From assembly GCA_030066655.1 (NCBI GenBank), contig JASJBE010000008.1, positions 1 through 64,000 of the forward strand: DNA of 64,000 bases, given 5' to 3'. The translations under genes and the position numbers were made by a program. Position 1 is the first letter of the stretch; each line of letters begins with the position of its first letter. The notes below the pieces were generated by a model that was not told where the DNA came from, ran no database searches, and saw only the letters and a program-made list of their open reading frames with translations. Below are positions 1 through 64,000 of this stretch, piece by piece. The stretch comes from Woeseiaceae bacterium. Lineage in GTDB: Bacteria > Pseudomonadota > Gammaproteobacteria > Steroidobacterales > Woeseiaceae.

Positions 1-768
1 GTCGACATCCTGCTGAACCTCAAGCAGGTCGCCGTCCGCATGAACACGCGCGATACGGCCGAGCTTCGCCTGTCGAAGAAGGGCCCGGGTGTCGTAACGG
101 CCGGCGATATCCAGCTGGACCACGACGTCGAGATCAAGAACCCTGAGCTGGTCATCGCAAACCTGACCAGTGCCGGTGAACTGAACATGATCCTCAAGGT
201 AGAGCGCGGTCGCGGTTATCGCCCGGCGACGCAGCGTCCTGCGTTCGAGGAGCAGGCGGGCCCGATCGGCCGTCTGCAGCTGGATGCGTCATTCAGCCCG
301 GTGCAGCGTGTCACCTACGACGTCGAAGCGGCTCGCGTAGAGCAGCGCACCGACCTCGACAAGCTCATTATCGAGATCGAGACCAACGGCACGATCGACC
401 CGGAAGAGGCGATCCGTCGCGCTGGCAGCATCCTGAAGGACCAGCTGTCTGTATTTGTCGACCTGCAGGGTCAGGAAGACGGCGCGGCTCAGCAGGCAGA
501 GAACCAGGTCGACCCGATTCTGCTGCGTCCGGTCGACGAGCTGGAGCTGACGGTCCGTTCGGCGAACTGCCTGAAGGCAGAGAACATCATGTACATCGGT
601 GATCTCGTACAGCGCACGGAAGTTGAGCTGCTGAGGACGCCGAACCTGGGTAAGAAATCCCTCACCGAGATCAAGGAAGTGCTCGAAGGGCACGGTCTCG
701 GACTGGGCATGCGTCTCGACAACTGGCCGCCGGCAAGCCTGCGACCAGAGCACGAGCTCGCGATCTAA
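1..768 (+). CDS. rpoA: DNA-directed RNA polymerase subunit alpha (5' truncated by window edge)
   Basis: Frame open from base 1 ([14 protein letters not shown]...); alpha-CTD sequence [46 protein letters not shown]; followed by rplQ. Confidence 0.98.
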
Positions 769-783
769 CATTAGGAAAGACCT

Positions 784-1170
784 ATGCGTCATAGAAAATC
801 AGGCCGCAAGCTGGGCCGCAACAGCTCGCACCGGAAGGCGATGTTCCGCAACATGGCGGCATCGATTCTGATGCACGAAACGATCAAGACAACGCTGCCG
901 AAGGCGAAAGAGCTGCGTCGTGTCGTCGAGCCGCTGATCACGCTTGCGAAAGAGGACAGCGTCGCGAACCGTCGCCTCGCGTTCGATCGTCTGCGCGACA
1001 AGGCTGCCGTCGGCAAGCTGTTCTCGGAGCTCGGTCCCCGCTTCAAGGAGCGCCCGGGTGGCTACCTGCGCATCCTGAAAACAGGTCCTCGCCCGGGAGA
1101 CGCGGCGCCGATGGCGATCGTCATGCTGACGGACCAGGCGCCCGCGGAGGCGGCCGTCGTCGAAGAATAG
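784..1170 (+). CDS. rplQ: 50S ribosomal protein L17
   Basis: [56 protein letters not shown]. Confidence 0.98.
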
Positions 1171-1192
1171 CGACACGCTATGGCAAGTATCG

Positions 1193-1217
1193 AAAAGCCG
1201 GGCTCTGCCCGGCTTTT
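1193..1217 (+). terminator. Rho-independent terminator after rplQ
   Basis: AAAAGCCGGGC-TCT-GCCCGGCTTTTTT hairpin with T-tract. Confidence 0.93.
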
Positions 1218-1439
1218 TTATGTCTGCAGCATGAGAATGCCTGGCAACGCAAGGCCCACAAACACGGTGATCGCCTGAGATTGCGGGGTCGCCTCGGCCG
1301 CGAAACCCGCCTTATGATCCGAACATAAGAAGCTGTTTCGTTTAACAATAATCCGGGTTTCATGGCTGTGAGACCCGTCACAGCAATATTTTGCCGGCCG
1401 CACTAAGGTTATTGTCACAAGCACGACAGGGAGATTGTC

Positions 1440-1742
1440 ATTAGCAAGGACACGGGTTTCGATGATTGCGTCATTCTTTCGCGGGACGCATTTGATCCGG
1501 ATGCAGTATTTCTGGAAGACATCGTCGATGACGAGGTTCTGCCCTACCTGAGTCTTGCCGTTGACGGTCTCACCGACAACCTCAATGTGACCGGATCCCT
1601 CGAGCTTCGACCCGACGACAAGGCGGCCAACGACGAGCCTGACACGCGCATCCCCGATACCACGCTCGATCCCGAGCAGCTCGAAGTCTACGGCTGGGAA
1701 TCCTCGATCTGGAAGAAGATCCTCGGCTACGTTGGCTTCTAG
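1440..1742 (+). CDS. Hypothetical acidic 100-aa protein, putative AUU start
   Basis: Open frame 1407-1742 with no in-frame ATG/GTG/TTG near the 5' end; AGGGAG 6 nt before ATT at 1440; ends ...EVYGWESSIWKKILGYVGF*. Confidence 0.5.
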   Translation: MSKDTGFDDCVILSRDAFDPDAVFLEDIVDDEVLPYLSLAVDGLTDNLNVTGSLELRPDDKAANDEPDTRIPDTTLDPEQLEVYGWESSIWKKILGYVGF

Positions 1743-1835
1743 GCGCGCAGCGCGCCCATCCTGAATCTCGACCGACCGTCAGCTGAAGTCAGCCTGGCCG
1801 TTTCGATCGGCCGCGCTTTGCATTAACATTCCGCG

Positions 1836-2666
1836 ATGATTTTCAAAGACAAGTCTGTCGTCATTACTGGCGGCTCGGATGGGGTGGGCGCGGAAGTCGC
1901 TCGCAAATTCGCCGACGCCGGCGCCAACCTGACCCTCGCCGCCCGAGGGAAAAAGAAGCTCGAGGCGATTGCGGAGGAGCTGCGCGACAAGACCCGGGTC
2001 AAGATCAGTGCGATGGACGTCGCCGATTCCGAGGCCTGCGTCAGCCTGCTGAAGAAGGCGGAGTTCGAATACGGCGGCGTCGATATCCTGATCAATAACG
2101 CCGGCTCGCACACGCGCGGTCCTGTCGAGAAGACCGGCGAGGACGATCTCGCCACGATGGTGGACGTTAATCTCCGGGCGCCGATCGTCCTGACGCGACT
2201 GGCGTTGCCATACCTGCGCAAATCGGACGGAGCGGCCATCATTAATGTCGGGTCGCTCGCCGGCAGGGCGCCTATTCCCGGCAGCGCGGTCTACGGAGCG
2301 ACAAAGGCCGGGCTGCGCTCGTTTACCTACGCATTGTCAGAGGAACTGCGTGACTCGACGATAAAAGTCGCGCTCGTTTCACCCGGCCCGATTGACACCG
2401 GCTTCATCATGTCCGATATCGACGGAGTCTCCGACCTGACGTTTTCGCAACCGATTTCCACGGCCGAGGAGGTTGCCCAGACGGTCCTCGATCTCTGTGG
2501 CAACTCGATCCGGGAACAGAGCATGCCTTATTCGAGTGGCGTGCTGACCACGGTCGCCTACCTGGCGCCGTGGCTGAGCCGCGCCATCAGGCCGATGCTC
2601 GAGAAGAAGGGCCAACGCGTGAAACGCGAGCTGAAGGCCGCGCGAGACAAGGCAGCCAACGACTAG
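1836..2666 (+). CDS. Short-chain dehydrogenase/reductase
   Basis: TGGSDGVG cofactor motif, NNAG, YGATK catalytic motif. Confidence 0.93.
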   Translation: MIFKDKSVVITGGSDGVGAEVARKFADAGANLTLAARGKKKLEAIAEELRDKTRVKISAMDVADSEACVSLLKKAEFEYGGVDILINNAGSHTRGPVEKTGEDDLATMVDVNLRAPIVLTRLALPYLRKSDGAAIINVGSLAGRAPIPGSAVYGATKAGLRSFTYALSEELRDSTIKVALVSPGPIDTGFIMSDIDGVSDLTFSQPISTAEEVAQTVLDLCGNSIREQSMPYSSGVLTTVAYLAPWLSRAIRPMLEKKGQRVKRELKAARDKAAND

Positions 2667-2686
2667 GCTGGTACGTCCAGGCGGGT

Positions 2687-2722
2687 AATAAAAGAACGGC
2701 CCGCAGGGGGGGTGCGAGCCGT
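2687..2722 (-). terminator. Putative minus-strand Rho-independent terminator
   Basis: Minus strand ACGGCUCGCA-CCCCCCC-UGCGGGCCGU then UCUUUUAUU; fully paired (one G.U) only on the minus strand. Confidence 0.6.
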
Positions 2723-3093
2723 CCGGGTGTCATGTTCCGCTAGTAGCCTGCGAAGCAACTTGGCTCTCGCGGCGAGGGGGTTGCTGGAACCGACGTTCTT
2801 GCTTGATTTAGCGCCACCTGTCGAGCCGCTGCCGGGGGGTGCAGATAAAACTCTGAGGTTTGCGCCTCACTTGTAACGTCAGACGTTTCAAGCGCGGTCC
2901 CGGGCGACTCCAATCGACATGTCATGAAAGTGCTCAGGACTTGGGTAGACGATAGGCGCGCGCCGTCTGTCGATCAAACGAAAAAAAATCGCACGATAGA
3001 TGAGAAAAATTCATCTGTCGGAGCGGGAGCCTTGCCCCGGCGAGAGGGCATCCGTCGGCGAACGCGAGCGTTCCGGTATGACGAAGCCGGGTG

Positions 3094-3240
3094 TCAGTCC
3101 TCGGTCGCGAAGGTATTGATCTCACGAATTCAAGGAACCATCGATCGCAAAAGTCCTGGCCCCACGGATCTGGGCTAGTCCTCGATCGCGAATGTTCTGG
3201 CCTCACCTTGTGAGTTAGTCATCGATCGCGAATGTATTTA
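3094..3240. repeat. Degenerate ~40-bp tandem repeats overlapping the lysR 3' end
   Basis: Core TCGRTCGCRAAdGT begins at 3101, 3141, 3182 and 3222; last copy lies in the lysR C-terminal codons. Confidence 0.7.
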
Positions 3241-4105
3241 GTACCCACTCGCGCAGCAGGCGGACATTGTCCATCTCCGCGCTTTTCTCATCGCTGATGA
3301 AGTAATAGGTCTCGTCGGTGACGAGCGGCGTGTCAAAGAGCGGCACCAGGCTTCCGCTGTCGAACCAGCCCTGCGCAAGCTCCATCGGCACCAGCGCCGC
3401 CCCGAGTCCCTTCTCGGCAGCGCGTACGACGGCGATCATCGATGCGAGGCGAACTGACGAAGAATCCTCAGGCAGCGTAATGCCCGAGACGCGCTGCCAC
3501 TTCTTCCAGGCATTGCCGCGTCCCTCGTGCACAATCAAAGGAAACTCGCTCTCGATCCTGTTCTTCTTTACTTTGAGTTTCTTCTTGAATTCCGGCGAGC
3601 CCGCGGGAAGCAGTCGCAGCGGGAACAGCCGGTGAGATATCAGGCCGGCCGGCGGCGACTTGAAGACCCTGATCGAAGCATCCCAGCTGCCGGCGTGTTT
3701 CTGTGAGGCCTCATCGCTGGTATCGATCTTGATGTCGATGTCCGGGTTAGCCTTCGTGAACTCCGGTAGCTTCGGCACGAAGCGCTCACTGGCAAAAAAC
3801 GGCTGCACCGAAATATTCAGGCGGCTTCTCGGCCGGCTCTTCTGGTAGCGCGCGACCGTCTCGTCGAGTTCGTCGATCAGCGGACTGACTTCGTCGAACA
3901 ACGCCTTGCCGGTGTCGGTCAGCTTCAAATTGCGAGCGTTCCGCTCGAACAGGCGGAGCCCGAGTTCATCCTCCAGATTTTTTATCTGGTGACTGACGGC
4001 CGATGCCGTGACGAACATACGCTCGGCTGCGTCCCGGAAACTTTCGTATCGGGCAGCCATGCAGAATGTCCGGATACCACGCAGGGATATCGTGTTCTTA
4101 CTCAT
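3215..4105 (-). CDS. LysR-family (GcvA-like) transcriptional regulator
   Basis: N-terminal HTH: RGIRTFCMAARYESFRDAAERMFVTASAVSHQIKNLEDELGLRLFERNARNLKLTDTG. Confidence 0.93.
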   Translation of the reverse strand: MSKNTISLRGIRTFCMAARYESFRDAAERMFVTASAVSHQIKNLEDELGLRLFERNARNLKLTDTGKALFDEVSPLIDELDETVARYQKSRPRSRLNISVQPFFASERFVPKLPEFTKANPDIDIKIDTSDEASQKHAGSWDASIRVFKSPPAGLISHRLFPLRLLPAGSPEFKKKLKVKKNRIESEFPLIVHEGRGNAWKKWQRVSGITLPEDSSSVRLASMIAVVRAAEKGLGAALVPMELAQGWFDSGSLVPLFDTPLVTDETYYFISDEKSAEMDNVRLLREWVLNTFAIDD

Positions 4106-4336
4106 GGGTTCGGGCCTGGGCCGTCGTTCGTGGCCGGCGAGCGTACGTTACAAATAAGGCAATTCGATGACAGTTGGCCGTGCAGGTTTCGTACCATGTG
4201 TCATCCGATCAAAAAGAATACAGCTTATTGAATTATATGACTATTTTTTTGGAGGTGACCGCTCACGACCAGCCCCGTTTGCACCATGTCGGGTTAGAGC
4301 CTCAAAAGCGTCGCATCGACTTGGTGCACCGGCGGT

Positions 4337-5683
4337 TCAGACGGCGCTGAACGCGTCCCGCGTAAGGTTCTCGCAACCGTCTGGCAGCACGCGCACGTCG
4401 TCCTCGATGCGGATCCCGCCAAAGGGCTTGAGTTCGGTCACGCGCTGCCAGTTTACTTGTTTTTCCGCAGGCGTTCCCTTCAGCTTGTCGAGCAACAGGT
4501 CGATGAAATAGAGGCCCGGCTCGATCGTGACAACCATGTTCTCCTTAAGCGTCCGCGTCAGTCTCAGAAACGGATGGCCGCTCGGCGGGTCGATGGTATT
4601 GCCGTTTTCGTTTTCCATGTGGCCGCCTACATCGTGAACCTGGGCGCCCAGCAGATGGCCGAGCCCGTGCGGGAAAAACGTCGAGGTCACGCCGTTAATC
4701 AGCAAAGACTCCGACGACCCCGTGGCGATGTCCGCTTCGACCAGTACGTCCGCGATCCGGTGATGGGTCTGGACGTGCAGCTCCTTGTAGTCGACGCCCG
4801 CCTTGACCTCAGAGACGACGTCCAGCTGCAAGGCCTCCATTCTGTCGATCAGGGCTGCAAAGTCGGGGCCATCAAAGCTGTAGGTTCTCGTAATGTCGCT
4901 GGCATAGCCATGCACCTGGGCGCCCGCGTCGATCAGGAACGAGCGGTAGGGAGCGGGTGCTTCCCTGTCCAGCGCCGTGTAGTGCAGCACCGCTGCGTGC
5001 TCGTTCAAGGCAATGATGTTGTCGTACGGCAGCTCGTTGTCGGTCAGGCTGACGGCGTCACAGTAGGCCTTGTGAATCGCGAATTCCGGGTGTCCGTCCA
5101 TGAACGCCTGCTTCGCCGCGTTGTGACCGGCGACGCCGCGACGACTCGCGAGGCGCATGCACTCGATTTCATACTCGGTCTTCTGACCGCGCGCGTAATG
5201 CAGCAGGTTCAGCGTCATCGAGGGGTTGATTCTTTCAACGCCCAGCGCCTGGGCCGGTTCCAATGCCTCTCCGATGAACACGCAGTTGTCTCGAATCTCC
5301 GGCAGGTGCTCAGACGCGTCGGCGAGCTCGTGCACAATCCGGATGTCGAAGTATCGGGTCCAGTAGCCGTCCGGCGCACCGGGGACTACGTGCCAATAAT
5401 CGTGTGGCTGGTAATAGACCAGCACCGGACGTTCGCCGGGCGTGTAGACGACGTACGACAGCGGCAAATCGTTGAGTGGCGCCCAGCAGACAAAATTCGC
5501 CGCGGCGCGGAACGGGTAATACGTGTCGTCCAGGAACACCGGGTGCGCCGCGCCCGAGAAAACCACGGCATGGGATGCACCTGACGCCTGCAACGCGTGA
5601 TCGTAGCGTTTGCACACCGTCGCCAGATGAGCGCCGTACAGGCGCCCGAGGTCCGGGTTCTTGTCGGAATACGCGCTGTCCAT
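4337..5683 (-). CDS. pepQ: Xaa-Pro dipeptidase (prolidase, M24)
   Basis: M24 metal-binding motifs: FLIDAGAQVHGYASDITRTY, FFPHGLGHLLGAQVHDVGG, VVTIEPGLYF, IRIEDDVRV. Confidence 0.93.
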   Translation of the reverse strand: MDSAYSDKNPDLGRLYGAHLATVCKRYDHALQASGASHAVVFSGAAHPVFLDDTYYPFRAAANFVCWAPLNDLPLSYVVYTPGERPVLVYYQPHDYWHVVPGAPDGYWTRYFDIRIVHELADASEHLPEIRDNCVFIGEALEPAQALGVERINPSMTLNLLHYARGQKTEYEIECMRLASRRGVAGHNAAKQAFMDGHPEFAIHKAYCDAVSLTDNELPYDNIIALNEHAAVLHYTALDREAPAPYRSFLIDAGAQVHGYASDITRTYSFDGPDFAALIDRMEALQLDVVSEVKAGVDYKELHVQTHHRIADVLVEADIATGSSESLLINGVTSTFFPHGLGHLLGAQVHDVGGHMENENGNTIDPPSGHPFLRLTRTLKENMVVTIEPGLYFIDLLLDKLKGTPAEKQVNWQRVTELKPFGGIRIEDDVRVLPDGCENLTRDAFSAV

Positions 5684-5767
5684 CGCACGATGATACCAGC
5701 CCGCGCGGCTGTTTCATTCCACGGGCATTGTGGGCATCATTGCGGGCTAGCCGAACGCAGGTGACGC

Positions 5768-7477
5768 ATGAAACGACTATTACTACTGAGCTTCATATTG
5801 GTGACGGGGAGCGAGACCATGGCCCAACAGGATGCCGGTTATGACCGGATAACGGGGAAACCCTTCGCTTCCCGATCCGAGGCAATCGCTACACAGGGCA
5901 TGGCCGCGACGAGTCACCCGCTGGCGACGCAGATCGCGCTCGACATACTGAAGGCGGGCGGCAGCGCCGTCGACGCGGCGATTGCGGCTAACGCGGCCTT
6001 GGGGCTGATGGAGCCGACGGGTTGCGGTATCGGCGGCGACCTGTTCGCGATCGTCTGGGATGCCGAGAAGCAGGAGCTGACCGGCCTCAATGCGTCGGGG
6101 CGCTCGGGCGAACTGATGACGCTGGACTACTTCCGTGACAACAATATCGACAAGATTCCCTCGTACGGACCGTTGCCGGTCAGCGTGCCGGGAGCCGTTG
6201 ACGGCTGGTTCGAGCTGCACGAGCGCTACGGTCGCCTGTCGATGGAGCAAGTGCTTTCGCCCGCCATCGGTTACGCCGAGAACGGTTTCCCGGTTACGGA
6301 ATTAATCGCCCATTACCTGCGCCTGAGCACAAGTCGTTTTGAGGACTACCCCGGCTTTCGCGAGACCTACATGCCCGATGGCGAGACGCCGGACAAGGGC
6401 GATGTCTTTAAGAACCCGGATCTCGCGAAGACGTATCGGCTGATCGCCCAGAAAGGTCGCGACGTCTTTTATCGCGGTGAGATCGCCGAGGCGATCGACG
6501 CGCTGATGCGTGAGCAGGGCGGCTTCCTGCGAGTCGAGGACCTGGCGGCGCACACGTCGGAGTGGGTTACGCCCGTGTCGACCAACTACCGCGGTTGGGA
6601 TGTGTACGAACTGCCGCCGAACGGACAGGGTATCGCGGCACTGCAGATCCTCAACATCCTGGAGGCCTACGACTTAAGCTCGATGGGTTTCGGTAGTGCC
6701 GAATACATTCACACGTTTATCGAGGCGAAGAAGCTGGCCTATGAAGATCGCGCGCGATTCTATGCAGACATGGATTTCGTCGACGTACCGGTGGAGTGGC
6801 TCATCTCCAAGGACTATGCCGACGAGCGGCGCAAGCTCATCGATCCCGAGAGAGCATCGACGACGGTCTCCGCCGGCGAGCGCGTGCTCGAGGACGGGGA
6901 TACGATCTACCTGACGGTCGCCGACAGCGACGGCAACATGGTGTCGCTGATCCAGAGCAACTATCGCGGCATGGGCTCGGGCATGATCCCGAGCGGCTAT
7001 GGCTTCATGCTGCAGGACCGGGGTGAGAGTTTCAGCCTGGAGGAAGGGCATGCCAACGTCGTTGCGCCGGGCAAGCGGCCGTTTCATACGATCATCCCGG
7101 CTTTCGTCATGAAAGACGGCGAGCCCCTGATGAGCTTTGGCGTCATGGGTGGCGCAATGCAACCGCAGGGCCACGTGCAGATTATCGTGAACATGCTGGA
7201 TTTCGGCATGAACCTGCAGGAGGCAGGTGACGCGGCGCGTGTTCGCCACGGCGGCTCGTCGCAGCCGACCGGCGAGAGGATGACTGACGGCGGCACCGTC
7301 TACCTCGAGAGCGGATTTTCCGACAGCCTGCGACAGGAACTCGAATCGAAGGGACACAAGATCAGCGACAGAGCCGGCGGCTTCGGAGGCTACCAGGCGA
7401 TCTATCGCGACTCGGAACAGGGTGTCTACTACGGCGCATCCGAAGTACGCAAAGACGGCAACGCGGCGGGCTACTGA
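5768..7477 (+). CDS. Gamma-glutamyltransferase family protein
   Basis: MAATSHPLATQIALDILKAGGSAVDAAIAANAALGLMEPTGCGIGGDLFAIVWD; DTIYLTVADSDGNMVSLIQSNY around the expected catalytic Thr. Confidence 0.93.
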   Translation: MKRLLLLSFILVTGSETMAQQDAGYDRITGKPFASRSEAIATQGMAATSHPLATQIALDILKAGGSAVDAAIAANAALGLMEPTGCGIGGDLFAIVWDAEKQELTGLNASGRSGELMTLDYFRDNNIDKIPSYGPLPVSVPGAVDGWFELHERYGRLSMEQVLSPAIGYAENGFPVTELIAHYLRLSTSRFEDYPGFRETYMPDGETPDKGDVFKNPDLAKTYRLIAQKGRDVFYRGEIAEAIDALMREQGGFLRVEDLAAHTSEWVTPVSTNYRGWDVYELPPNGQGIAALQILNILEAYDLSSMGFGSAEYIHTFIEAKKLAYEDRARFYADMDFVDVPVEWLISKDYADERRKLIDPERASTTVSAGERVLEDGDTIYLTVADSDGNMVSLIQSNYRGMGSGMIPSGYGFMLQDRGESFSLEEGHANVVAPGKRPFHTIIPAFVMKDGEPLMSFGVMGGAMQPQGHVQIIVNMLDFGMNLQEAGDAARVRHGGSSQPTGERMTDGGTVYLESGFSDSLRQELESKGHKISDRAGGFGGYQAIYRDSEQGVYYGASEVRKDGNAAGY

Positions 7478-7520
7478 GCCTCCGAGCGTTGTCTCGACAG
7501 ACGACAGATAAGAAGACGGA

Positions 7521-8531
7521 ATGAGCAAAGAGATTTACCTGACCGGCATCACGACGACGGGCACGCCGCACATCGGCAATTACGTCGGCGCAATTCGACC
7601 GGGTATCGAGGCGAGCCGGGATGCGGCGATCCAGAACTACTACTTCCTCGCGGACTATCATGCGCTGGCGAAGAACGAAGACCCGGACAACATCAGCCGG
7701 TCTACGCTGGAAATTGCGGCTGCCTGGATGGCGCTGGGCCTCGACACGGAACACGCGGTTTTCTATCGCCAGTCTGACATCCCCGAGATTCCCGAGCTGA
7801 CGTGGATTCTGACCAGCATGACGGCCAAGGGCCTGATGAACCGCGCGCACTCGTACAAGGCGGCCGTGCAGGCGAACCTCGACGGCGGAGACAGCGATGC
7901 CGACAAAGGCATTACGATGGCCTTGTACAGCTATCCAATACTGATGGCGGCCGACATCCTGATGTTTAAGTCGTCGAAGGTGCCTGTCGGTCGGGACCAA
8001 AAGCAGCACGTCGAGATGGCGCGGGACGTCGCGCAGCGATTCAATCATCACTACGGCGATGTATTCGTGCTACCCGATCCGGTGATCGACGACAGCACGG
8101 CCGTGCTGGCGGGTCTCGATGGCCGGAAGATGTCGAAGAGCTACAACAACACGATCCCGCTGTTCGCCGACGAGAAACGCCTCAGGAAACTGATCATGAA
8201 GATCAAGACCAACAGTCTCGAGCCGGGGGAACCCAAGGATCCGGATGACAGTACGCTTTATGACATGTACCGGGCGTTCGCGACAGAAGAAGAAACCGCA
8301 GAGATTCGCAAACGTTACGCCGAAGGCATCGCCTGGGGCGAGATGAAACAGCTGCTGTTCGAGTACATCAACGAGCACATCAAACCCGCCCGCGACGAAT
8401 ACGATCGCCTGATCGCCGACCCGGCTATCGTCGAGGCGGAGCTACGCAAGGGCGCTGACCGCGCGAGGACGGTGTCAGCGCCGTTCCTCGACGAGATTCG
8501 TTCCGCGATAGGCATCAGGCGCCTGGGCTAA
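7521..8531 (+). CDS. trpS: Tryptophanyl-tRNA synthetase
   Basis: TTGTPHIGNYVGAI (HIGH) and KMSKSYNN (KMSKS); TrpRS-type length. Confidence 0.96.
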   Translation: MSKEIYLTGITTTGTPHIGNYVGAIRPGIEASRDAAIQNYYFLADYHALAKNEDPDNISRSTLEIAAAWMALGLDTEHAVFYRQSDIPEIPELTWILTSMTAKGLMNRAHSYKAAVQANLDGGDSDADKGITMALYSYPILMAADILMFKSSKVPVGRDQKQHVEMARDVAQRFNHHYGDVFVLPDPVIDDSTAVLAGLDGRKMSKSYNNTIPLFADEKRLRKLIMKIKTNSLEPGEPKDPDDSTLYDMYRAFATEEETAEIRKRYAEGIAWGEMKQLLFEYINEHIKPARDEYDRLIADPAIVEAELRKGADRARTVSAPFLDEIRSAIGIRRLG

Positions 8532-8545
8532 TCCCGCCAGCGTCG

Positions 8546-8580
8546 GTCGATACGGGCAGTCGATACGGGCAGTCGATACG
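8546..8580. repeat. 13-bp direct repeat GTCGATACGGGCA (2.7 copies)
   Basis: GTCGATACGGGCA|GTCGATACGGGCA|GTCGATACG. Confidence 0.85.
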
Positions 8581-8692
8581 CGATAACCGAGGCGGTTCAC
8601 GCCACCCTGACCCTCTATACTCGGTAGTCTGAATTCTGGGACTGGAAGGAAGGCGGATGGAGACGGCGATTTGACGGCTGCCGAGAACTCGC

Positions 8693-9250
8693 ATGTTGCG
8701 GCCCGGGCTGAGCTTCTTGCGGCCTGACGTGTCGAGCATCGCAACACCAAGGCTGCTCCTGCGGCGGCTTACGCTCGATGACGCGGAGCTCATGCTCAGT
8801 ATCTGGACGGACCCCGACTTTCTCCGCCACGTTGGCGACCGCGGCGTGCAGACCGTCGATCAGGCACGCGATGCTATCGCCGACGGGGCGCTTCTGAGCT
8901 ATGCCGAGTTCGGCTACGGCCCCTACCACGTCGCGCTTCGCGACGGGACCGCGATCGGCGTCTGTGGCCTGTACTCGCGGGCGGAGCTGGATCACCCGGA
9001 CCTGGGCTTCGCCATGCTCAGTCCCTACCGCCGGCAGGGCTATGCCTACGAGGCGGCGCTGGCAGTCTTGAAGTCCTGCCATGAGGATCTCGATCTGCAC
9101 TGGCTCTACGCCATCGTCGCGCCGGCAAACAAAGCCTCTCGCGCACTGATCGAGAAGCTTGGGATGAACTATGATCGCCCAGTGCAGCTGGATGGCGACG
9201 ACAGCGTCGTCAGCCTGTATCGGTTGCGACTGTCTGAAGAGGAGCACTGA
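8693..9250 (+). CDS. GNAT family N-acetyltransferase (RimJ-like)
   Basis: TPRLLLRRLTLDDAELM, DLGFAMLSPYRRQGYAYEAALAVL. Confidence 0.88.
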   Translation: MLRPGLSFLRPDVSSIATPRLLLRRLTLDDAELMLSIWTDPDFLRHVGDRGVQTVDQARDAIADGALLSYAEFGYGPYHVALRDGTAIGVCGLYSRAELDHPDLGFAMLSPYRRQGYAYEAALAVLKSCHEDLDLHWLYAIVAPANKASRALIEKLGMNYDRPVQLDGDDSVVSLYRLRLSEEEH

Positions 9251-9735
9251 TGTCTCGAAAGAAGGGCGCGCGTTCCGGGATTTTTTTCGGCGCTGCATCA
9301 GGAGTAATCACGACGATCGGGTTGATCGCCGGGCTGCATGCCGGGACCAGTTCTACCAGCACCGTCCTCGGCGGCATCCTCGTTATCGCCGTTGCTGACT
9401 CGATGTCGGATGCGCTCGGCATGCACCTCGCAGAGGAGTCCAAGCCGGGCGCAACGCATCACCAGGTCTGGGCCGCGACGGTATCGACTTTTGTCACGAA
9501 GCTGATTTTCGCTCTGAGTTTTGCGATTCCACTCTTGCTGCTACCCCTGAACGCTGCGGTGATAGCCTCAATCTCGTGGGGCATGGTCGTCATCGTATTG
9601 CTCAGCATTTACATCGCCAGAGCCAGAAACGTCAGGTCGCTACCGATCATTGCCGAGCACCTCGGCATCGCGATACTCGTCGTCGTGCTGTCTCACCTGA
9701 TCGGCGACTGGGTCAGCCGGGCGTTTGCGGGCTGA
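9250..9735 (+). CDS. VIT1/CCC1-like membrane protein
   Basis: GIFFGAASGVITTIGLIAGLHAGTSS; multiple TM segments. Confidence 0.55.
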   Translation: MSRKKGARSGIFFGAASGVITTIGLIAGLHAGTSSTSTVLGGILVIAVADSMSDALGMHLAEESKPGATHHQVWAATVSTFVTKLIFALSFAIPLLLLPLNAAVIASISWGMVVIVLLSIYIARARNVRSLPIIAEHLGIAILVVVLSHLIGDWVSRAFAG

Positions 9736-9739
9736 CGCG

Positions 9740-10078
9740 ATGAACGAGATTGGATGGGACGATTTCGAGAAGGTTGAACTGCGCGTCGGCACGATACTGT
9801 CTGTCGATGAATTCCCCGAGGCCAGGCGCCCGGCCTACAAGCTGCGCGTCGATTTCGGTGATGACATCGGTATCAGGAAGTCTTCGGCGCAGATTACCGA
9901 TCTCTATAGCCCGGTCGACCTGGTTGGCAAGCAGGTGCTCGCCGTGGTCAACTTTCCTGCCAAGCAGATAGGCCCCTTCATGTCGGAATGCCTCGTCACC
10001 GGATTGGTCACACAAAGTGGCGATGTCGTACTTGCCGTTCCCGACCGGGAGGTCGCCAACGGCCTGCGGCTGGCATGA
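9740..10078 (+). CDS. CsaA-like tRNA-binding domain protein
   Basis: DFEKVELRVGTILSVDEFPEARRPAYKLRVDFGDDIGIRKSSAQIT. Confidence 0.88.
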   Translation: MNEIGWDDFEKVELRVGTILSVDEFPEARRPAYKLRVDFGDDIGIRKSSAQITDLYSPVDLVGKQVLAVVNFPAKQIGPFMSECLVTGLVTQSGDVVLAVPDREVANGLRLA

Positions 10079-10085
10079 TGTAACG

Positions 10086-10475
10086 ATGAACGAACGGATT
10101 AACTGGACAGAGCTGCGTGAATTCGCAGGCGTCGATCTCGAGGCATCCTATGTGCTGTCGTGGTCGATGGCGGGTGAGCTGCTGCTCCTCGATCTCGATG
10201 TGCAACTGCGGCCCGATCACCCGTTCTATGAAGTGCCGCGGCCCTCGCAAAAGGCGTGTATTCGGGCAGCGACGATCGAGTTTCCATACTGCGAGTCGCT
10301 CGCGGTGGACGGCCGAGACAACGAGGGCTCCTCGGCCACTCTCGTGACGAGTCTTGGGTCGGGCCGCATCGACGGCTTGTCCGTCGTCGCTGACGGGCAA
10401 TATGAACTGCGCGGCGAGTTTGGTAATGTGCAAATCAATGCGGAGCGACCGCTGCTGCGCCTGAAAGAGCTATAG
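10086..10475 (+). CDS. Hypothetical protein
   Basis: ORF in operon context between csaA-like and upp; start chosen at ATG 10086. Confidence 0.65.
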   Translation: MNERINWTELREFAGVDLEASYVLSWSMAGELLLLDLDVQLRPDHPFYEVPRPSQKACIRAATIEFPYCESLAVDGRDNEGSSATLVTSLGSGRIDGLSVVADGQYELRGEFGNVQINAERPLLRLKEL

Positions 10476-10492
10476 ATCGAGAGGGCATTAAC

Positions 10493-11116
10493 GTGCACGT
10501 ACTTGTCGACCATCCCTGTGTCCAGCACAAGCTGGCGATCATCCGCAACGTTGAAACCGGTCATAAGCGGTTTCGCGAACTCGCCACGGAGATCACGCAG
10601 TTTCTCTGCTACGAGGCGCTGAAGAGCGTCAAGGTCAGGGAGGTCGATGTGCAGACGCCGGTCGACGTCGCGAAATGCAAAAAGATCGATACCGACATCG
10701 TCGTGGTTCCGATTCTGCGCGCAGGCGTCGGCATGCTCGACGGCATCCTCGCGCTGATTCCGACGGCCCGGGTCGGTTTCGTCGGCCTGTACCGTGATGA
10801 AGAGACGGCGATGCCCGTCAGCTACTACGAGCGCTTTCCACCGCAGGTCAAAAGCGGCACCTGCATCATCATCGATCCGATGCTGGCGACTGGCGGTTCG
10901 ACAAACGCGGCCATCGATCGGCTGAAGGACGCCGGGGCCGGAAGCATCGTCGTCATCTGCATCGTCACCTGCCCGGAAGGCCTCGCGGCCGTGCAGGTCG
11001 AACACCCCGACGTCGCCGTCTACACGGCCGCCATCGACGATCACCTGAACGAGAAGAAATACATCGTGCCCGGCCTCGGCGACGCCGGCGATCGACTCTA
11101 CGGAACCTCACACTAG
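10493..11116 (+). CDS. upp: Uracil phosphoribosyltransferase
   Basis: GVGMLDGILALIPTARVGFVGLYRDEET, IDPMLATGGSTNAAI; GTG start. Confidence 0.95.
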   Translation: MHVLVDHPCVQHKLAIIRNVETGHKRFRELATEITQFLCYEALKSVKVREVDVQTPVDVAKCKKIDTDIVVVPILRAGVGMLDGILALIPTARVGFVGLYRDEETAMPVSYYERFPPQVKSGTCIIIDPMLATGGSTNAAIDRLKDAGAGSIVVICIVTCPEGLAAVQVEHPDVAVYTAAIDDHLNEKKYIVPGLGDAGDRLYGTSH

Positions 11117-11127
11117 GCGCCCCTTTT

Positions 11128-11550
11128 ATGGCTGAGCTCAAAACGAAACCCACCTCTCAGAGTGTTACGGCGTTTATGAACGCCATTGAGGACAAGACGC
11201 AGCGGGCTGACTGCAGGGCCATCGCCGCGATGATGCGCAAGGCAACGGGAAAACGGGCGAAGATGTGGGGCAGCAGCATGGTCGGCTACGGCAGCTACCA
11301 TTACAAATACGCCAGCGGTCAGGAAGGCGACTACTTCCTGACCGGCTTCTCACCGCGCAAGCAGGCAACGTCCGTCTACATCATGGCCGGGTTCTCGGGC
11401 TATGACGCGCTGATGAAGAAACTCGGGAAACACAAGACGGGCAAGTCCTGCCTGTACATCAAGAAGCTGAGCGACGTCGACGAGAAGGTCCTTGAGCAGC
11501 TGATTCGTAAGTCCGTGGCGGAAATGCGCAAGAAATACCCGACGAAGTAA
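11128..11550 (+). CDS. DUF1801-like protein
   Basis: MWGSSMVGYGSYHYKYASGQEGDYFLTGFSPRKQATSVYIMAGF. Confidence 0.82.
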   Translation: MAELKTKPTSQSVTAFMNAIEDKTQRADCRAIAAMMRKATGKRAKMWGSSMVGYGSYHYKYASGQEGDYFLTGFSPRKQATSVYIMAGFSGYDALMKKLGKHKTGKSCLYIKKLSDVDEKVLEQLIRKSVAEMRKKYPTK

Positions 11551-12032
11551 TGCGCTTGCGCGCGGCACAATCCGCGGATATCGATGCGCTGATGGCCTGG
11601 TTTCCCGATGAAACAAGCCTCCGTAACTGGGCCGGCCCGAGCTTCGACTACCCATTCGACCGGACGTCTTTTCATCGCGACTGCAGGTGGCGGGATATGC
11701 CCAGCTACTGCCTCGATTCTCACGGTATCCTGCAGGGCTTCGGGCAGTTCTACGATCGCTACGGCAGGGTGAATCTTGCTCGACTGGTCGTCAGCCCAAT
11801 GTCGCGTGGCCAGGGGTTGGGGCAGTTGCTGATCAATGCACTGATCGAAGCGAGCCGGCCCGTTCTCGGGCTCAACGAGGCCGGCCTGTTCGTCTACCGC
11901 AGCAACGAATCGGCTTACTGCTGCTATCGGGCGGCGGGTTTTTCGGTTGCATCGATGCCCGATGATTCGGGTCTGGGCGACGAGGCGCACTACCTCGTGC
12001 GCGCTATTGGCCCTCGGCCAGACGGGTCTTGA
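11550..12032 (+). CDS. GNAT family N-acetyltransferase
   Basis: LARLVVSPMSRGQGLGQLLINALI acetyl-CoA binding motif. Confidence 0.85.
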   Translation: MRLRAAQSADIDALMAWFPDETSLRNWAGPSFDYPFDRTSFHRDCRWRDMPSYCLDSHGILQGFGQFYDRYGRVNLARLVVSPMSRGQGLGQLLINALIEASRPVLGLNEAGLFVYRSNESAYCCYRAAGFSVASMPDDSGLGDEAHYLVRAIGPRPDGS

Positions 12033-13917
12033 GCGCCTCGAGTTCCGCCCAGCGGTCGATCATTGTCTCGAGCTCGGCTTCCCTGTCTTTAAGCTCGCGG
12101 AGTCGGTCCTGCACGCGTTCGGCATCCTGTTCGAAATAACCCGGTTCAGCGATCTCACTCTGCAGGCTATCGATCACGCTTTCCAGCTGTTCGATCGCTT
12201 CCGGCAACGCGTCGAGTTCCCGCTGGTCCTTGTAGCTCAGCTTGGCCGGTTGCCGCTTCTTCCGCAAAGCTGTCGACGTCGTGGCGCCGGATGCGTCAGT
12301 CTCCGCGACGGGCTCATCGTGTTCGGCCAGGGCGAGTCCCCGCCGCGCCCAGTCGCTGTAGTTGCCGACGTACTCGTGCACGTCTCCGTCCGACTCGAAG
12401 ACCAGGGTACTCGTTACGACGTTGTCGAGGAACTGGCGATCGTGACTGACGATGATCAGCGTGCCCGTGTACTCGGCGAGCCTCTGCTCGAGGACCTCGA
12501 GCGTCTCGATATCGAGGTCGTTGGTCGGCTCGTCGAGAACGAGCAGGTTCGCGGCGCGCGTGAACAGTTTGGCGAGAATGACGCGATTTCGTTCGCCGCC
12601 GGACAGGGCTTTCACCGGTGTCTGTGATCGCTTCGGGCTGAACAGGAACCCTTTCAGGTAACCGATAATGTGGCGATCCTTGCCGTTCAGCTTGATGTAG
12701 GTGCGGCCTTCGCCGACGTTGTAGGCAACGGACTTCTCGAGGTCGAGTGCCTGCCTCAGTTGGTCGAAGTAGCCAACCTCGAGGTTGGTGCCGAGTTTGA
12801 GCGTGCCCGTCTGCGGCTCCAGTTCGCCGAGCAACAGCCTCAGCAGCGTCGTCTTGCCGACGCCGTTATTGCCGATGAGGCCGATACGATCGCCACGCAT
12901 GACCTTGATCGAGAAGTCGCGGATGATCTGCTCGGCGCCGTACGCGTACGAGAGGTTCTTCGCGCGAATCACTTTGCGGCCAGACTGTTCGGCCTCCTCG
13001 ATATGGATTCTCGCCCGATCGCCGAGCCCTATGCGCTGCTCGCGCTCTTCGCGCATTTTCACGAGTGCCCTCGCGCGTCCTTCATTCCTCGTACGACGGG
13101 CTTTGATGCCCTGACGAATCCAGATTTCTTCTTCCGCGAGTTTCTTGTCAAAGCGCGCATTGGCGGAAGCCTCGTCCTCGAGCGCCTTCTCCTTGCGGCG
13201 GAGGAAATTGTCATAGTCGCCCGGCCAGCTGGTCAGCTTGCCACGATCGATCTCGATAATTCGGGTCGCGAGCTTCTTCAGGAAGGCCCGATCATGGGTG
13301 ATGAACACGACGGCGCCCGGCCAGTTGTAAATGCGTTCCTCCAGCCACTGGATCGTTGCGATGTCGAGGTGATTCGTTGGTTCGTCGAGCAGTAGCAGGT
13401 CGGGTTTCTGGACGAGGGCCTTCGCCAGAGCGACGCGCCGCCTCCAGCCGCCCGAGAGCTCACTCATCGTTTTGTCCGCGGGCAGGTCCAGCTCCGTTAT
13501 CGTCTCTTCAACCCGCTGGTCGAGATGCCAGCCGTCGTGCGCGTCGATTCTTGCGTGCAGCTGCTCGAGTTCTCTCAAGCCGTGTTTGTCGAGGGCTTTA
13601 GCGGAGCGCTCCCGGTACTCGGCCAGCAGTTGCTCGATGCCGGTCAGCCCGGAACGAACGACATCGCGCACGAGCAGATCGATAGCCTCGGGCAGGTTCT
13701 GCGCGAGCTGGCTGACGACGAGCCCGTCTTTGGCCGTGATCTCTCCGCGATCGGCGTCGACTTCGCCGGTAATCAGCTTCAGCGTTGTCGACTTGCCGGC
13801 GCCGTTGCGCCCGATCAGGCAGACTCGCTCACCGGCTTCGATGCAGAGAGAGGCCTCGCGGAGGATGCAAAGCTCACCAAAGTCGAGTGATATTTCGTCG
13901 AATCGAAGGAGTGACAT
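12004..13917 (-). CDS. uup: ABC-F family ATPase Uup
   Basis: Two ABC domains (GRNGAGKST, LSGGWRRRVALAKAL; GNNGVGKTT, LSGGERNRVILAKL) plus coiled-coil C-terminus. Confidence 0.95.
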   Translation of the reverse strand: MSLLRFDEISLDFGELCILREASLCIEAGERVCLIGRNGAGKSTTLKLITGEVDADRGEITAKDGLVVSQLAQNLPEAIDLLVRDVVRSGLTGIEQLLAEYRERSAKALDKHGLRELEQLHARIDAHDGWHLDQRVEETITELDLPADKTMSELSGGWRRRVALAKALVQKPDLLLLDEPTNHLDIATIQWLEERIYNWPGAVVFITHDRAFLKKLATRIIEIDRGKLTSWPGDYDNFLRRKEKALEDEASANARFDKKLAEEEIWIRQGIKARRTRNEGRARALVKMREEREQRIGLGDRARIHIEEAEQSGRKVIRAKNLSYAYGAEQIIRDFSIKVMRGDRIGLIGNNGVGKTTLLRLLLGELEPQTGTLKLGTNLEVGYFDQLRQALDLEKSVAYNVGEGRTYIKLNGKDRHIIGYLKGFLFSPKRSQTPVKALSGGERNRVILAKLFTRAANLLVLDEPTNDLDIETLEVLEQRLAEYTGTLIIVSHDRQFLDNVVTSTLVFESDGDVHEYVGNYSDWARRGLALAEHDEPVAETDASGATTSTALRKKRQPAKLSYKDQRELDALPEAIEQLESVIDSLQSEIAEPGYFEQDAERVQDRLRELKDREAELETMIDRWAELEALKTRLAEGQ

Positions 13918-14011
13918 AGGGTTGACGGTTAATGCTGGTCTACAATCTTAACCTGACTCGTATCGCGGGTCAGTGACCGCTTGATCCACGCTTTATCCAA
14001 GGGAACAGAAA

Positions 14012-14218
14012 GTGACCGATGACAGACTGACCGAGATTGAATTCAAGCTCGCGCACCAGGAACAGACCATTCTCGAGCTGAATGACGTCATTACCGATCA
14101 ACAGTCGCGGATGATGCAGCTTGAAGAGCTTTGCAAGTCCCTGATCGACAAGGTACAGAGCCTGGCCGACGCGGGTGCCGACGAAGGCGGTCAGCACGAG
14201 GTTCCGCCTCATTATTAG
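14012..14218 (+). CDS. slyX: SlyX family protein
   Basis: RLTEIEFKLAHQEQTILELNDVITDQQSRMMQLEELCKSL ... HEVPPHY. Confidence 0.93.
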   Translation: MTDDRLTEIEFKLAHQEQTILELNDVITDQQSRMMQLEELCKSLIDKVQSLADAGADEGGQHEVPPHY

Positions 14219-14322
14219 AAGTCATGCGGCCAGGCGGTCGATCGAAGCGCGGCAAGCGCATCGCCTTTGCGTCAGGGAAAACACCCGGCCGCAGCGATCG
14301 ACCCCGGTCTTTTGGAGAACAT

Positions 14323-14673
14323 ATGCAACTGTCTGAAAGGAATGACGCCGAGATACTCGCGGTGGTCGACCCAATCATGGACCGACTGATGGAAGGCTCG
14401 AATCGAATCGACCACGCCATGCACGTCGGCGACTTTACCGAACGCCTGAAGTCGATGGTTTCCGAGGCCGGACTCGAGCGGATGTGCACTGACTTTCAGT
14501 CGCGCTTCGGCCTTTTTAGTCATCGGGAACTGCTTGCTATCCTCCGCCGCCGTGATTCGGTCGCGATCGTCTGGCGCCAGTTCGCGACAGAGACTGACGA
14601 TGAGTTCGTCGCCGATATCGTGCTCGTGGAGAAGGACGGTCGATATCTCGTGGACCACGCGCTGGTTTACTAA
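14323..14673 (+). CDS. Hypothetical protein
   Basis: ATG 14323 after TTTGGAG; MQLSERNDAEILAVVDPIMDRLMEGSNRIDHAMHVGDFTERLKSM. Confidence 0.7.
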   Translation: MQLSERNDAEILAVVDPIMDRLMEGSNRIDHAMHVGDFTERLKSMVSEAGLERMCTDFQSRFGLFSHRELLAILRRRDSVAIVWRQFATETDDEFVADIVLVEKDGRYLVDHALVY

Positions 14674-14740
14674 CGTCATCCCTCACTCAGTCACGTGACT
14701 CGGCAGTGTCGGGTCCCCAATCTCAAGCGGTATCGAATCG

Positions 14741-15616
14741 ATGAAATGCGTCTACATCAGCATGGACTCCCTGGAGGACTTTGTCTCCGATGCGGACCTG
14801 TCGGTCCCGGCGATGGAAGCGCTGGGCTGGAGCGTCGAGAAACGTTCCTGGCGCGATAGATCCGTTGACTGGGACACAGTCGACCTTGCGTATGTGTGCA
14901 CACCGTGGGACTACCACGAGCACCTCGAGGAGTTCATGCAGGCGCTGGAGCGTATCGACGCCTCGCGCGCTTTGCTCGTCAACGACCTCGATACGATTCG
15001 CTGGAACGCGATCAAGACCTATCTGAGGGAACTCGAAAACCGCGGTTTCGCTGTCGTGCCGACCGAGTGGCACGACGTGCTGACCGAGGACTGCCTGCAG
15101 GCGGCCTTCGAGGCATTCGACGCGGAGCGGATCGTGATCAAACCGGTCGTCGGTGCCAATGCGATGGACACGCACGTACTCGTCAAGGGCCCGGGGCTCG
15201 CGACGGCGGCGCTTCACGAGGCCTACAGAGACCGACCGTTCATGCTGCAGCCCTTCCTCGGTGTCGTTCAGGATGTCGGCGAGTATTCGCTGTTCTTTTT
15301 CGATGGCGACTACAGTCACGCAATCCTGAAGGTGCCGAAGAAGGGGGATTTTCGAACGCAGGAGGAGCACGGCTCCGATATACGCCCGCATGTCGCGTCG
15401 CCTGAGCTGATCTCGCGTGCGCGGGACATCGTAGACTCGCTGGAGCCTGGAGTGGCTTACGCTCGGGTCGATTTCGTGTCCGCAGGTAACGACGAATTCC
15501 TGCTGATGGAGCTGGAGCTCATCGAGCCGTCGTTGTATTTTCGAACGGACCCGACGTCGACGGAGCGTTTCGCGCGCGGGTTAACGAGCTTTTACCGGCG
15601 GGAGACCGGAGCATGA
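14741..15616 (+). CDS. ATP-grasp fold protein
   Basis: VIKPVVGANAMDTHVL, PFMLQPFLGVVQDVGEYSLFFFDGDYSHAILKVPKKGDFRTQEEHG, ARVDFVSAGNDEFLLMELELIEPSLYF. Confidence 0.87.
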   Translation: MKCVYISMDSLEDFVSDADLSVPAMEALGWSVEKRSWRDRSVDWDTVDLAYVCTPWDYHEHLEEFMQALERIDASRALLVNDLDTIRWNAIKTYLRELENRGFAVVPTEWHDVLTEDCLQAAFEAFDAERIVIKPVVGANAMDTHVLVKGPGLATAALHEAYRDRPFMLQPFLGVVQDVGEYSLFFFDGDYSHAILKVPKKGDFRTQEEHGSDIRPHVASPELISRARDIVDSLEPGVAYARVDFVSAGNDEFLLMELELIEPSLYFRTDPTSTERFARGLTSFYRRETGA

Positions 15617-16209
15617 GAATTCTGATCGTTTTACTGTCGCTGACCGTCGCTGCCTGTGGTTCACCGGAGGCCGAGCGTCCCGAGATCCTGATGCAGACCA
15701 GCATGGGCGATATCCGGGTCGAGATCGCCGCCGATGTCGCGCCGCTGACCGGGGCGAACTTCCTGCGGCTGGCGGAGGGCGGACACCTCGACGGCGCCGG
15801 ATTCTACCGGGTTGTACGACCCGACAATGACAACGGGACGCCGCCGATCTCGGTTATCCAGGGCGGGGTGCAGGATCGCGGCTCGCCATTCGCACCGGTC
15901 CCGCACGAGACGACCGAGCGAACGGGGCTTACGCATGTGGACGGGGCGATCTCGATGGCGCGAGGCGGGGTCGGTACCGCCTCCACCGAGTTCTTCATCT
16001 GCTTGGGCGAGCAACCGGCGCTCGATTTCGGTGGCGAGCGCAACGCGGACGGCCAGGGCTTTGCGGTCTTCGGTCGAGTCGTATCGGGTATGGACGTCGT
16101 GCGCCGCATTCATGCGCTCGACGCCGACGCGCTGACGAGCAATCCCTATCTCGCCGGGCAGGTCCTCTCGAATCCGGTCGTGATCGAGTCAGTCTCTATC
16201 GTCGACTGA
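15613..16209 (+). CDS. Cyclophilin-type peptidyl-prolyl isomerase, probable lipoprotein
   Basis: Lipobox-like LTVAACG; LMQTSMGDIRVEIAADVAPLTGANFLRLAEGGHLDGAGFYRV. Confidence 0.9.
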   Translation: MRILIVLLSLTVAACGSPEAERPEILMQTSMGDIRVEIAADVAPLTGANFLRLAEGGHLDGAGFYRVVRPDNDNGTPPISVIQGGVQDRGSPFAPVPHETTERTGLTHVDGAISMARGGVGTASTEFFICLGEQPALDFGGERNADGQGFAVFGRVVSGMDVVRRIHALDADALTSNPYLAGQVLSNPVVIESVSIVD

Positions 16210-16223
16210 ACGAGCGACTGCAG

Positions 16224-19067
<2,844 letters not shown>

Positions 19068-19140
19068 AAAGGAGGCAATGTAGCGACGAGCAACCTGCTA
19101 ATATACGCCGCCTTTTGACTCCGGCGCAAAACACGCTGCG

Positions 19141-20325
19141 ATGAATAGCGACGAGCCCAAAACAAACAACAACATGCTGCCGTCCGAGCGCCGATCCGTC
19201 ACCGTACTTGCGCTGATTGGCATGCTCAGGATGTTCGGACTGTTCTCGCTGCTGCCGGTACTCGCGCTGTACGCGGCGGGGCTTTCGGATGCGTCGCCGC
19301 TGCTGATCGGCCTCGCGGTGGGTGGCTATGGGCTGACGCAGGCGTCGCTGCAGATTCCGCTTGGCGCATTGTCCGACCGCATAGGACGTGTGCCGGTCAT
19401 CGTCGGTGGTCTGCTGGTGTTCGCCGCCGGCAGCATTCTCGCCGCGAGTGCCGAGTCGATCTACGGTGTCATCGCGGGCAGGCTGATGCAGGGCGCCGGT
19501 GCGATTTCGGCGACGCTGTCGGCGCTGGTCGCGGACGCGACCCGGCCGTCGGTGCGAACGCGTTCGATGGCCATATTCGGTATTGGCGTCGGCTTCGCCT
19601 TCCTGCTTGCGATGGTCATCGGTCCGTACATTGCCGCGGCGCTGGGTGTCCGGGCTTTGTTCGTCTTGAGCGCCGTGGTTGCCGTCCTGGCGATACTGAT
19701 GCTGATGGCCGTGCCCGCCGAGGCTCGCCACAACACGCGTGCACAAAGCTGGGAGTTCAGGCAAGCCATCACGCCGGAGCTTTTGAAGCTCGACTTCTTC
19801 GTCTTCCTGCTGCACGCGATCCTGACGGCAAGCTTCGTCGCGTTGCCGTTCCTGCTCGCCGGACAACTTAAGATGCCGATCACCGAGCACTGGACGATCT
19901 ATGTCGGCGCGATGCTCGTGTCCCTGTTGGGTACCGTTCCGCTGATCCTGCGCGATGAGCGGCAGGGCAAGTCGTCGACGATCGTCACCGCCGTGCTGCT
20001 GCTCCTGGGCGCGGAACTGCTGCTGGCCTTCGTCGGCTTCTCGATGCCGGGCGTGTTCATCGCGCTGGCGCTGTTTTTCGCAGGCTTCAACTTCCTCGAG
20101 GCCGCGCTGCCGTCACGCGTATCAATTTTGGCCAGCGACACCGCGCGCGGGGCTTCGCTCGGCGTGTTCTCGTCCTCGCAGTTTCTCGGCGCCTTCGTCG
20201 GCGGTGTCGTCGGCGGTCGGTTTATCGCGGGCGGGGATCCGTCGCTGGTGTTCCTGATCTGTGTGATGTTCGCCCTGATCTGGCTTGCCGTGCAGGGGCT
20301 TGTCCGACCCAAATCCCCAGCCTAG
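19141..20325 (+). CDS. MFS transporter
   Basis: GLTQASLQIPLGALSDRIGRVPVIVGGLLVF; 12-TM-like; classical position between uvrA and ssb. Confidence 0.93.
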   Translation: MNSDEPKTNNNMLPSERRSVTVLALIGMLRMFGLFSLLPVLALYAAGLSDASPLLIGLAVGGYGLTQASLQIPLGALSDRIGRVPVIVGGLLVFAAGSILAASAESIYGVIAGRLMQGAGAISATLSALVADATRPSVRTRSMAIFGIGVGFAFLLAMVIGPYIAAALGVRALFVLSAVVAVLAILMLMAVPAEARHNTRAQSWEFRQAITPELLKLDFFVFLLHAILTASFVALPFLLAGQLKMPITEHWTIYVGAMLVSLLGTVPLILRDERQGKSSTIVTAVLLLLGAELLLAFVGFSMPGVFIALALFFAGFNFLEAALPSRVSILASDTARGASLGVFSSSQFLGAFVGGVVGGRFIAGGDPSLVFLICVMFALIWLAVQGLVRPKSPA

Positions 20326-20420
20326 ACCCGGAATTGCAGGTGGCTTTTGCCCGGTCAGGCACTAAAATAGGCCCCCCTCGGAGGACTCCGAGCCGAAAAT
20401 TAGAACAGTAGAGGTGTGGC

Positions 20421-20852
20421 ATGGCCCGCGGAATCAACAAAGTCATCATCGTCGGAAACCTGGGTCAGGACCCGGATACGCGATACATGCCGTCAGGTGG
20501 CGCGGTAACCAATTTCACGGTCGCGACCAACGAGTCCTGGAAGGACAAGCAGACGGGTGAGCAGAAGGACAGGACCGAATGGCACAAGGTCGCCATGTTC
20601 GGCCGGCTGGCGGAGATTTCCGCCGAGTACCTGCGTAAGGGCTCACAGGTCTATATCGAAGGCAAGCTCCGGACCCGCAAGTGGCAGGACCGGGACGGCA
20701 ACGACCGGTACACGACGGAGATCATCGCCGACGAGATGCAGATGCTCGGTGGCCGCGGCGGGGGTTCTGCGCCGATGGGGGGTGGTGATCCGGGGCCGGG
20801 GAGTAAGCCTCCACCGCCGGCAGACGACTTCGACGACGACATCCCGTTTTAG
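20421..20852 (+). CDS. ssb: Single-stranded DNA-binding protein
   Basis: [58 protein letters not shown]-terminal DDFDDDIPF. Confidence 0.98.
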
Positions 20853-20857
20853 CACAC

Positions 20858-20974
20858 GAGGCTGTCAGCCGCCGCGATACCGCGTTGCCGCCGAAATCAA
20901 AATGCTCATGTACTTGCGTGTACACTCCGCTTTTGATTTCGTCGGCGCCTTGTCTCGCAGCACCTGACAGCCTC
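20858..20974. repeat. 117-bp nested imperfect palindrome between ssb and miaB
   Basis: GAGGCTGTCAG (20858-20868) / CTGACAGCCTC (20964-20974); GAAATCAAAA (20893-20902) / TTTTGATTTC (20931-20940); TGTAC / GTACA at the apex. Confidence 0.9.
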
Positions 20975-21035
20975 CTCAGCCACGTCGCAGGCCTGCTTTT
21001 GAGGCCCGTCTCGGGCCGACAGCAAATTTGAAGAC

Positions 21036-22373
21036 ATGAGCAAAAAGCTTTTCATCAAGACCTTTGGTTGCCAGATGAATGAGTACGATTCCGAGAAGAT
21101 GGCGGATGTGCTCAGGGAATCGCATGGCTACGAATTGACGCAGGAGCCGAAGGAGGCTGATCTGCTGCTGGTGAATACCTGTTCGATTCGTGAGAAGGCG
21201 CAGGAGAAGGTCTTCTCGGAGCTCGGTCGCTGGCGGCCGTTCAAGGATATGCGCGACGACGTCATGATCGGTGTGGGCGGTTGCGTGGCGAGCCAGGAGG
21301 GCGATGGCATCACGAAGCGCGCGCCTTTCGTCGACCTCGTGTTCGGGCCGCAGACGCTGCATCGCCTGCCAGAAATGGTCGACGAGGTCAGCTCGAAGCG
21401 ACAGTCCGTCGTCGATATCTCGTTTCCCGAGATCGAGAAGTTCGACCGTCTGCCGGAACCCCGGGCCGATGGCTGCACGGCGTTCGTGTCGGTCATGGAG
21501 GGCTGCAGCAAGTACTGCAGCTTCTGCGTCGTGCCGTACACGCGGGGCGAAGAGATCAGTCGCCCGCTCGATGATGTCATCACCGAGGTGGTCATGCTTG
21601 CCGAGCAGGGCGTGCGGGAAGTCAATCTCCTCGGGCAGAACGTCAATGCTTACCAGGGTCCGATGCACGACGGTGGGCTTGCCGACCTGGCGACCCTGAT
21701 TTACTACGTCGCCGAGATCGACGGCATCGATCGTATTCGATTCACGACGTCGCACCCGGTCGAGTTTACCGACAGCCTGGTCCAGGCCTACGCCGAGGTG
21801 CCGGAGCTTGCCAGCTACCTGCATCTGCCGGTTCAGCACGGCTCGGACCGCATCCTGTCGCTGATGAAGCGCGGTCACACGGCGATCGAATACAAGCAGA
21901 AGATCCGGAAGCTCAAGGCGGCGCGCCCGGGGATCTCGCTGTCGTCGGATTTTATCGTCGGGTTCCCCGGTGAGACGGAAGCGGATTTCGAGAAGCTCAT
22001 GAACCTGATCGCCGATGTTGGCTTCGACCAGTCCTTCAGCTTCATCTACAGCGCCCGACCCGGGACGCCGGCCGCGAGCCTCGCTGACGACACGCCCTTA
22101 GACGTCAAGAAGCAACGTTTGCAGCTGTTGCAGGCACGCATCAACCAGCAGGCCATGGCCATCTCCCGTGACATGGTAGGCACGACGCAGCGCGTGCTGG
22201 TCGAGCGTCTCTCGAAGAAGAGCGATGCCCAGGTGACCGGTCGAACAGAGAACAATCGGTGGGTCAATTTTGACGCCGATCAGTCCGTGATTGGCAGTTT
22301 CGTCGACGTCGAAATCACCGAGGCCTTGCCGAATTCGCTGCGCGGCCGGATGAAGAGCACGATCGCCGCCTAG
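21036..22373 (+). CDS. miaB: tRNA-2-methylthio-N6-dimethylallyladenosine synthase
   Basis: [15 protein letters not shown], radical [19 protein letters not shown]-terminal TRAM-like region. Confidence 0.98.
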
Positions 22374-22492
22374 GCCTGGACCAGGCCCGCAAAGCCTTCC
22401 ATAGCCGCAACTGACGCGGTAACCTGTCCAAAGATGCACACTCAAGCACCGCGAACCTGCGAAGCCTGCACGAGAGGATTGAAGAACCCGCC

Positions 22493-23467
22493 TTGAATGC
22501 CGTTCAAATATCCCAGGACATCGTCCTGGAACCCGCGGACAACGACCGCCTTCTGAATCTCTGCGGCCAGTTCGACGAACACCTGCGACAAATCGAACGC
22601 CGACTGCACGTGGACATTGCGAGCCGCGGCAATCGTTTTCGCGTGACCGGACGACCCGGCGCGGCAGAAGTCGGTGGCGACGTCATCCGTTCGCTGTTCG
22701 CGATGACGGAAAAGGAGCGGCTTGATCCGGAGCGCGTGCACATGCTGCTGCAGGAAACCGCGATGAAAGAAGACAGCCCCGACGAAACCGATGCGCTGGC
22801 CGATGAGACGGCGATCCAGACGCGCATGAAGCTGATTCGGCCGCGTGGCGCGAACCAGGCGCGGTACCTGAAGAACGTCGCCGAGCACGATCTCGCGTTC
22901 GGCATCGGCCCCGCCGGCACGGGCAAGACCTATCTTGCCGTTGCCGCCGCCGTCGGCGCTCTCGAAGCCGAGCAGATTCGCCGCATCGTGCTGGTGCGGC
23001 CGGCCGTGGAAGCCGGCGAGCGCCTCGGCTTCCTGCCCGGCGATATGTCGCAGAAGGTCGACCCCTACTTAAGGCCGATGTATGACGCGCTCTACGACAT
23101 GCTGGGCGCCGAGCACGTCAGTCGCCTGATCGAACGCAACGTTATCGAGATCGCACCGCTGGCGTTCATGCGAGGGCGCTCCCTCAATGAGTCGTTCGTG
23201 ATCCTCGATGAGGCGCAAAACACCAGCGTCGAGCAGATGAAGATGTTCCTGACGCGAATAGGCTTTGGCTCGCGTGCGGTCGTTACCGGCGACGTGACGC
23301 AGATCGACCTGCCGTCCGGCAAGCAGTCGGGCCTCGGTAACGCGATTGAGATTCTCGAAGGTGTCGACGGTATCGGGTTCACGTTCTTCACGAAGCAGGA
23401 CGTCGTCCGTCACGCGCTGGTGCAGAGGATCGTCGCGGCGTACGAGTCGGCCGACGACTCCAAGTGA
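22493..23467 (+). CDS. ybeZ: PhoH-like protein (YbeZ)
   Basis: GIGPAGTGKTYLAVAAAVGALE (Walker A), FVILDEAQNTSVEQMKMFLTR; TTG start. Confidence 0.95.
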   Translation: MNAVQISQDIVLEPADNDRLLNLCGQFDEHLRQIERRLHVDIASRGNRFRVTGRPGAAEVGGDVIRSLFAMTEKERLDPERVHMLLQETAMKEDSPDETDALADETAIQTRMKLIRPRGANQARYLKNVAEHDLAFGIGPAGTGKTYLAVAAAVGALEAEQIRRIVLVRPAVEAGERLGFLPGDMSQKVDPYLRPMYDALYDMLGAEHVSRLIERNVIEIAPLAFMRGRSLNESFVILDEAQNTSVEQMKMFLTRIGFGSRAVVTGDVTQIDLPSGKQSGLGNAIEILEGVDGIGFTFFTKQDVVRHALVQRIVAAYESADDSK

Positions 23468-23949
23468 ACTCGAGTGAAGCGTCGCTGGTCGACGTGCACA
23501 TCGCCGAAGGCCTGGTCGACATCCCCGACCGGGCGGTCCTGAATCAATGGGTAGAGCTGGCACTGGACGCTCTGGACAGGGCGGGAAAGGTTTCAGTTTC
23601 TCTGAGCGTGGTCGATGAAGAAGAGAGTCGGCGCTTGAATCGCGAATATCGCGACCAGGACAGGCCCACGAACGTGCTGTCCTTCCCGATGGAGTTCGAT
23701 GCAGCGCCGCCGCCGGACGAGCCGCTGTTGCTCGGCGACATCGCGATTTGCGGTCCGGTCGTCGCCCGCGAGGCACGCGAGCAGCGGAAGTCGGCTGAGG
23801 ATCACTGGGCCCACATAGTGACCCACGGCGTTCTTCACCTGGCTGGCTTCGATCACGAGGACGATGCGGACGCCGAAGTCATGGAGCAACTGGAAAAAAA
23901 GATACTGGCCCGGGGCGGGGTTGCAGACCCGTATATCGCCCGGGATTGA
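23464..23949 (+). CDS. ybeY: Endoribonuclease YbeY
   Basis: LNREYRDQDRPTNVLSFPME; HIVTHGVLHLAGFDHEDD metal-binding motif. Confidence 0.96.
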   Translation: MNSSEASLVDVHIAEGLVDIPDRAVLNQWVELALDALDRAGKVSVSLSVVDEEESRRLNREYRDQDRPTNVLSFPMEFDAAPPPDEPLLLGDIAICGPVVAREAREQRKSAEDHWAHIVTHGVLHLAGFDHEDDADAEVMEQLEKKILARGGVADPYIARD

Positions 23950-24006
23950 AACGCTTGATACAATGACGGATTGGCGTAAATCGCTGAATCCCCGAACTTA
24001 AGAGTA

Positions 24007-24861
24007 ATGAACGAAAAACCTCCAAGTACCAGCGGCACAGGGAACCCTGGGCTCGTAGCGCGTCTTCGACGCGCATTCTCGGGCGAACCCTGGAGCCGGG
24101 AAGAAATACAGGAACTGATCCAGCAGCCGGAGATCCAGCTGGATGCCGAAGAAAAGAGCATGCTGTCCGGCGTTCTCGAAGTGGCCGAAACGCAGGTTCG
24201 GGATGTCATGGTTCCGCGATCGCAGATGGTCGTCATCGACGTCGAACAGTCACTCGAAGAGATGCTGGAGGTGATTGTCGATTCAGGACATTCGCGTTTT
24301 CCGGTCATTGGCGAGGACCGCGACGAAGTGCTGGGTGTGTTGCTGGCCAAAGACCTCTTGCGCTACCTCGGCAACGTCAACGTCGAGGACGTCCCCGTAC
24401 GGCGACTGTTACGCACAGCCTCGGTCATCCCGGAGTCGAAGCGGCTCAACGCGCTGCTCAAGGAATTCCGGGACAGCCACAATCACATGGCCATCGTCGT
24501 CGACGAATACGGCGGCGTCGCCGGCTTGCTGACGATCGAAGACGTCCTCGAGGAAATCGTCGGAGAGATCGATGACGAGCATGACCCGGAAGAGGCCGAC
24601 TTCATTCGCCCGGACGGCGAGAAGGATGGCATGCCGACGTATGCCGTGCGAGCGCTGACCCGTATAGAAGACTTCAATGAGTACTTCGAGTGCGAGCTCA
24701 GTGACGAAGACTACGACACGATCGGCGGTCTCGTGATGCACCAGCTCGGGCGGTTGCCGCGTCGCGGGGAGAAACTCGACTTCGACGGCTTCCGATTCGC
24801 CGTCGTCAAGGCGGACAAACGCCGTATCGATCTGCTCCAGATCCAGAGGGACAGCGAATAG
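24007..24861 (+). CDS. corC: CorC/HlyC-family protein, CBS domains
   Basis: VRDVMVPRSQMVVID, HNHMAIVVDEYGGVAGLLTIEDVLEEIVGEIDDEHD. Confidence 0.96.
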   Translation: MNEKPPSTSGTGNPGLVARLRRAFSGEPWSREEIQELIQQPEIQLDAEEKSMLSGVLEVAETQVRDVMVPRSQMVVIDVEQSLEEMLEVIVDSGHSRFPVIGEDRDEVLGVLLAKDLLRYLGNVNVEDVPVRRLLRTASVIPESKRLNALLKEFRDSHNHMAIVVDEYGGVAGLLTIEDVLEEIVGEIDDEHDPEEADFIRPDGEKDGMPTYAVRALTRIEDFNEYFECELSDEDYDTIGGLVMHQLGRLPRRGEKLDFDGFRFAVVKADKRRIDLLQIQRDSE

Positions 24862-24863
24862 CA

Positions 24864-26405
24864 ATGGAGCTCAAAGGTTCGGTGCTTCAGTGGCCGGCAG
24901 ACCGGCCGCGCGTCAGTCGACTGATCTTTTTTGTTCTCGGCGTGCTGTACACGTCGACGTTTGCGCCGATCGGACTGTCGCTGCTGATGCCGATCGTCCT
25001 CATACCGGTGCTGTATGTCTGCCTGACGGTGTCTCCGAGGGACGCCTACGGCCACATATTCTGGTTCGGCTTCGGACTGTTCCTGTCGGGTACGTACTGG
25101 ATCTACATTTCGGTTGTCATATTCGGCGAGGCGCCGGCCTGGGTCGCGCTGATCCTGATGATCGGCCTGGTCCTGATCATGTCGCTGTGGCTGGGCCTGA
25201 CCGGCTGGCTGATCAACAACCTGTCGCATGGCGAACCCGCGCGCCTGCTCTGGGTGGCGCCCGCGGCCTGGGTTGCGATTGAGTGGTTGCGTGGCTGGGT
25301 CCTGACCGGCTTCCCGTGGCTCGCGGCTGGCTACAGCCAGATCGATTTACCGATGGCGGGCTTCGCACCCGTCTTCGGCGTCTACGGAGTCTCTTTCGCG
25401 ATGTTGTTCAGCGTTGCGGCCGTTATCTTCGCGCTGATGAGCAAAGACGCCCTCCGCATTACCGGAGCAGGACTGGCGCTGTTGCCCTGGGTGCTTGGCG
25501 GCCTCCTGTGTCTCGTCAGCTGGACGGAGCCGAGCGGGCAGGCGATTCGCGCCACGATCCTGCAGGCGGGTATCTCGCAGGATCGCAAATGGGACATCGA
25601 TCAGCTTGTGCCGACGATGTCCTACTACAGGAACGCTACCGCCAGGGAGGCGTCGAGCTCGCTGGTCGTCTGGCCCGAGGTTGCGATCCCGACCCGAAGC
25701 AGCCAGCAGCAGGAACTGCAGCAGTTCATCCGCATCATGCAGTCGGACACGGCAGAGCGGGGGCAGTCGGTCGCCTTCGGGGTGCTGGAGTTCCGGAGCG
25801 ATCGCGGTGAGACCAGGGTCTATAACAGCGTCGCAATGCTGAGCGGCGGCAACGACGTCTCGTTTTACCAGAAGCGGCACCTCGTACCTTTCGGTGAGTA
25901 CTTCCCCGTGCCCGCCAGCGTGCGGGAATGGATGAAGATGATGAGCCTGCCGCACACGGACCTGCAGGCGGGCGAGGCCGTACAACCGCTGCTTGAAACC
26001 GGCGACGGGCTAAAGGTCGCGACAGCGATCTGCTACGAGGATGCCTACGGTGCGGAGCAGCTCTACGCCTTCCCCGAGGCTGAGCTGATCGTCAACGTCA
26101 GCAACGACGCCTGGTTCGGTGACTCGATAGCGCCGCACCAGCATCTCGAGATAGCCCGCATGCGTTCGCTGGAAGTCGGCCGGCCCACCATTCGCTCGAC
26201 CAACACCGGCGTTAGTGCATTCATCGATGCCGAGGGCGAAATCGTCGGCAATACCGGACCCCAGTTTCGCCAGGCGCGCCTGACGCAGATGGTGCAGCCG
26301 CACAGCGGATCGACACCGTACGTCGGGTGGGGAAACTGGCCCATAATCGGCCTGTCCGTGCTGCTGCTGGGATTCTTCTGGTTCCGCAGCCGGGCCAGTC
26401 TCTGA
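24864..26405 (+). CDS. lnt: Apolipoprotein N-acyltransferase
   Basis: FPWLAAGYSQ, LVVWPEVAIP, HLVPFGEYFP, AICYEDAYG, VNVSNDAWFGDSIAPHQHLEIARMRSLE. Confidence 0.97.
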   Translation: MELKGSVLQWPADRPRVSRLIFFVLGVLYTSTFAPIGLSLLMPIVLIPVLYVCLTVSPRDAYGHIFWFGFGLFLSGTYWIYISVVIFGEAPAWVALILMIGLVLIMSLWLGLTGWLINNLSHGEPARLLWVAPAAWVAIEWLRGWVLTGFPWLAAGYSQIDLPMAGFAPVFGVYGVSFAMLFSVAAVIFALMSKDALRITGAGLALLPWVLGGLLCLVSWTEPSGQAIRATILQAGISQDRKWDIDQLVPTMSYYRNATAREASSSLVVWPEVAIPTRSSQQQELQQFIRIMQSDTAERGQSVAFGVLEFRSDRGETRVYNSVAMLSGGNDVSFYQKRHLVPFGEYFPVPASVREWMKMMSLPHTDLQAGEAVQPLLETGDGLKVATAICYEDAYGAEQLYAFPEAELIVNVSNDAWFGDSIAPHQHLEIARMRSLEVGRPTIRSTNTGVSAFIDAEGEIVGNTGPQFRQARLTQMVQPHSGSTPYVGWGNWPIIGLSVLLLGFFWFRSRASL

Positions 26406-26498
26406 GCTCTGTTCCCGATCGTTCCCCATCGGCTCTCGACGGCAGGCCCATCGGTGCTGCGTATCGCCTGATCTTGAGGTAGGCTTTCGCCTCTTTAG

Positions 26499-29514
<3,016 letters not shown>

Positions 29515-29525
29515 TTCGCACCCGC

Positions 29526-30047
29526 ATGCTGAGGATTCGCGACATCGGCCCCGATCCGGTAGCTGATCTTCTCGAACGCTTTGACCTGTCCTTCGAGCTC
29601 GTTGCCAACGAATCACCCATACCCGGCAGTTTCTGGGGCGAGCCCGAGGCCGGCGTTATCGGCACCAGCGTCTATGCGCGTCTCGATACGCCGATTCACT
29701 CGGTCTTTCACGAGGCGGGTCACATTGTTTGCATGACCGCAGATCGGCGCGCGTCCCTGCATCGTGATGCCGGCGGGGATGACGTCGAGGAGTCGGCCGT
29801 CTGCTATCTGCAGGTGCTGCTCGCCGACTGCCTCGACGGGGTCGGCCGGGATCGGCTGATGCGCGACATGGACCGTTGGGGCTACAGCTTCAGGCTGGGC
29901 AGCACCTCAGCGTGGTTCGCATCCGATGCCGACGACGCTCGCCGCTGGCTCGTCGGTCACGGGCTGATCTCGCGCGACGAGGTTCCGACATTCCAGCTTC
30001 GCGACGGCGAGCCAACTGTGCCCGCCACGCCCGCGGAATCTTCATAA
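29526..30047 (+). CDS. epmC: Elongation factor P hydroxylase (YfcM/EpmC family)
   Basis: FWGEPEAGVIGTSVYARLDTPIHSVFHEAGHIVCMT ... DDVEESAVCYLQVLLAD. Confidence 0.88.
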   Translation: MLRIRDIGPDPVADLLERFDLSFELVANESPIPGSFWGEPEAGVIGTSVYARLDTPIHSVFHEAGHIVCMTADRRASLHRDAGGDDVEESAVCYLQVLLADCLDGVGRDRLMRDMDRWGYSFRLGSTSAWFASDADDARRWLVGHGLISRDEVPTFQLRDGEPTVPATPAESS

Positions 30048-30101
30048 CTTATTGAATTAAATATGATTATTTTCAAATCTTCGCGCGGTGTATAGTCAGT
30101 C

Positions 30102-30776
30102 ATGGTCTGGATTCGCTACGCGCTGTATTTCGTCCTCGTCGTCGCCGTGCTCGGCGTGCTGACCCGACTCGAAGTGCATTATCCGGGCTTCCTGAACATC
30201 CAGGTGTTCCTGAACCCGACAGACAGCCTCGGCACCAGCGAGTATTCGCCCATCGAACTGATGCAGCCGATCATGTTGCTGGCCTGCTGCGCACTGATGC
30301 TCTGGGTGGCCCTCTATTGTCCTGCGCAACGAACCATCGCGGTAGCGGTGGGCGGTCTGTCGCTGGCGTTCATGGTCCGCGAGCTCGATTTTTTCATTGA
30401 CCGGCTGATCGTCGAGAACCTGTGGCCGGTCATCATAGGGATTGCCGTGGCGCTGGCGATTGTCTACCTGTACCGGCACAACAGGAAACTCAACATTGCC
30501 ATCGCGCGCGCGTGGCCGTCGCCCGGTATCGTGCTGCTTTTTGCCGGGGGTTGTGTGCTGGCGGGCGCCGTGCACCTTGTCGGTCACGAGCCACTGTGGC
30601 AGTCGATAGCGGGAGACGCCTACCAGCGGGCCGTCAAGCTCGCGGTCGAGGAGTTCGTTGAGTTGCTCGGCTACCTGTTCTGGCTCATCGGTACGATCGA
30701 GTACGCCTACGAGGCGAAAGCGCTGGCGTTCAGTCCGCAATCGCCTCGCAGCCGGAGGCGCGAGCGCCGCAGGTAG
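30102..30776 (+). CDS. Hypothetical multi-pass membrane protein
   Basis: Repeated hydrophobic segments (LYFVLVVAVLGVL, ILLACCALMLWVALY, VIIGIAVALAIVYLY). Confidence 0.75.
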   Translation: MVWIRYALYFVLVVAVLGVLTRLEVHYPGFLNIQVFLNPTDSLGTSEYSPIELMQPIMLLACCALMLWVALYCPAQRTIAVAVGGLSLAFMVRELDFFIDRLIVENLWPVIIGIAVALAIVYLYRHNRKLNIAIARAWPSPGIVLLFAGGCVLAGAVHLVGHEPLWQSIAGDAYQRAVKLAVEEFVELLGYLFWLIGTIEYAYEAKALAFSPQSPRSRRRERRR

Positions 30777-30802
30777 CGCCGGGTGCGCGAATCCTGTCCG
30801 AC

Positions 30803-31300
30803 TCAGAGCTTGGTCGGGTTCGGCGCGTCCCCGTAGACCTCGACCGGATCAAACACCTTTTCCGTCTCGGTCCAAACGAGATCGATGTTGCCGTCTTTCT
30901 GGGCAGCGTCGAAATCGCCGCCGACCGGAACGCTGCGATAGAAGCAGCTGCGGTAGCCCACGTGGCAGCTGGCGCCGCCTGAGACTTCGACCCGCAGCCA
31001 GACGCAGTCCTGGTCATCGTCGATCAATAGCTCACGGATCTTCTGCACGAAGCCGCTCGTCGCGCCCTTGTGCCACAGAACCTCGCGGCTGCGGCTCCAG
31101 TAATGCGCCTCGCCGGTCTGGATGCTCTTGCGAAGCGCCTCTTCGTTCATATATCCCTGCATGAGCAGCTCGCCGCTGTCCGCGTCCGTGGTCACCACGG
31201 TAATGAGCCCGCGCTCATCGAACTTCGGCGCGAGTTCATCGCTCTCCTCCACCTGCTCGATGGAAAGGCGGGGCTGGAAACGAACGTCTTCGGCGGTCAT
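30803..31300 (-). CDS. hisI: Phosphoribosyl-AMP cyclohydrolase
   Basis: [79 protein letters not shown]. Confidence 0.95.
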
Positions 31301-31418
31301 GTCAGGAATCCGGAAAATCAACGCGGGTCGCGGAGGATACAAGGCTCTGCGGACCGCAGCAATATTGCTATCATTGCGCCGTTTCGCCTGAGACCGGCAA
31401 AGCGCTTGCGAAAGGATT

Positions 31419-32798
31419 ATGACGATCAAGCTTCACGACACGCTCAAAGGTAAGAAAGTCGACTTCGTTCCACTGCGGGACGGAGAGGTGACGATGTACC
31501 TGTGCGGCCCGACTGTTTATAGCTATGCGCACATCGGAAACGCGAGGCCGGCCGTTGTATTCGACCTACTGGCTCGTGTCCTGCGACGCCGCTTTTCCGT
31601 GACGTTTGTCCGGAATTTCACTGACGTTGACGACAAGATCAATGCGGCGTCATTGGAGTCCGGAGAGCCGATCTCGGTGATCACCGAGAGATACAGTCGC
31701 ATCTACAACGAAGACATGGCCGCACTTGGCGTGCTGCCGCCCGACGTTGAACCGAGGGCGACGGAACACATCGCCGAGATGGTCGCGATGATCGAGACGC
31801 TGATCGACAAGGGCTTTGCTTACGAGTCCGACGGACACGTGCTGTTCGACGTCTCGTCCTACGAGCAGTACGGCGCGTTGTCCCGGCGCAGCCTGCGCGA
31901 GATGATTGCCGGCGCGCGCGTCGAGGTTGCCGAATACAAGAAGAACGCACACGACTTCGTCCTGTGGAAACCGTCCACGCCGGAGCTTCCGGGCTGGGAC
32001 TCGCCGTGGGGCAGGGGCAGGCCCGGTTGGCACATCGAGTGCTCCGCCATGGCCCAAAAGCACCTGGGCGAGACCATCGACATTCATGCCGGTGGCCAGG
32101 ATCTCGTCTTCCCGCATCACGAGAATGAAATTGCGCAGAGCCAGTGCGCGCATGACGGCGCGCCGTTTGCCCGCTACTGGCTGCACAACGGATTTCTAAG
32201 CCTTCATCAAGAGAAGATGTCGAAGTCGCTGGGCAATGTGAAACTCGTGCACGACCTGATCGAAACGGTCCCGGGTGAAGTGATTCGCCTGGCGCTGCTT
32301 GGCGCCCACTATCGTCAGCCACTGGACTGGTCGCAAGAGACGATGGAGTCGGCGCGTCGCATGCTGGACCGCCTGTACGGCGCGGTCCGCGGCATCGACG
32401 TGACGGCGGAGGAACGGGCGGCGGCCGAACCGCCGGGAGGATTGATCCAGGCACTCGAGGACGATCTCAACACGCCGAAGGCGATGGCCGAGTTCTTCGG
32501 TCTGGCCCGCGAGCTGAACAAGGCGGACGAGGAGTCTCAACGCCGGTCACTGGCGGCGCAGATGTACGCGTCGGGCGATTTGATGGGCTTGCTGCAGTCC
32601 GATCCCGACACCTGGTTTGCCGGGCAGGACGCATCGGGCCTGTCCGCGGAGCAGATTGAGGCCCTGATCGACGAGCGCACGGCAGCCCGCGCCGACCGGA
32701 ACTTCGCCCGTGCGGACGAGATTCGCAACGAACTGGCCGAGGCCGGTGTGCAAATCGAAGACGGACCGGGCGGCACCACATGGAGGCGAAGCAGCTGA
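31419..32798 (+). CDS. cysS: Cysteinyl-tRNA synthetase
   Basis: [72 protein letters not shown]. Confidence 0.98.
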
Positions 32799-33217
32799 TG
32801 GTCAATGAAGTCGAGCAAGCGCAGGCCGAGGTCATCGAGGAGTTCGGCTTCTTCGACAACTGGATGGACCGCTACCAGTACATCATCGATCTCGGCAAGC
32901 GCCTGCCGGATCTCGACGCGTCAGAACGTGTCGAGGAAAACCAGATCAAGGGTTGCCAGTCGCAGGTCTGGTTTGTTGCCGAGACCAAGGACGACCGCCT
33001 TAACTTCCGAGCGATCAGCGATGCGGCCATCGTGTCGGGCCTGATCGCCATCCTGCTGAGGATTTACAGCGGCAAGAAGCCCTCGGACATCCTCGCGTCA
33101 TCGACCGAATTCGTAGAGGCACTGGGCCTCGCTCAGCACCTGAGCCCGACTCGGTCGAACGGCCTGGACTCGATGCTGGCCGCGATCCAGCGGTTTGCGG
33201 CGCAGGCGAACGAGTAA
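32798..33217 (+). CDS. sufE: SufE-like Fe-S metabolism protein
   Basis: [38 protein letters not shown] overlaps cysS stop (TGATG). Confidence 0.93.
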
Positions 33218-33483
33218 TGGCGCGGAGCATCGGACAATGGCTTGCGTGGCCGCTGATCCAGCTCGTTCGCCTCTACCGTTACGCAATCTCTCCCTTCCTG
33301 GGGTCGAACTGCCGATTCCAGCCCACCTGTTCCGAGTACGCGATCGAGGCGCTGAAGCAACACGGGCTGTTTCGCGGGGGCGGCCTCGCCATTCGCCGCA
33401 TTTTCCGCTGTCACCCGTGGGGCGGCAGCGGCTACGATCCCGTGCCGCCCGGGAATGATGACGCAGTTCGCAGAGACGCTTAA
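33217..33483 (+). CDS. yidD: Membrane protein insertion efficiency factor YidD
   Basis: [66 protein letters not shown]. Confidence 0.97.
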
Positions 33484-34546
33484 TGCCGTCGCCCGGGAGC
33501 TGGTCTTCCCGCTGCGCGTGCTGTCTGTCGTCTTGCAGATCATCGTGGTCACGCTGCTGCTGTCGATTGCGGTGGCGCTTCTGTCGCTGCCTCCGAGTGG
33601 GTTTCTGGTCCTGGTCTGGATAGTCTCGGCGATCGGAATACTCGTCGTTTTGCCGTACCTCTTCAGGAGCCTGATGGATTACCTGGAGTGTCGCGCACGC
33701 GACCGACGGCCCGAGGTGGCGGGACTTGAACGGTTTTCAGTTTTCGAGAACACATGGAGCCTGTTTCCGATCGTCCTGGCCGGCGTCGCAGGCTGGGGAA
33801 TGTATCGGTCCGCGCTTGTCGATAGCGCCATCGGATCGTGGCTCATTCTGCTGTTCGGGCTCGCGATACTGCCGGCTGTACTCTGTGTGTTGGCGATCAC
33901 GCATTCGCCCTTGCAAAGTGTCAATCCACTGTCTCTGTGGAAGCTCATACACCGGATGGGGCCCAGCTACGCCGTCGTGCCCGGCGTCGCCGCTTTGCTG
34001 CTGGTCGTCTATCTTGCGTTCCCTGACGTGCCGGCCTTCTATGACATTCTTCTGCTGCTGTACCTGGCGTTCGCTCTGTTCGGCGCATGCGGTGCCGCGA
34101 TCCGGCCATTCGACATCATCGACGACATCGAGATTGCACCGGATGAGTCCGCTGGCGAAGAACGGCGACGCGCGATAAGCGATGCGCAACGCGAGAAACA
34201 ACTGACGCATGCTTACGGCTTCGCCAGCCGCGGAAACACTGCCGGTGCGGTCGATTTTCTCGTCAGCGCGAGTGCTGAAGAAGCCGACCCGATCGCCGCC
34301 AGGGAGTGGTATTTCAGCCAGATGCTTCGGTGGGAAGATAACTTCGCGGCCTTGAAGTTCGCACAGACGATTGTCCACGAACACCTGGCGGCGGGTTACG
34401 ACGTCGCGGCGGTGAAGTTAATACTTCGCTGTCGGCTGCTGGACCCGCGCTTCGCGCCGCTGTCTGAAGACCTGGATGCGGCTATCGCCGCGGCCGAGGC
34501 CTGCCAGAACCCGGACCTCGCAAAGGTGTTGAGAATCAGTCGCTAG
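33455..34546 (+). CDS. Hypothetical membrane protein with helical C-terminal domain
   Basis: N-terminal TM segments, then a soluble helical region ([25 protein letters not shown]...); overlaps yidD. Confidence 0.75.
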
Positions 34547-34653
34547 CGCTGCATCGCGATCGGGGCTGCGGGAAAGACTCACCGTCGAGGAACGCCTGAG
34601 CCGGTTTGACAAGTTGTTTAAATTCATGGGCTTAGGGTAAACTCGATCGCGAC

Positions 34654-34908
34654 ATGGACAAGAAACTGCTCACAATCCTGTGCTGCCCGATCACCCACAA
34701 GGGCCTGAAAGTCGCCGGCAAAGGCGATCTAGGCAAGGTCAACTCCGCCATCGAAGCCGGTAACGTGCAGAATCGCGGCGGCAGTGTGCTGACCGACGAG
34801 CTAGAAGAGGCGCTCGTTACCGACGACAGGAAACTGTTGTATCCTGTGCGCAATGGAATCCCGGTCCTGCTGGAGGGAGAGTCCGTCAACATGGAGCAGA
34901 TTCATTAA
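34654..34908 (+). CDS. Trm112 family protein
   Basis: MDKKLLTILCCPITHKGL ... RKLLYPVRNGIPVLLEGESVNM. Confidence 0.88.
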   Translation: MDKKLLTILCCPITHKGLKVAGKGDLGKVNSAIEAGNVQNRGGSVLTDELEEALVTDDRKLLYPVRNGIPVLLEGESVNMEQIH

Positions 34909-34971
34909 TCGCACTCAGCGTCCTTTGCCGGGTTCCCGCCCGACTTCGCCAGACACGAGAGCCCCGAACGC

Positions 34972-35991
34972 GTGAAAGTTCAGGCGAACCAGCTTTCCTC
35001 CCACCTGAAATCATCTCTTGCGCCCTGCTACCTGGTTAGCGGCGACGAGCCGTTGCTGGTCGATGAAACACTGGACGCCGTGCGCGGGGCCGCGAAGGCG
35101 GCAGGCTTCGTTGACCGGGATGTACAGGTGGCGGCAACCGGCTTCGACTGGCAGCAGCTCTTCGAGTCCGGCGCGAACCTGTCACTGTTTTCCGAGCGCC
35201 GGATCATCGAGCTGCGATTGCCCACCGGCAAACCCGGAGTGAAGGGCAGCAAGGCGATCGTGGACCTGCTCGACCAGCTCGATCACGAGCTGATGCTGAT
35301 CGTCATCACGCCGAAGCTCGATCGCAGCAACGCCAACTCGAAGTGGGTGAAGGCGCTGTCTGCCAAGGGTGTGCACATTCCTATATGGCCGATCGACGTC
35401 CGCGAACTTCCCGCGTGGATTTCCGCTCGACTGAGACAGAGTGGCCTCGCGGCGGATCGCGGCGCGGTCAGGATTATTGCTGAACGCGTCGAGGGCAATC
35501 TGCTGGCCGCTCACCAGGAGGTCGAGAAGCTACGGCTGATCCTCGGGGAAGGGTCGGTGACGGCCGATGATGTGAGTAAGGCCGTGGCGGACAGCAGCCG
35601 CTTTGACGTGTTCAAGCTCAGTGATGCGGCACTGAGCGGGGATTCAAGACGGGCCGCCCGCATCGTCTACGGCCTGCAGCACGAGGGCGTATCCGAAGTT
35701 ATCGCGTTGTGGGCGCTGACCAAAGAGCTACGAATCCTCGCAGAGCTCGCGAATGCGGTCCAGATGCGTCAGGACGTCGGCATGATCATGAAACGCAATG
35801 GCGTCTGGCAGAATCGACAGGCGCTCTTGCGAAGCTGCCTCGCGCGACATTCGCTCGGCTCGATTCACTCGCTCCTGATCTCCGCGGCCGAAGCCGATGC
35901 GACAGCGAAGGGGCGCCGCCGCGGCGACCCGTGGCAACTGATCATGAACCTCGTGTTCGGCATAGCCAGCACCGCGAGGCGCGCGGCTTGA
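34972..35991 (+). CDS. holA: DNA polymerase III subunit delta
   Basis: CYLVSGDEPLLVDETLDAVR, ELPAWISARLRQSGLAADRGAVRIIAERVEGNLLAAHQEVEKL. Confidence 0.95.
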   Translation: MKVQANQLSSHLKSSLAPCYLVSGDEPLLVDETLDAVRGAAKAAGFVDRDVQVAATGFDWQQLFESGANLSLFSERRIIELRLPTGKPGVKGSKAIVDLLDQLDHELMLIVITPKLDRSNANSKWVKALSAKGVHIPIWPIDVRELPAWISARLRQSGLAADRGAVRIIAERVEGNLLAAHQEVEKLRLILGEGSVTADDVSKAVADSSRFDVFKLSDAALSGDSRRAARIVYGLQHEGVSEVIALWALTKELRILAELANAVQMRQDVGMIMKRNGVWQNRQALLRSCLARHSLGSIHSLLISAAEADATAKGRRRGDPWQLIMNLVFGIASTARRAA

Positions 35992-36016
35992 TCCTGTTTC
36001 CCGGGATGCCACGTCG

Positions 36017-36673
36017 ATGAATACGATGGGGGTATTCGGCGGAACCTTCGACCCCATACACTACGGCCACCTGCGCACCGCCTTCGAGATGTTGCAGGCC
36101 TTAAGGTTTCAGAACGTCTGTTTCATTCCCTGCGGCGATCCACCGCACCGAGGGTCGACGTTTGCAGCGGCTCACGAACGGCTGGCAATGGTCGAGGCTG
36201 CGGTTGAAGGCCAGGCGGGCTTCTTCGTCGACGACCGCGAGGTGCGTCGCGACGGCCCATCGTATTCCGTCGAGACCCTGGAAGCGTTGCGTGACGAGAA
36301 CCCGGATCACTCGCTCGCCCTGATCATCGGTATGGATGCGTTTCTTGGGTTGACGACGTGGCATCGCTGGCAGGACCTGCTGACTCTCGCGCACATCGTC
36401 GTCGCCCACAGGCCTGGCTGGCGGGCGCCGGATATGGGTCAGCTTGGCGAACTGATTGAACAGCACGGCACGCATCGTGTCGAAGACCTGCATGATGCTG
36501 CGAGCGGCAGGATTCATATCCACGCCGTCACGCAGCTGGAAATCGCATCAACGGATATACGTGACCTGATCGCCGGCGGTCGGGACCCACGATTCCTGAT
36601 GCCGGATTCGGTTCGCGCCTACATCAGGCGCAACGGATGTTATGGTGGTTTAGCAACTGAGGAGAATGCTTGA
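36017..36673 (+). CDS. nadD: Nicotinate-nucleotide adenylyltransferase
   Basis: [24 protein letters not shown]; adjacent to holA and rsfS. Confidence 0.97.
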
Positions 36674-36693
36674 GTGATAGAGAATTCAGTCGT

Positions 36694-37047
36694 ATGAATA
36701 GCGAGCAATTAAGTGATCTTGTCGTCGACGCGCTCGATGACATCAAAGGTCTGGACATTGTGAAGCTCGACGTACGCGACATGACAACAGTGACCGATTT
36801 CATGGTGCTCGCAAGCGGCACATCGAGCCGCCACGTCCAGGCGCTGGTCGACAATGTTGCGGAAAAGGCCAAGGACGCAGGCCACAAGCCGATCGGCGTG
36901 GAGGGCGAGGAAGGTGGCGAGTGGGTGCTGCTGGACCTGCAGGACACGCTGGTGCACGTCATGCTGCCCAAAATGCGCGAGTTCTATAACCTGGAGAAGC
37001 TGTGGTCGTTGGGCCCGTCGGCTGATCTGGCGCTGAAAGACGCATAG
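36694..37047 (+). CDS. rsfS: Ribosomal silencing factor RsfS
   Basis: [46 protein letters not shown]. Confidence 0.95.
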
Positions 37048-37050
37048 TCC

Positions 37051-37515
37051 GTGCATATAAGGCTGATCGCTGTCGGCGACCGGCAGCCGGCCTGGGTCGA
37101 TGAAGCATGCCGCATCTACAGCGGCCGGTTTCCTCCGCACTGGAAATTTCGGATCGACACGGTCCCGACGACGCGCCGAACGCGCGCAGGCCAGAGCGCC
37201 GCTGATTCCGAGGTCGAAACCATCCTCTCAAAGCTGCGACCGCAGGAACGTATGATCCTGCTCGACGAGCGCGGCAAACAATTCACCAGCAAAGCACTCG
37301 CCGGAAAACTGACTGAGTGGCAAAATAACGGGCTGGACATCGCATTTGTCATCGGCGGACCGGATGGCGTCAATGACCTGTGTCGTTCGGTTGCGCATCT
37401 CGTCTGGTCGCTGTCTGACCTGACGCTGCCACACGGCCTGGCCAGGGTGCTGCTGTCAGAGCAGTTGTACCGGGCCTGGACCTTGCAAACAGGACATCCG
37501 TATCACAGGGAATGA
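37051..37515 (+). CDS. rlmH: 23S rRNA m3Psi1915 methyltransferase
   Basis: LLDERGKQFTSKALAGKL, FVIGGPDGVNDLCR, LYRAWTLQTGHPYHRE. Confidence 0.97.
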   Translation: MHIRLIAVGDRQPAWVDEACRIYSGRFPPHWKFRIDTVPTTRRTRAGQSAADSEVETILSKLRPQERMILLDERGKQFTSKALAGKLTEWQNNGLDIAFVIGGPDGVNDLCRSVAHLVWSLSDLTLPHGLARVLLSEQLYRAWTLQTGHPYHRE

Positions 37516-37534
37516 GACACGCCCTTAAGGTCAC

Positions 37535-38104
37535 ATGGAACAGCCACTGCATCTCGCGTCATCTTCTCCCCGGCGCGCCGAACTTCTGACGGCGCTGGGC
37601 CTCCAATTTACTCAGCTGGGTGTTGATGTAGACGAGTCTCGCTTAGGCAGCGAGGACCCGGCCGACATGGTGCTACGGCTGGCAAGCGAAAAGGCCAATG
37701 CGGCCGGCGACGCTTCGATCATCATTGGCGCCGACACGGCGGTCGTGCTCGGAGACGAGGTGTTCGGCAAGCCCCGCGACCGCGAAGATGCGATTGCGAT
37801 GCTGACCCGGCTGTCGGGCTGCGTTCACCAGGTTATGACGGGCGTCGCTGTGCGTTCCGCTGATTCCGTGCAAACTGCGCTGTCGGTGAGCGATGTTCGG
37901 TTTCGCAGTGTCAGCGCCGCGGAGGCGAGCGAATACTGGGATACCGATGAACCGGCAGACAAGGCGGGTGCTTATGCGATCCAGGGCCGCGGAGGCATCT
38001 TCGTCGAGTCGATGAGCGGCAGTTACTCAGGCGTTGTCGGACTGCCGGTCTACGAAACGGCGAAGCTGCTGGCTGAGGCCGGGATACACGTTCTTAAAGA
38101 CTGA
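37535..38104 (+). CDS. maf: Maf-family nucleotide pyrophosphatase
   Basis: LHLASSSPRRAELL, IIGADTAVVLGDEVFGKP, YAIQGRGGIFVESMSGSYSGVVGLPVYET. Confidence 0.95.
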   Translation: MEQPLHLASSSPRRAELLTALGLQFTQLGVDVDESRLGSEDPADMVLRLASEKANAAGDASIIIGADTAVVLGDEVFGKPRDREDAIAMLTRLSGCVHQVMTGVAVRSADSVQTALSVSDVRFRSVSAAEASEYWDTDEPADKAGAYAIQGRGGIFVESMSGSYSGVVGLPVYETAKLLAEAGIHVLKD

Positions 38105-38107
38105 TCG

Positions 38108-39592
38108 ATGAGTGAAGACGCTTCCAAAGAGGAAATACTGATCAACGTGACGCCTTCCGAGGTCCGAGCGGCGTTGCTCGAGAACGGCATCCTGCAGGAG
38201 GTCTTCATCGAGCGGGAAGGCCGACGCGGACTGATCAGCAACATCTACTTTGGAACCGTCTCGCGAGTTCTGCCGGGCATGCAGGCGGCCTTCATCGATA
38301 TCGGCCTTGACCGGACCGCCTTTCTGCATGCCTCCGACATCACGCGTAACGGCGGCAGCAGTGAACAGTCGGAAGATGATCTACCGAGTATCCGCGAGCT
38401 TGTCCGGGAGGGGGACTCCATACTGGTGCAGGTCGTGAAGGATCCGCTTGGCAACAAGGGGGCGCGCTTGACGACGTTCATCACGCTGCCGGCCAGGCAC
38501 CTGGTATTGCTGCCCAAGAGCGACGGCGTCGGTATCTCCGCGAGGATCGAGGATGTCGAAGAGCGCGATCGGCTGCGCGAGATGACAGAGCAACTGCTCA
38601 ACGAGATGAATATCGAGTGCGGCGCAATTGTTCGCACCGTGGCCGAGGGCGCATCGCGCGAGGCATTGGCCGCCGATCTCAAATACCTGCTCAGGTTGTG
38701 GGGTGTCGTCCAGGAGCGCTGCGGTACGAGCACGTCGCGGCGCTTGATTCATGAAGACCTCGCACTGCCACTCCGCGTGCTCAGGGATCTGGTCAACGTG
38801 GATGTGGAGCGAATTCTCATCGATTCAGAGGTCGACTTTACGGCCATGAAGGAATTCGCCGCGACGTTCCTGCCGGAAGTCGAATCGAAACTGGAACACT
38901 ACAAGCGCCGTCGACCCATCTTCGACCTGCACGGCATCGAGGATGAGATCAAGCGATCGCTGGAGAGGAACATACCGCTGAAGTCCGGCGGCTACCTGAT
39001 CTTTGACCAGACCGAAGCCATGACGACGATTGATATCAACACCGGAGGCTACGTCGGTCACCGTAACCTCGAAGAAACGATTTACCGTACCAACCTTGAA
39101 GCGGCGGTGGCCATCGCGCGTCAGCTGCGCATTCGTAACCTCGGCGGCATCATCATTATCGACTTCATCGACATGGAAGAGGCCGGGCACCGGGAAAACG
39201 TGCTGGCCGTTCTCTCCCAGTCCCTGGAAAAAGACAACGCGAGGCATCAGATCACCCCGGTGTCGCCGCTGGGCCTCGTCGAGATGACGCGCAAGCGCAC
39301 GCGCGAGAGCTTGCAGCACATACTTTGCGAAGATTGCGCCAGCTGCAATGGCAAGGGTTTCGTGCTGACCGTCGACTCTGTCTGTTTCGAGATCTTCCGC
39401 GAAATCATACGGCAGGCGCGCCAGTTCGAGTTCGATGCCGTCATGGTGCTCGCTCACCAGGACGTCATCGAGCGACTGTTGGACGACCAGGCCAACGCGC
39501 TGGCCGAACTCGAGGAGCAGACCGGCAAATCCATCCAGCTGCAGTCCGAATCGCTGTACCTTAAGGACCAGTTCGACGTGGTGCTGATGTAG
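38108..39592 (+). CDS. rng: Ribonuclease G
   Basis: ILINVTPSEVRAALLENGILQEVFIERE, GGYLIFDQTEAMTTIDINTGGYVG, LGLVEMTRKRTRESLQHILC. Confidence 0.96.
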   Translation: MSEDASKEEILINVTPSEVRAALLENGILQEVFIEREGRRGLISNIYFGTVSRVLPGMQAAFIDIGLDRTAFLHASDITRNGGSSEQSEDDLPSIRELVREGDSILVQVVKDPLGNKGARLTTFITLPARHLVLLPKSDGVGISARIEDVEERDRLREMTEQLLNEMNIECGAIVRTVAEGASREALAADLKYLLRLWGVVQERCGTSTSRRLIHEDLALPLRVLRDLVNVDVERILIDSEVDFTAMKEFAATFLPEVESKLEHYKRRRPIFDLHGIEDEIKRSLERNIPLKSGGYLIFDQTEAMTTIDINTGGYVGHRNLEETIYRTNLEAAVAIARQLRIRNLGGIIIIDFIDMEEAGHRENVLAVLSQSLEKDNARHQITPVSPLGLVEMTRKRTRESLQHILCEDCASCNGKGFVLTVDSVCFEIFREIIRQARQFEFDAVMVLAHQDVIERLLDDQANALAELEEQTGKSIQLQSESLYLKDQFDVVLM

Positions 39593-39597
39593 GCTCG

Positions 39598-42500
39598 ATG
39601 AAGAAGCTGTTTCAAAAAGTCTTCAAGGTGCTCGCGTACACGATCGCGGGTTTCGTCATCCTGCTCGCGATCGGCGTAGGCCTGCTGCGTCTGTTCCTGC
39701 CACGGCTCCCCGAGTACCAGGAACAGATCAAGGTGTGGGCCAGCGACGCGATCGGTGTCGGCGTTGAGTTTTCTGCGATGGATGCGCGCTGGGGATTGAA
39801 CGGCCCGGAACTGAAGTTCCTCGATGCCGAGCTGATCCGACCCGACAACCTGCGCAGAATCGTTGCCGCAGAGGAGGTTAGCATCAGCGTCGCGCTGATC
39901 CGCCTGATGACCGAGCGGACAGTCGCTATCGACCGCGTCGTCGTGCGGGACTCGCAGATCGAGGTGCGGCGCCTCGACACGGGCGAATTCTGGTTCCAGG
40001 GCAGCTCGCTCGATGAACTCCTGCCACCGCGTGAGCAGGGCGCGACGATGCAAAGCAGTGCTATCGAGCTCATCGGTGAAAACATTGAGCTGCTGTACCT
40101 GCGCTCCGGCGATGAGCGTCCGCGGCGCTTCGCCGCGCCCAGCATTGTCGTCAGGGGTGACGAGACGCGAATCGCGATCGATGCCGAGATCTACCCGCCT
40201 AGCGAGATCGCCGATGAACTCCTGGTTTCCGCAACCTACCTGACGGACGTACCGGCCGAAGAGCGCGTGTGGGACGTGTTTGCACGCATCGAGGACGTCG
40301 AACTGCCCGCGTTGTCCACACTGGTCGGCAACGAGGCCTGGCGCGTGACCAGCGGAGGCGGCGACGCCGACGTATCGATCAAGCTGGCCGACGATGGTGT
40401 GCAGTCCGCGTCGATCGACGTGGACCTTATCGACCTGTCCCGGGACGGGCAGGATCCCGTCGCGCTGAAGGGGCTCGTCGAGTACCGACGCGAAGACGAC
40501 GGCTGGTTGCTGGCCGGGACCGAGCTGGAGCTTGCGACGCCGACCGGGGAATGGCCGCAGTCGTCGTTCCGGCTGGATACCGGGCTCGATGAACAGGGGT
40601 CGATCGCAGAGCTCGACGTTCGGTCCGACTACGTCAATCTTCGCGACCTGCGGTTCGTTACGCCATTGCTCGATCCGGAGCTCGGAGAACGGCTGGATAC
40701 GCTGTCGCCGCGCGGTGAGATCAGGGACCTCGACCTGACGCTGTCGGGAATCGGCACCGAGCGACTCACGTATGCGGTATCCGCAGACCTCTCTGAAATA
40801 GGGTTCGAGGCGATCGAGCGCGTGCCGGGGCTCCGCGGGTTTTCAGCCCGTGTGCGGGCCGACATGTCCGGCGGTCGGGTCGAGATGCGATCGGAGAATC
40901 TGACGTTGTTGCTGTTCGACTACCTGTCGGAGCCGATAGAACTGGACAGCGCGCTTGGCACGATTATCTGGCGCCGCAGCGGCGATCGGACAACGGTGCT
41001 GTCTGACAATATCTCACTGAACAACGGTGACCTTCAGAGCCAGACCAATGTGCAGATCACGATCGACGGCGACGCTTCGCCCGAGATCGACCTGGCCAGC
41101 GAGTGGACCCTGTCAGACCTGGGTTCGGCGAAACGCTACATTCCCGAGAAGCTGGTGTCGCCGAAACTGTACCGCTGGTTCCAGGATGCGTTGCTCTCGG
41201 GTTCCGTCAACAACGGCAGGACGCGCCTGTACGGCCCGCTCGACAAGTTCCCGTTCGACGGCGGGGAAGGACGCTTTCTGCTCGAAGCGACGATCACCGA
41301 CCTGCTGTTCAAGTACCTGCCTCGCTGGCCAGCGGCGGAAGTCAGGTCGATGGACATCGTGCTGGACAATACGCGCCTCTATACCGAGAGAAACCTCTCC
41401 TTCAACGAAGGGCGCGAGGTCCGGGACGCCAGGGTTGAGATTGCCGATCTCAGAGAAGCCGTATTGACGATCGACGGTCGGTCAGACGGTGCAATGCAGT
41501 CGCTGCTCGATTTCTCACGCAACAGCCCGCTCGACGATCTCCTGGGCGGTGCGCTCGGACGCATCAGCGTCGGCGGGTCCGCCACGGCCGATATCGACCT
41601 GCTGGTGCCACTGAAGCAATCCCGCGAGTTCGAGATTGAGGTTTCCGTCGTTGCTGATGATGCAGAACTCAGGATCGACGGTCTGAATCCGCCGATCACC
41701 GGCATGAACGGTCGCGTCGTGATCAGGAGAGATTCGATCGAGAGCGAGTCACTAACCGCACAATTCCTCGGCGAGCCGATCGACATCGTTTTGACCGACG
41801 CTCAGGAAACCGGTTTCCGCTACGCAGCGGACATCGAGGGCAGCCTGTCGATCGCGGGTCTGTCCGACGGATTCGGCTTGCCTGTCGATGGCCTCATCGA
41901 CGGCAGCACGAGCTACACGGCGCGAATCCTGTTTCCGACGAGACAGGAAGAAGACCGTCAGCCTTTGACGCTGCGTATCGCCAGCGATCTCGCGGGCGTC
42001 GAGGTCACAATGCCGCCTCCTTTCGGAAAATCTGCAGACGTCGAACGGCAGGTCACCGGCGACATTCGTTTTCCGGGCGGCGGCGATATCGCGTCAGCAG
42101 GGCGTACCGACGACTTCACATGGGACCTTTCCTTCGTCAACGACGACGGCATGGCCTTCGAGAGGGGCACCCTCGTCGTGGGTGAGGACGTGGAATCAGA
42201 GCTCGTCCAGACGCGTGGCTTGCACATTCGCGGCAACGTACCGCAGTTCTATCTCGATGACTGGCTGGCCGTCGGCCGGGGTGACGGATCGCGTTCCGTC
42301 GTCATCGATGAGATTCGCTCGGCCGACGTGGTTGTCGACGACCTGCGCCTGCTCGGCCAGCGTTTTAGGGATCACAGCGTGGAGATGGACCGCAGCGCGA
42401 GGGACTGGCTGATACAGGTGGACGGAGAACAGGTCAGCGGATCGATTACCTTGCCCTACGAGTTTGGCCCGGAGTCGACGCTGGTACTCGAGATGCAGCG

Positions 42501-43422
42501 GCTGATCCTGCCGGGCGACGACCTGTCGCCTGGCGGCCGAAATGACATCGACCCGCGGAACCTGCCCGCAATGACGATCCGCGCCGATGAATTTGCAATC
42601 AGGGAACGTTACTTCGGCCGCGTGGAGGCGGATGTCAACAGCACCGGTCAGGGGCTGGTCGCAGACCGCATCATCGCGAACGATGCCAGCTTTGAAGTGT
42701 TCGGCAACGGGCGCTGGGTCGTCAATGAGGACGACGCCAGCGGCTTCAGGACCTACGCTGTCGGCGGCCTCCGCAGCAACGACATCAAGGCGACGATGGA
42801 CAGACTCAACTACCAGCCGGGCTTGAACGGCGACGACCTGTCCGTGATCTTCGACGTCAACTGGTCAGGCGGGCCGTCAGCAGAATTCGTCGAAACCCTG
42901 GACGGCGAGGTGCAGGTCAATTTCGGTCCCGGCCAGCTGGATGATGTCGACCCCGGCGCCGGCCGCGTGTTCGGCCTGTTGAGTATCGTCGCACTGCCTC
43001 GACGGCTGTCTCTGGATTTCAGCGACGTATTCCAGAAAGGCTTCGGTTTTGACACGATCGAGGGCGTGTTCCGGATTGACGACGGCGATACCTACACCTG
43101 TAACCTGACGCTGGAAGGACCGGCAGCGGCGATCGGTATCGTCGGGCGTGCCGGTCTCACGGACAGGGACTACGCGCAGTCGGCTATCGTCAGCGCGAGT
43201 TTCGGCGATACGCTGCCCGTCGTTGGCGGCCTCGTGGCCGGCCCACAGGTTGCCGCGGCGCTACTGATCTTCTCCCAGATCTTCAAGAAACCGCTGCAGG
43301 ACCTGAGCCAGGTCTATTACGATATCGGTGGTACCTGGGACGAGCCGTCGATCGAGAGTTCGGACGCAGCCAGTTTTGCCGAGACCGGGCGCCTGTCCGG
43401 TTGTATAGAAGACGCTCAGTAA
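39598..43422 (+). CDS. yhdP: YhdP family AsmA-like protein
   Basis: 1274 aa; N-terminal TM; C-terminal GPGQLDDVDPGAGRVFGLLSIVALPRRLSLDFSDVFQKGFGFDTIEG; follows rng. Confidence 0.92.
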   Translation: MKKLFQKVFKVLAYTIAGFVILLAIGVGLLRLFLPRLPEYQEQIKVWASDAIGVGVEFSAMDARWGLNGPELKFLDAELIRPDNLRRIVAAEEVSISVALIRLMTERTVAIDRVVVRDSQIEVRRLDTGEFWFQGSSLDELLPPREQGATMQSSAIELIGENIELLYLRSGDERPRRFAAPSIVVRGDETRIAIDAEIYPPSEIADELLVSATYLTDVPAEERVWDVFARIEDVELPALSTLVGNEAWRVTSGGGDADVSIKLADDGVQSASIDVDLIDLSRDGQDPVALKGLVEYRREDDGWLLAGTELELATPTGEWPQSSFRLDTGLDEQGSIAELDVRSDYVNLRDLRFVTPLLDPELGERLDTLSPRGEIRDLDLTLSGIGTERLTYAVSADLSEIGFEAIERVPGLRGFSARVRADMSGGRVEMRSENLTLLLFDYLSEPIELDSALGTIIWRRSGDRTTVLSDNISLNNGDLQSQTNVQITIDGDASPEIDLASEWTLSDLGSAKRYIPEKLVSPKLYRWFQDALLSGSVNNGRTRLYGPLDKFPFDGGEGRFLLEATITDLLFKYLPRWPAAEVRSMDIVLDNTRLYTERNLSFNEGREVRDARVEIADLREAVLTIDGRSDGAMQSLLDFSRNSPLDDLLGGALGRISVGGSATADIDLLVPLKQSREFEIEVSVVADDAELRIDGLNPPITGMNGRVVIRRDSIESESLTAQFLGEPIDIVLTDAQETGFRYAADIEGSLSIAGLSDGFGLPVDGLIDGSTSYTARILFPTRQEEDRQPLTLRIASDLAGVEVTMPPPFGKSADVERQVTGDIRFPGGGDIASAGRTDDFTWDLSFVNDDGMAFERGTLVVGEDVESELVQTRGLHIRGNVPQFYLDDWLAVGRGDGSRSVVIDEIRSADVVVDDLRLLGQRFRDHSVEMDRSARDWLIQVDGEQVSGSITLPYEFGPESTLVLEMQRLILPGDDLSPGGRNDIDPRNLPAMTIRADEFAIRERYFGRVEADVNSTGQGLVADRIIANDASFEVFGNGRWVVNEDDASGFRTYAVGGLRSNDIKATMDRLNYQPGLNGDDLSVIFDVNWSGGPSAEFVETLDGEVQVNFGPGQLDDVDPGAGRVFGLLSIVALPRRLSLDFSDVFQKGFGFDTIEGVFRIDDGDTYTCNLTLEGPAAAIGIVGRAGLTDRDYAQSAIVSASFGDTLPVVGGLVAGPQVAAALLIFSQIFKKPLQDLSQVYYDIGGTWDEPSIESSDAASFAETGRLSGCIEDAQ

Positions 43423-43446
43423 GTCACAGGAGAGGGCAAGATTCCG

Positions 43447-44271
43447 ATGCGCGTTGCAGCCATCCAGATGAACAGCGGTGACCAAGTCGAGGAAAACCTC
43501 GCGCTCGCGGGTTCCCTCATTGCCGCGGCTGCGCAGGATGGATGTCGTATCGTCGTTCTGCCGGAGAATTTCGCATTGATGCCCAGAAGCGGCCGCGACA
43601 AGAACGCGCACGCGGAGGCGGTCGGCAGCGGGCCGATACAGGCGTTTCTTGCGGAGACCGCCATGGCCCACGGCGTCTGGATTATTGGCGGCAGTATTCC
43701 CGTCAAGTCACCCGAGCCGGAGCGTGTCTACGGTGCGTGTGTCGTCGTGGACGACGAGGGCGAGGCTCGCGCTGTGTATCGCAAGATTCACCTGTTCGAC
43801 GTTGATATCTCCGACTCCGACGAGTCCTATCGTGAGTCGTTCTCGATGTACCCGGCGGACGAGGTCGTCGCCGTCGACACGCCTGCCGGCAAGCTCGGCA
43901 TGAGTATCTGCTATGACGTGAGGTTTCCGGAACTGTACCGAGCCCTGCTGGACGACGGCGCCAGCTGGTTCACGGTGCCGGCGGCATTCACGGTGACAAC
44001 CGGCCAGGCGCACTGGCACGCGCTGTTGCGAGCACGGGCTATTGAGAACCTCGCCTACGTCGTCGCGCCCGGGCAGTTCGGCACGCACCCTGACGGGCGT
44101 TCGACCTTCGGGCACTCACTGATCGTCGACCCGTGGGGCAGGGTGCTCGCCGAATCATCGGACAGCAACGGGTTTATTGCCGTAGACTTCGACCTCGACA
44201 TGCAGGCGAAACTGCGCAGCGAGTTTCCGGCATTGTCCAATCGAAGATTGACCAAAGGACGTAGGATTTGA
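43447..44271 (+). CDS. Carbon-nitrogen hydrolase (nitrilase superfamily)
   Basis: [10 protein letters not shown] (Glu), [10 protein letters not shown] (Lys), [23 protein letters not shown] (Cys). Confidence 0.95.
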
Positions 44272-45719
44272 CCGACTCAAACCAGGCCAGTATCGAAACA
44301 GTCATGGCAAACGTGCTAGAGCCAGTCGGCCTGGCGGAGCAGCACCTTGCGTCGACACTCGGTGACGTCATGAGTGGCGGCGTCGACTACGCGGACCTGT
44401 ATTTCCAGGTCAGCCGCGCGGAAAGCTGGACGCTGGAAGACGGGATACTGCGGGAGGGCAGCTTCAGCCTCGACCAGGGCGTTGGCGTCCGGGCGAACAG
44501 CGGCGAGAAGACCGGTTTTGCGTATTCAGACGAATTGTTCCTGCCGGCGCTGACGAAGGCCGCTTCGGCCGCGCGCGCGATCGCGCGGTCCGGCGACAAC
44601 CAGGGCGTGCCCGCCTGGCAACGAACGACGGTGCCGCTCTTGTACACCGCGACGGATCCGACAACGAGTCTGCGGGACGACGAGAAAGCAGCGCTTTTGA
44701 AGAGAATTGACCGCGAGACGCGGGCTCTCGATACCCGCATCGAACAGGTCATCCTGAGCATGACGAGCTCACAGGACCATGTACTGGTAGCGGCGTCCGA
44801 CGGCACACTCGCGGCCGACGTCAGGCCGCTGGTCCGGTTCAATGTCAGCGTCATCTTAGAAGAGAACGGTCGTCGCGAGCAGGGCTACGCTGGTGGCGGT
44901 TCACGATCTGACCTGCAGTACTTCCTGGCGGGTGAGCGGCCCCTCGAGTACGCGCGTGAGGCCGTGCGGCAGGCGACGGTTCAGCTCGAAGCCCAGGCGG
45001 CCCCTGCCGGCGCCATGCCGGTCGTTCTTGGCCCGGGCTGGCCGGGCATACTGCTGCATGAGGCTGTGGGCCACGGACTCGAAGGTGACTTCAATCGCAA
45101 GGGTACGTCGGCTTTCTCGGGCAAGGTCGGCAAGCCGGTCGCGTCACCGCTGGTCACGATTGTCGACGACGGCACGATCCAGGATCGACGAGGGTCACTG
45201 TCGATCGACGATGAGGGAACGCCGGGAGCCTACAACGTGCTCGTCGAAGACGGTGTGCTCCGTGGCTACATGCAGGACAAACTCAACGCGCGCCTGATGG
45301 GGGTCAAACCGACCGGCAACGGACGCCGAGAGTCATTCGCGCATATCCCGATGCCGCGGATGACCAATACCTACATGCTTGCGGGTCCGCATGACCCGGG
45401 CGAGATCATTGAGTCAGTAGAGCAGGGGATTTACGCGCCGAATTTCGGTGGCGGGCAGGTCGACATCACATCCGGCAAGTTTGTGTTCTCAGCGAGCGAG
45501 GCCTACCTGATCGAAGGCGGGCGGCTGACGAACCCGGTCAAGGGAGCGATGCTGATCGGCGACGGGCCAGAGGCGCTAACGCGAATATCGATGGTCGGCA
45601 ACGACTTGCAACTCGACAGCGGCGTCGGGACCTGTGGCAAAGACGGACAGTCGGTGCCGGTCGGTGTCGGTCAGCCGACATTGAAAATCGATGAGTTGAC
45701 CGTCGGCGGCACCGCCTGA
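44268..45719 (+). CDS. tldD: Metalloprotease TldD
   Basis: [25 protein letters not shown] metal-binding motif, [40 protein letters not shown]. Confidence 0.97.
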
Positions 45720-45836
45720 TTGACATAACGCCAGTATTTGCGCGGATTCCCGCGATTGCGTGTGACTTGTGACACGGCAAATGATTGTCGCCTTGCCTAC
45801 CCTGTGTACCGTCCTTCAATCACAGGAACTCAAGCC

Positions 45837-46004
45837 ATGGCGAGCGACAGAACAATAACCGAGAATGATCTCGAGGCGAACGCGCAGAGCCTAATAAACG
45901 CGCTGCGTAGCGAAGCTTCTGAAGCCGAGCCCGACCTCGCCGTCGACGGCCTGTCCGAGTCCATCCTGTCGCGTTTCCTGGGCCTGTTTCGCTCACGGAG
46001 CTAG
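45837..46004 (+). CDS. Small hypothetical protein (55 aa)
   Basis: ATG after CACAGGAAC; MASDRTITENDLEANAQSLINALRSEASEAEPDLAVDGLSESILSRFLGLFRSRS. Confidence 0.6.
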   Translation: MASDRTITENDLEANAQSLINALRSEASEAEPDLAVDGLSESILSRFLGLFRSRS

Positions 46005-46103
46005 ACGCCTGAGATTCTCCCCGGCTGGTTCCTGAGGCGGAACCAGCTGGACGAGACGCGCCGCAATATGGAACACTGACGCCGCTTCTGTGGAGAGTTC
46101 TCG

Positions 46104-46319
46104 ATGTGGATTTCAAAACCCATTTATGAGGCCTTGCCCTACTTCTACCTTGTGGCTGGCGTCATCACACTGAGCGCATCGATGTATGTGGACCACTGGT
46201 ATTGGCCGACCATCTGCTTTACGACCGGCGTTTTCTGCCTGGTCGCCGGACTGGTCGTACTGCTGAAGCGTCGGGATGCGCGCTCCGGGAAGCGCCGGCA
46301 GAGTAGTCCGGCTGAATGA
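46104..46319 (+). CDS. Small membrane protein (71 aa)
   Basis: Two hydrophobic segments: YFYLVAGVITLSASMYV and ICFTTGVFCLVAGLVVLL. Confidence 0.7.
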   Translation: MWISKPIYEALPYFYLVAGVITLSASMYVDHWYWPTICFTTGVFCLVAGLVVLLKRRDARSGKRRQSSPAE

Positions 46320-46325
46320 CCGTCG

Positions 46326-47633
46326 CTAGCTGACGGCGGAAGCGTCGCCGTTATCCTCCAGATCTTTATCGACCTGATTTTCAAACTCGTCTTCGTCTGA
46401 GGCGTGCTCTTCGAGCATGTCTTCTTCGGCCACCAGGTCCTCCGCCGTCGACGCATCCGCGCCCGATTGCTTGCGCAGGTCGGTGTAGACGATTTCGTGG
46501 ATGCCGATGCTGACCACGTCACCGTCCTCCAGCAGGCAGCTCTTCACCTGGCGATTACCGACGAATACGCCGTTCGTGCTGTTGAGGTCCTGCACCGTGC
46601 AGCCCTTCTCGTCGCTGACGAACTGTGCGTGGTGACGACTGACAAATTTGCTCTTGATGTACAGCTCGTTGTCCGGCGCACGACCGGCGACGACGCGTCC
46701 CTCGGGAAACTGGTGGACGCCCAGTGACTCACCGTCAGCGCGGACCTCGAACTGGGCAACGGGGTCCGCGTGCTTCTGCTCGATGTAGGCCACCTGCCGA
46801 TACAACCCGGTCTGTGTCGGGTGCTCCGACCAGCCGAGTTCGGCGACGGCTTCGCGGACGTCGTCGACATCCACCGTCGGCTTCTCATCGGCGAATGCAC
46901 ACAGCAGGGCCGAATCACACAAGGTGTTGATCAACCTCGGAATACCGCCGGTGTAGCGGTACAGATCGTCGTAGGTTTCGTCGGCGAACAGCTCGTTGTC
47001 CTCGCGACCCGCAATCGAGAGACGGTGCTCGATGTACTTCTGCATCTCCTCCCGGTCCAGCGGCCCGATATGGAAGCGCAGCCTGACCCTTTGGACGAGC
47101 TGCTTCAGTTTCGGTGAATCGAGTGAGTCTTTCAGCTCCGGTTGGCCGGCGAGGATGATGCGCAGCACCTTTTCCTTGTGCGTCTCTATGCCCGACAGGA
47201 GTCGAATCTCCTCGAGCACCTTGGTCGACAGGTTCTGGGCTTCGTCCACGACGAGGACGACCTTCTTGCCGTTGGAGTATTGCTCGATGAGGAACATGTT
47301 GAGCATGTCCAGCAGTTCGACCTTCTGCTTGTTGAAAGGCTTGAAGCCGAACTCGGTCAGCACCGCCTGCAGGAATTGCGTCGACGAGAGCTGGGTCTGC
47401 GACACGACGGCGTATACGACATCGTCGTCGACTTCCGACAGGAACGACTGCAGCAGGGTCGTCTTGCCTGAACCGATCTCGCCCGTGATGACAACGAAAC
47501 CGTCCGCAAGCCAGATCGTCGATTCCATGTATGCCTTGGCGCGAGCATGCTGCTTGCTCCAGTACACGAAACTCGGATCCGGCGTCAGCCGAAACGGTTG
47601 TTCATCCAGCTTGAAGTGTTCCAGGTACGACAT
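46326..47633 (-). CDS. GspA/ExeA-like AAA ATPase with C-terminal FHA domain
   Basis: Walker A TGEIGSGKTTLL, Walker B VVLVVDEAQNLS; FHA: VVAGRAPDNELYIKSKFVSRHHAQFVSDEKGCTVQDLNSTNGVFVGNRQV. Confidence 0.92.
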   Translation of the reverse strand: MSYLEHFKLDEQPFRLTPDPSFVYWSKQHARAKAYMESTIWLADGFVVITGEIGSGKTTLLQSFLSEVDDDVVYAVVSQTQLSSTQFLQAVLTEFGFKPFNKQKVELLDMLNMFLIEQYSNGKKVVLVVDEAQNLSTKVLEEIRLLSGIETHKEKVLRIILAGQPELKDSLDSPKLKQLVQRVRLRFHIGPLDREEMQKYIEHRLSIAGREDNELFADETYDDLYRYTGGIPRLINTLCDSALLCAFADEKPTVDVDDVREAVAELGWSEHPTQTGLYRQVAYIEQKHADPVAQFEVRADGESLGVHQFPEGRVVAGRAPDNELYIKSKFVSRHHAQFVSDEKGCTVQDLNSTNGVFVGNRQVKSCLLEDGDVVSIGIHEIVYTDLRKQSGADASTAEDLVAEEDMLEEHASDEDEFENQVDKDLEDNGDASAVS

Positions 47634-47703
47634 TCTGTCGATTACGGCCTAAATTTGAGTCAGATTCTTCAGTTTACCTGCTTTAGCACAGCGGGTTCTA
47701 TGT

Positions 47704-48801
47704 TCAGGTCACGGTACGAGATGTCCACTGCGTCACGATTCTGCTGACTTCGGCGACGGCGCGGTCGCGTTGCCCGGCGGTCGGTGCGACGACGGTGACG
47801 TGACCGACCTTGCGCCCGGGCCGCTCCGACTTGCCGTAGTCGTGAAAATGACCGTCGTCGAGTGACCTGACCGGATCCGGGATCGATCCAATCAGGTTCT
47901 GCATTCCCGAGTACCCTTTACACTCGGGCTGACCCAGGGGCAGTCCCGCCACGGCCCGCATGTGATTCTCGAACTGGCTGCAACGGCAGCCCTCAATCGT
48001 CCAGTGGCCGCTATTGTGCACACGCGGCGCGAATTCATTCGCGAGCAGTTGCTCGCCGCAGACGAACAGCTCGAGAGCGACGGTTCCGACGTAGTTCAGG
48101 CGATCCAGCAGTCGATGCGCGTAGTCCCCGGCCAGCGTCTCGAGCTGCGGGTTGTCCAATGGCGCTATCGACGTATCCAGAATGCCGTCGGCATGCGTGT
48201 TGTGCGTTAGCGGATAGACGACGACGTCTCCGGACTGGCTCCGGGTCGCGATGACAGACACCTCGAAGTCGAACGGCACAAACGCTTCGGCGATCAGCGG
48301 TGTACCGCCCAGCTTGTCCCATGCCTCGTCCCGGTCCGTGTCATCCCGGATGACTGCCTGACCTTTGCCGTCGTAGCCGAAACGGCGCGTCTTCAGGACG
48401 ATCGGCAGGCCGAGCTTGTCGATCGCCTCGTCCAAATCGCTGCGCGAGTCGACCGCGAAGTAGCCGGGCAACGGAATCGACAAGGTTTCGAACAACTGCT
48501 TCTCGCTGAGCCGATCCTGGGCGGCCGACAGTGCCTCAAGGGGCGGATAAACCGGCACGCTGTCGATGGCGGCAAGCGCGTCTACCGGGACGTTTTCGAA
48601 TTCGTAGGTGATGACGTCGCACGACGCGGCCAGCTCAGCCAGCGCGTCGGAATCGTCGAACGCCGCCCGACGACAGTCGCCGATGGAGGCAGCTGGCGGC
48701 CGATCGCCGGGGTCTACGAACAGGCATTCGAGTTGCAGGGATTTCGCCGACTCCCCCAACATAAGGCCCAGCTGGCCTGCGCCGATGACGCCGATCCTCA
48801 C
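47704..48801 (-). CDS. purK: 5-(carboxyamino)imidazole ribonucleotide synthase
   Basis: IGVIGAGQLGLMLGESAKSL, PIVLKTRRFGYDGKGQAVI, NEFAPRVHNSGHWTIEGC. Confidence 0.97.
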   Translation of the reverse strand: MRIGVIGAGQLGLMLGESAKSLQLECLFVDPGDRPPAASIGDCRRAAFDDSDALAELAASCDVITYEFENVPVDALAAIDSVPVYPPLEALSAAQDRLSEKQLFETLSIPLPGYFAVDSRSDLDEAIDKLGLPIVLKTRRFGYDGKGQAVIRDDTDRDEAWDKLGGTPLIAEAFVPFDFEVSVIATRSQSGDVVVYPLTHNTHADGILDTSIAPLDNPQLETLAGDYAHRLLDRLNYVGTVALELFVCGEQLLANEFAPRVHNSGHWTIEGCRCSQFENHMRAVAGLPLGQPECKGYSGMQNLIGSIPDPVRSLDDGHFHDYGKSERPGRKVGHVTVVAPTAGQRDRAVAEVSRIVTQWTSRTVT

Positions 48802-48806
48802 GGGTC

Positions 48807-49295
48807 TCAGACGCTCGGGTCCGGGTGCGACAGTACGGTGCGGGTCTGGCGATCGCGGAAGGCATCGACCGCCCGTGCAACTTGAGCGTCAGACGTAGCC
48901 AGGATGGCGGCCGCGAGCAGGGCGGCATTAATCGCGCCCGCCCGGCCTATCGCGAGAGTCCCGACGGGTATGCCCGCCGGCATCTGGACGATCGACAGCA
49001 GCGAGTCCTGTCCGTTCAGCGCCTTCGATTGTACGGGCACGCCGAGCACGGGCAGGCGAGTCTTTGCGGCGGCCATGCCGGGCAGGTGAGCGGCACCTCC
49101 GGCGCCGGCAATGATGACCTTGATGCCCCGATCGGCTGCCGATTCTGCATATTCGAACAAGAGGTCCGGCGTCCTGTGAGCCGAAACGACCCGGGTCTCG
49201 TGCTCGATGCCGAGCTCACCAAGCGTGTCGCTCGCGTGCTTCATGGTGTCCCAGTCGGAGCGGGATCCCATGATGATTCCTACCTCAATACTCAT
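48807..49295 (-). CDS. purE: 5-(carboxyamino)imidazole ribonucleotide mutase
   Basis: [52 protein letters not shown]. Confidence 0.97.
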
Positions 49296-49792
49296 CGCGA
49301 AAGTCTACCATGTTGGTCAATCAGGGCCTGATGGATGCAGCGGAACAGCTCCCGCCGATATCGCTTTTCGTCCCGGTCATTGTTTGCATTGTGATACGAC
49401 CTCAGCAGGGTCCTGACGGCGTCGGCCGACCCGCTGACCTCCGGCATGTCGTTCACCGCTGATTCACCCTCTCGTAACAGTCGATCCCGAGCCCGTTCCG
49501 CCTGCGCGAAAACACGCTTTTTTAGTCGCTCCTGCTCGCCGAGGGCAGCCAGAGCGGCGCGAAGGGCGTCGACGTCCGTCCCCGTCATGTATTTCCCAAT
49601 CAGCTTCTTCTGCCGTCTGAGCGCGCCGTGCGACTTCATCGATTTTGCGGCGATAATCGCGTCCAGCAGCGACTCCTCCAGCGGCAATGCACCGAGCGTT
49701 GCAGCATCGAAATCGATCAGGCTTTCGCCCAGCGCCTGCAGTTCGGCGTGTTGCCGTTTCAGTGCGCTCTTGCTGGGTTTGTCGTTTGACAC
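49292..49792 (-). CDS. darP: Ribosome-associated protein DarP (YjgA/DUF615)
   Basis: [42 protein letters not shown]; adjacent to pmbA. Confidence 0.93.
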
Positions 49793-49862
49793 AGGCGTAG
49801 CTGCTTTGCCGGGCGCCGCAGTCTATCATGCACATCTTTAGACGGCGCAGAGAAGGAACGTA

Positions 49863-51209
49863 ATGGGTGAGGTAACGGAGCGGGACATCGCCGCCAACGC
49901 TGAAACGGAGGCGCTCGTCGCCGCGGCTCTCGATGAGGCGAAACGTCTCGGCGCTACGCAGGCCGAGGTAGCCATCAGCCGCGACAGCGGGCTGTCGGCG
50001 ACGGCTCGGCTGGGCGAAGTCGAGAACCTCGAGTACACCAATGACCGGGGCATGGGAGTTACCGTCTACCGCGACCAACGCAAGGGCAGTGCAAGCACGT
50101 CCGACCTGACGCCCGCGGCCATCAACGAAGCCGTTGCGAAAGCCTGCACGTTCGCGGAACACACCGCTGCCGATGAGTTCGCCGGGCTGGCCGAAGCGGA
50201 CCGACTTTGCACCGACATCCCCGACCTGGACCTGGAGCATGCCTGGTCGATCACCGCCGACGATGCGATCCAGCTGGCGATCAGCTGCGAAGCCGCCGCT
50301 ATGGCCGCGGATGCGCGCATCAGTAACTCGGAGGGCGCGACGGTCTCCAGCAGTCGCGGCGTAAGGGCCTACGGCAACTCCAACGGCTTCTTCGGCGAGT
50401 TCGCAAAGACCAGCCACAGCATCAGCTGCGTCGTTCTCGGCGAGCAGGACGGCGACATGCAGCGCGACTATTACTACAGTGCGGCGCGGGACCCTTCAGA
50501 GCTGGAGGACGCTGATACGATCGGGCGGACCGCGGCGCTTCGTGCGGTCAGTCGACTGGGCGCGAAAAAGATCAAGACCTGTAAGGCTCCGGTCCTGTTC
50601 AAGGCTGAGCTCGCGAGGGGTTTTGTCGGTCACGCGATCGGCGCCATCTCCGGTGGCGCGCAATACCGCAAGTCCTCGTTCCTGCTCGATGCGCTCGGCG
50701 AACAGGTGTTTCCTGCCTGGGTCGATATCGACGAGCGGCCGCACATTCCGAAAGCCCTCGCCAGCGCTCCCTACGACGCCGAAGGCGTGGCGACCTACGA
50801 TCGCAGTATCGTCGCCGGCGGCAAGATCGACGGTTACGTGCTCAGCAGTTACTCGGCCCGCAGACTCGGCATGCAGTCGACGGCAAGCGCAGGCGGGTCG
50901 CAAAATCTCATCGTCTCGTCGAACGATGCCGATCTGCAGTCATTGATCGAGCGCATGGGCACCGGCCTGATCGTCGAGGAACTGATCGGGCAGGGCGTTA
51001 ACGGCGTAACGGGCGACTATTCGCGCGGCGCGGTGGGTCACTGGGTTGAGGACGGCGAGATTGCCTACCCGGTTCACGAGATCACGATCGCCGGCAACCT
51101 GCGCGATCTCTACGGCGCCATCGTCGCCATCGGTGAGGACCGTGATCTTCGGGGCGCGATTCGCTGCGGTTCGTTGTTGATCGGCGAGATGACGATCGCC
51201 GGCAGCTGA
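49863..51209 (+). CDS. pmbA: Metalloprotease PmbA (TldE)
   Basis: EVAISRDSGLSATARLGEVENLEYTNDRGMGVTVYRDQRKGSASTSDL; GVNGVTGDYSRGAVGHWVEDGEIAYPVHEITIAGNL. Confidence 0.97.
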   Translation: MGEVTERDIAANAETEALVAAALDEAKRLGATQAEVAISRDSGLSATARLGEVENLEYTNDRGMGVTVYRDQRKGSASTSDLTPAAINEAVAKACTFAEHTAADEFAGLAEADRLCTDIPDLDLEHAWSITADDAIQLAISCEAAAMAADARISNSEGATVSSSRGVRAYGNSNGFFGEFAKTSHSISCVVLGEQDGDMQRDYYYSAARDPSELEDADTIGRTAALRAVSRLGAKKIKTCKAPVLFKAELARGFVGHAIGAISGGAQYRKSSFLLDALGEQVFPAWVDIDERPHIPKALASAPYDAEGVATYDRSIVAGGKIDGYVLSSYSARRLGMQSTASAGGSQNLIVSSNDADLQSLIERMGTGLIVEELIGQGVNGVTGDYSRGAVGHWVEDGEIAYPVHEITIAGNLRDLYGAIVAIGEDRDLRGAIRCGSLLIGEMTIAGS

Positions 51210-51213
51210 TCGC

Positions 51214-52578
51214 CTAACTCTCCGGCGCAGCCTGCTCGCGTCGCTCGTCCATGTCGTCCAGCAGGTCCGACAGCGTTCGGGTCCCGACCGTCTTTGCGAT
51301 CGCCATGTCGATGTTCTTGGATAGGGCGTCGACCTCTGTATCCCAGGACGGCGTCACGCGAACCAGGGATTCATCCGTGGTCCTGACGACGGACAGGACG
51401 TCGTCCAGCGTTGTCCGCGCCATTTCGCGTCCCGGTAACAGGTCGTCATCTTCGTTGCAGGTCAGGAGTCCGCCCTGCTCGAGTTTTGCGATCACCGGCG
51501 ACAGCGTCAGCGACGGCAGTCGAAGCTTTCGGCTTAGCGACTCGAGATTGATTTTCTGCCCAGGCTCGCGGAATGCGCTGCCCACCAGCAGCATGACGTT
51601 GAGCGCCATCCGCTCGCGCGTCGAGTTCGACAGCCACGGTTCCTCTCGACCGAGCCGCAGGTAGGCCGGGTTCTGCACGTAGAAGGCGATCTTTGCGCCG
51701 AGCAGCAATACGATCCAGTTCAGGTAGATCCAGAACAGCGTGATGACCGCGATCGCAAAGCCGGCGTATACGGCCTGCGTGCGGGCCGAGTTTACGACAA
51801 ACGCCGTCATCAGCAGGCCGATGCTGGCCCACATGAATCCGCCGGCAAGGCCGCCGATCAGCGCCGACTTCAGTTTGACCTGCGTGTTCGGGATGAAAGC
51901 GTAAAGGAAGGTAAATACGGCGCTGACGAGCAAGTAAGGCGTCAGCTTGCTCGTTGCAACGAACAGCGGACCCACGACTTCATTGTTCAGCAGGAACTGG
52001 ACGAACGAATCGTTTTGCAGGGAGGTCAGCATGCCGAGCGCGATAACGATCACAACCGGCCCGACCAGCAAGACGAACATGTACTCGGTGAAGCGGCGCG
52101 CGAAGCTCCGCGACGCGCCGACGTGCCAGACGAAGTTAAAGCTCTCCTCAATCTTCTGCACCATGGAGACCGCGGTGTAGATGAAGAACGCCAGGCTGAT
52201 ACCGCCGAGCACGCCGCCATTGACGTTACGAACCAGCGTCATGACGTTGTCAGTGATTTCACGTCCCTTCTCGCCGAGCGGCTCGAGGACAAGGTACATC
52301 TGGTCCTCGAGTGCTTCGTGTACGCCGAAGCCCTTCAGGACAGAGAAACTGAAAGCAATCAGCGGCACAACGGACAGCAGCGTCGTGTAAACGAGACTCA
52401 TGCTGCGCATCGTTATCTCGCCGGAAAACAGGTCACGCAGCGTCGCGTACAGGTACCTGAGCAGGATGGCGGCCCAGCGACCGAATGTGCCTGACGCGGG
52501 GAGGTTCTTACCCCAGACCAGTGCATCGATTTTTTGCCTCGGATCGAAGGACATCTGCGCGTTCCCGAATGCGATCAA
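51214..52578 (-). CDS. YihY/BrkB family inner membrane protein
   Basis: SLVYTTLLSVVPLIAFSFSVLKGFGVHEALE; multiple TM segments; C-terminal winged-helix-like extension. Confidence 0.93.
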   Translation of the reverse strand: MIAFGNAQMSFDPRQKIDALVWGKNLPASGTFGRWAAILLRYLYATLRDLFSGEITMRSMSLVYTTLLSVVPLIAFSFSVLKGFGVHEALEDQMYLVLEPLGEKGREITDNVMTLVRNVNGGVLGGISLAFFIYTAVSMVQKIEESFNFVWHVGASRSFARRFTEYMFVLLVGPVVIVIALGMLTSLQNDSFVQFLLNNEVVGPLFVATSKLTPYLLVSAVFTFLYAFIPNTQVKLKSALIGGLAGGFMWASIGLLMTAFVVNSARTQAVYAGFAIAVITLFWIYLNWIVLLLGAKIAFYVQNPAYLRLGREEPWLSNSTRERMALNVMLLVGSAFREPGQKINLESLSRKLRLPSLTLSPVIAKLEQGGLLTCNEDDDLLPGREMARTTLDDVLSVVRTTDESLVRVTPSWDTEVDALSKNIDMAIAKTVGTRTLSDLLDDMDERREQAAPES

Positions 52579-52636
52579 CTATTGTAGCGTGGGTCAGAGT
52601 ATAGTTCGCGATCCTTGTTCACGGATTGCTTTGCAA

Positions 52637-53440
52637 ATGGCCCCCGCATACGCGCAAAGAATCGTCTGCCTGACGGAAGAGACAACCGAGACGTTGTACC
52701 TGCTGGGCGAAGAAGCGCGCATCGTCGGCATCTCGGGGTTCACGGTCAGGCCACCGAGGGCGCGCCGGGAGAAGCCGAAAGTTTCCGCGTTTCTGACAGC
52801 GAAAATCGACCGCATTCTCGAACTCGAGCCGGACCTCGTGCTCGGCTTCAGCGATCTGCAGGCCGATATCGCCGCCGAGCTAATCAGGCACGGTGTCCCT
52901 GTTCACGTCTTCAACCATCGCAGCGTGGATGAAATCCTGTCGATGATCTGCACCGTCGGCGCTCTGATAGGCGAACAGCAGAAGGCGGAGGCGCTTGCCG
53001 CGTCGATGACGAAGCACATCGACGAGATTCGGGCAGAGGCAGCCGTTGATAAGAAGCGTCCGCGCGTCTACTTCGAGGAGTGGGATGATCCGCTGTTGAG
53101 CGGGATTCGATGGGTGTCCGAGCTCGTATCGATCGCGGGCGGCGAAGACTGCTTCCCGGAGCTCGCGAGCCAGCCGCTCGGCAAGGACCGCATCATCGCG
53201 GACCCCGGCGAGGTTATCCGCCGCGCGCCCGACATCATCATCGGTTCCTGGTGCGGCAAGAAGTTTCGACCGGAGCGCGTGGCCGAGCGTGACGGATGGC
53301 AGGTCATTCCCGCTGTCGGGGACAAGCAGGTATTCGAGGTCAAATCGGCGTTGATCCTGCAGCCCGGCCCCGCCGCGCTGACCGACGGCCTCGATGCGCT
53401 GAGGGAGATTATCCGAGGCTGGCAGGCGCTACACGCTTAA
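52637..53440 (+). CDS. BtuF-like cobalamin-binding periplasmic protein
   Basis: [42 protein letters not shown]; helical-backbone substrate-binding-protein pattern. Confidence 0.83.
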
Positions 53441-54313
53441 ACGTTCAAGCGCCTCGCGATACTTGTTCGCCGACTGCTGAAGGATGTCGGCGGGGATGCT
53501 GGGTCCCGGCGCCGTCTTGTCCCAGTCGAGTGTCTCGAGGTAGTCGCGCACGAACTGCTTGTCGTAACTGGACGGGCTGCTGCCAACCTCGTACTGATCC
53601 GCCGGCCAGAACCGGCTCGAGTCCGGCGTCAGTACCTCGTCGATCAGATACAGCTCGCCATCCGCATCCAGGCCAAACTCAAACTTCGTGTCGGCGATGA
53701 TGATGCCTCGCTCAATGGCGTAACGAGCGGCGCGCTCGTAAACCCGGACGGACGTCTCGAGAACCCGGTCAGCAAGGTCTTTCCCGATCATGGACTCGAC
53801 GGTCGCCATGTCGATGTTTTCGTCATGATCGCCGGCCTGTGCTTTCGTCGCCGGCGTAAACAGGGTCTCGGGCAGCTTATCGGCCAGGCGCAGGCCTGCC
53901 GGCAGGTCGATGCCGCAAATCCCGCCACTTTCCTGGTAGTCCTTCCAGCCGGACCCGATCAGGTAGCCCCTGACGACGGCCTCGATGGGCAACGGCGACA
54001 GGCGCCTGACGACCAGCGACCGGCCCTCCAGCTCGCTGGCCAGGACCCGGTCATGGAGCACGTCGCCGATGGGTATGCCGGTCAACTGGTTTGGAATGAT
54101 GTCCCGCATCATCGCGAACCAGAACAGCGAAATCTGCGTCAGGATCTCTCCCTTGCCCGGTACCGGATCGGGCATGATGACGTCGAAGGCAGACAGCCTG
54201 TCCGTCGTCACGATCAGCAGGTGATCGTCATCGACCGCGTAGATGTCGCGGACCTTGCCTCTAGCAATCAACTCGAGTTCTGGAATGCTGGATTCGAAAA
54301 GGGGCGTGCTCAT
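53429..54313 (-). CDS. purC: Phosphoribosylaminoimidazole-succinocarboxamide synthase
   Basis: [60 protein letters not shown]; start at MSTPLFESS. Confidence 0.97.
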
Positions 54314-54413
54314 CGGGACAGTCTTTTCGGTCAATTTTGGATGATCGCCGTTCGTGCAGGGCGTCGCAAGCGCTTTGGCAAGCGCGCGGGCACACGATAC
54401 GATAGGGCGATTG

Positions 54414-55226
54414 ATGCCAGCGGGCGAGTCGGTGTACTGGGGAAAAGTGATAGGGACGGTCGCGGGACTGGCGACAACCAAACCCTGGTTTGCATTGCTT
54501 GGGCTGATTCTCGGCCACCAGTTCGACCGTGGCTTCCAGGCCCGATATCAGTCACTCGACGACAAGATGAACGGTCTTGGGCGACTGCCGGCCGGCTATG
54601 TCCAGATCCTGTTCGAGTCTATGGGCCACCTCGCCAAGTCGGACGGGCGGGTCAGTGAGGATGAGATCCGCGCGGCGCGCAAGGTCATGCATCGACTGGG
54701 CCTGAAACCGGCGCTCGTCAGGAACGCCATTTCCTGGTTCAACGACGGCAAGCGCACCGATTATCCGCTGACCGCCCGGGCTGGCGAGCTGAAACGCCGG
54801 TACGCGAGGCGTAACGACCTGAGACTGCTGTTTTTGCGGCTGCTGATCGAGGTATCCGTGTCGAAGAGCCGCGTTCGGTCCCGGGAACGCTCGCTGATCT
54901 GGTCAGTTTGCGAAGAGCTCGATATCGGCAGGGTCGAACTGGCCCAGATGGAGGCGATGATCAGGGCGCAGAAGGGCTTTCGCCAGTCCCCTGCCGGCCA
55001 TGCCGATCGCGGGCGCGTTGCTGCGGCCTACGCAACTTTAGGTATTGACGCTGCCGCGGATAATGATGAAATCAAAAAAGCCTACCGGCGCCAGATGAAT
55101 CGCTATCATCCGGATAAACTGGCCTCGGAGAATCCCGACGAAGCCGCGCTCGCTGAGGCGCAAAGGAAGACCCGGGAGATCCGTAGCGCTTACGAAATGC
55201 TCAAGGCTCGTCGGTCGATTCGCTAG
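54414..55226 (+). CDS. djlA: DjlA-like co-chaperone (TerB-like + C-terminal J domain)
   Basis: [57 protein letters not shown]. Confidence 0.93.
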
Positions 55227-55259
55227 GTGCAACTACAATTAAACGTGCAAGGACATGCT

Positions 55260-55934
55260 GTGACTCCATTAATCGCCCCGTCAATCCTGTCAGCAGACTT
55301 CGCCCGCTTAGGCGACGATGTGCGTGCCGTCCTGGACGCGGGCGCCGATCTGATCCACTTCGACGTCATGGACAATCATTTCGTCCCCAACCTGACGATT
55401 GGTCCGATGATCTGCGAGGCCCTGCGCAAGGACGGCATCGAGGCGCCGATCGACGTCCACCTGATGATCGAACCGGTCGACCGGATTATTCCCGAGTTCG
55501 CCGCCGCAGGCGCCGACTACATCACTTTTCACCCGGAAGCGACACGGCACATCGACCGTTCCCTGTCTCTGGTCCGGGAGAGTGGCTGCAAGGCCGGGCT
55601 CGTGTTCAATCCCGCGACGCCGCTCGACTGCCTGGACTACGTCATGGACAAGGTCGACATGATTTTGCTGATGTCGGTCAATCCGGGTTTCGGCGGACAG
55701 GCCTTCATCCCCAGCGCACTCGACAAGCTGCGCGAGGCGAGGGCGCTGATCGACGAGAGTGGCATGGACATCCGCCTCGAGATCGATGGCGGCGTCAAGG
55801 TGAACAACATTGCCGACATCGCTGCTGCCGGAGCGGACACTTTCGTTGCCGGCTCTGCCATCTTCGGCAGCGACGACTACGCGGCGACGATTGCGGCGAT
55901 GCGCTCAGAAATAGAAAAAGCCGCCGCAAGCTGA
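55260..55934 (+). CDS. rpe: Ribulose-phosphate 3-epimerase
   Basis: [56 protein letters not shown]. Confidence 0.97.
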
Positions 55935-55975
55935 CGCTCGGGGCGGCCCTTTCAAAGGCTATGCGCTGACGATCG

Positions 55976-56626
55976 TCAGTTTCGGTTTGGGCGCGCGCCG
56001 TAGACGACAATCGTCTTGCCGCTGGCGGACACCAGCCCCTGCTCCTCGAGCACCTTCAGAACGCGTCCTGCCATCTCGCGCGAACAGCCAACGAGACGCG
56101 ACAGTTCCTGCCTGCTGACCTTGATCTGCATGCCGTCCGGGTGCGTCATCGCGTCCGGTTCGTTGCAGAGGTCCATGATGGCGTGCGCCACTCGGCCCGT
56201 GACGTCGACAAACGCGAGGTCGCCCAATTTGCGATTGGTGCGGTCCAGGCGGGTCGCGAGCTGCGTGGCGAGTTCAAATACGAGGCCGGGGCTCTCGCTC
56301 GCAATCTGGCGGAACCTTGGATAGGTCATCTCGGCGATCTCGCACTCGGTCCGGGTACGAACCCACGCGCTTCGAGTAGGCTGTTCGTAGAACAGGCCCA
56401 TCTCACCGAAGAACTGCCCCTTGTTCAGGTACGCGAGCACCATCTCATTACCGTCTTCGTCCTCGATCATGACTTCTACTGATCCGTCGACAATGTAGTA
56501 AAGAACGTCCGGCAGATCGCCGGCATGAATCATGACGGTTTTTGACGGAACGGTGCGGACGCGGCAATAGCTTAGAAAGCGATTAATCGCCGGTACGTCA
56601 CTCAGTGTTCTTGCGGAAGTCTGCAT
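55976..56626 (-). CDS. Crp/Vfr-family transcriptional regulator
   Basis: cNMP-binding FFGEMGLFYEQPTRSAWVRTRTECEIAEM; HTH IKVSRQELSRLVGCSREMAGRVLKVLEEQGLV. Confidence 0.94.
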   Translation of the reverse strand: MQTSARTLSDVPAINRFLSYCRVRTVPSKTVMIHAGDLPDVLYYIVDGSVEVMIEDEDGNEMVLAYLNKGQFFGEMGLFYEQPTRSAWVRTRTECEIAEMTYPRFRQIASESPGLVFELATQLATRLDRTNRKLGDLAFVDVTGRVAHAIMDLCNEPDAMTHPDGMQIKVSRQELSRLVGCSREMAGRVLKVLEEQGLVSASGKTIVVYGARPNRN

Positions 56627-56728
56627 ATAGGATCCCTCGCGCTCTGGCGCCCTCGTTCTCATTATGTTGGCGACGCGTGCCAACGATTCCCCTGACCGTG
56701 TTCCCCCGAACAGCGGCCGATTCTTAGA

Positions 56729-57373
56729 CTATATCCAATAAGCGGTGCGCGTCATAACCTTTGACGTAATAGTCATTAATTTTTTGATGCCTTCGGGCAA
56801 TTCCGCGGCCCCGGCCTCGATAGCATCATGCTCGTGTTCCTCTTCCTCAACGCGCATTTGCTCGATAATCGCGCGACTGCGCTTGTCGTCTCTGGGCAGC
56901 CTCTCGTAGTGACTCTCAAGGTGCTTCACCACCTGCTGCTCCGTTGCTGCGATGAAGCCGAGGCTCCACTTGTCGCCGAGCACGCCGCTCGCAGCGCCCA
57001 TCGCGAACGCACCTGCGTACCAGAACGGGCTTAAGCGGCTGCGGTCCGATTTCAGCTCCCTGAGCCTCTGCTCGCACCACGCGAGGTGATCGAACTCCTC
57101 CTGCGCGGCCTCGTGAATGTGGCTCTCGACAGTGTCCTGGCGGGCTACCGCGGCATGACCTTGGTAAAGACCCTGTGCCGCGATCTCACCGGCGTGATTA
57201 ACCCGCATCAGGCCGGCGGCATGTCGCCTGTCCGAATCGGACAACTCGGCTTCGTCCACGTCTCGGGCAGGATAAGGACGCGCCGGAGAGCCGGCAGGGG
57301 CGGCGACCGTTCGAAGGAAATTGTTGGCCCCGGAGAGCAAGCGATCGAGGCTGGATAATTGGCGTTCTTGCAT
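56729..57373 (-). CDS. coq7: 2-polyprenyl-3-methyl-6-methoxy-1,4-benzoquinone monooxygenase
   Basis: LMRVNHAGEIAAQGLYQGHAAVARQ, EEFDHLAWCEQRLREL, EEEEHEHDAIEAGA di-iron motifs. Confidence 0.96.
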   Translation of the reverse strand: MQERQLSSLDRLLSGANNFLRTVAAPAGSPARPYPARDVDEAELSDSDRRHAAGLMRVNHAGEIAAQGLYQGHAAVARQDTVESHIHEAAQEEFDHLAWCEQRLRELKSDRSRLSPFWYAGAFAMGAASGVLGDKWSLGFIAATEQQVVKHLESHYERLPRDDKRSRAIIEQMRVEEEEHEHDAIEAGAAELPEGIKKLMTITSKVMTRTAYWI

Positions 57374-57538
57374 CCCGCGAATTATAGCAATATTCATGGC
57401 GCGGGCAGCTATATCGACTGGCTCTGCAGGCGATCTCGGAGGTAGCCTCGCTCGCCGACGAGAAGTTATACTCGCGCCGCCGCGTTGGCCATATTTAACC
57501 GACACGAATGCGATCGTGTCCGATCAGGGAATCACATT

Positions 57539-58246
57539 GTGCAAAAGATAACTGTTTTCGCGCTTTGCGCGTTGTTCGCCGGCGGCCTCGCTCAGGCTGA
57601 AGAGGAAAGCCCCTGGTCCGGTAAGGCCTCCCTCGGCTACCTGGCCACGTCCGGCAATACCGAGAACTCGACGCTGAAGTCGGACTTCGAGATCCACTAT
57701 GTCAAGAACAAGTGGGAGCATTCGTTGACGCTGAAGGCTATTCAGGCCAGCGAAGAGAACAATACGACGGCCGAGGCCTATGACGCTGGCTGGAAGAGCG
57801 AGTACAACTTCAGCGAGACCGACTTCCTGTTCGGTCGACTCGACTGGCGAAAGGACCGCTTCAGCGGCTACGACACCCAGTTCTCGCAGACAGCGGGTTA
57901 CGGACGACGCGTCCTGGAAACCGAGCGTCAAGAACTGAATGCCGAGATCGGCGCTGGTGCCAAGCAGTCAGACCTCGCTGATGGGACAACGGTAGAGGAG
58001 TTCATTCTCCGCGGTGGCCTCAATTATCGCTGGGTCTTCAGCGAAAATGCCGAGTTTACTCAGGACCTTAGCGTCGAATCCGGCAGCGACAACACCTATC
58101 TCGAATCTATCTCGGCGGTCAAGGCCAACCTGATTGGCGAGGTGTCGCTGGTGGCCTCGTTCACCGTCAAGAACAACAGCGACGTGCCGGCCGGCAACGA
58201 AAAAACCGACACTTTCACGGCGATCTCGCTCGAATACGCATTCTGA
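57539..58246 (+). CDS. DUF481 family outer-membrane protein
   Basis: Signal peptide; WSGKASLGYLATSGNTENSTLKSDFEIHYVKNKWEHSLTLKA; C-terminal ISLEYAF; GTG start. Confidence 0.9.
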   Translation: MQKITVFALCALFAGGLAQAEEESPWSGKASLGYLATSGNTENSTLKSDFEIHYVKNKWEHSLTLKAIQASEENNTTAEAYDAGWKSEYNFSETDFLFGRLDWRKDRFSGYDTQFSQTAGYGRRVLETERQELNAEIGAGAKQSDLADGTTVEEFILRGGLNYRWVFSENAEFTQDLSVESGSDNTYLESISAVKANLIGEVSLVASFTVKNNSDVPAGNEKTDTFTAISLEYAF

Positions 58247-58483
58247 GGCTCGCGGCCGCCGTGGATCGCCGGATCGGCTCTTTGTAAGTCACTGATTTAG
58301 AAAGCATCGGGGCGATGTTTGCCCCGACGTCCGTTCTGGCGCTAAATCGCGGTTTTTGTTTGCAAAGGCCTGCGTACTCAAGTACCATTTCGCGCCTTTC
58401 GCCCATCCGGTGAGGCATGCTCTTGCCCGGCGGGCCGTTGGCCTCCGAGCCAGCACTGACAAAACACCTAACGGATCAAAAGA

Positions 58484-58918
58484 ATGAAGACGTTTTCTGC
58501 AAAGCCAGCAGAGGTACAGCGCGACTGGTTCGTCATAGACGCGACCGGCAAGACGCTCGGCCGCCTGTCGACCGAGATCGCACGCCGACTGCGTGGCAAG
58601 CACAAGCCCGTGTATACGCCGCATGTGGACACCGGCGACTACATCGTTGTCGTCAACGCGGAGAAGATTCGCGTCACCGGAAACAAGCTGACCGACAAGA
58701 TGTACCACCATCACACCGGTTACATCGGCAGCCTGAAGTCGATCTCGCTGGAGAAGCAGCTTGAGAAGGCGCCCGAGCGCGTGCTGCAGGCTTCCGTGAA
58801 GGGCATGCTGCCGCGCGGTCCGCTGGGTCGGCAGATGCTGTCCAAGCTGCGCGTCTTCGCCGGTCCGGAACACCCGCATACGGCGCAGCAGCCCGTACCG
58901 CTGGAAATTAACGCCTGA
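58484..58918 (+). CDS. rplM: 50S ribosomal protein L13
   Basis: [62 protein letters not shown]. Confidence 0.98.
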
Positions 58919-58938
58919 GTGCGGATGAGAGAATCAGA

Positions 58939-59331
58939 ATGAGTGACAACTTCTACTACGGAACCGGCCGCCGCAAGACTTCAACGGCACGCGTTTTCCT
59001 TCGCGACGGTGGTGGTGACATCAAGGTCAACGACCGCCCGCTGGACGTCTTCTTCGGCCGCAAGACCGCCCAGATGATCGTCCGTCAGCCGCTGGAGCTG
59101 ATGAACCTCGAGAACAAGTTCGACATCACGGTAACGGTGTCTGGCGGCGGTACGACCGGCCAGGCCGGCGCCATCCGCCACGGCCTGACGCGCGCACTGA
59201 TGAAATACGACGAGTCGCTGCGTTCGCCGCTCCGCAAGGCCGGTTTCGTGACCCGCGATGCCCGCGAGGTAGAGCGTAAGAAAGTCGGACTGCGCAAAGC
59301 ACGTCGCGCAACCCAGTACTCCAAGCGCTAA
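58939..59331 (+). CDS. rpsI: 30S ribosomal protein S9
   Basis: [28 protein letters not shown] ... [17 protein letters not shown]. Confidence 0.98.
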
Positions 59332-59422
59332 GTTCACACCTGCAGCTTACCGGCTGCAAAGCCCTCGAGGAGGGCAGGCTGTAACGATCGTCAGACACTG
59401 CTGTCATCGACACAGTGAGATT

Positions 59423-59496
59423 TGGGGGATCGTCTAGTGGTAGGACTACGGACTCTGACTCCGTCAACGGGGGTTCGAATCCCTCTCCCCCAGCCA
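59423..59496 (+). tRNA. tRNA-Gln (anticodon CTG)
   Basis: TGGGGGATCGTCTAGTGGTAGGACTACGGACTCTGACTCCGTCAACGGGGGTTCGAATCCCTCTCCCCCAGCCA: acceptor TGGGGGA/TCCCCCA, anticodon stem ACGGA/TCCGT, GTTCGAATC T-loop, encoded CCA. Confidence 0.95.
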
Positions 59497-59502
59497 AAAA
59501 AT

Positions 59503-59531
59503 ACGGGCCCCAAACGGGGCCCGTTTTTTTT
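59503..59531 (+). terminator. Rho-independent terminator after tRNA-Gln
   Basis: ACGGGCCCC-AAAC-GGGGCCCGTTTTTTTT. Confidence 0.92.
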
Positions 59532-59542
59532 GGCTGGGGGAG

Positions 59543-60125
59543 CTGGAGATTCTCACCCCCTGGGTTCGACAGATCGCGCCAGCGATCTGGACGCACTCGC
59601 AAAGCGAGGGCGCCCGTCCCGATAGATTTCTGAGGTTACTCGATAAATATGGGGTTCTTTTCCGGACGGGGTGAAGATCGGCCAAAGCCGATCTGAGTCA
59701 ATCCCTCTCCCCCGTAGCTTCGGCCACCCCCGTGGTTCCGATCCCGAACTTTGACCACTAAAGATCAATTCGCACCGATCCGGAGCACACGAATTTCCAC
59801 CGTGGGCGAATTGGGCCTAAGCCGATTCGAGTCATCCGAGCACGGCGTAGCCGTGCGACAGACACGCGAAGCGCGAGGCAGCGAAGCTGCCGTTCAATCC
59901 CTCTCTCCTGTAGCCTCGGTCACCGCCGTGGAATCTATCCCCGACTCACCCACCAAAGATCAACCGAGGCGCTTAGCGCCGACAGACGCGCGAAGCGCGA
60001 GGCAGCAGAGCTGCTGTTCCATCCGCACCGACCAATAGCTCAAGAATTACCACCGCGGGCGGATTGCCTTCGATCCGAGGCGCGTAGCACTGACCCACGC
60101 CCGCCGGGCGAGGTCGCCATAACGC
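59543..60125. repeat. Mosaic degenerate repeat region downstream of tRNA-Gln
   Basis: AATCCCTCTCYCC...CACYAAAGATCAA at 59700-59767 and 59896-59962; CGCACCGAYC...GAATTWCCACCGYGGGCGRATTG at 59771-59812 and 60025-60067; GACAGAC(A/G)CGCGAAGCGCGAGGCAGC at 59857-59882 and 59981-60006. Confidence 0.8.
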
Positions 60126-60144
60126 CGTGCCGTCCCACTGTCGC

Positions 60145-60465
60145 TTAGCTGTCGACCGAGATTGGTCCCTGGCCTTCCAGGATGACCTCTCCGGAAATGG
60201 CGTCCGTAACGCCCAGCTCTCCACCCAGGTCATCAAGCGTATCGCGGAACGTATCGAGCGCACCGATCATGAGCGGACTCGCTGCAGCGATCGCGTCAAC
60301 GTCTTCCCATTCGCCGACCAGGCAATAAGACAGGTCGCCGGTCCTGACGAGCGAGATCTTCTTGAGCCCCGGCATTGAAGGAGGGTCGACCTCGCTGTTC
60401 CTGGCGAGAAACTCCTTCTCGCGATCGGGTTTCACGTGCATGCGAACCACGTTGTATGCAGTCAT
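60145..60465 (-). CDS. Small alpha/beta-barrel-like protein (possible antibiotic biosynthesis monooxygenase-like fold)
   Basis: MTAYNVVRMHVKPDREKEFLARNSEV ... LVRTGDLSYCLVGEWEDVDAIAAASPLM. Confidence 0.65.
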   Translation of the reverse strand: MTAYNVVRMHVKPDREKEFLARNSEVDPPSMPGLKKISLVRTGDLSYCLVGEWEDVDAIAAASPLMIGALDTFRDTLDDLGGELGVTDAISGEVILEGQGPISVDS

Positions 60466-60567
60466 ACTCGCCTCCGTTGGTCGCCGCATCAAAAAGCCAT
60501 CGAAAGATCGAGGATTTTGATTTGGGCGGTTAGTTTTCTGCTCCCGAAGCAGTAGGCCAGATTGCGG

Positions 60568-60969
60568 CTACTTCGCCTGCCGCGAATTCTTGGGCAAGAC
60601 TCGCCACAAGAACAGCGCAATGCCGGCGCCAATGAGGACAAAAGGTGCCAACGGCTGTTGCACATCGAGCCCTTGCCAAAGTCCCGCGACAGCAAACCCG
60701 ATGCCAACCAGGACCCAGAAGCCCTCCAACGGAACGCCGGACGCTTTGCGGACCGCTTGCATACCCAACGTGATTGCGGCCACACCGAGCAAGCCGACAC
60801 CCAAGCTGAAACCGGCGAGCCAGGCAACACCAACCCAAATAAAGAACAAGGCCCAGCCTGCCGCATCGTACTTGCTGGTGCGATCATGCCGCTCCATAAA
60901 CTCCGTCATCTTGTTGAAGTCAGGCGCACCGTCCGGACCACAACACCATTTCGTCATGTTTTGCGTCAT
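60568..60969 (-). CDS. Hypothetical small membrane protein
   Basis: KWCCGPDGAPDFNKMTEFMERHDRTSKYDAAGWALFFIWVGVAWLAGFSLGVGLLGVAAITLG. Confidence 0.7.
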   Translation of the reverse strand: MTQNMTKWCCGPDGAPDFNKMTEFMERHDRTSKYDAAGWALFFIWVGVAWLAGFSLGVGLLGVAAITLGMQAVRKASGVPLEGFWVLVGIGFAVAGLWQGLDVQQPLAPFVLIGAGIALFLWRVLPKNSRQAK

Positions 60970-61565
60970 TTTAATTCTCCGCCAAGTCGCCGACTGCGAC
61001 GGGGCACCGGAGGGCGGCTCGCCTTCCCGTGAGCCGTTGGCATCGGCTCAAGCTTATTCATTCACCTGATCAACGTAGCAGGGCAGCGAATTTCGTCAAT
61101 TCTGGGATGTACTTAAGGGGCGGAGACTACCGCCGTAGCGGCAGTCGCTATGAATCACAGGTTGTCGGTTTACGCCGGGCTGCGTGGGAGGGCGGTCTCA
61201 TCTGCCAGCGGCCGATTGCCTTTCGCATCAACCGGGTATCAAGGCATCACGCCGCTAGTGCCCGCCGCTGGTGGAGGGCCCGTGAAGCCAGGCAATACTC
61301 CTGGCACGCGGCTGAAGCCTGCATAGGACATCGTCGCAGAATTCCGTCGGCCGAGTGTCGACCACGGGTGCTGCAACCTGCAGCACTACACCCGATGTCT
61401 GTGGCAATTACGAATTGCCGAAGGGAAGGAACATCGATAGTTTTTGCGGTAGGCCAAACTGACAATCGCGTCGCATCTGTACCGTGACCAGGCGATAAAG
61501 TTGCCACAGATGGCCATGTGGCAGCGGCCCCGGCCGCCACCGATGTTGGCGCAGGGAGAAGGACA

Positions 61566-62063
61566 ATGCCTGTCAACCTGACACCAAGAGACGTGTCGGC
61601 CCACCTTGAGGGCTTCGATTCAGTCCTTATTGCATCCTGTCCCGTCTGTCCTCCGATGTGTCTTGCCATGCAGAAAAAGGAAGCCTTCATTGAATTCTTC
61701 AAGCATGGCATCAAGACCAGCGCTTTCGAAGACTATATACAGACCATTCGCGACTCGCTGGCGGAGCGTGGCGTTCGAACCGGAGTGTTTTCCATTCACA
61801 CGCCGACGCCAATGATGTGTCTCTGGACGACCGGGCAACGAGCGCGCCTGCTCAAGCGGGCCAAAGACTATGATGCGGTGCTGATCCTGGCTTGCGATTC
61901 GGGTACGGAGTCGGCGAAGGATGCCCTAAAGGGCACGGACTGTCAGGTCATCCAGGGCATGGATATGGACGGGGTGATCAATGCCACGACGTCGATCCGC
62001 TTTCCGCTGACCGTTGTCATGGAGCGTAACGACGATTCGGCCTGTGATACTCGGGTGACATGA
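61566..62063 (+). CDS. Cys-rich hypothetical protein (SCPVCPPMC)
   Basis: ATG 61566 after GGGAGAAGG; FDSVLIASCPVCPPMCLAMQKKE ... YDAVLILACDSGTESAKDAL. Confidence 0.8.
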   Translation: MPVNLTPRDVSAHLEGFDSVLIASCPVCPPMCLAMQKKEAFIEFFKHGIKTSAFEDYIQTIRDSLAERGVRTGVFSIHTPTPMMCLWTTGQRARLLKRAKDYDAVLILACDSGTESAKDALKGTDCQVIQGMDMDGVINATTSIRFPLTVVMERNDDSACDTRVT

Positions 62064-62177
62064 GTTGGCGATTCCACGTGTATCGACATGCGTTCTCCTA
62101 TTAGTCTTATGCCGGCCACTTTCTGGGCCATAGTCGGTTACTTCATTCAGTCTTCGTCAACCAGGGTTGATGGGAGC

Positions 62178-62318
62178 ATGAAAACCCTCGGCCAGATTCT
62201 CGGCTTTTGGGCGCTTGTTATCTCCGGATTCGTAGTCCTCGCCGGCGCCTATGTCTCGATGGCCGGGCTGTGTTCGGTGGAACTGCTGTTGCAGTGTTGG
62301 AATGGTCGGGGTGCCTGA
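62178..62318 (+). CDS. Candidate 46-aa membrane peptide
   Basis: MKTLGQILGFWALVISGFVVLAGAYVSMAGLCSVELLLQCWNGRGA; stop overlaps next ATG (TGATG). Confidence 0.45.
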   Translation: MKTLGQILGFWALVISGFVVLAGAYVSMAGLCSVELLLQCWNGRGA

Positions 62319-63538
62319 TGATGACGATCACGAGGAGTTCTCTAGTTCGTATTACCACTCTGTTCACGTTATTACCGTTGCTCCTGGCGAACGGCTGTGA
62401 TCCGGCTTCGACTACCGACTACAGCTATCGACCGCCACAAAAAATGGATGATGGATTCGATGTCGGCACACTGAATGAAGTCGGAATGAACCCGGCACTG
62501 ATTGCCGAGGCGGCAGGCAGGATCGAAGACGGCCGTTTTGGCGAAATCCATTCCATGCTCATCTTCAAGGACAACCGACTGGTTTTCGAAGAGTATTTCC
62601 CTGGCCATGAATACCAATGGGACGGCCCGAACTTCCACGGCGCCTGGGTGACCTGGGACCGAGACATGAAACACGACATTGCCTCTGTCGGTAAAAGTAT
62701 TACGTCGGCCTGTGTCGGCATCGCCATTGAAGAGGGCTTCATCGAAAGCGTGGAGCAGTCCATGTTCGACTACTTGCCCGAATACCGACATTTGAAAACG
62801 GACGGCAAAGATCGGATCACCATCGAACACCTGGTAACCATGACGTCGGGTCTTGATTGGGATGAATGGAGCTCATCGCTTTCGGATACGAGCAATGACC
62901 TGATCGCATTATGGTTCTGTGACGATCCGGTCGGCTGCATCCTGGAAAACCCGCTGGCCAGTGAACCCGGCGCCGCCTTCACGTACAACAGCGGCAACAC
63001 GGTTCTGCTGGGTGCGATCGTCGAGAATGCCACCGGCAAGGACATTGAGGCGTTCTCCGCCGAGTATTTGTTCAAGCCGATGGGAATTGACCCAGTTGCA
63101 TGGCACCGGATTAATGATGATGTTATCTACGCGGGTGGCGGGCAGAGAATGACCCGGAGAGAGATGCTGAAATTCGGCGTAACCTACCTCAACGACGGGC
63201 TGTGGGACGGTAAGCGAATCGTTTCCGAACAGTGGGTCGAGGCCAGCGCAAGGCCGTTTCCCGGGCCGGGCAGCAGCTGGCGCAACAGGCGGTGGAATCC
63301 GATTCCGCCCGATGATGGCACGCCAGGGCAACGTGGCTATTCGTATGGGTGGTTCACCCATCAGTTTTCCCACTCCGGGGAGAAACTGCCTTCCTATTGG
63401 GCGACAGGTTTCGGAGGACAGAAGATCATCGTCTTTCCTGACCGGAATGCCGTCGTCGTTTTCACGAGTGGCAACTACGAAATGCCGTCATCCAATGCGA
63501 AGATACTGGCCGACTTCGTCATCCCGGCGTTCGAGTAA
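62318..63538 (+). CDS. Serine hydrolase, beta-lactamase/class C PBP-like, probable lipoprotein
   Basis: Lipobox-like LLLANGC; ASVGKSITSACVGIAIEEG (SxxK); TYNSGNTVLLGAIVENATG. Confidence 0.92.
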   Translation: MMTITRSSLVRITTLFTLLPLLLANGCDPASTTDYSYRPPQKMDDGFDVGTLNEVGMNPALIAEAAGRIEDGRFGEIHSMLIFKDNRLVFEEYFPGHEYQWDGPNFHGAWVTWDRDMKHDIASVGKSITSACVGIAIEEGFIESVEQSMFDYLPEYRHLKTDGKDRITIEHLVTMTSGLDWDEWSSSLSDTSNDLIALWFCDDPVGCILENPLASEPGAAFTYNSGNTVLLGAIVENATGKDIEAFSAEYLFKPMGIDPVAWHRINDDVIYAGGGQRMTRREMLKFGVTYLNDGLWDGKRIVSEQWVEASARPFPGPGSSWRNRRWNPIPPDDGTPGQRGYSYGWFTHQFSHSGEKLPSYWATGFGGQKIIVFPDRNAVVVFTSGNYEMPSSNAKILADFVIPAFE

Positions 63539-63873
63539 AAGCAATAGTGAAGCTGGGTGGAGCTCCCAAGAGAAGTCACTGGCTACATCGTGTCAGACGC
63601 GCGACTTCACGATGTTCGGAAACCGGCCGCGTGGGAGTCGGTATCGGCAGGAAAGCAGCCGTCCGTGCCGTAACTCCCGTCTCCTTCCTGTCCGTGGGTC
63701 GCCAAGCTGGTCCCGATGTTGGCAGGCTCATGGCTTCATTTGCTATCCAGGCCAGACGTTCGCCGCTACCGCTCAAAACCCCGGGGAATCCCCCAAGCAA
63801 TCGAAATTGAGTTCGCAAGAGTCGACAGGCAACTGCTTGCACAGCGATTTTCCTGGATCGGCGGTACGACCCG

Positions 63874-64000
63874 TCAACGAAACAAGTCACTCCTGGCCAG
63901 GTTCGTAATCAAGACCACCGAATCATGCTTCAATTTCCGCTCAGTCGAGATGGCGTAAAAGCGCTCGGTAATTTCATCCGTCTGACCTACGACCGACATC
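63874..64000 (-). CDS. C-terminus of LysR/NhaR-like regulator (truncated by window edge)
   Basis: Minus strand ...MSVVGQTDEITERFYAISTERKLKHDSVVLITNLARSDLFR*, resembling NhaR-type C-termini (TERFYAISxERxLKHxxVVxI). Confidence 0.55.
   Translation of the reverse strand, partial: MSVVGQTDEITERFYAISTERKLKHDSVVLITNLARSDLFR

Follow-up and report, generated by a model that had tools for sequence, protein, structure and literature searches.

What is the long nested palindrome that separates ssb from miaB in this Woeseiaceae genome: a structure that evolved in place to end or protect one transcript, or a copy of something mobile? The window analysed here is a stretch of 64,000 nucleotides, and the palindrome at 20858-20974, whose arms and apex can be read directly from the sequence, is real. 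As described in an earlier note on this DNA, both the outer and the inner arms are perfect, and the apex is TGTAC-TTGCG-TGTACA. The claim that the whole folds as one long hairpin also held, the RNA fold of the region reaching -60.6 kcal/mol as compared with -37.2 +/- 3.8 in dinucleotide shuffles (z = -6.2, none of 200 as good) and the DNA fold giving z = -4.1 against shuffles. The extent of the element had to be revised. When the match to our covariance model R1 (20855-20976, 95.9 bits) is extended by means of sister copies and of exactly bounded copies in two other genomes (G472 and G460), the element measures about 141 bp rather than 117 bp, running from the TAG stop codon of ssb to a right boundary inferred from the sister copies (Table 1). 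It occupies only about three quarters of the 183-nt gap that it had been thought to fill. The downstream gene, miaB, has the same direction as ssb and is 63-86% identical in 26 relatives. The answer that we consider quite probable is that the window element is a mobile, non-autonomous element (a MITE) belonging to one superfamily with ERIC and Correia/NEMIS, TA-bounded and placed at a stop codon, whose effect, if it has one, would most likely be post-transcriptional.

Table 1. Features of the palindromic element and of the flanking genes in the window
Feature	Position	Strand	Basis
ssb, single-stranded DNA-binding protein, C-terminus DDDIPF	20421..20852	+	Translation; named from sequence
Whole element, probable ERIC-superfamily member	20850..20990 (right boundary approximately +/-3 nt)	+ (family-forward)	R1 match, sister copies, G472/G460 copies
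TAG, ssb stop codon and left TA(G) terminus of the element	20850..20852	+	ssb ORF; left-end stop overlap is a family feature
Left outer arm GAGGCTGTCAG	20858..20868	+	Sequence; outer arms covary among relatives
Left shoulder GCGTTG (family GCGTTR)	20882..20887	+	Conserved in 34 diverse copies
Left inner arm GAAATCAAAA	20893..20902	+	Sequence; covariation
Conserved apex AATGC-TCA-TGTAC-TTGCG-TGTACA-CTCC-GC	20901..20930	+	Invariant columns; exact GTDB matches
Right inner arm TTTTGATTTC	20931..20940	+	Sequence; covariation
Right shoulder GCCTTG	20947..20952	+	CCT and final G invariant, others at least 90%
Right outer arm CTGACAGCCTC	20964..20974	+	Sequence
miaB, tRNA methylthiotransferase, 445 aa	21036..22373	+	Translation; named from sequence

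The element is multicopy. A BLASTN search of the bacterium's own genome (G000) with the 117 bp, one of the checks proposed in the earlier note, led to about ten related places, and a covariance model, another of them, gave 21 matches at E<1e-5. This model, R1, was built from 34 divergent copies, among them four from Chromobacterium and none from Enterobacterales or Neisseria. A single-copy sequence or an already catalogued family had been named as findings that would speak against a mobile element; besides the many copies, no Rfam family was matched at its gathering score, the only match being RT-19, which scored 18.6 bits where its gathering score is 78.3. A possible relative of the apex, GTACTCAAGTAC at 58374-58385 before rplM, did not hold up, since R1 recognizes only the element in the window, apart from one chance-level match elsewhere (8.2 bits, E=1.7).

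Relatives are by no means confined to this lineage. Within the Pseudomonadota, R1 matches at E<=1e-5 were present in at least 149 of 399 sampled genomes, a lower bound since nine candidates were scored per genome. The core AATGCTCAYGTAC-N3-7-GTACRCTSCGC matches exactly at least 116 stretches in a GTDB set of 257 Gb, for which about 0.07 would be expected by chance according to our own estimate from the pattern length. Judging by record titles, the matches listed include alpha-, beta- and gammaproteobacteria, deltaproteobacterial and desulfobacterial MAGs, and also Bacteroidota, an Acidobacteriota MAG and Paenibacillus. Some Bacteroidota and Bacillota have dozens to more than 100 R1 matches each, a figure drawn from genomes in which a copy had been found beforehand; genomes chosen in this way include Fulvivirga imtechensis (132 copies), Paenibacillus camelliae (45), a 0.9-Mb Holosporales MAG (142) and a deltaproteobacterial MAG (93). 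Contamination is an unlikely explanation, because Fulvivirga and Paenibacillus are isolates. In the single isolate genome of F. imtechensis (G783, L432-L461), one left-end sequence has 261 matches. Three contigs of the IMG/VR viral collection also carry the element (L144, L145 and L146), and the 70 nt to either side of the core are the same in L144 and L145; these contigs could be prophage or host DNA.

From the outside inwards, family members consist of TA, an arm that varies with the host group, a shoulder (GCGTTR on the left, GCCTTG on the right), an inner arm and the apex GC-TCA-YGTAC-loop-GTACR-CTSC-GC, the shoulders lying at an almost constant distance from the apex. The left shoulder has an invariant GTT, preceded by a nearly invariant G and C, in the 34 diverse copies, and the apex contains a conserved internal loop, TCA (20906-20908) opposite CTCC (20925-20928). 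It is in the apex and both shoulders that sequence identity resides; the arms change in concert and keep their complementarity. Indeed, 82.4% of the cells in the arms are paired, where column shuffles give 62.2% and slid controls 33-43%. Double changes number 347 versus 128 in shuffles; neither the paired fraction nor the double-change count was reached by any of 500 shuffles. In Fulvivirga the apical stem itself is frequently exchanged, for example to TCCCG...CGGGA, with retention of the loop flanks. The proposal that selection keeps the perfect segments is thus right only in part, since sequence is conserved in the apex and shoulders but changes freely in the arms. Similarly, the middle arms described as similar do form a conserved zone, present in relatives, but their pairing is only partial (GCGTTG on the left, GCCTTG on the right).

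If an RNA helix were being kept by selection acting on the transcribed strand, G.U pairs would be expected in excess. Among 2,251 cells of the inner stem, however, G.T pairs (45) do not outnumber A.C (57), and the pairing is therefore apparently maintained at the DNA level, seemingly through selection on a DNA hairpin or through palindrome-correcting replication errors. Selection for the fold at the RNA level finds no support in this wobble test, which weakens the argument for an RNA function of the fold itself. The same figures agree with an alternative in which the element is a folded single-stranded DNA substrate, comparable with REP/RAYT or integron attC, and is moved by an enzyme that recognizes the mismatched hairpin apex. 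This would fit a family in which the conserved part is the apical internal loop with the shoulders and in which the arms keep nothing but complementarity. DDE transposases make target duplications, whereas transposition of single-stranded DNA by enzymes of the IS200/IS605 type makes none, and the TA on both sides of the element resembles a duplication of the former kind. We consider a single-stranded substrate unlikely and retain the view that the window element is a MITE of the same superfamily as ERIC and Correia/NEMIS.

The relationship with ERIC becomes apparent only at the profile level, as the window element has no BLAST match at E<=1 in an E. coli collection and the ERIC consensus none at E<=1e-6 in G000; assignment to the named ERIC family by nucleotide similarity was accordingly rejected. 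In an unfiltered R1 scan of 92 kb around 30 ERIC copies, which had been identified with BLAST, independently of R1, in five genomes of enterics, ERIC copies rank at the top (best E 4.3e-10). They score from 32.7 down to 13 bits and the first non-ERIC match 11.8 bits; since the best non-family hairpin seen elsewhere reached 14.8 bits, an individual ERIC copy counts only if it exceeds about 15 bits. For 19 of 20 distinct ERIC copies, none of 400 pair-preserving shuffles reached the observed motif score. A sequence-only model (R2) detects ERIC weakly, so that the case for ERIC rests on motifs within a common fold, and both the apex and the shoulder motifs are found there.

For Correia/NEMIS, the query was a Correia consensus, with which gonococcal copies agree at 98-99%. 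In 40 kb of Neisseria gonorrhoeae, BLAST located three Correia copies, and these are also the three best R1 matches (E 1.5e-8 to 1e-7), the next one having an E of 0.11, and a relative in Cupriavidus metallidurans has an R1 score about equal to theirs. Both shoulders are present, together with the apex in a TA-ended palindrome, and the observed score was reached by none of 2000 pair-preserving shuffles. The window element is not itself a Correia copy, since its termini differ from the Correia terminal repeats TATAGTGGATTAA...; it would rather be a superfamily relative. For both ERIC and Correia, the pair-preserving shuffles support homology over generic hairpins. We would give an even chance to the wider proposal that ERIC, Correia/NEMIS and the window element are offshoots of a single ancient superfamily that has spread horizontally and occurs in several phyla, sharing a mobilization or retention system that recognizes the interior, that is the mismatched apex and two shoulders, and not the terminal repeats.

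The ends of the element were resolved in two genomes. In G472 and G460, near-identical copies with different flanks read Y-TA, then GGGCGTGTTGACATTC...GAATGTCAACACGCCC, then TA-R, or a close variant of this, as expected for a TA target duplication. The search for target-site duplications proposed in the earlier note gave a clear picture in these relatives and a less clear one in the window, where the left TA is present and the right one is degenerate, there being no precise empty site for comparison. Equal-score copies from Providencia rettgeri (G374) and Phytobacter (G371) were considered as young copies for mapping the boundaries and were rejected; these near-identical family members (L232-L244) lie in apparent rRNA operons, along with which they probably multiplied. 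Deletion derivatives retaining little beyond both ends exist in G472 and G460 as well as in the window's own genome. An almost bare end-to-end palindrome, CTAGCAGCATGTTGACGACGTCAACATGCTGCTAG, at G000:C121:19369-19386 (L431) is apparently an element that has lost its whole interior.

Insertion sequence-like termini and TA bounds might also be taken to mean that the MITE is a deletion remnant of one local IS family and that its likeness to ERIC and Correia is convergent, for which RUP and IS630-Spn1 offer a precedent (PMC2229807). However, the termini vary with the host group while the interior is conserved across phyla, which is the opposite of what would be expected of an IS-derived MITE, and the common motifs exceed the generic-hairpin null. 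A terminal-repeat search that covered G000, Fulvivirga and those parts of G472 and G460 that were resolved disclosed no IS sharing these ends, and we rejected membership among IS-derived MITEs for want of such an autonomous partner. In G000 the terminal-repeat matches are elements or deletion derivatives only, but since this assembly is 91% complete the absence of an IS from it is no proof. On balance, descent from a local IS appears improbable to us. To our knowledge, ERIC is likewise without a known mobilizer. As a MITE related to ERIC and Correia/NEMIS, the window element would have been moved in trans by a transposase.

How, then, did the element come to lie behind ssb? Its distribution among congeners is patchy, with 0-6 R1 matches in each sampled genome, and it is absent from every congener ssb-miaB gap seen, these gaps being short or unrelated. 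They differ in length and sequence, and none provides an exact empty site for the window copy. Such patchiness, together with the element-free gaps, fits an insertion in the window lineage, which would have struck the ssb stop codon, TAG, in the orientation favoured at stops. The characterization as a MITE-like mobile element is upheld, the element being multicopy, patchy among congeners and, in recent relatives, TA-bounded. A locus-specific RNA structure evolved in place, either a terminator or a 3'-end stabilizer of ssb, could account for the stable fold and for the sense orientation at the ssb stop codon, but it is very hard to reconcile with about 20 copies next to other genes of the same genome, a dispersal that largely refutes it, with congener gaps devoid of the element, with the failure to find a U-run terminator and with stems that have no excess of G-U. 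A search of 20700-21100 for an intrinsic terminator (a G+C stem followed by a T run) found none, and there is no sign that the element replaced one, as had been supposed. In the nearest congener (G377), a different gene precedes miaB, and another long hairpin, TTGGAGCGCTTCTCG...CGAGAAGCGCTCCAA (L248, 2846-2963), starts at the stop codon of that gene; its R1 score of 14.8 bits is the highest non-family score seen. A low-scoring variant of about 101 bp, possibly a separate subfamily, recurs in some congeners (L288, L291, L294 and L297 in G391; L280, L289 and L292 in G390).

The position of the window copy is one that many copies of the family share. Of 148 copies, 63 have a gene stop near the left end and 12 near the right end (p=1.7e-9, an optimistic value, as are the other p-values, because the copies are not fully independent), counting stops from -10 to +30 nt of the element end in mechanical ORF calls with ORFs of at least 200 aa. 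In a second set of 57 copies the corresponding numbers are 28 and 5, and in 26 ERIC copies, taken in the same structural orientation, 10 and 2; ERIC thus shares the stop-codon overlap in the favoured orientation. The window copy is a clean case, with its left end on the ssb stop codon in the orientation favoured by the family. TA-directed insertion into TAA or TAG could explain the overlap with stop codons, but not the orientation, which suggests either that copies are retained because they act on the transcript or that insertion itself is oriented. Purifying selection or a preference for certain targets, and not a function, might also account for the placement at stop codons.

If the transcript is affected, the element would form part of the ssb mRNA, as a hairpin at its 3' end in the interval that separates ssb from miaB. 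The ribosomes that finish translation at the stop codon would then influence how this hairpin folds and thereby the cleavage and stability of the ssb message. A similar scheme has been proposed for ERIC in Yersinia, where, according to a review, upstream mRNA is destabilized in an orientation-dependent manner, with the participation of ribosomes and of an RNase E site (PMC2229807). In our analysis, such a post-transcriptional effect of the element, acting as RNA on the upstream ssb message, is perhaps slightly less probable than its absence.

ERIC and Correia/NEMIS are classic repeats that have been used for strain typing and studied for their control of mRNA. The window element is of a known kind, and what appears to be new, from comparison of the sequences, is the superfamily link. 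Reviews treat ERIC and Correia as separate families (PMC2229807), and our search of the freely accessible literature found no paper that unites them or describes the core or terminal sequences. If both belong to a single superfamily, whose copies run from dozens to hundreds in unrelated phyla, the place where the mobilizer of ERIC and Correia should be sought would shift. Two testable features would come with it, a rule on stop codons and a conserved core for recognition. It is tempting to think that the question of what moves ERIC would thereby turn into one of comparative genomics, namely the search for a gene that tracks the core across phyla.

The element can be compared with several other systems. 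Like the RAYT-associated REP and REPIN sequences, it forms dispersed extragenic DNA hairpins; it differs from REP in being about 141 bp long and TA-bounded, as compared with 20-40 bp (PMC3733652). With RUP of Streptococcus pneumoniae it has in common that it is small, non-autonomous and directed to TA; RUP, however, shares terminal repeats with IS630-Spn1 (PMC2229807), whereas no IS partner with the same ends was found for the window element. The resemblance to Correia/NEMIS comprises the shoulders CGGCGTTG and CGCCTTGTC, the apex GTAC...GTAC, long inverted terminal arms and TA termini (PMC2229807). The Correia inner stem is about 7-10 bp shorter, its apex flanks have diverged, and its arms and termini are unrelated. 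Correia also has a 155-bp form carrying an insert with an IHF site (PMC2229807), and the three copies seen, too few to judge, have no left-end stop-codon bias. ERIC (enterobacterial repetitive intergenic consensus, also called IRU or RU-1) has been reported from Enterobacteriaceae and Vibrionaceae (PMC10969869), and its TA ends and target duplication have been published (PMC2229807). From shoulder to apex its stem has about 2 bp more on either side, and arms and termini differ from those of the window element. Nevertheless, both are long palindromes with GCGTTG and GCCTT shoulders and the same orientation bias at stop codons, and the ERIC apex TCAC-TTAC...GTAA-GCTCC aligns with TCAY-GTAC...GTAC-RCTSC, the one differing pair being compensatory.
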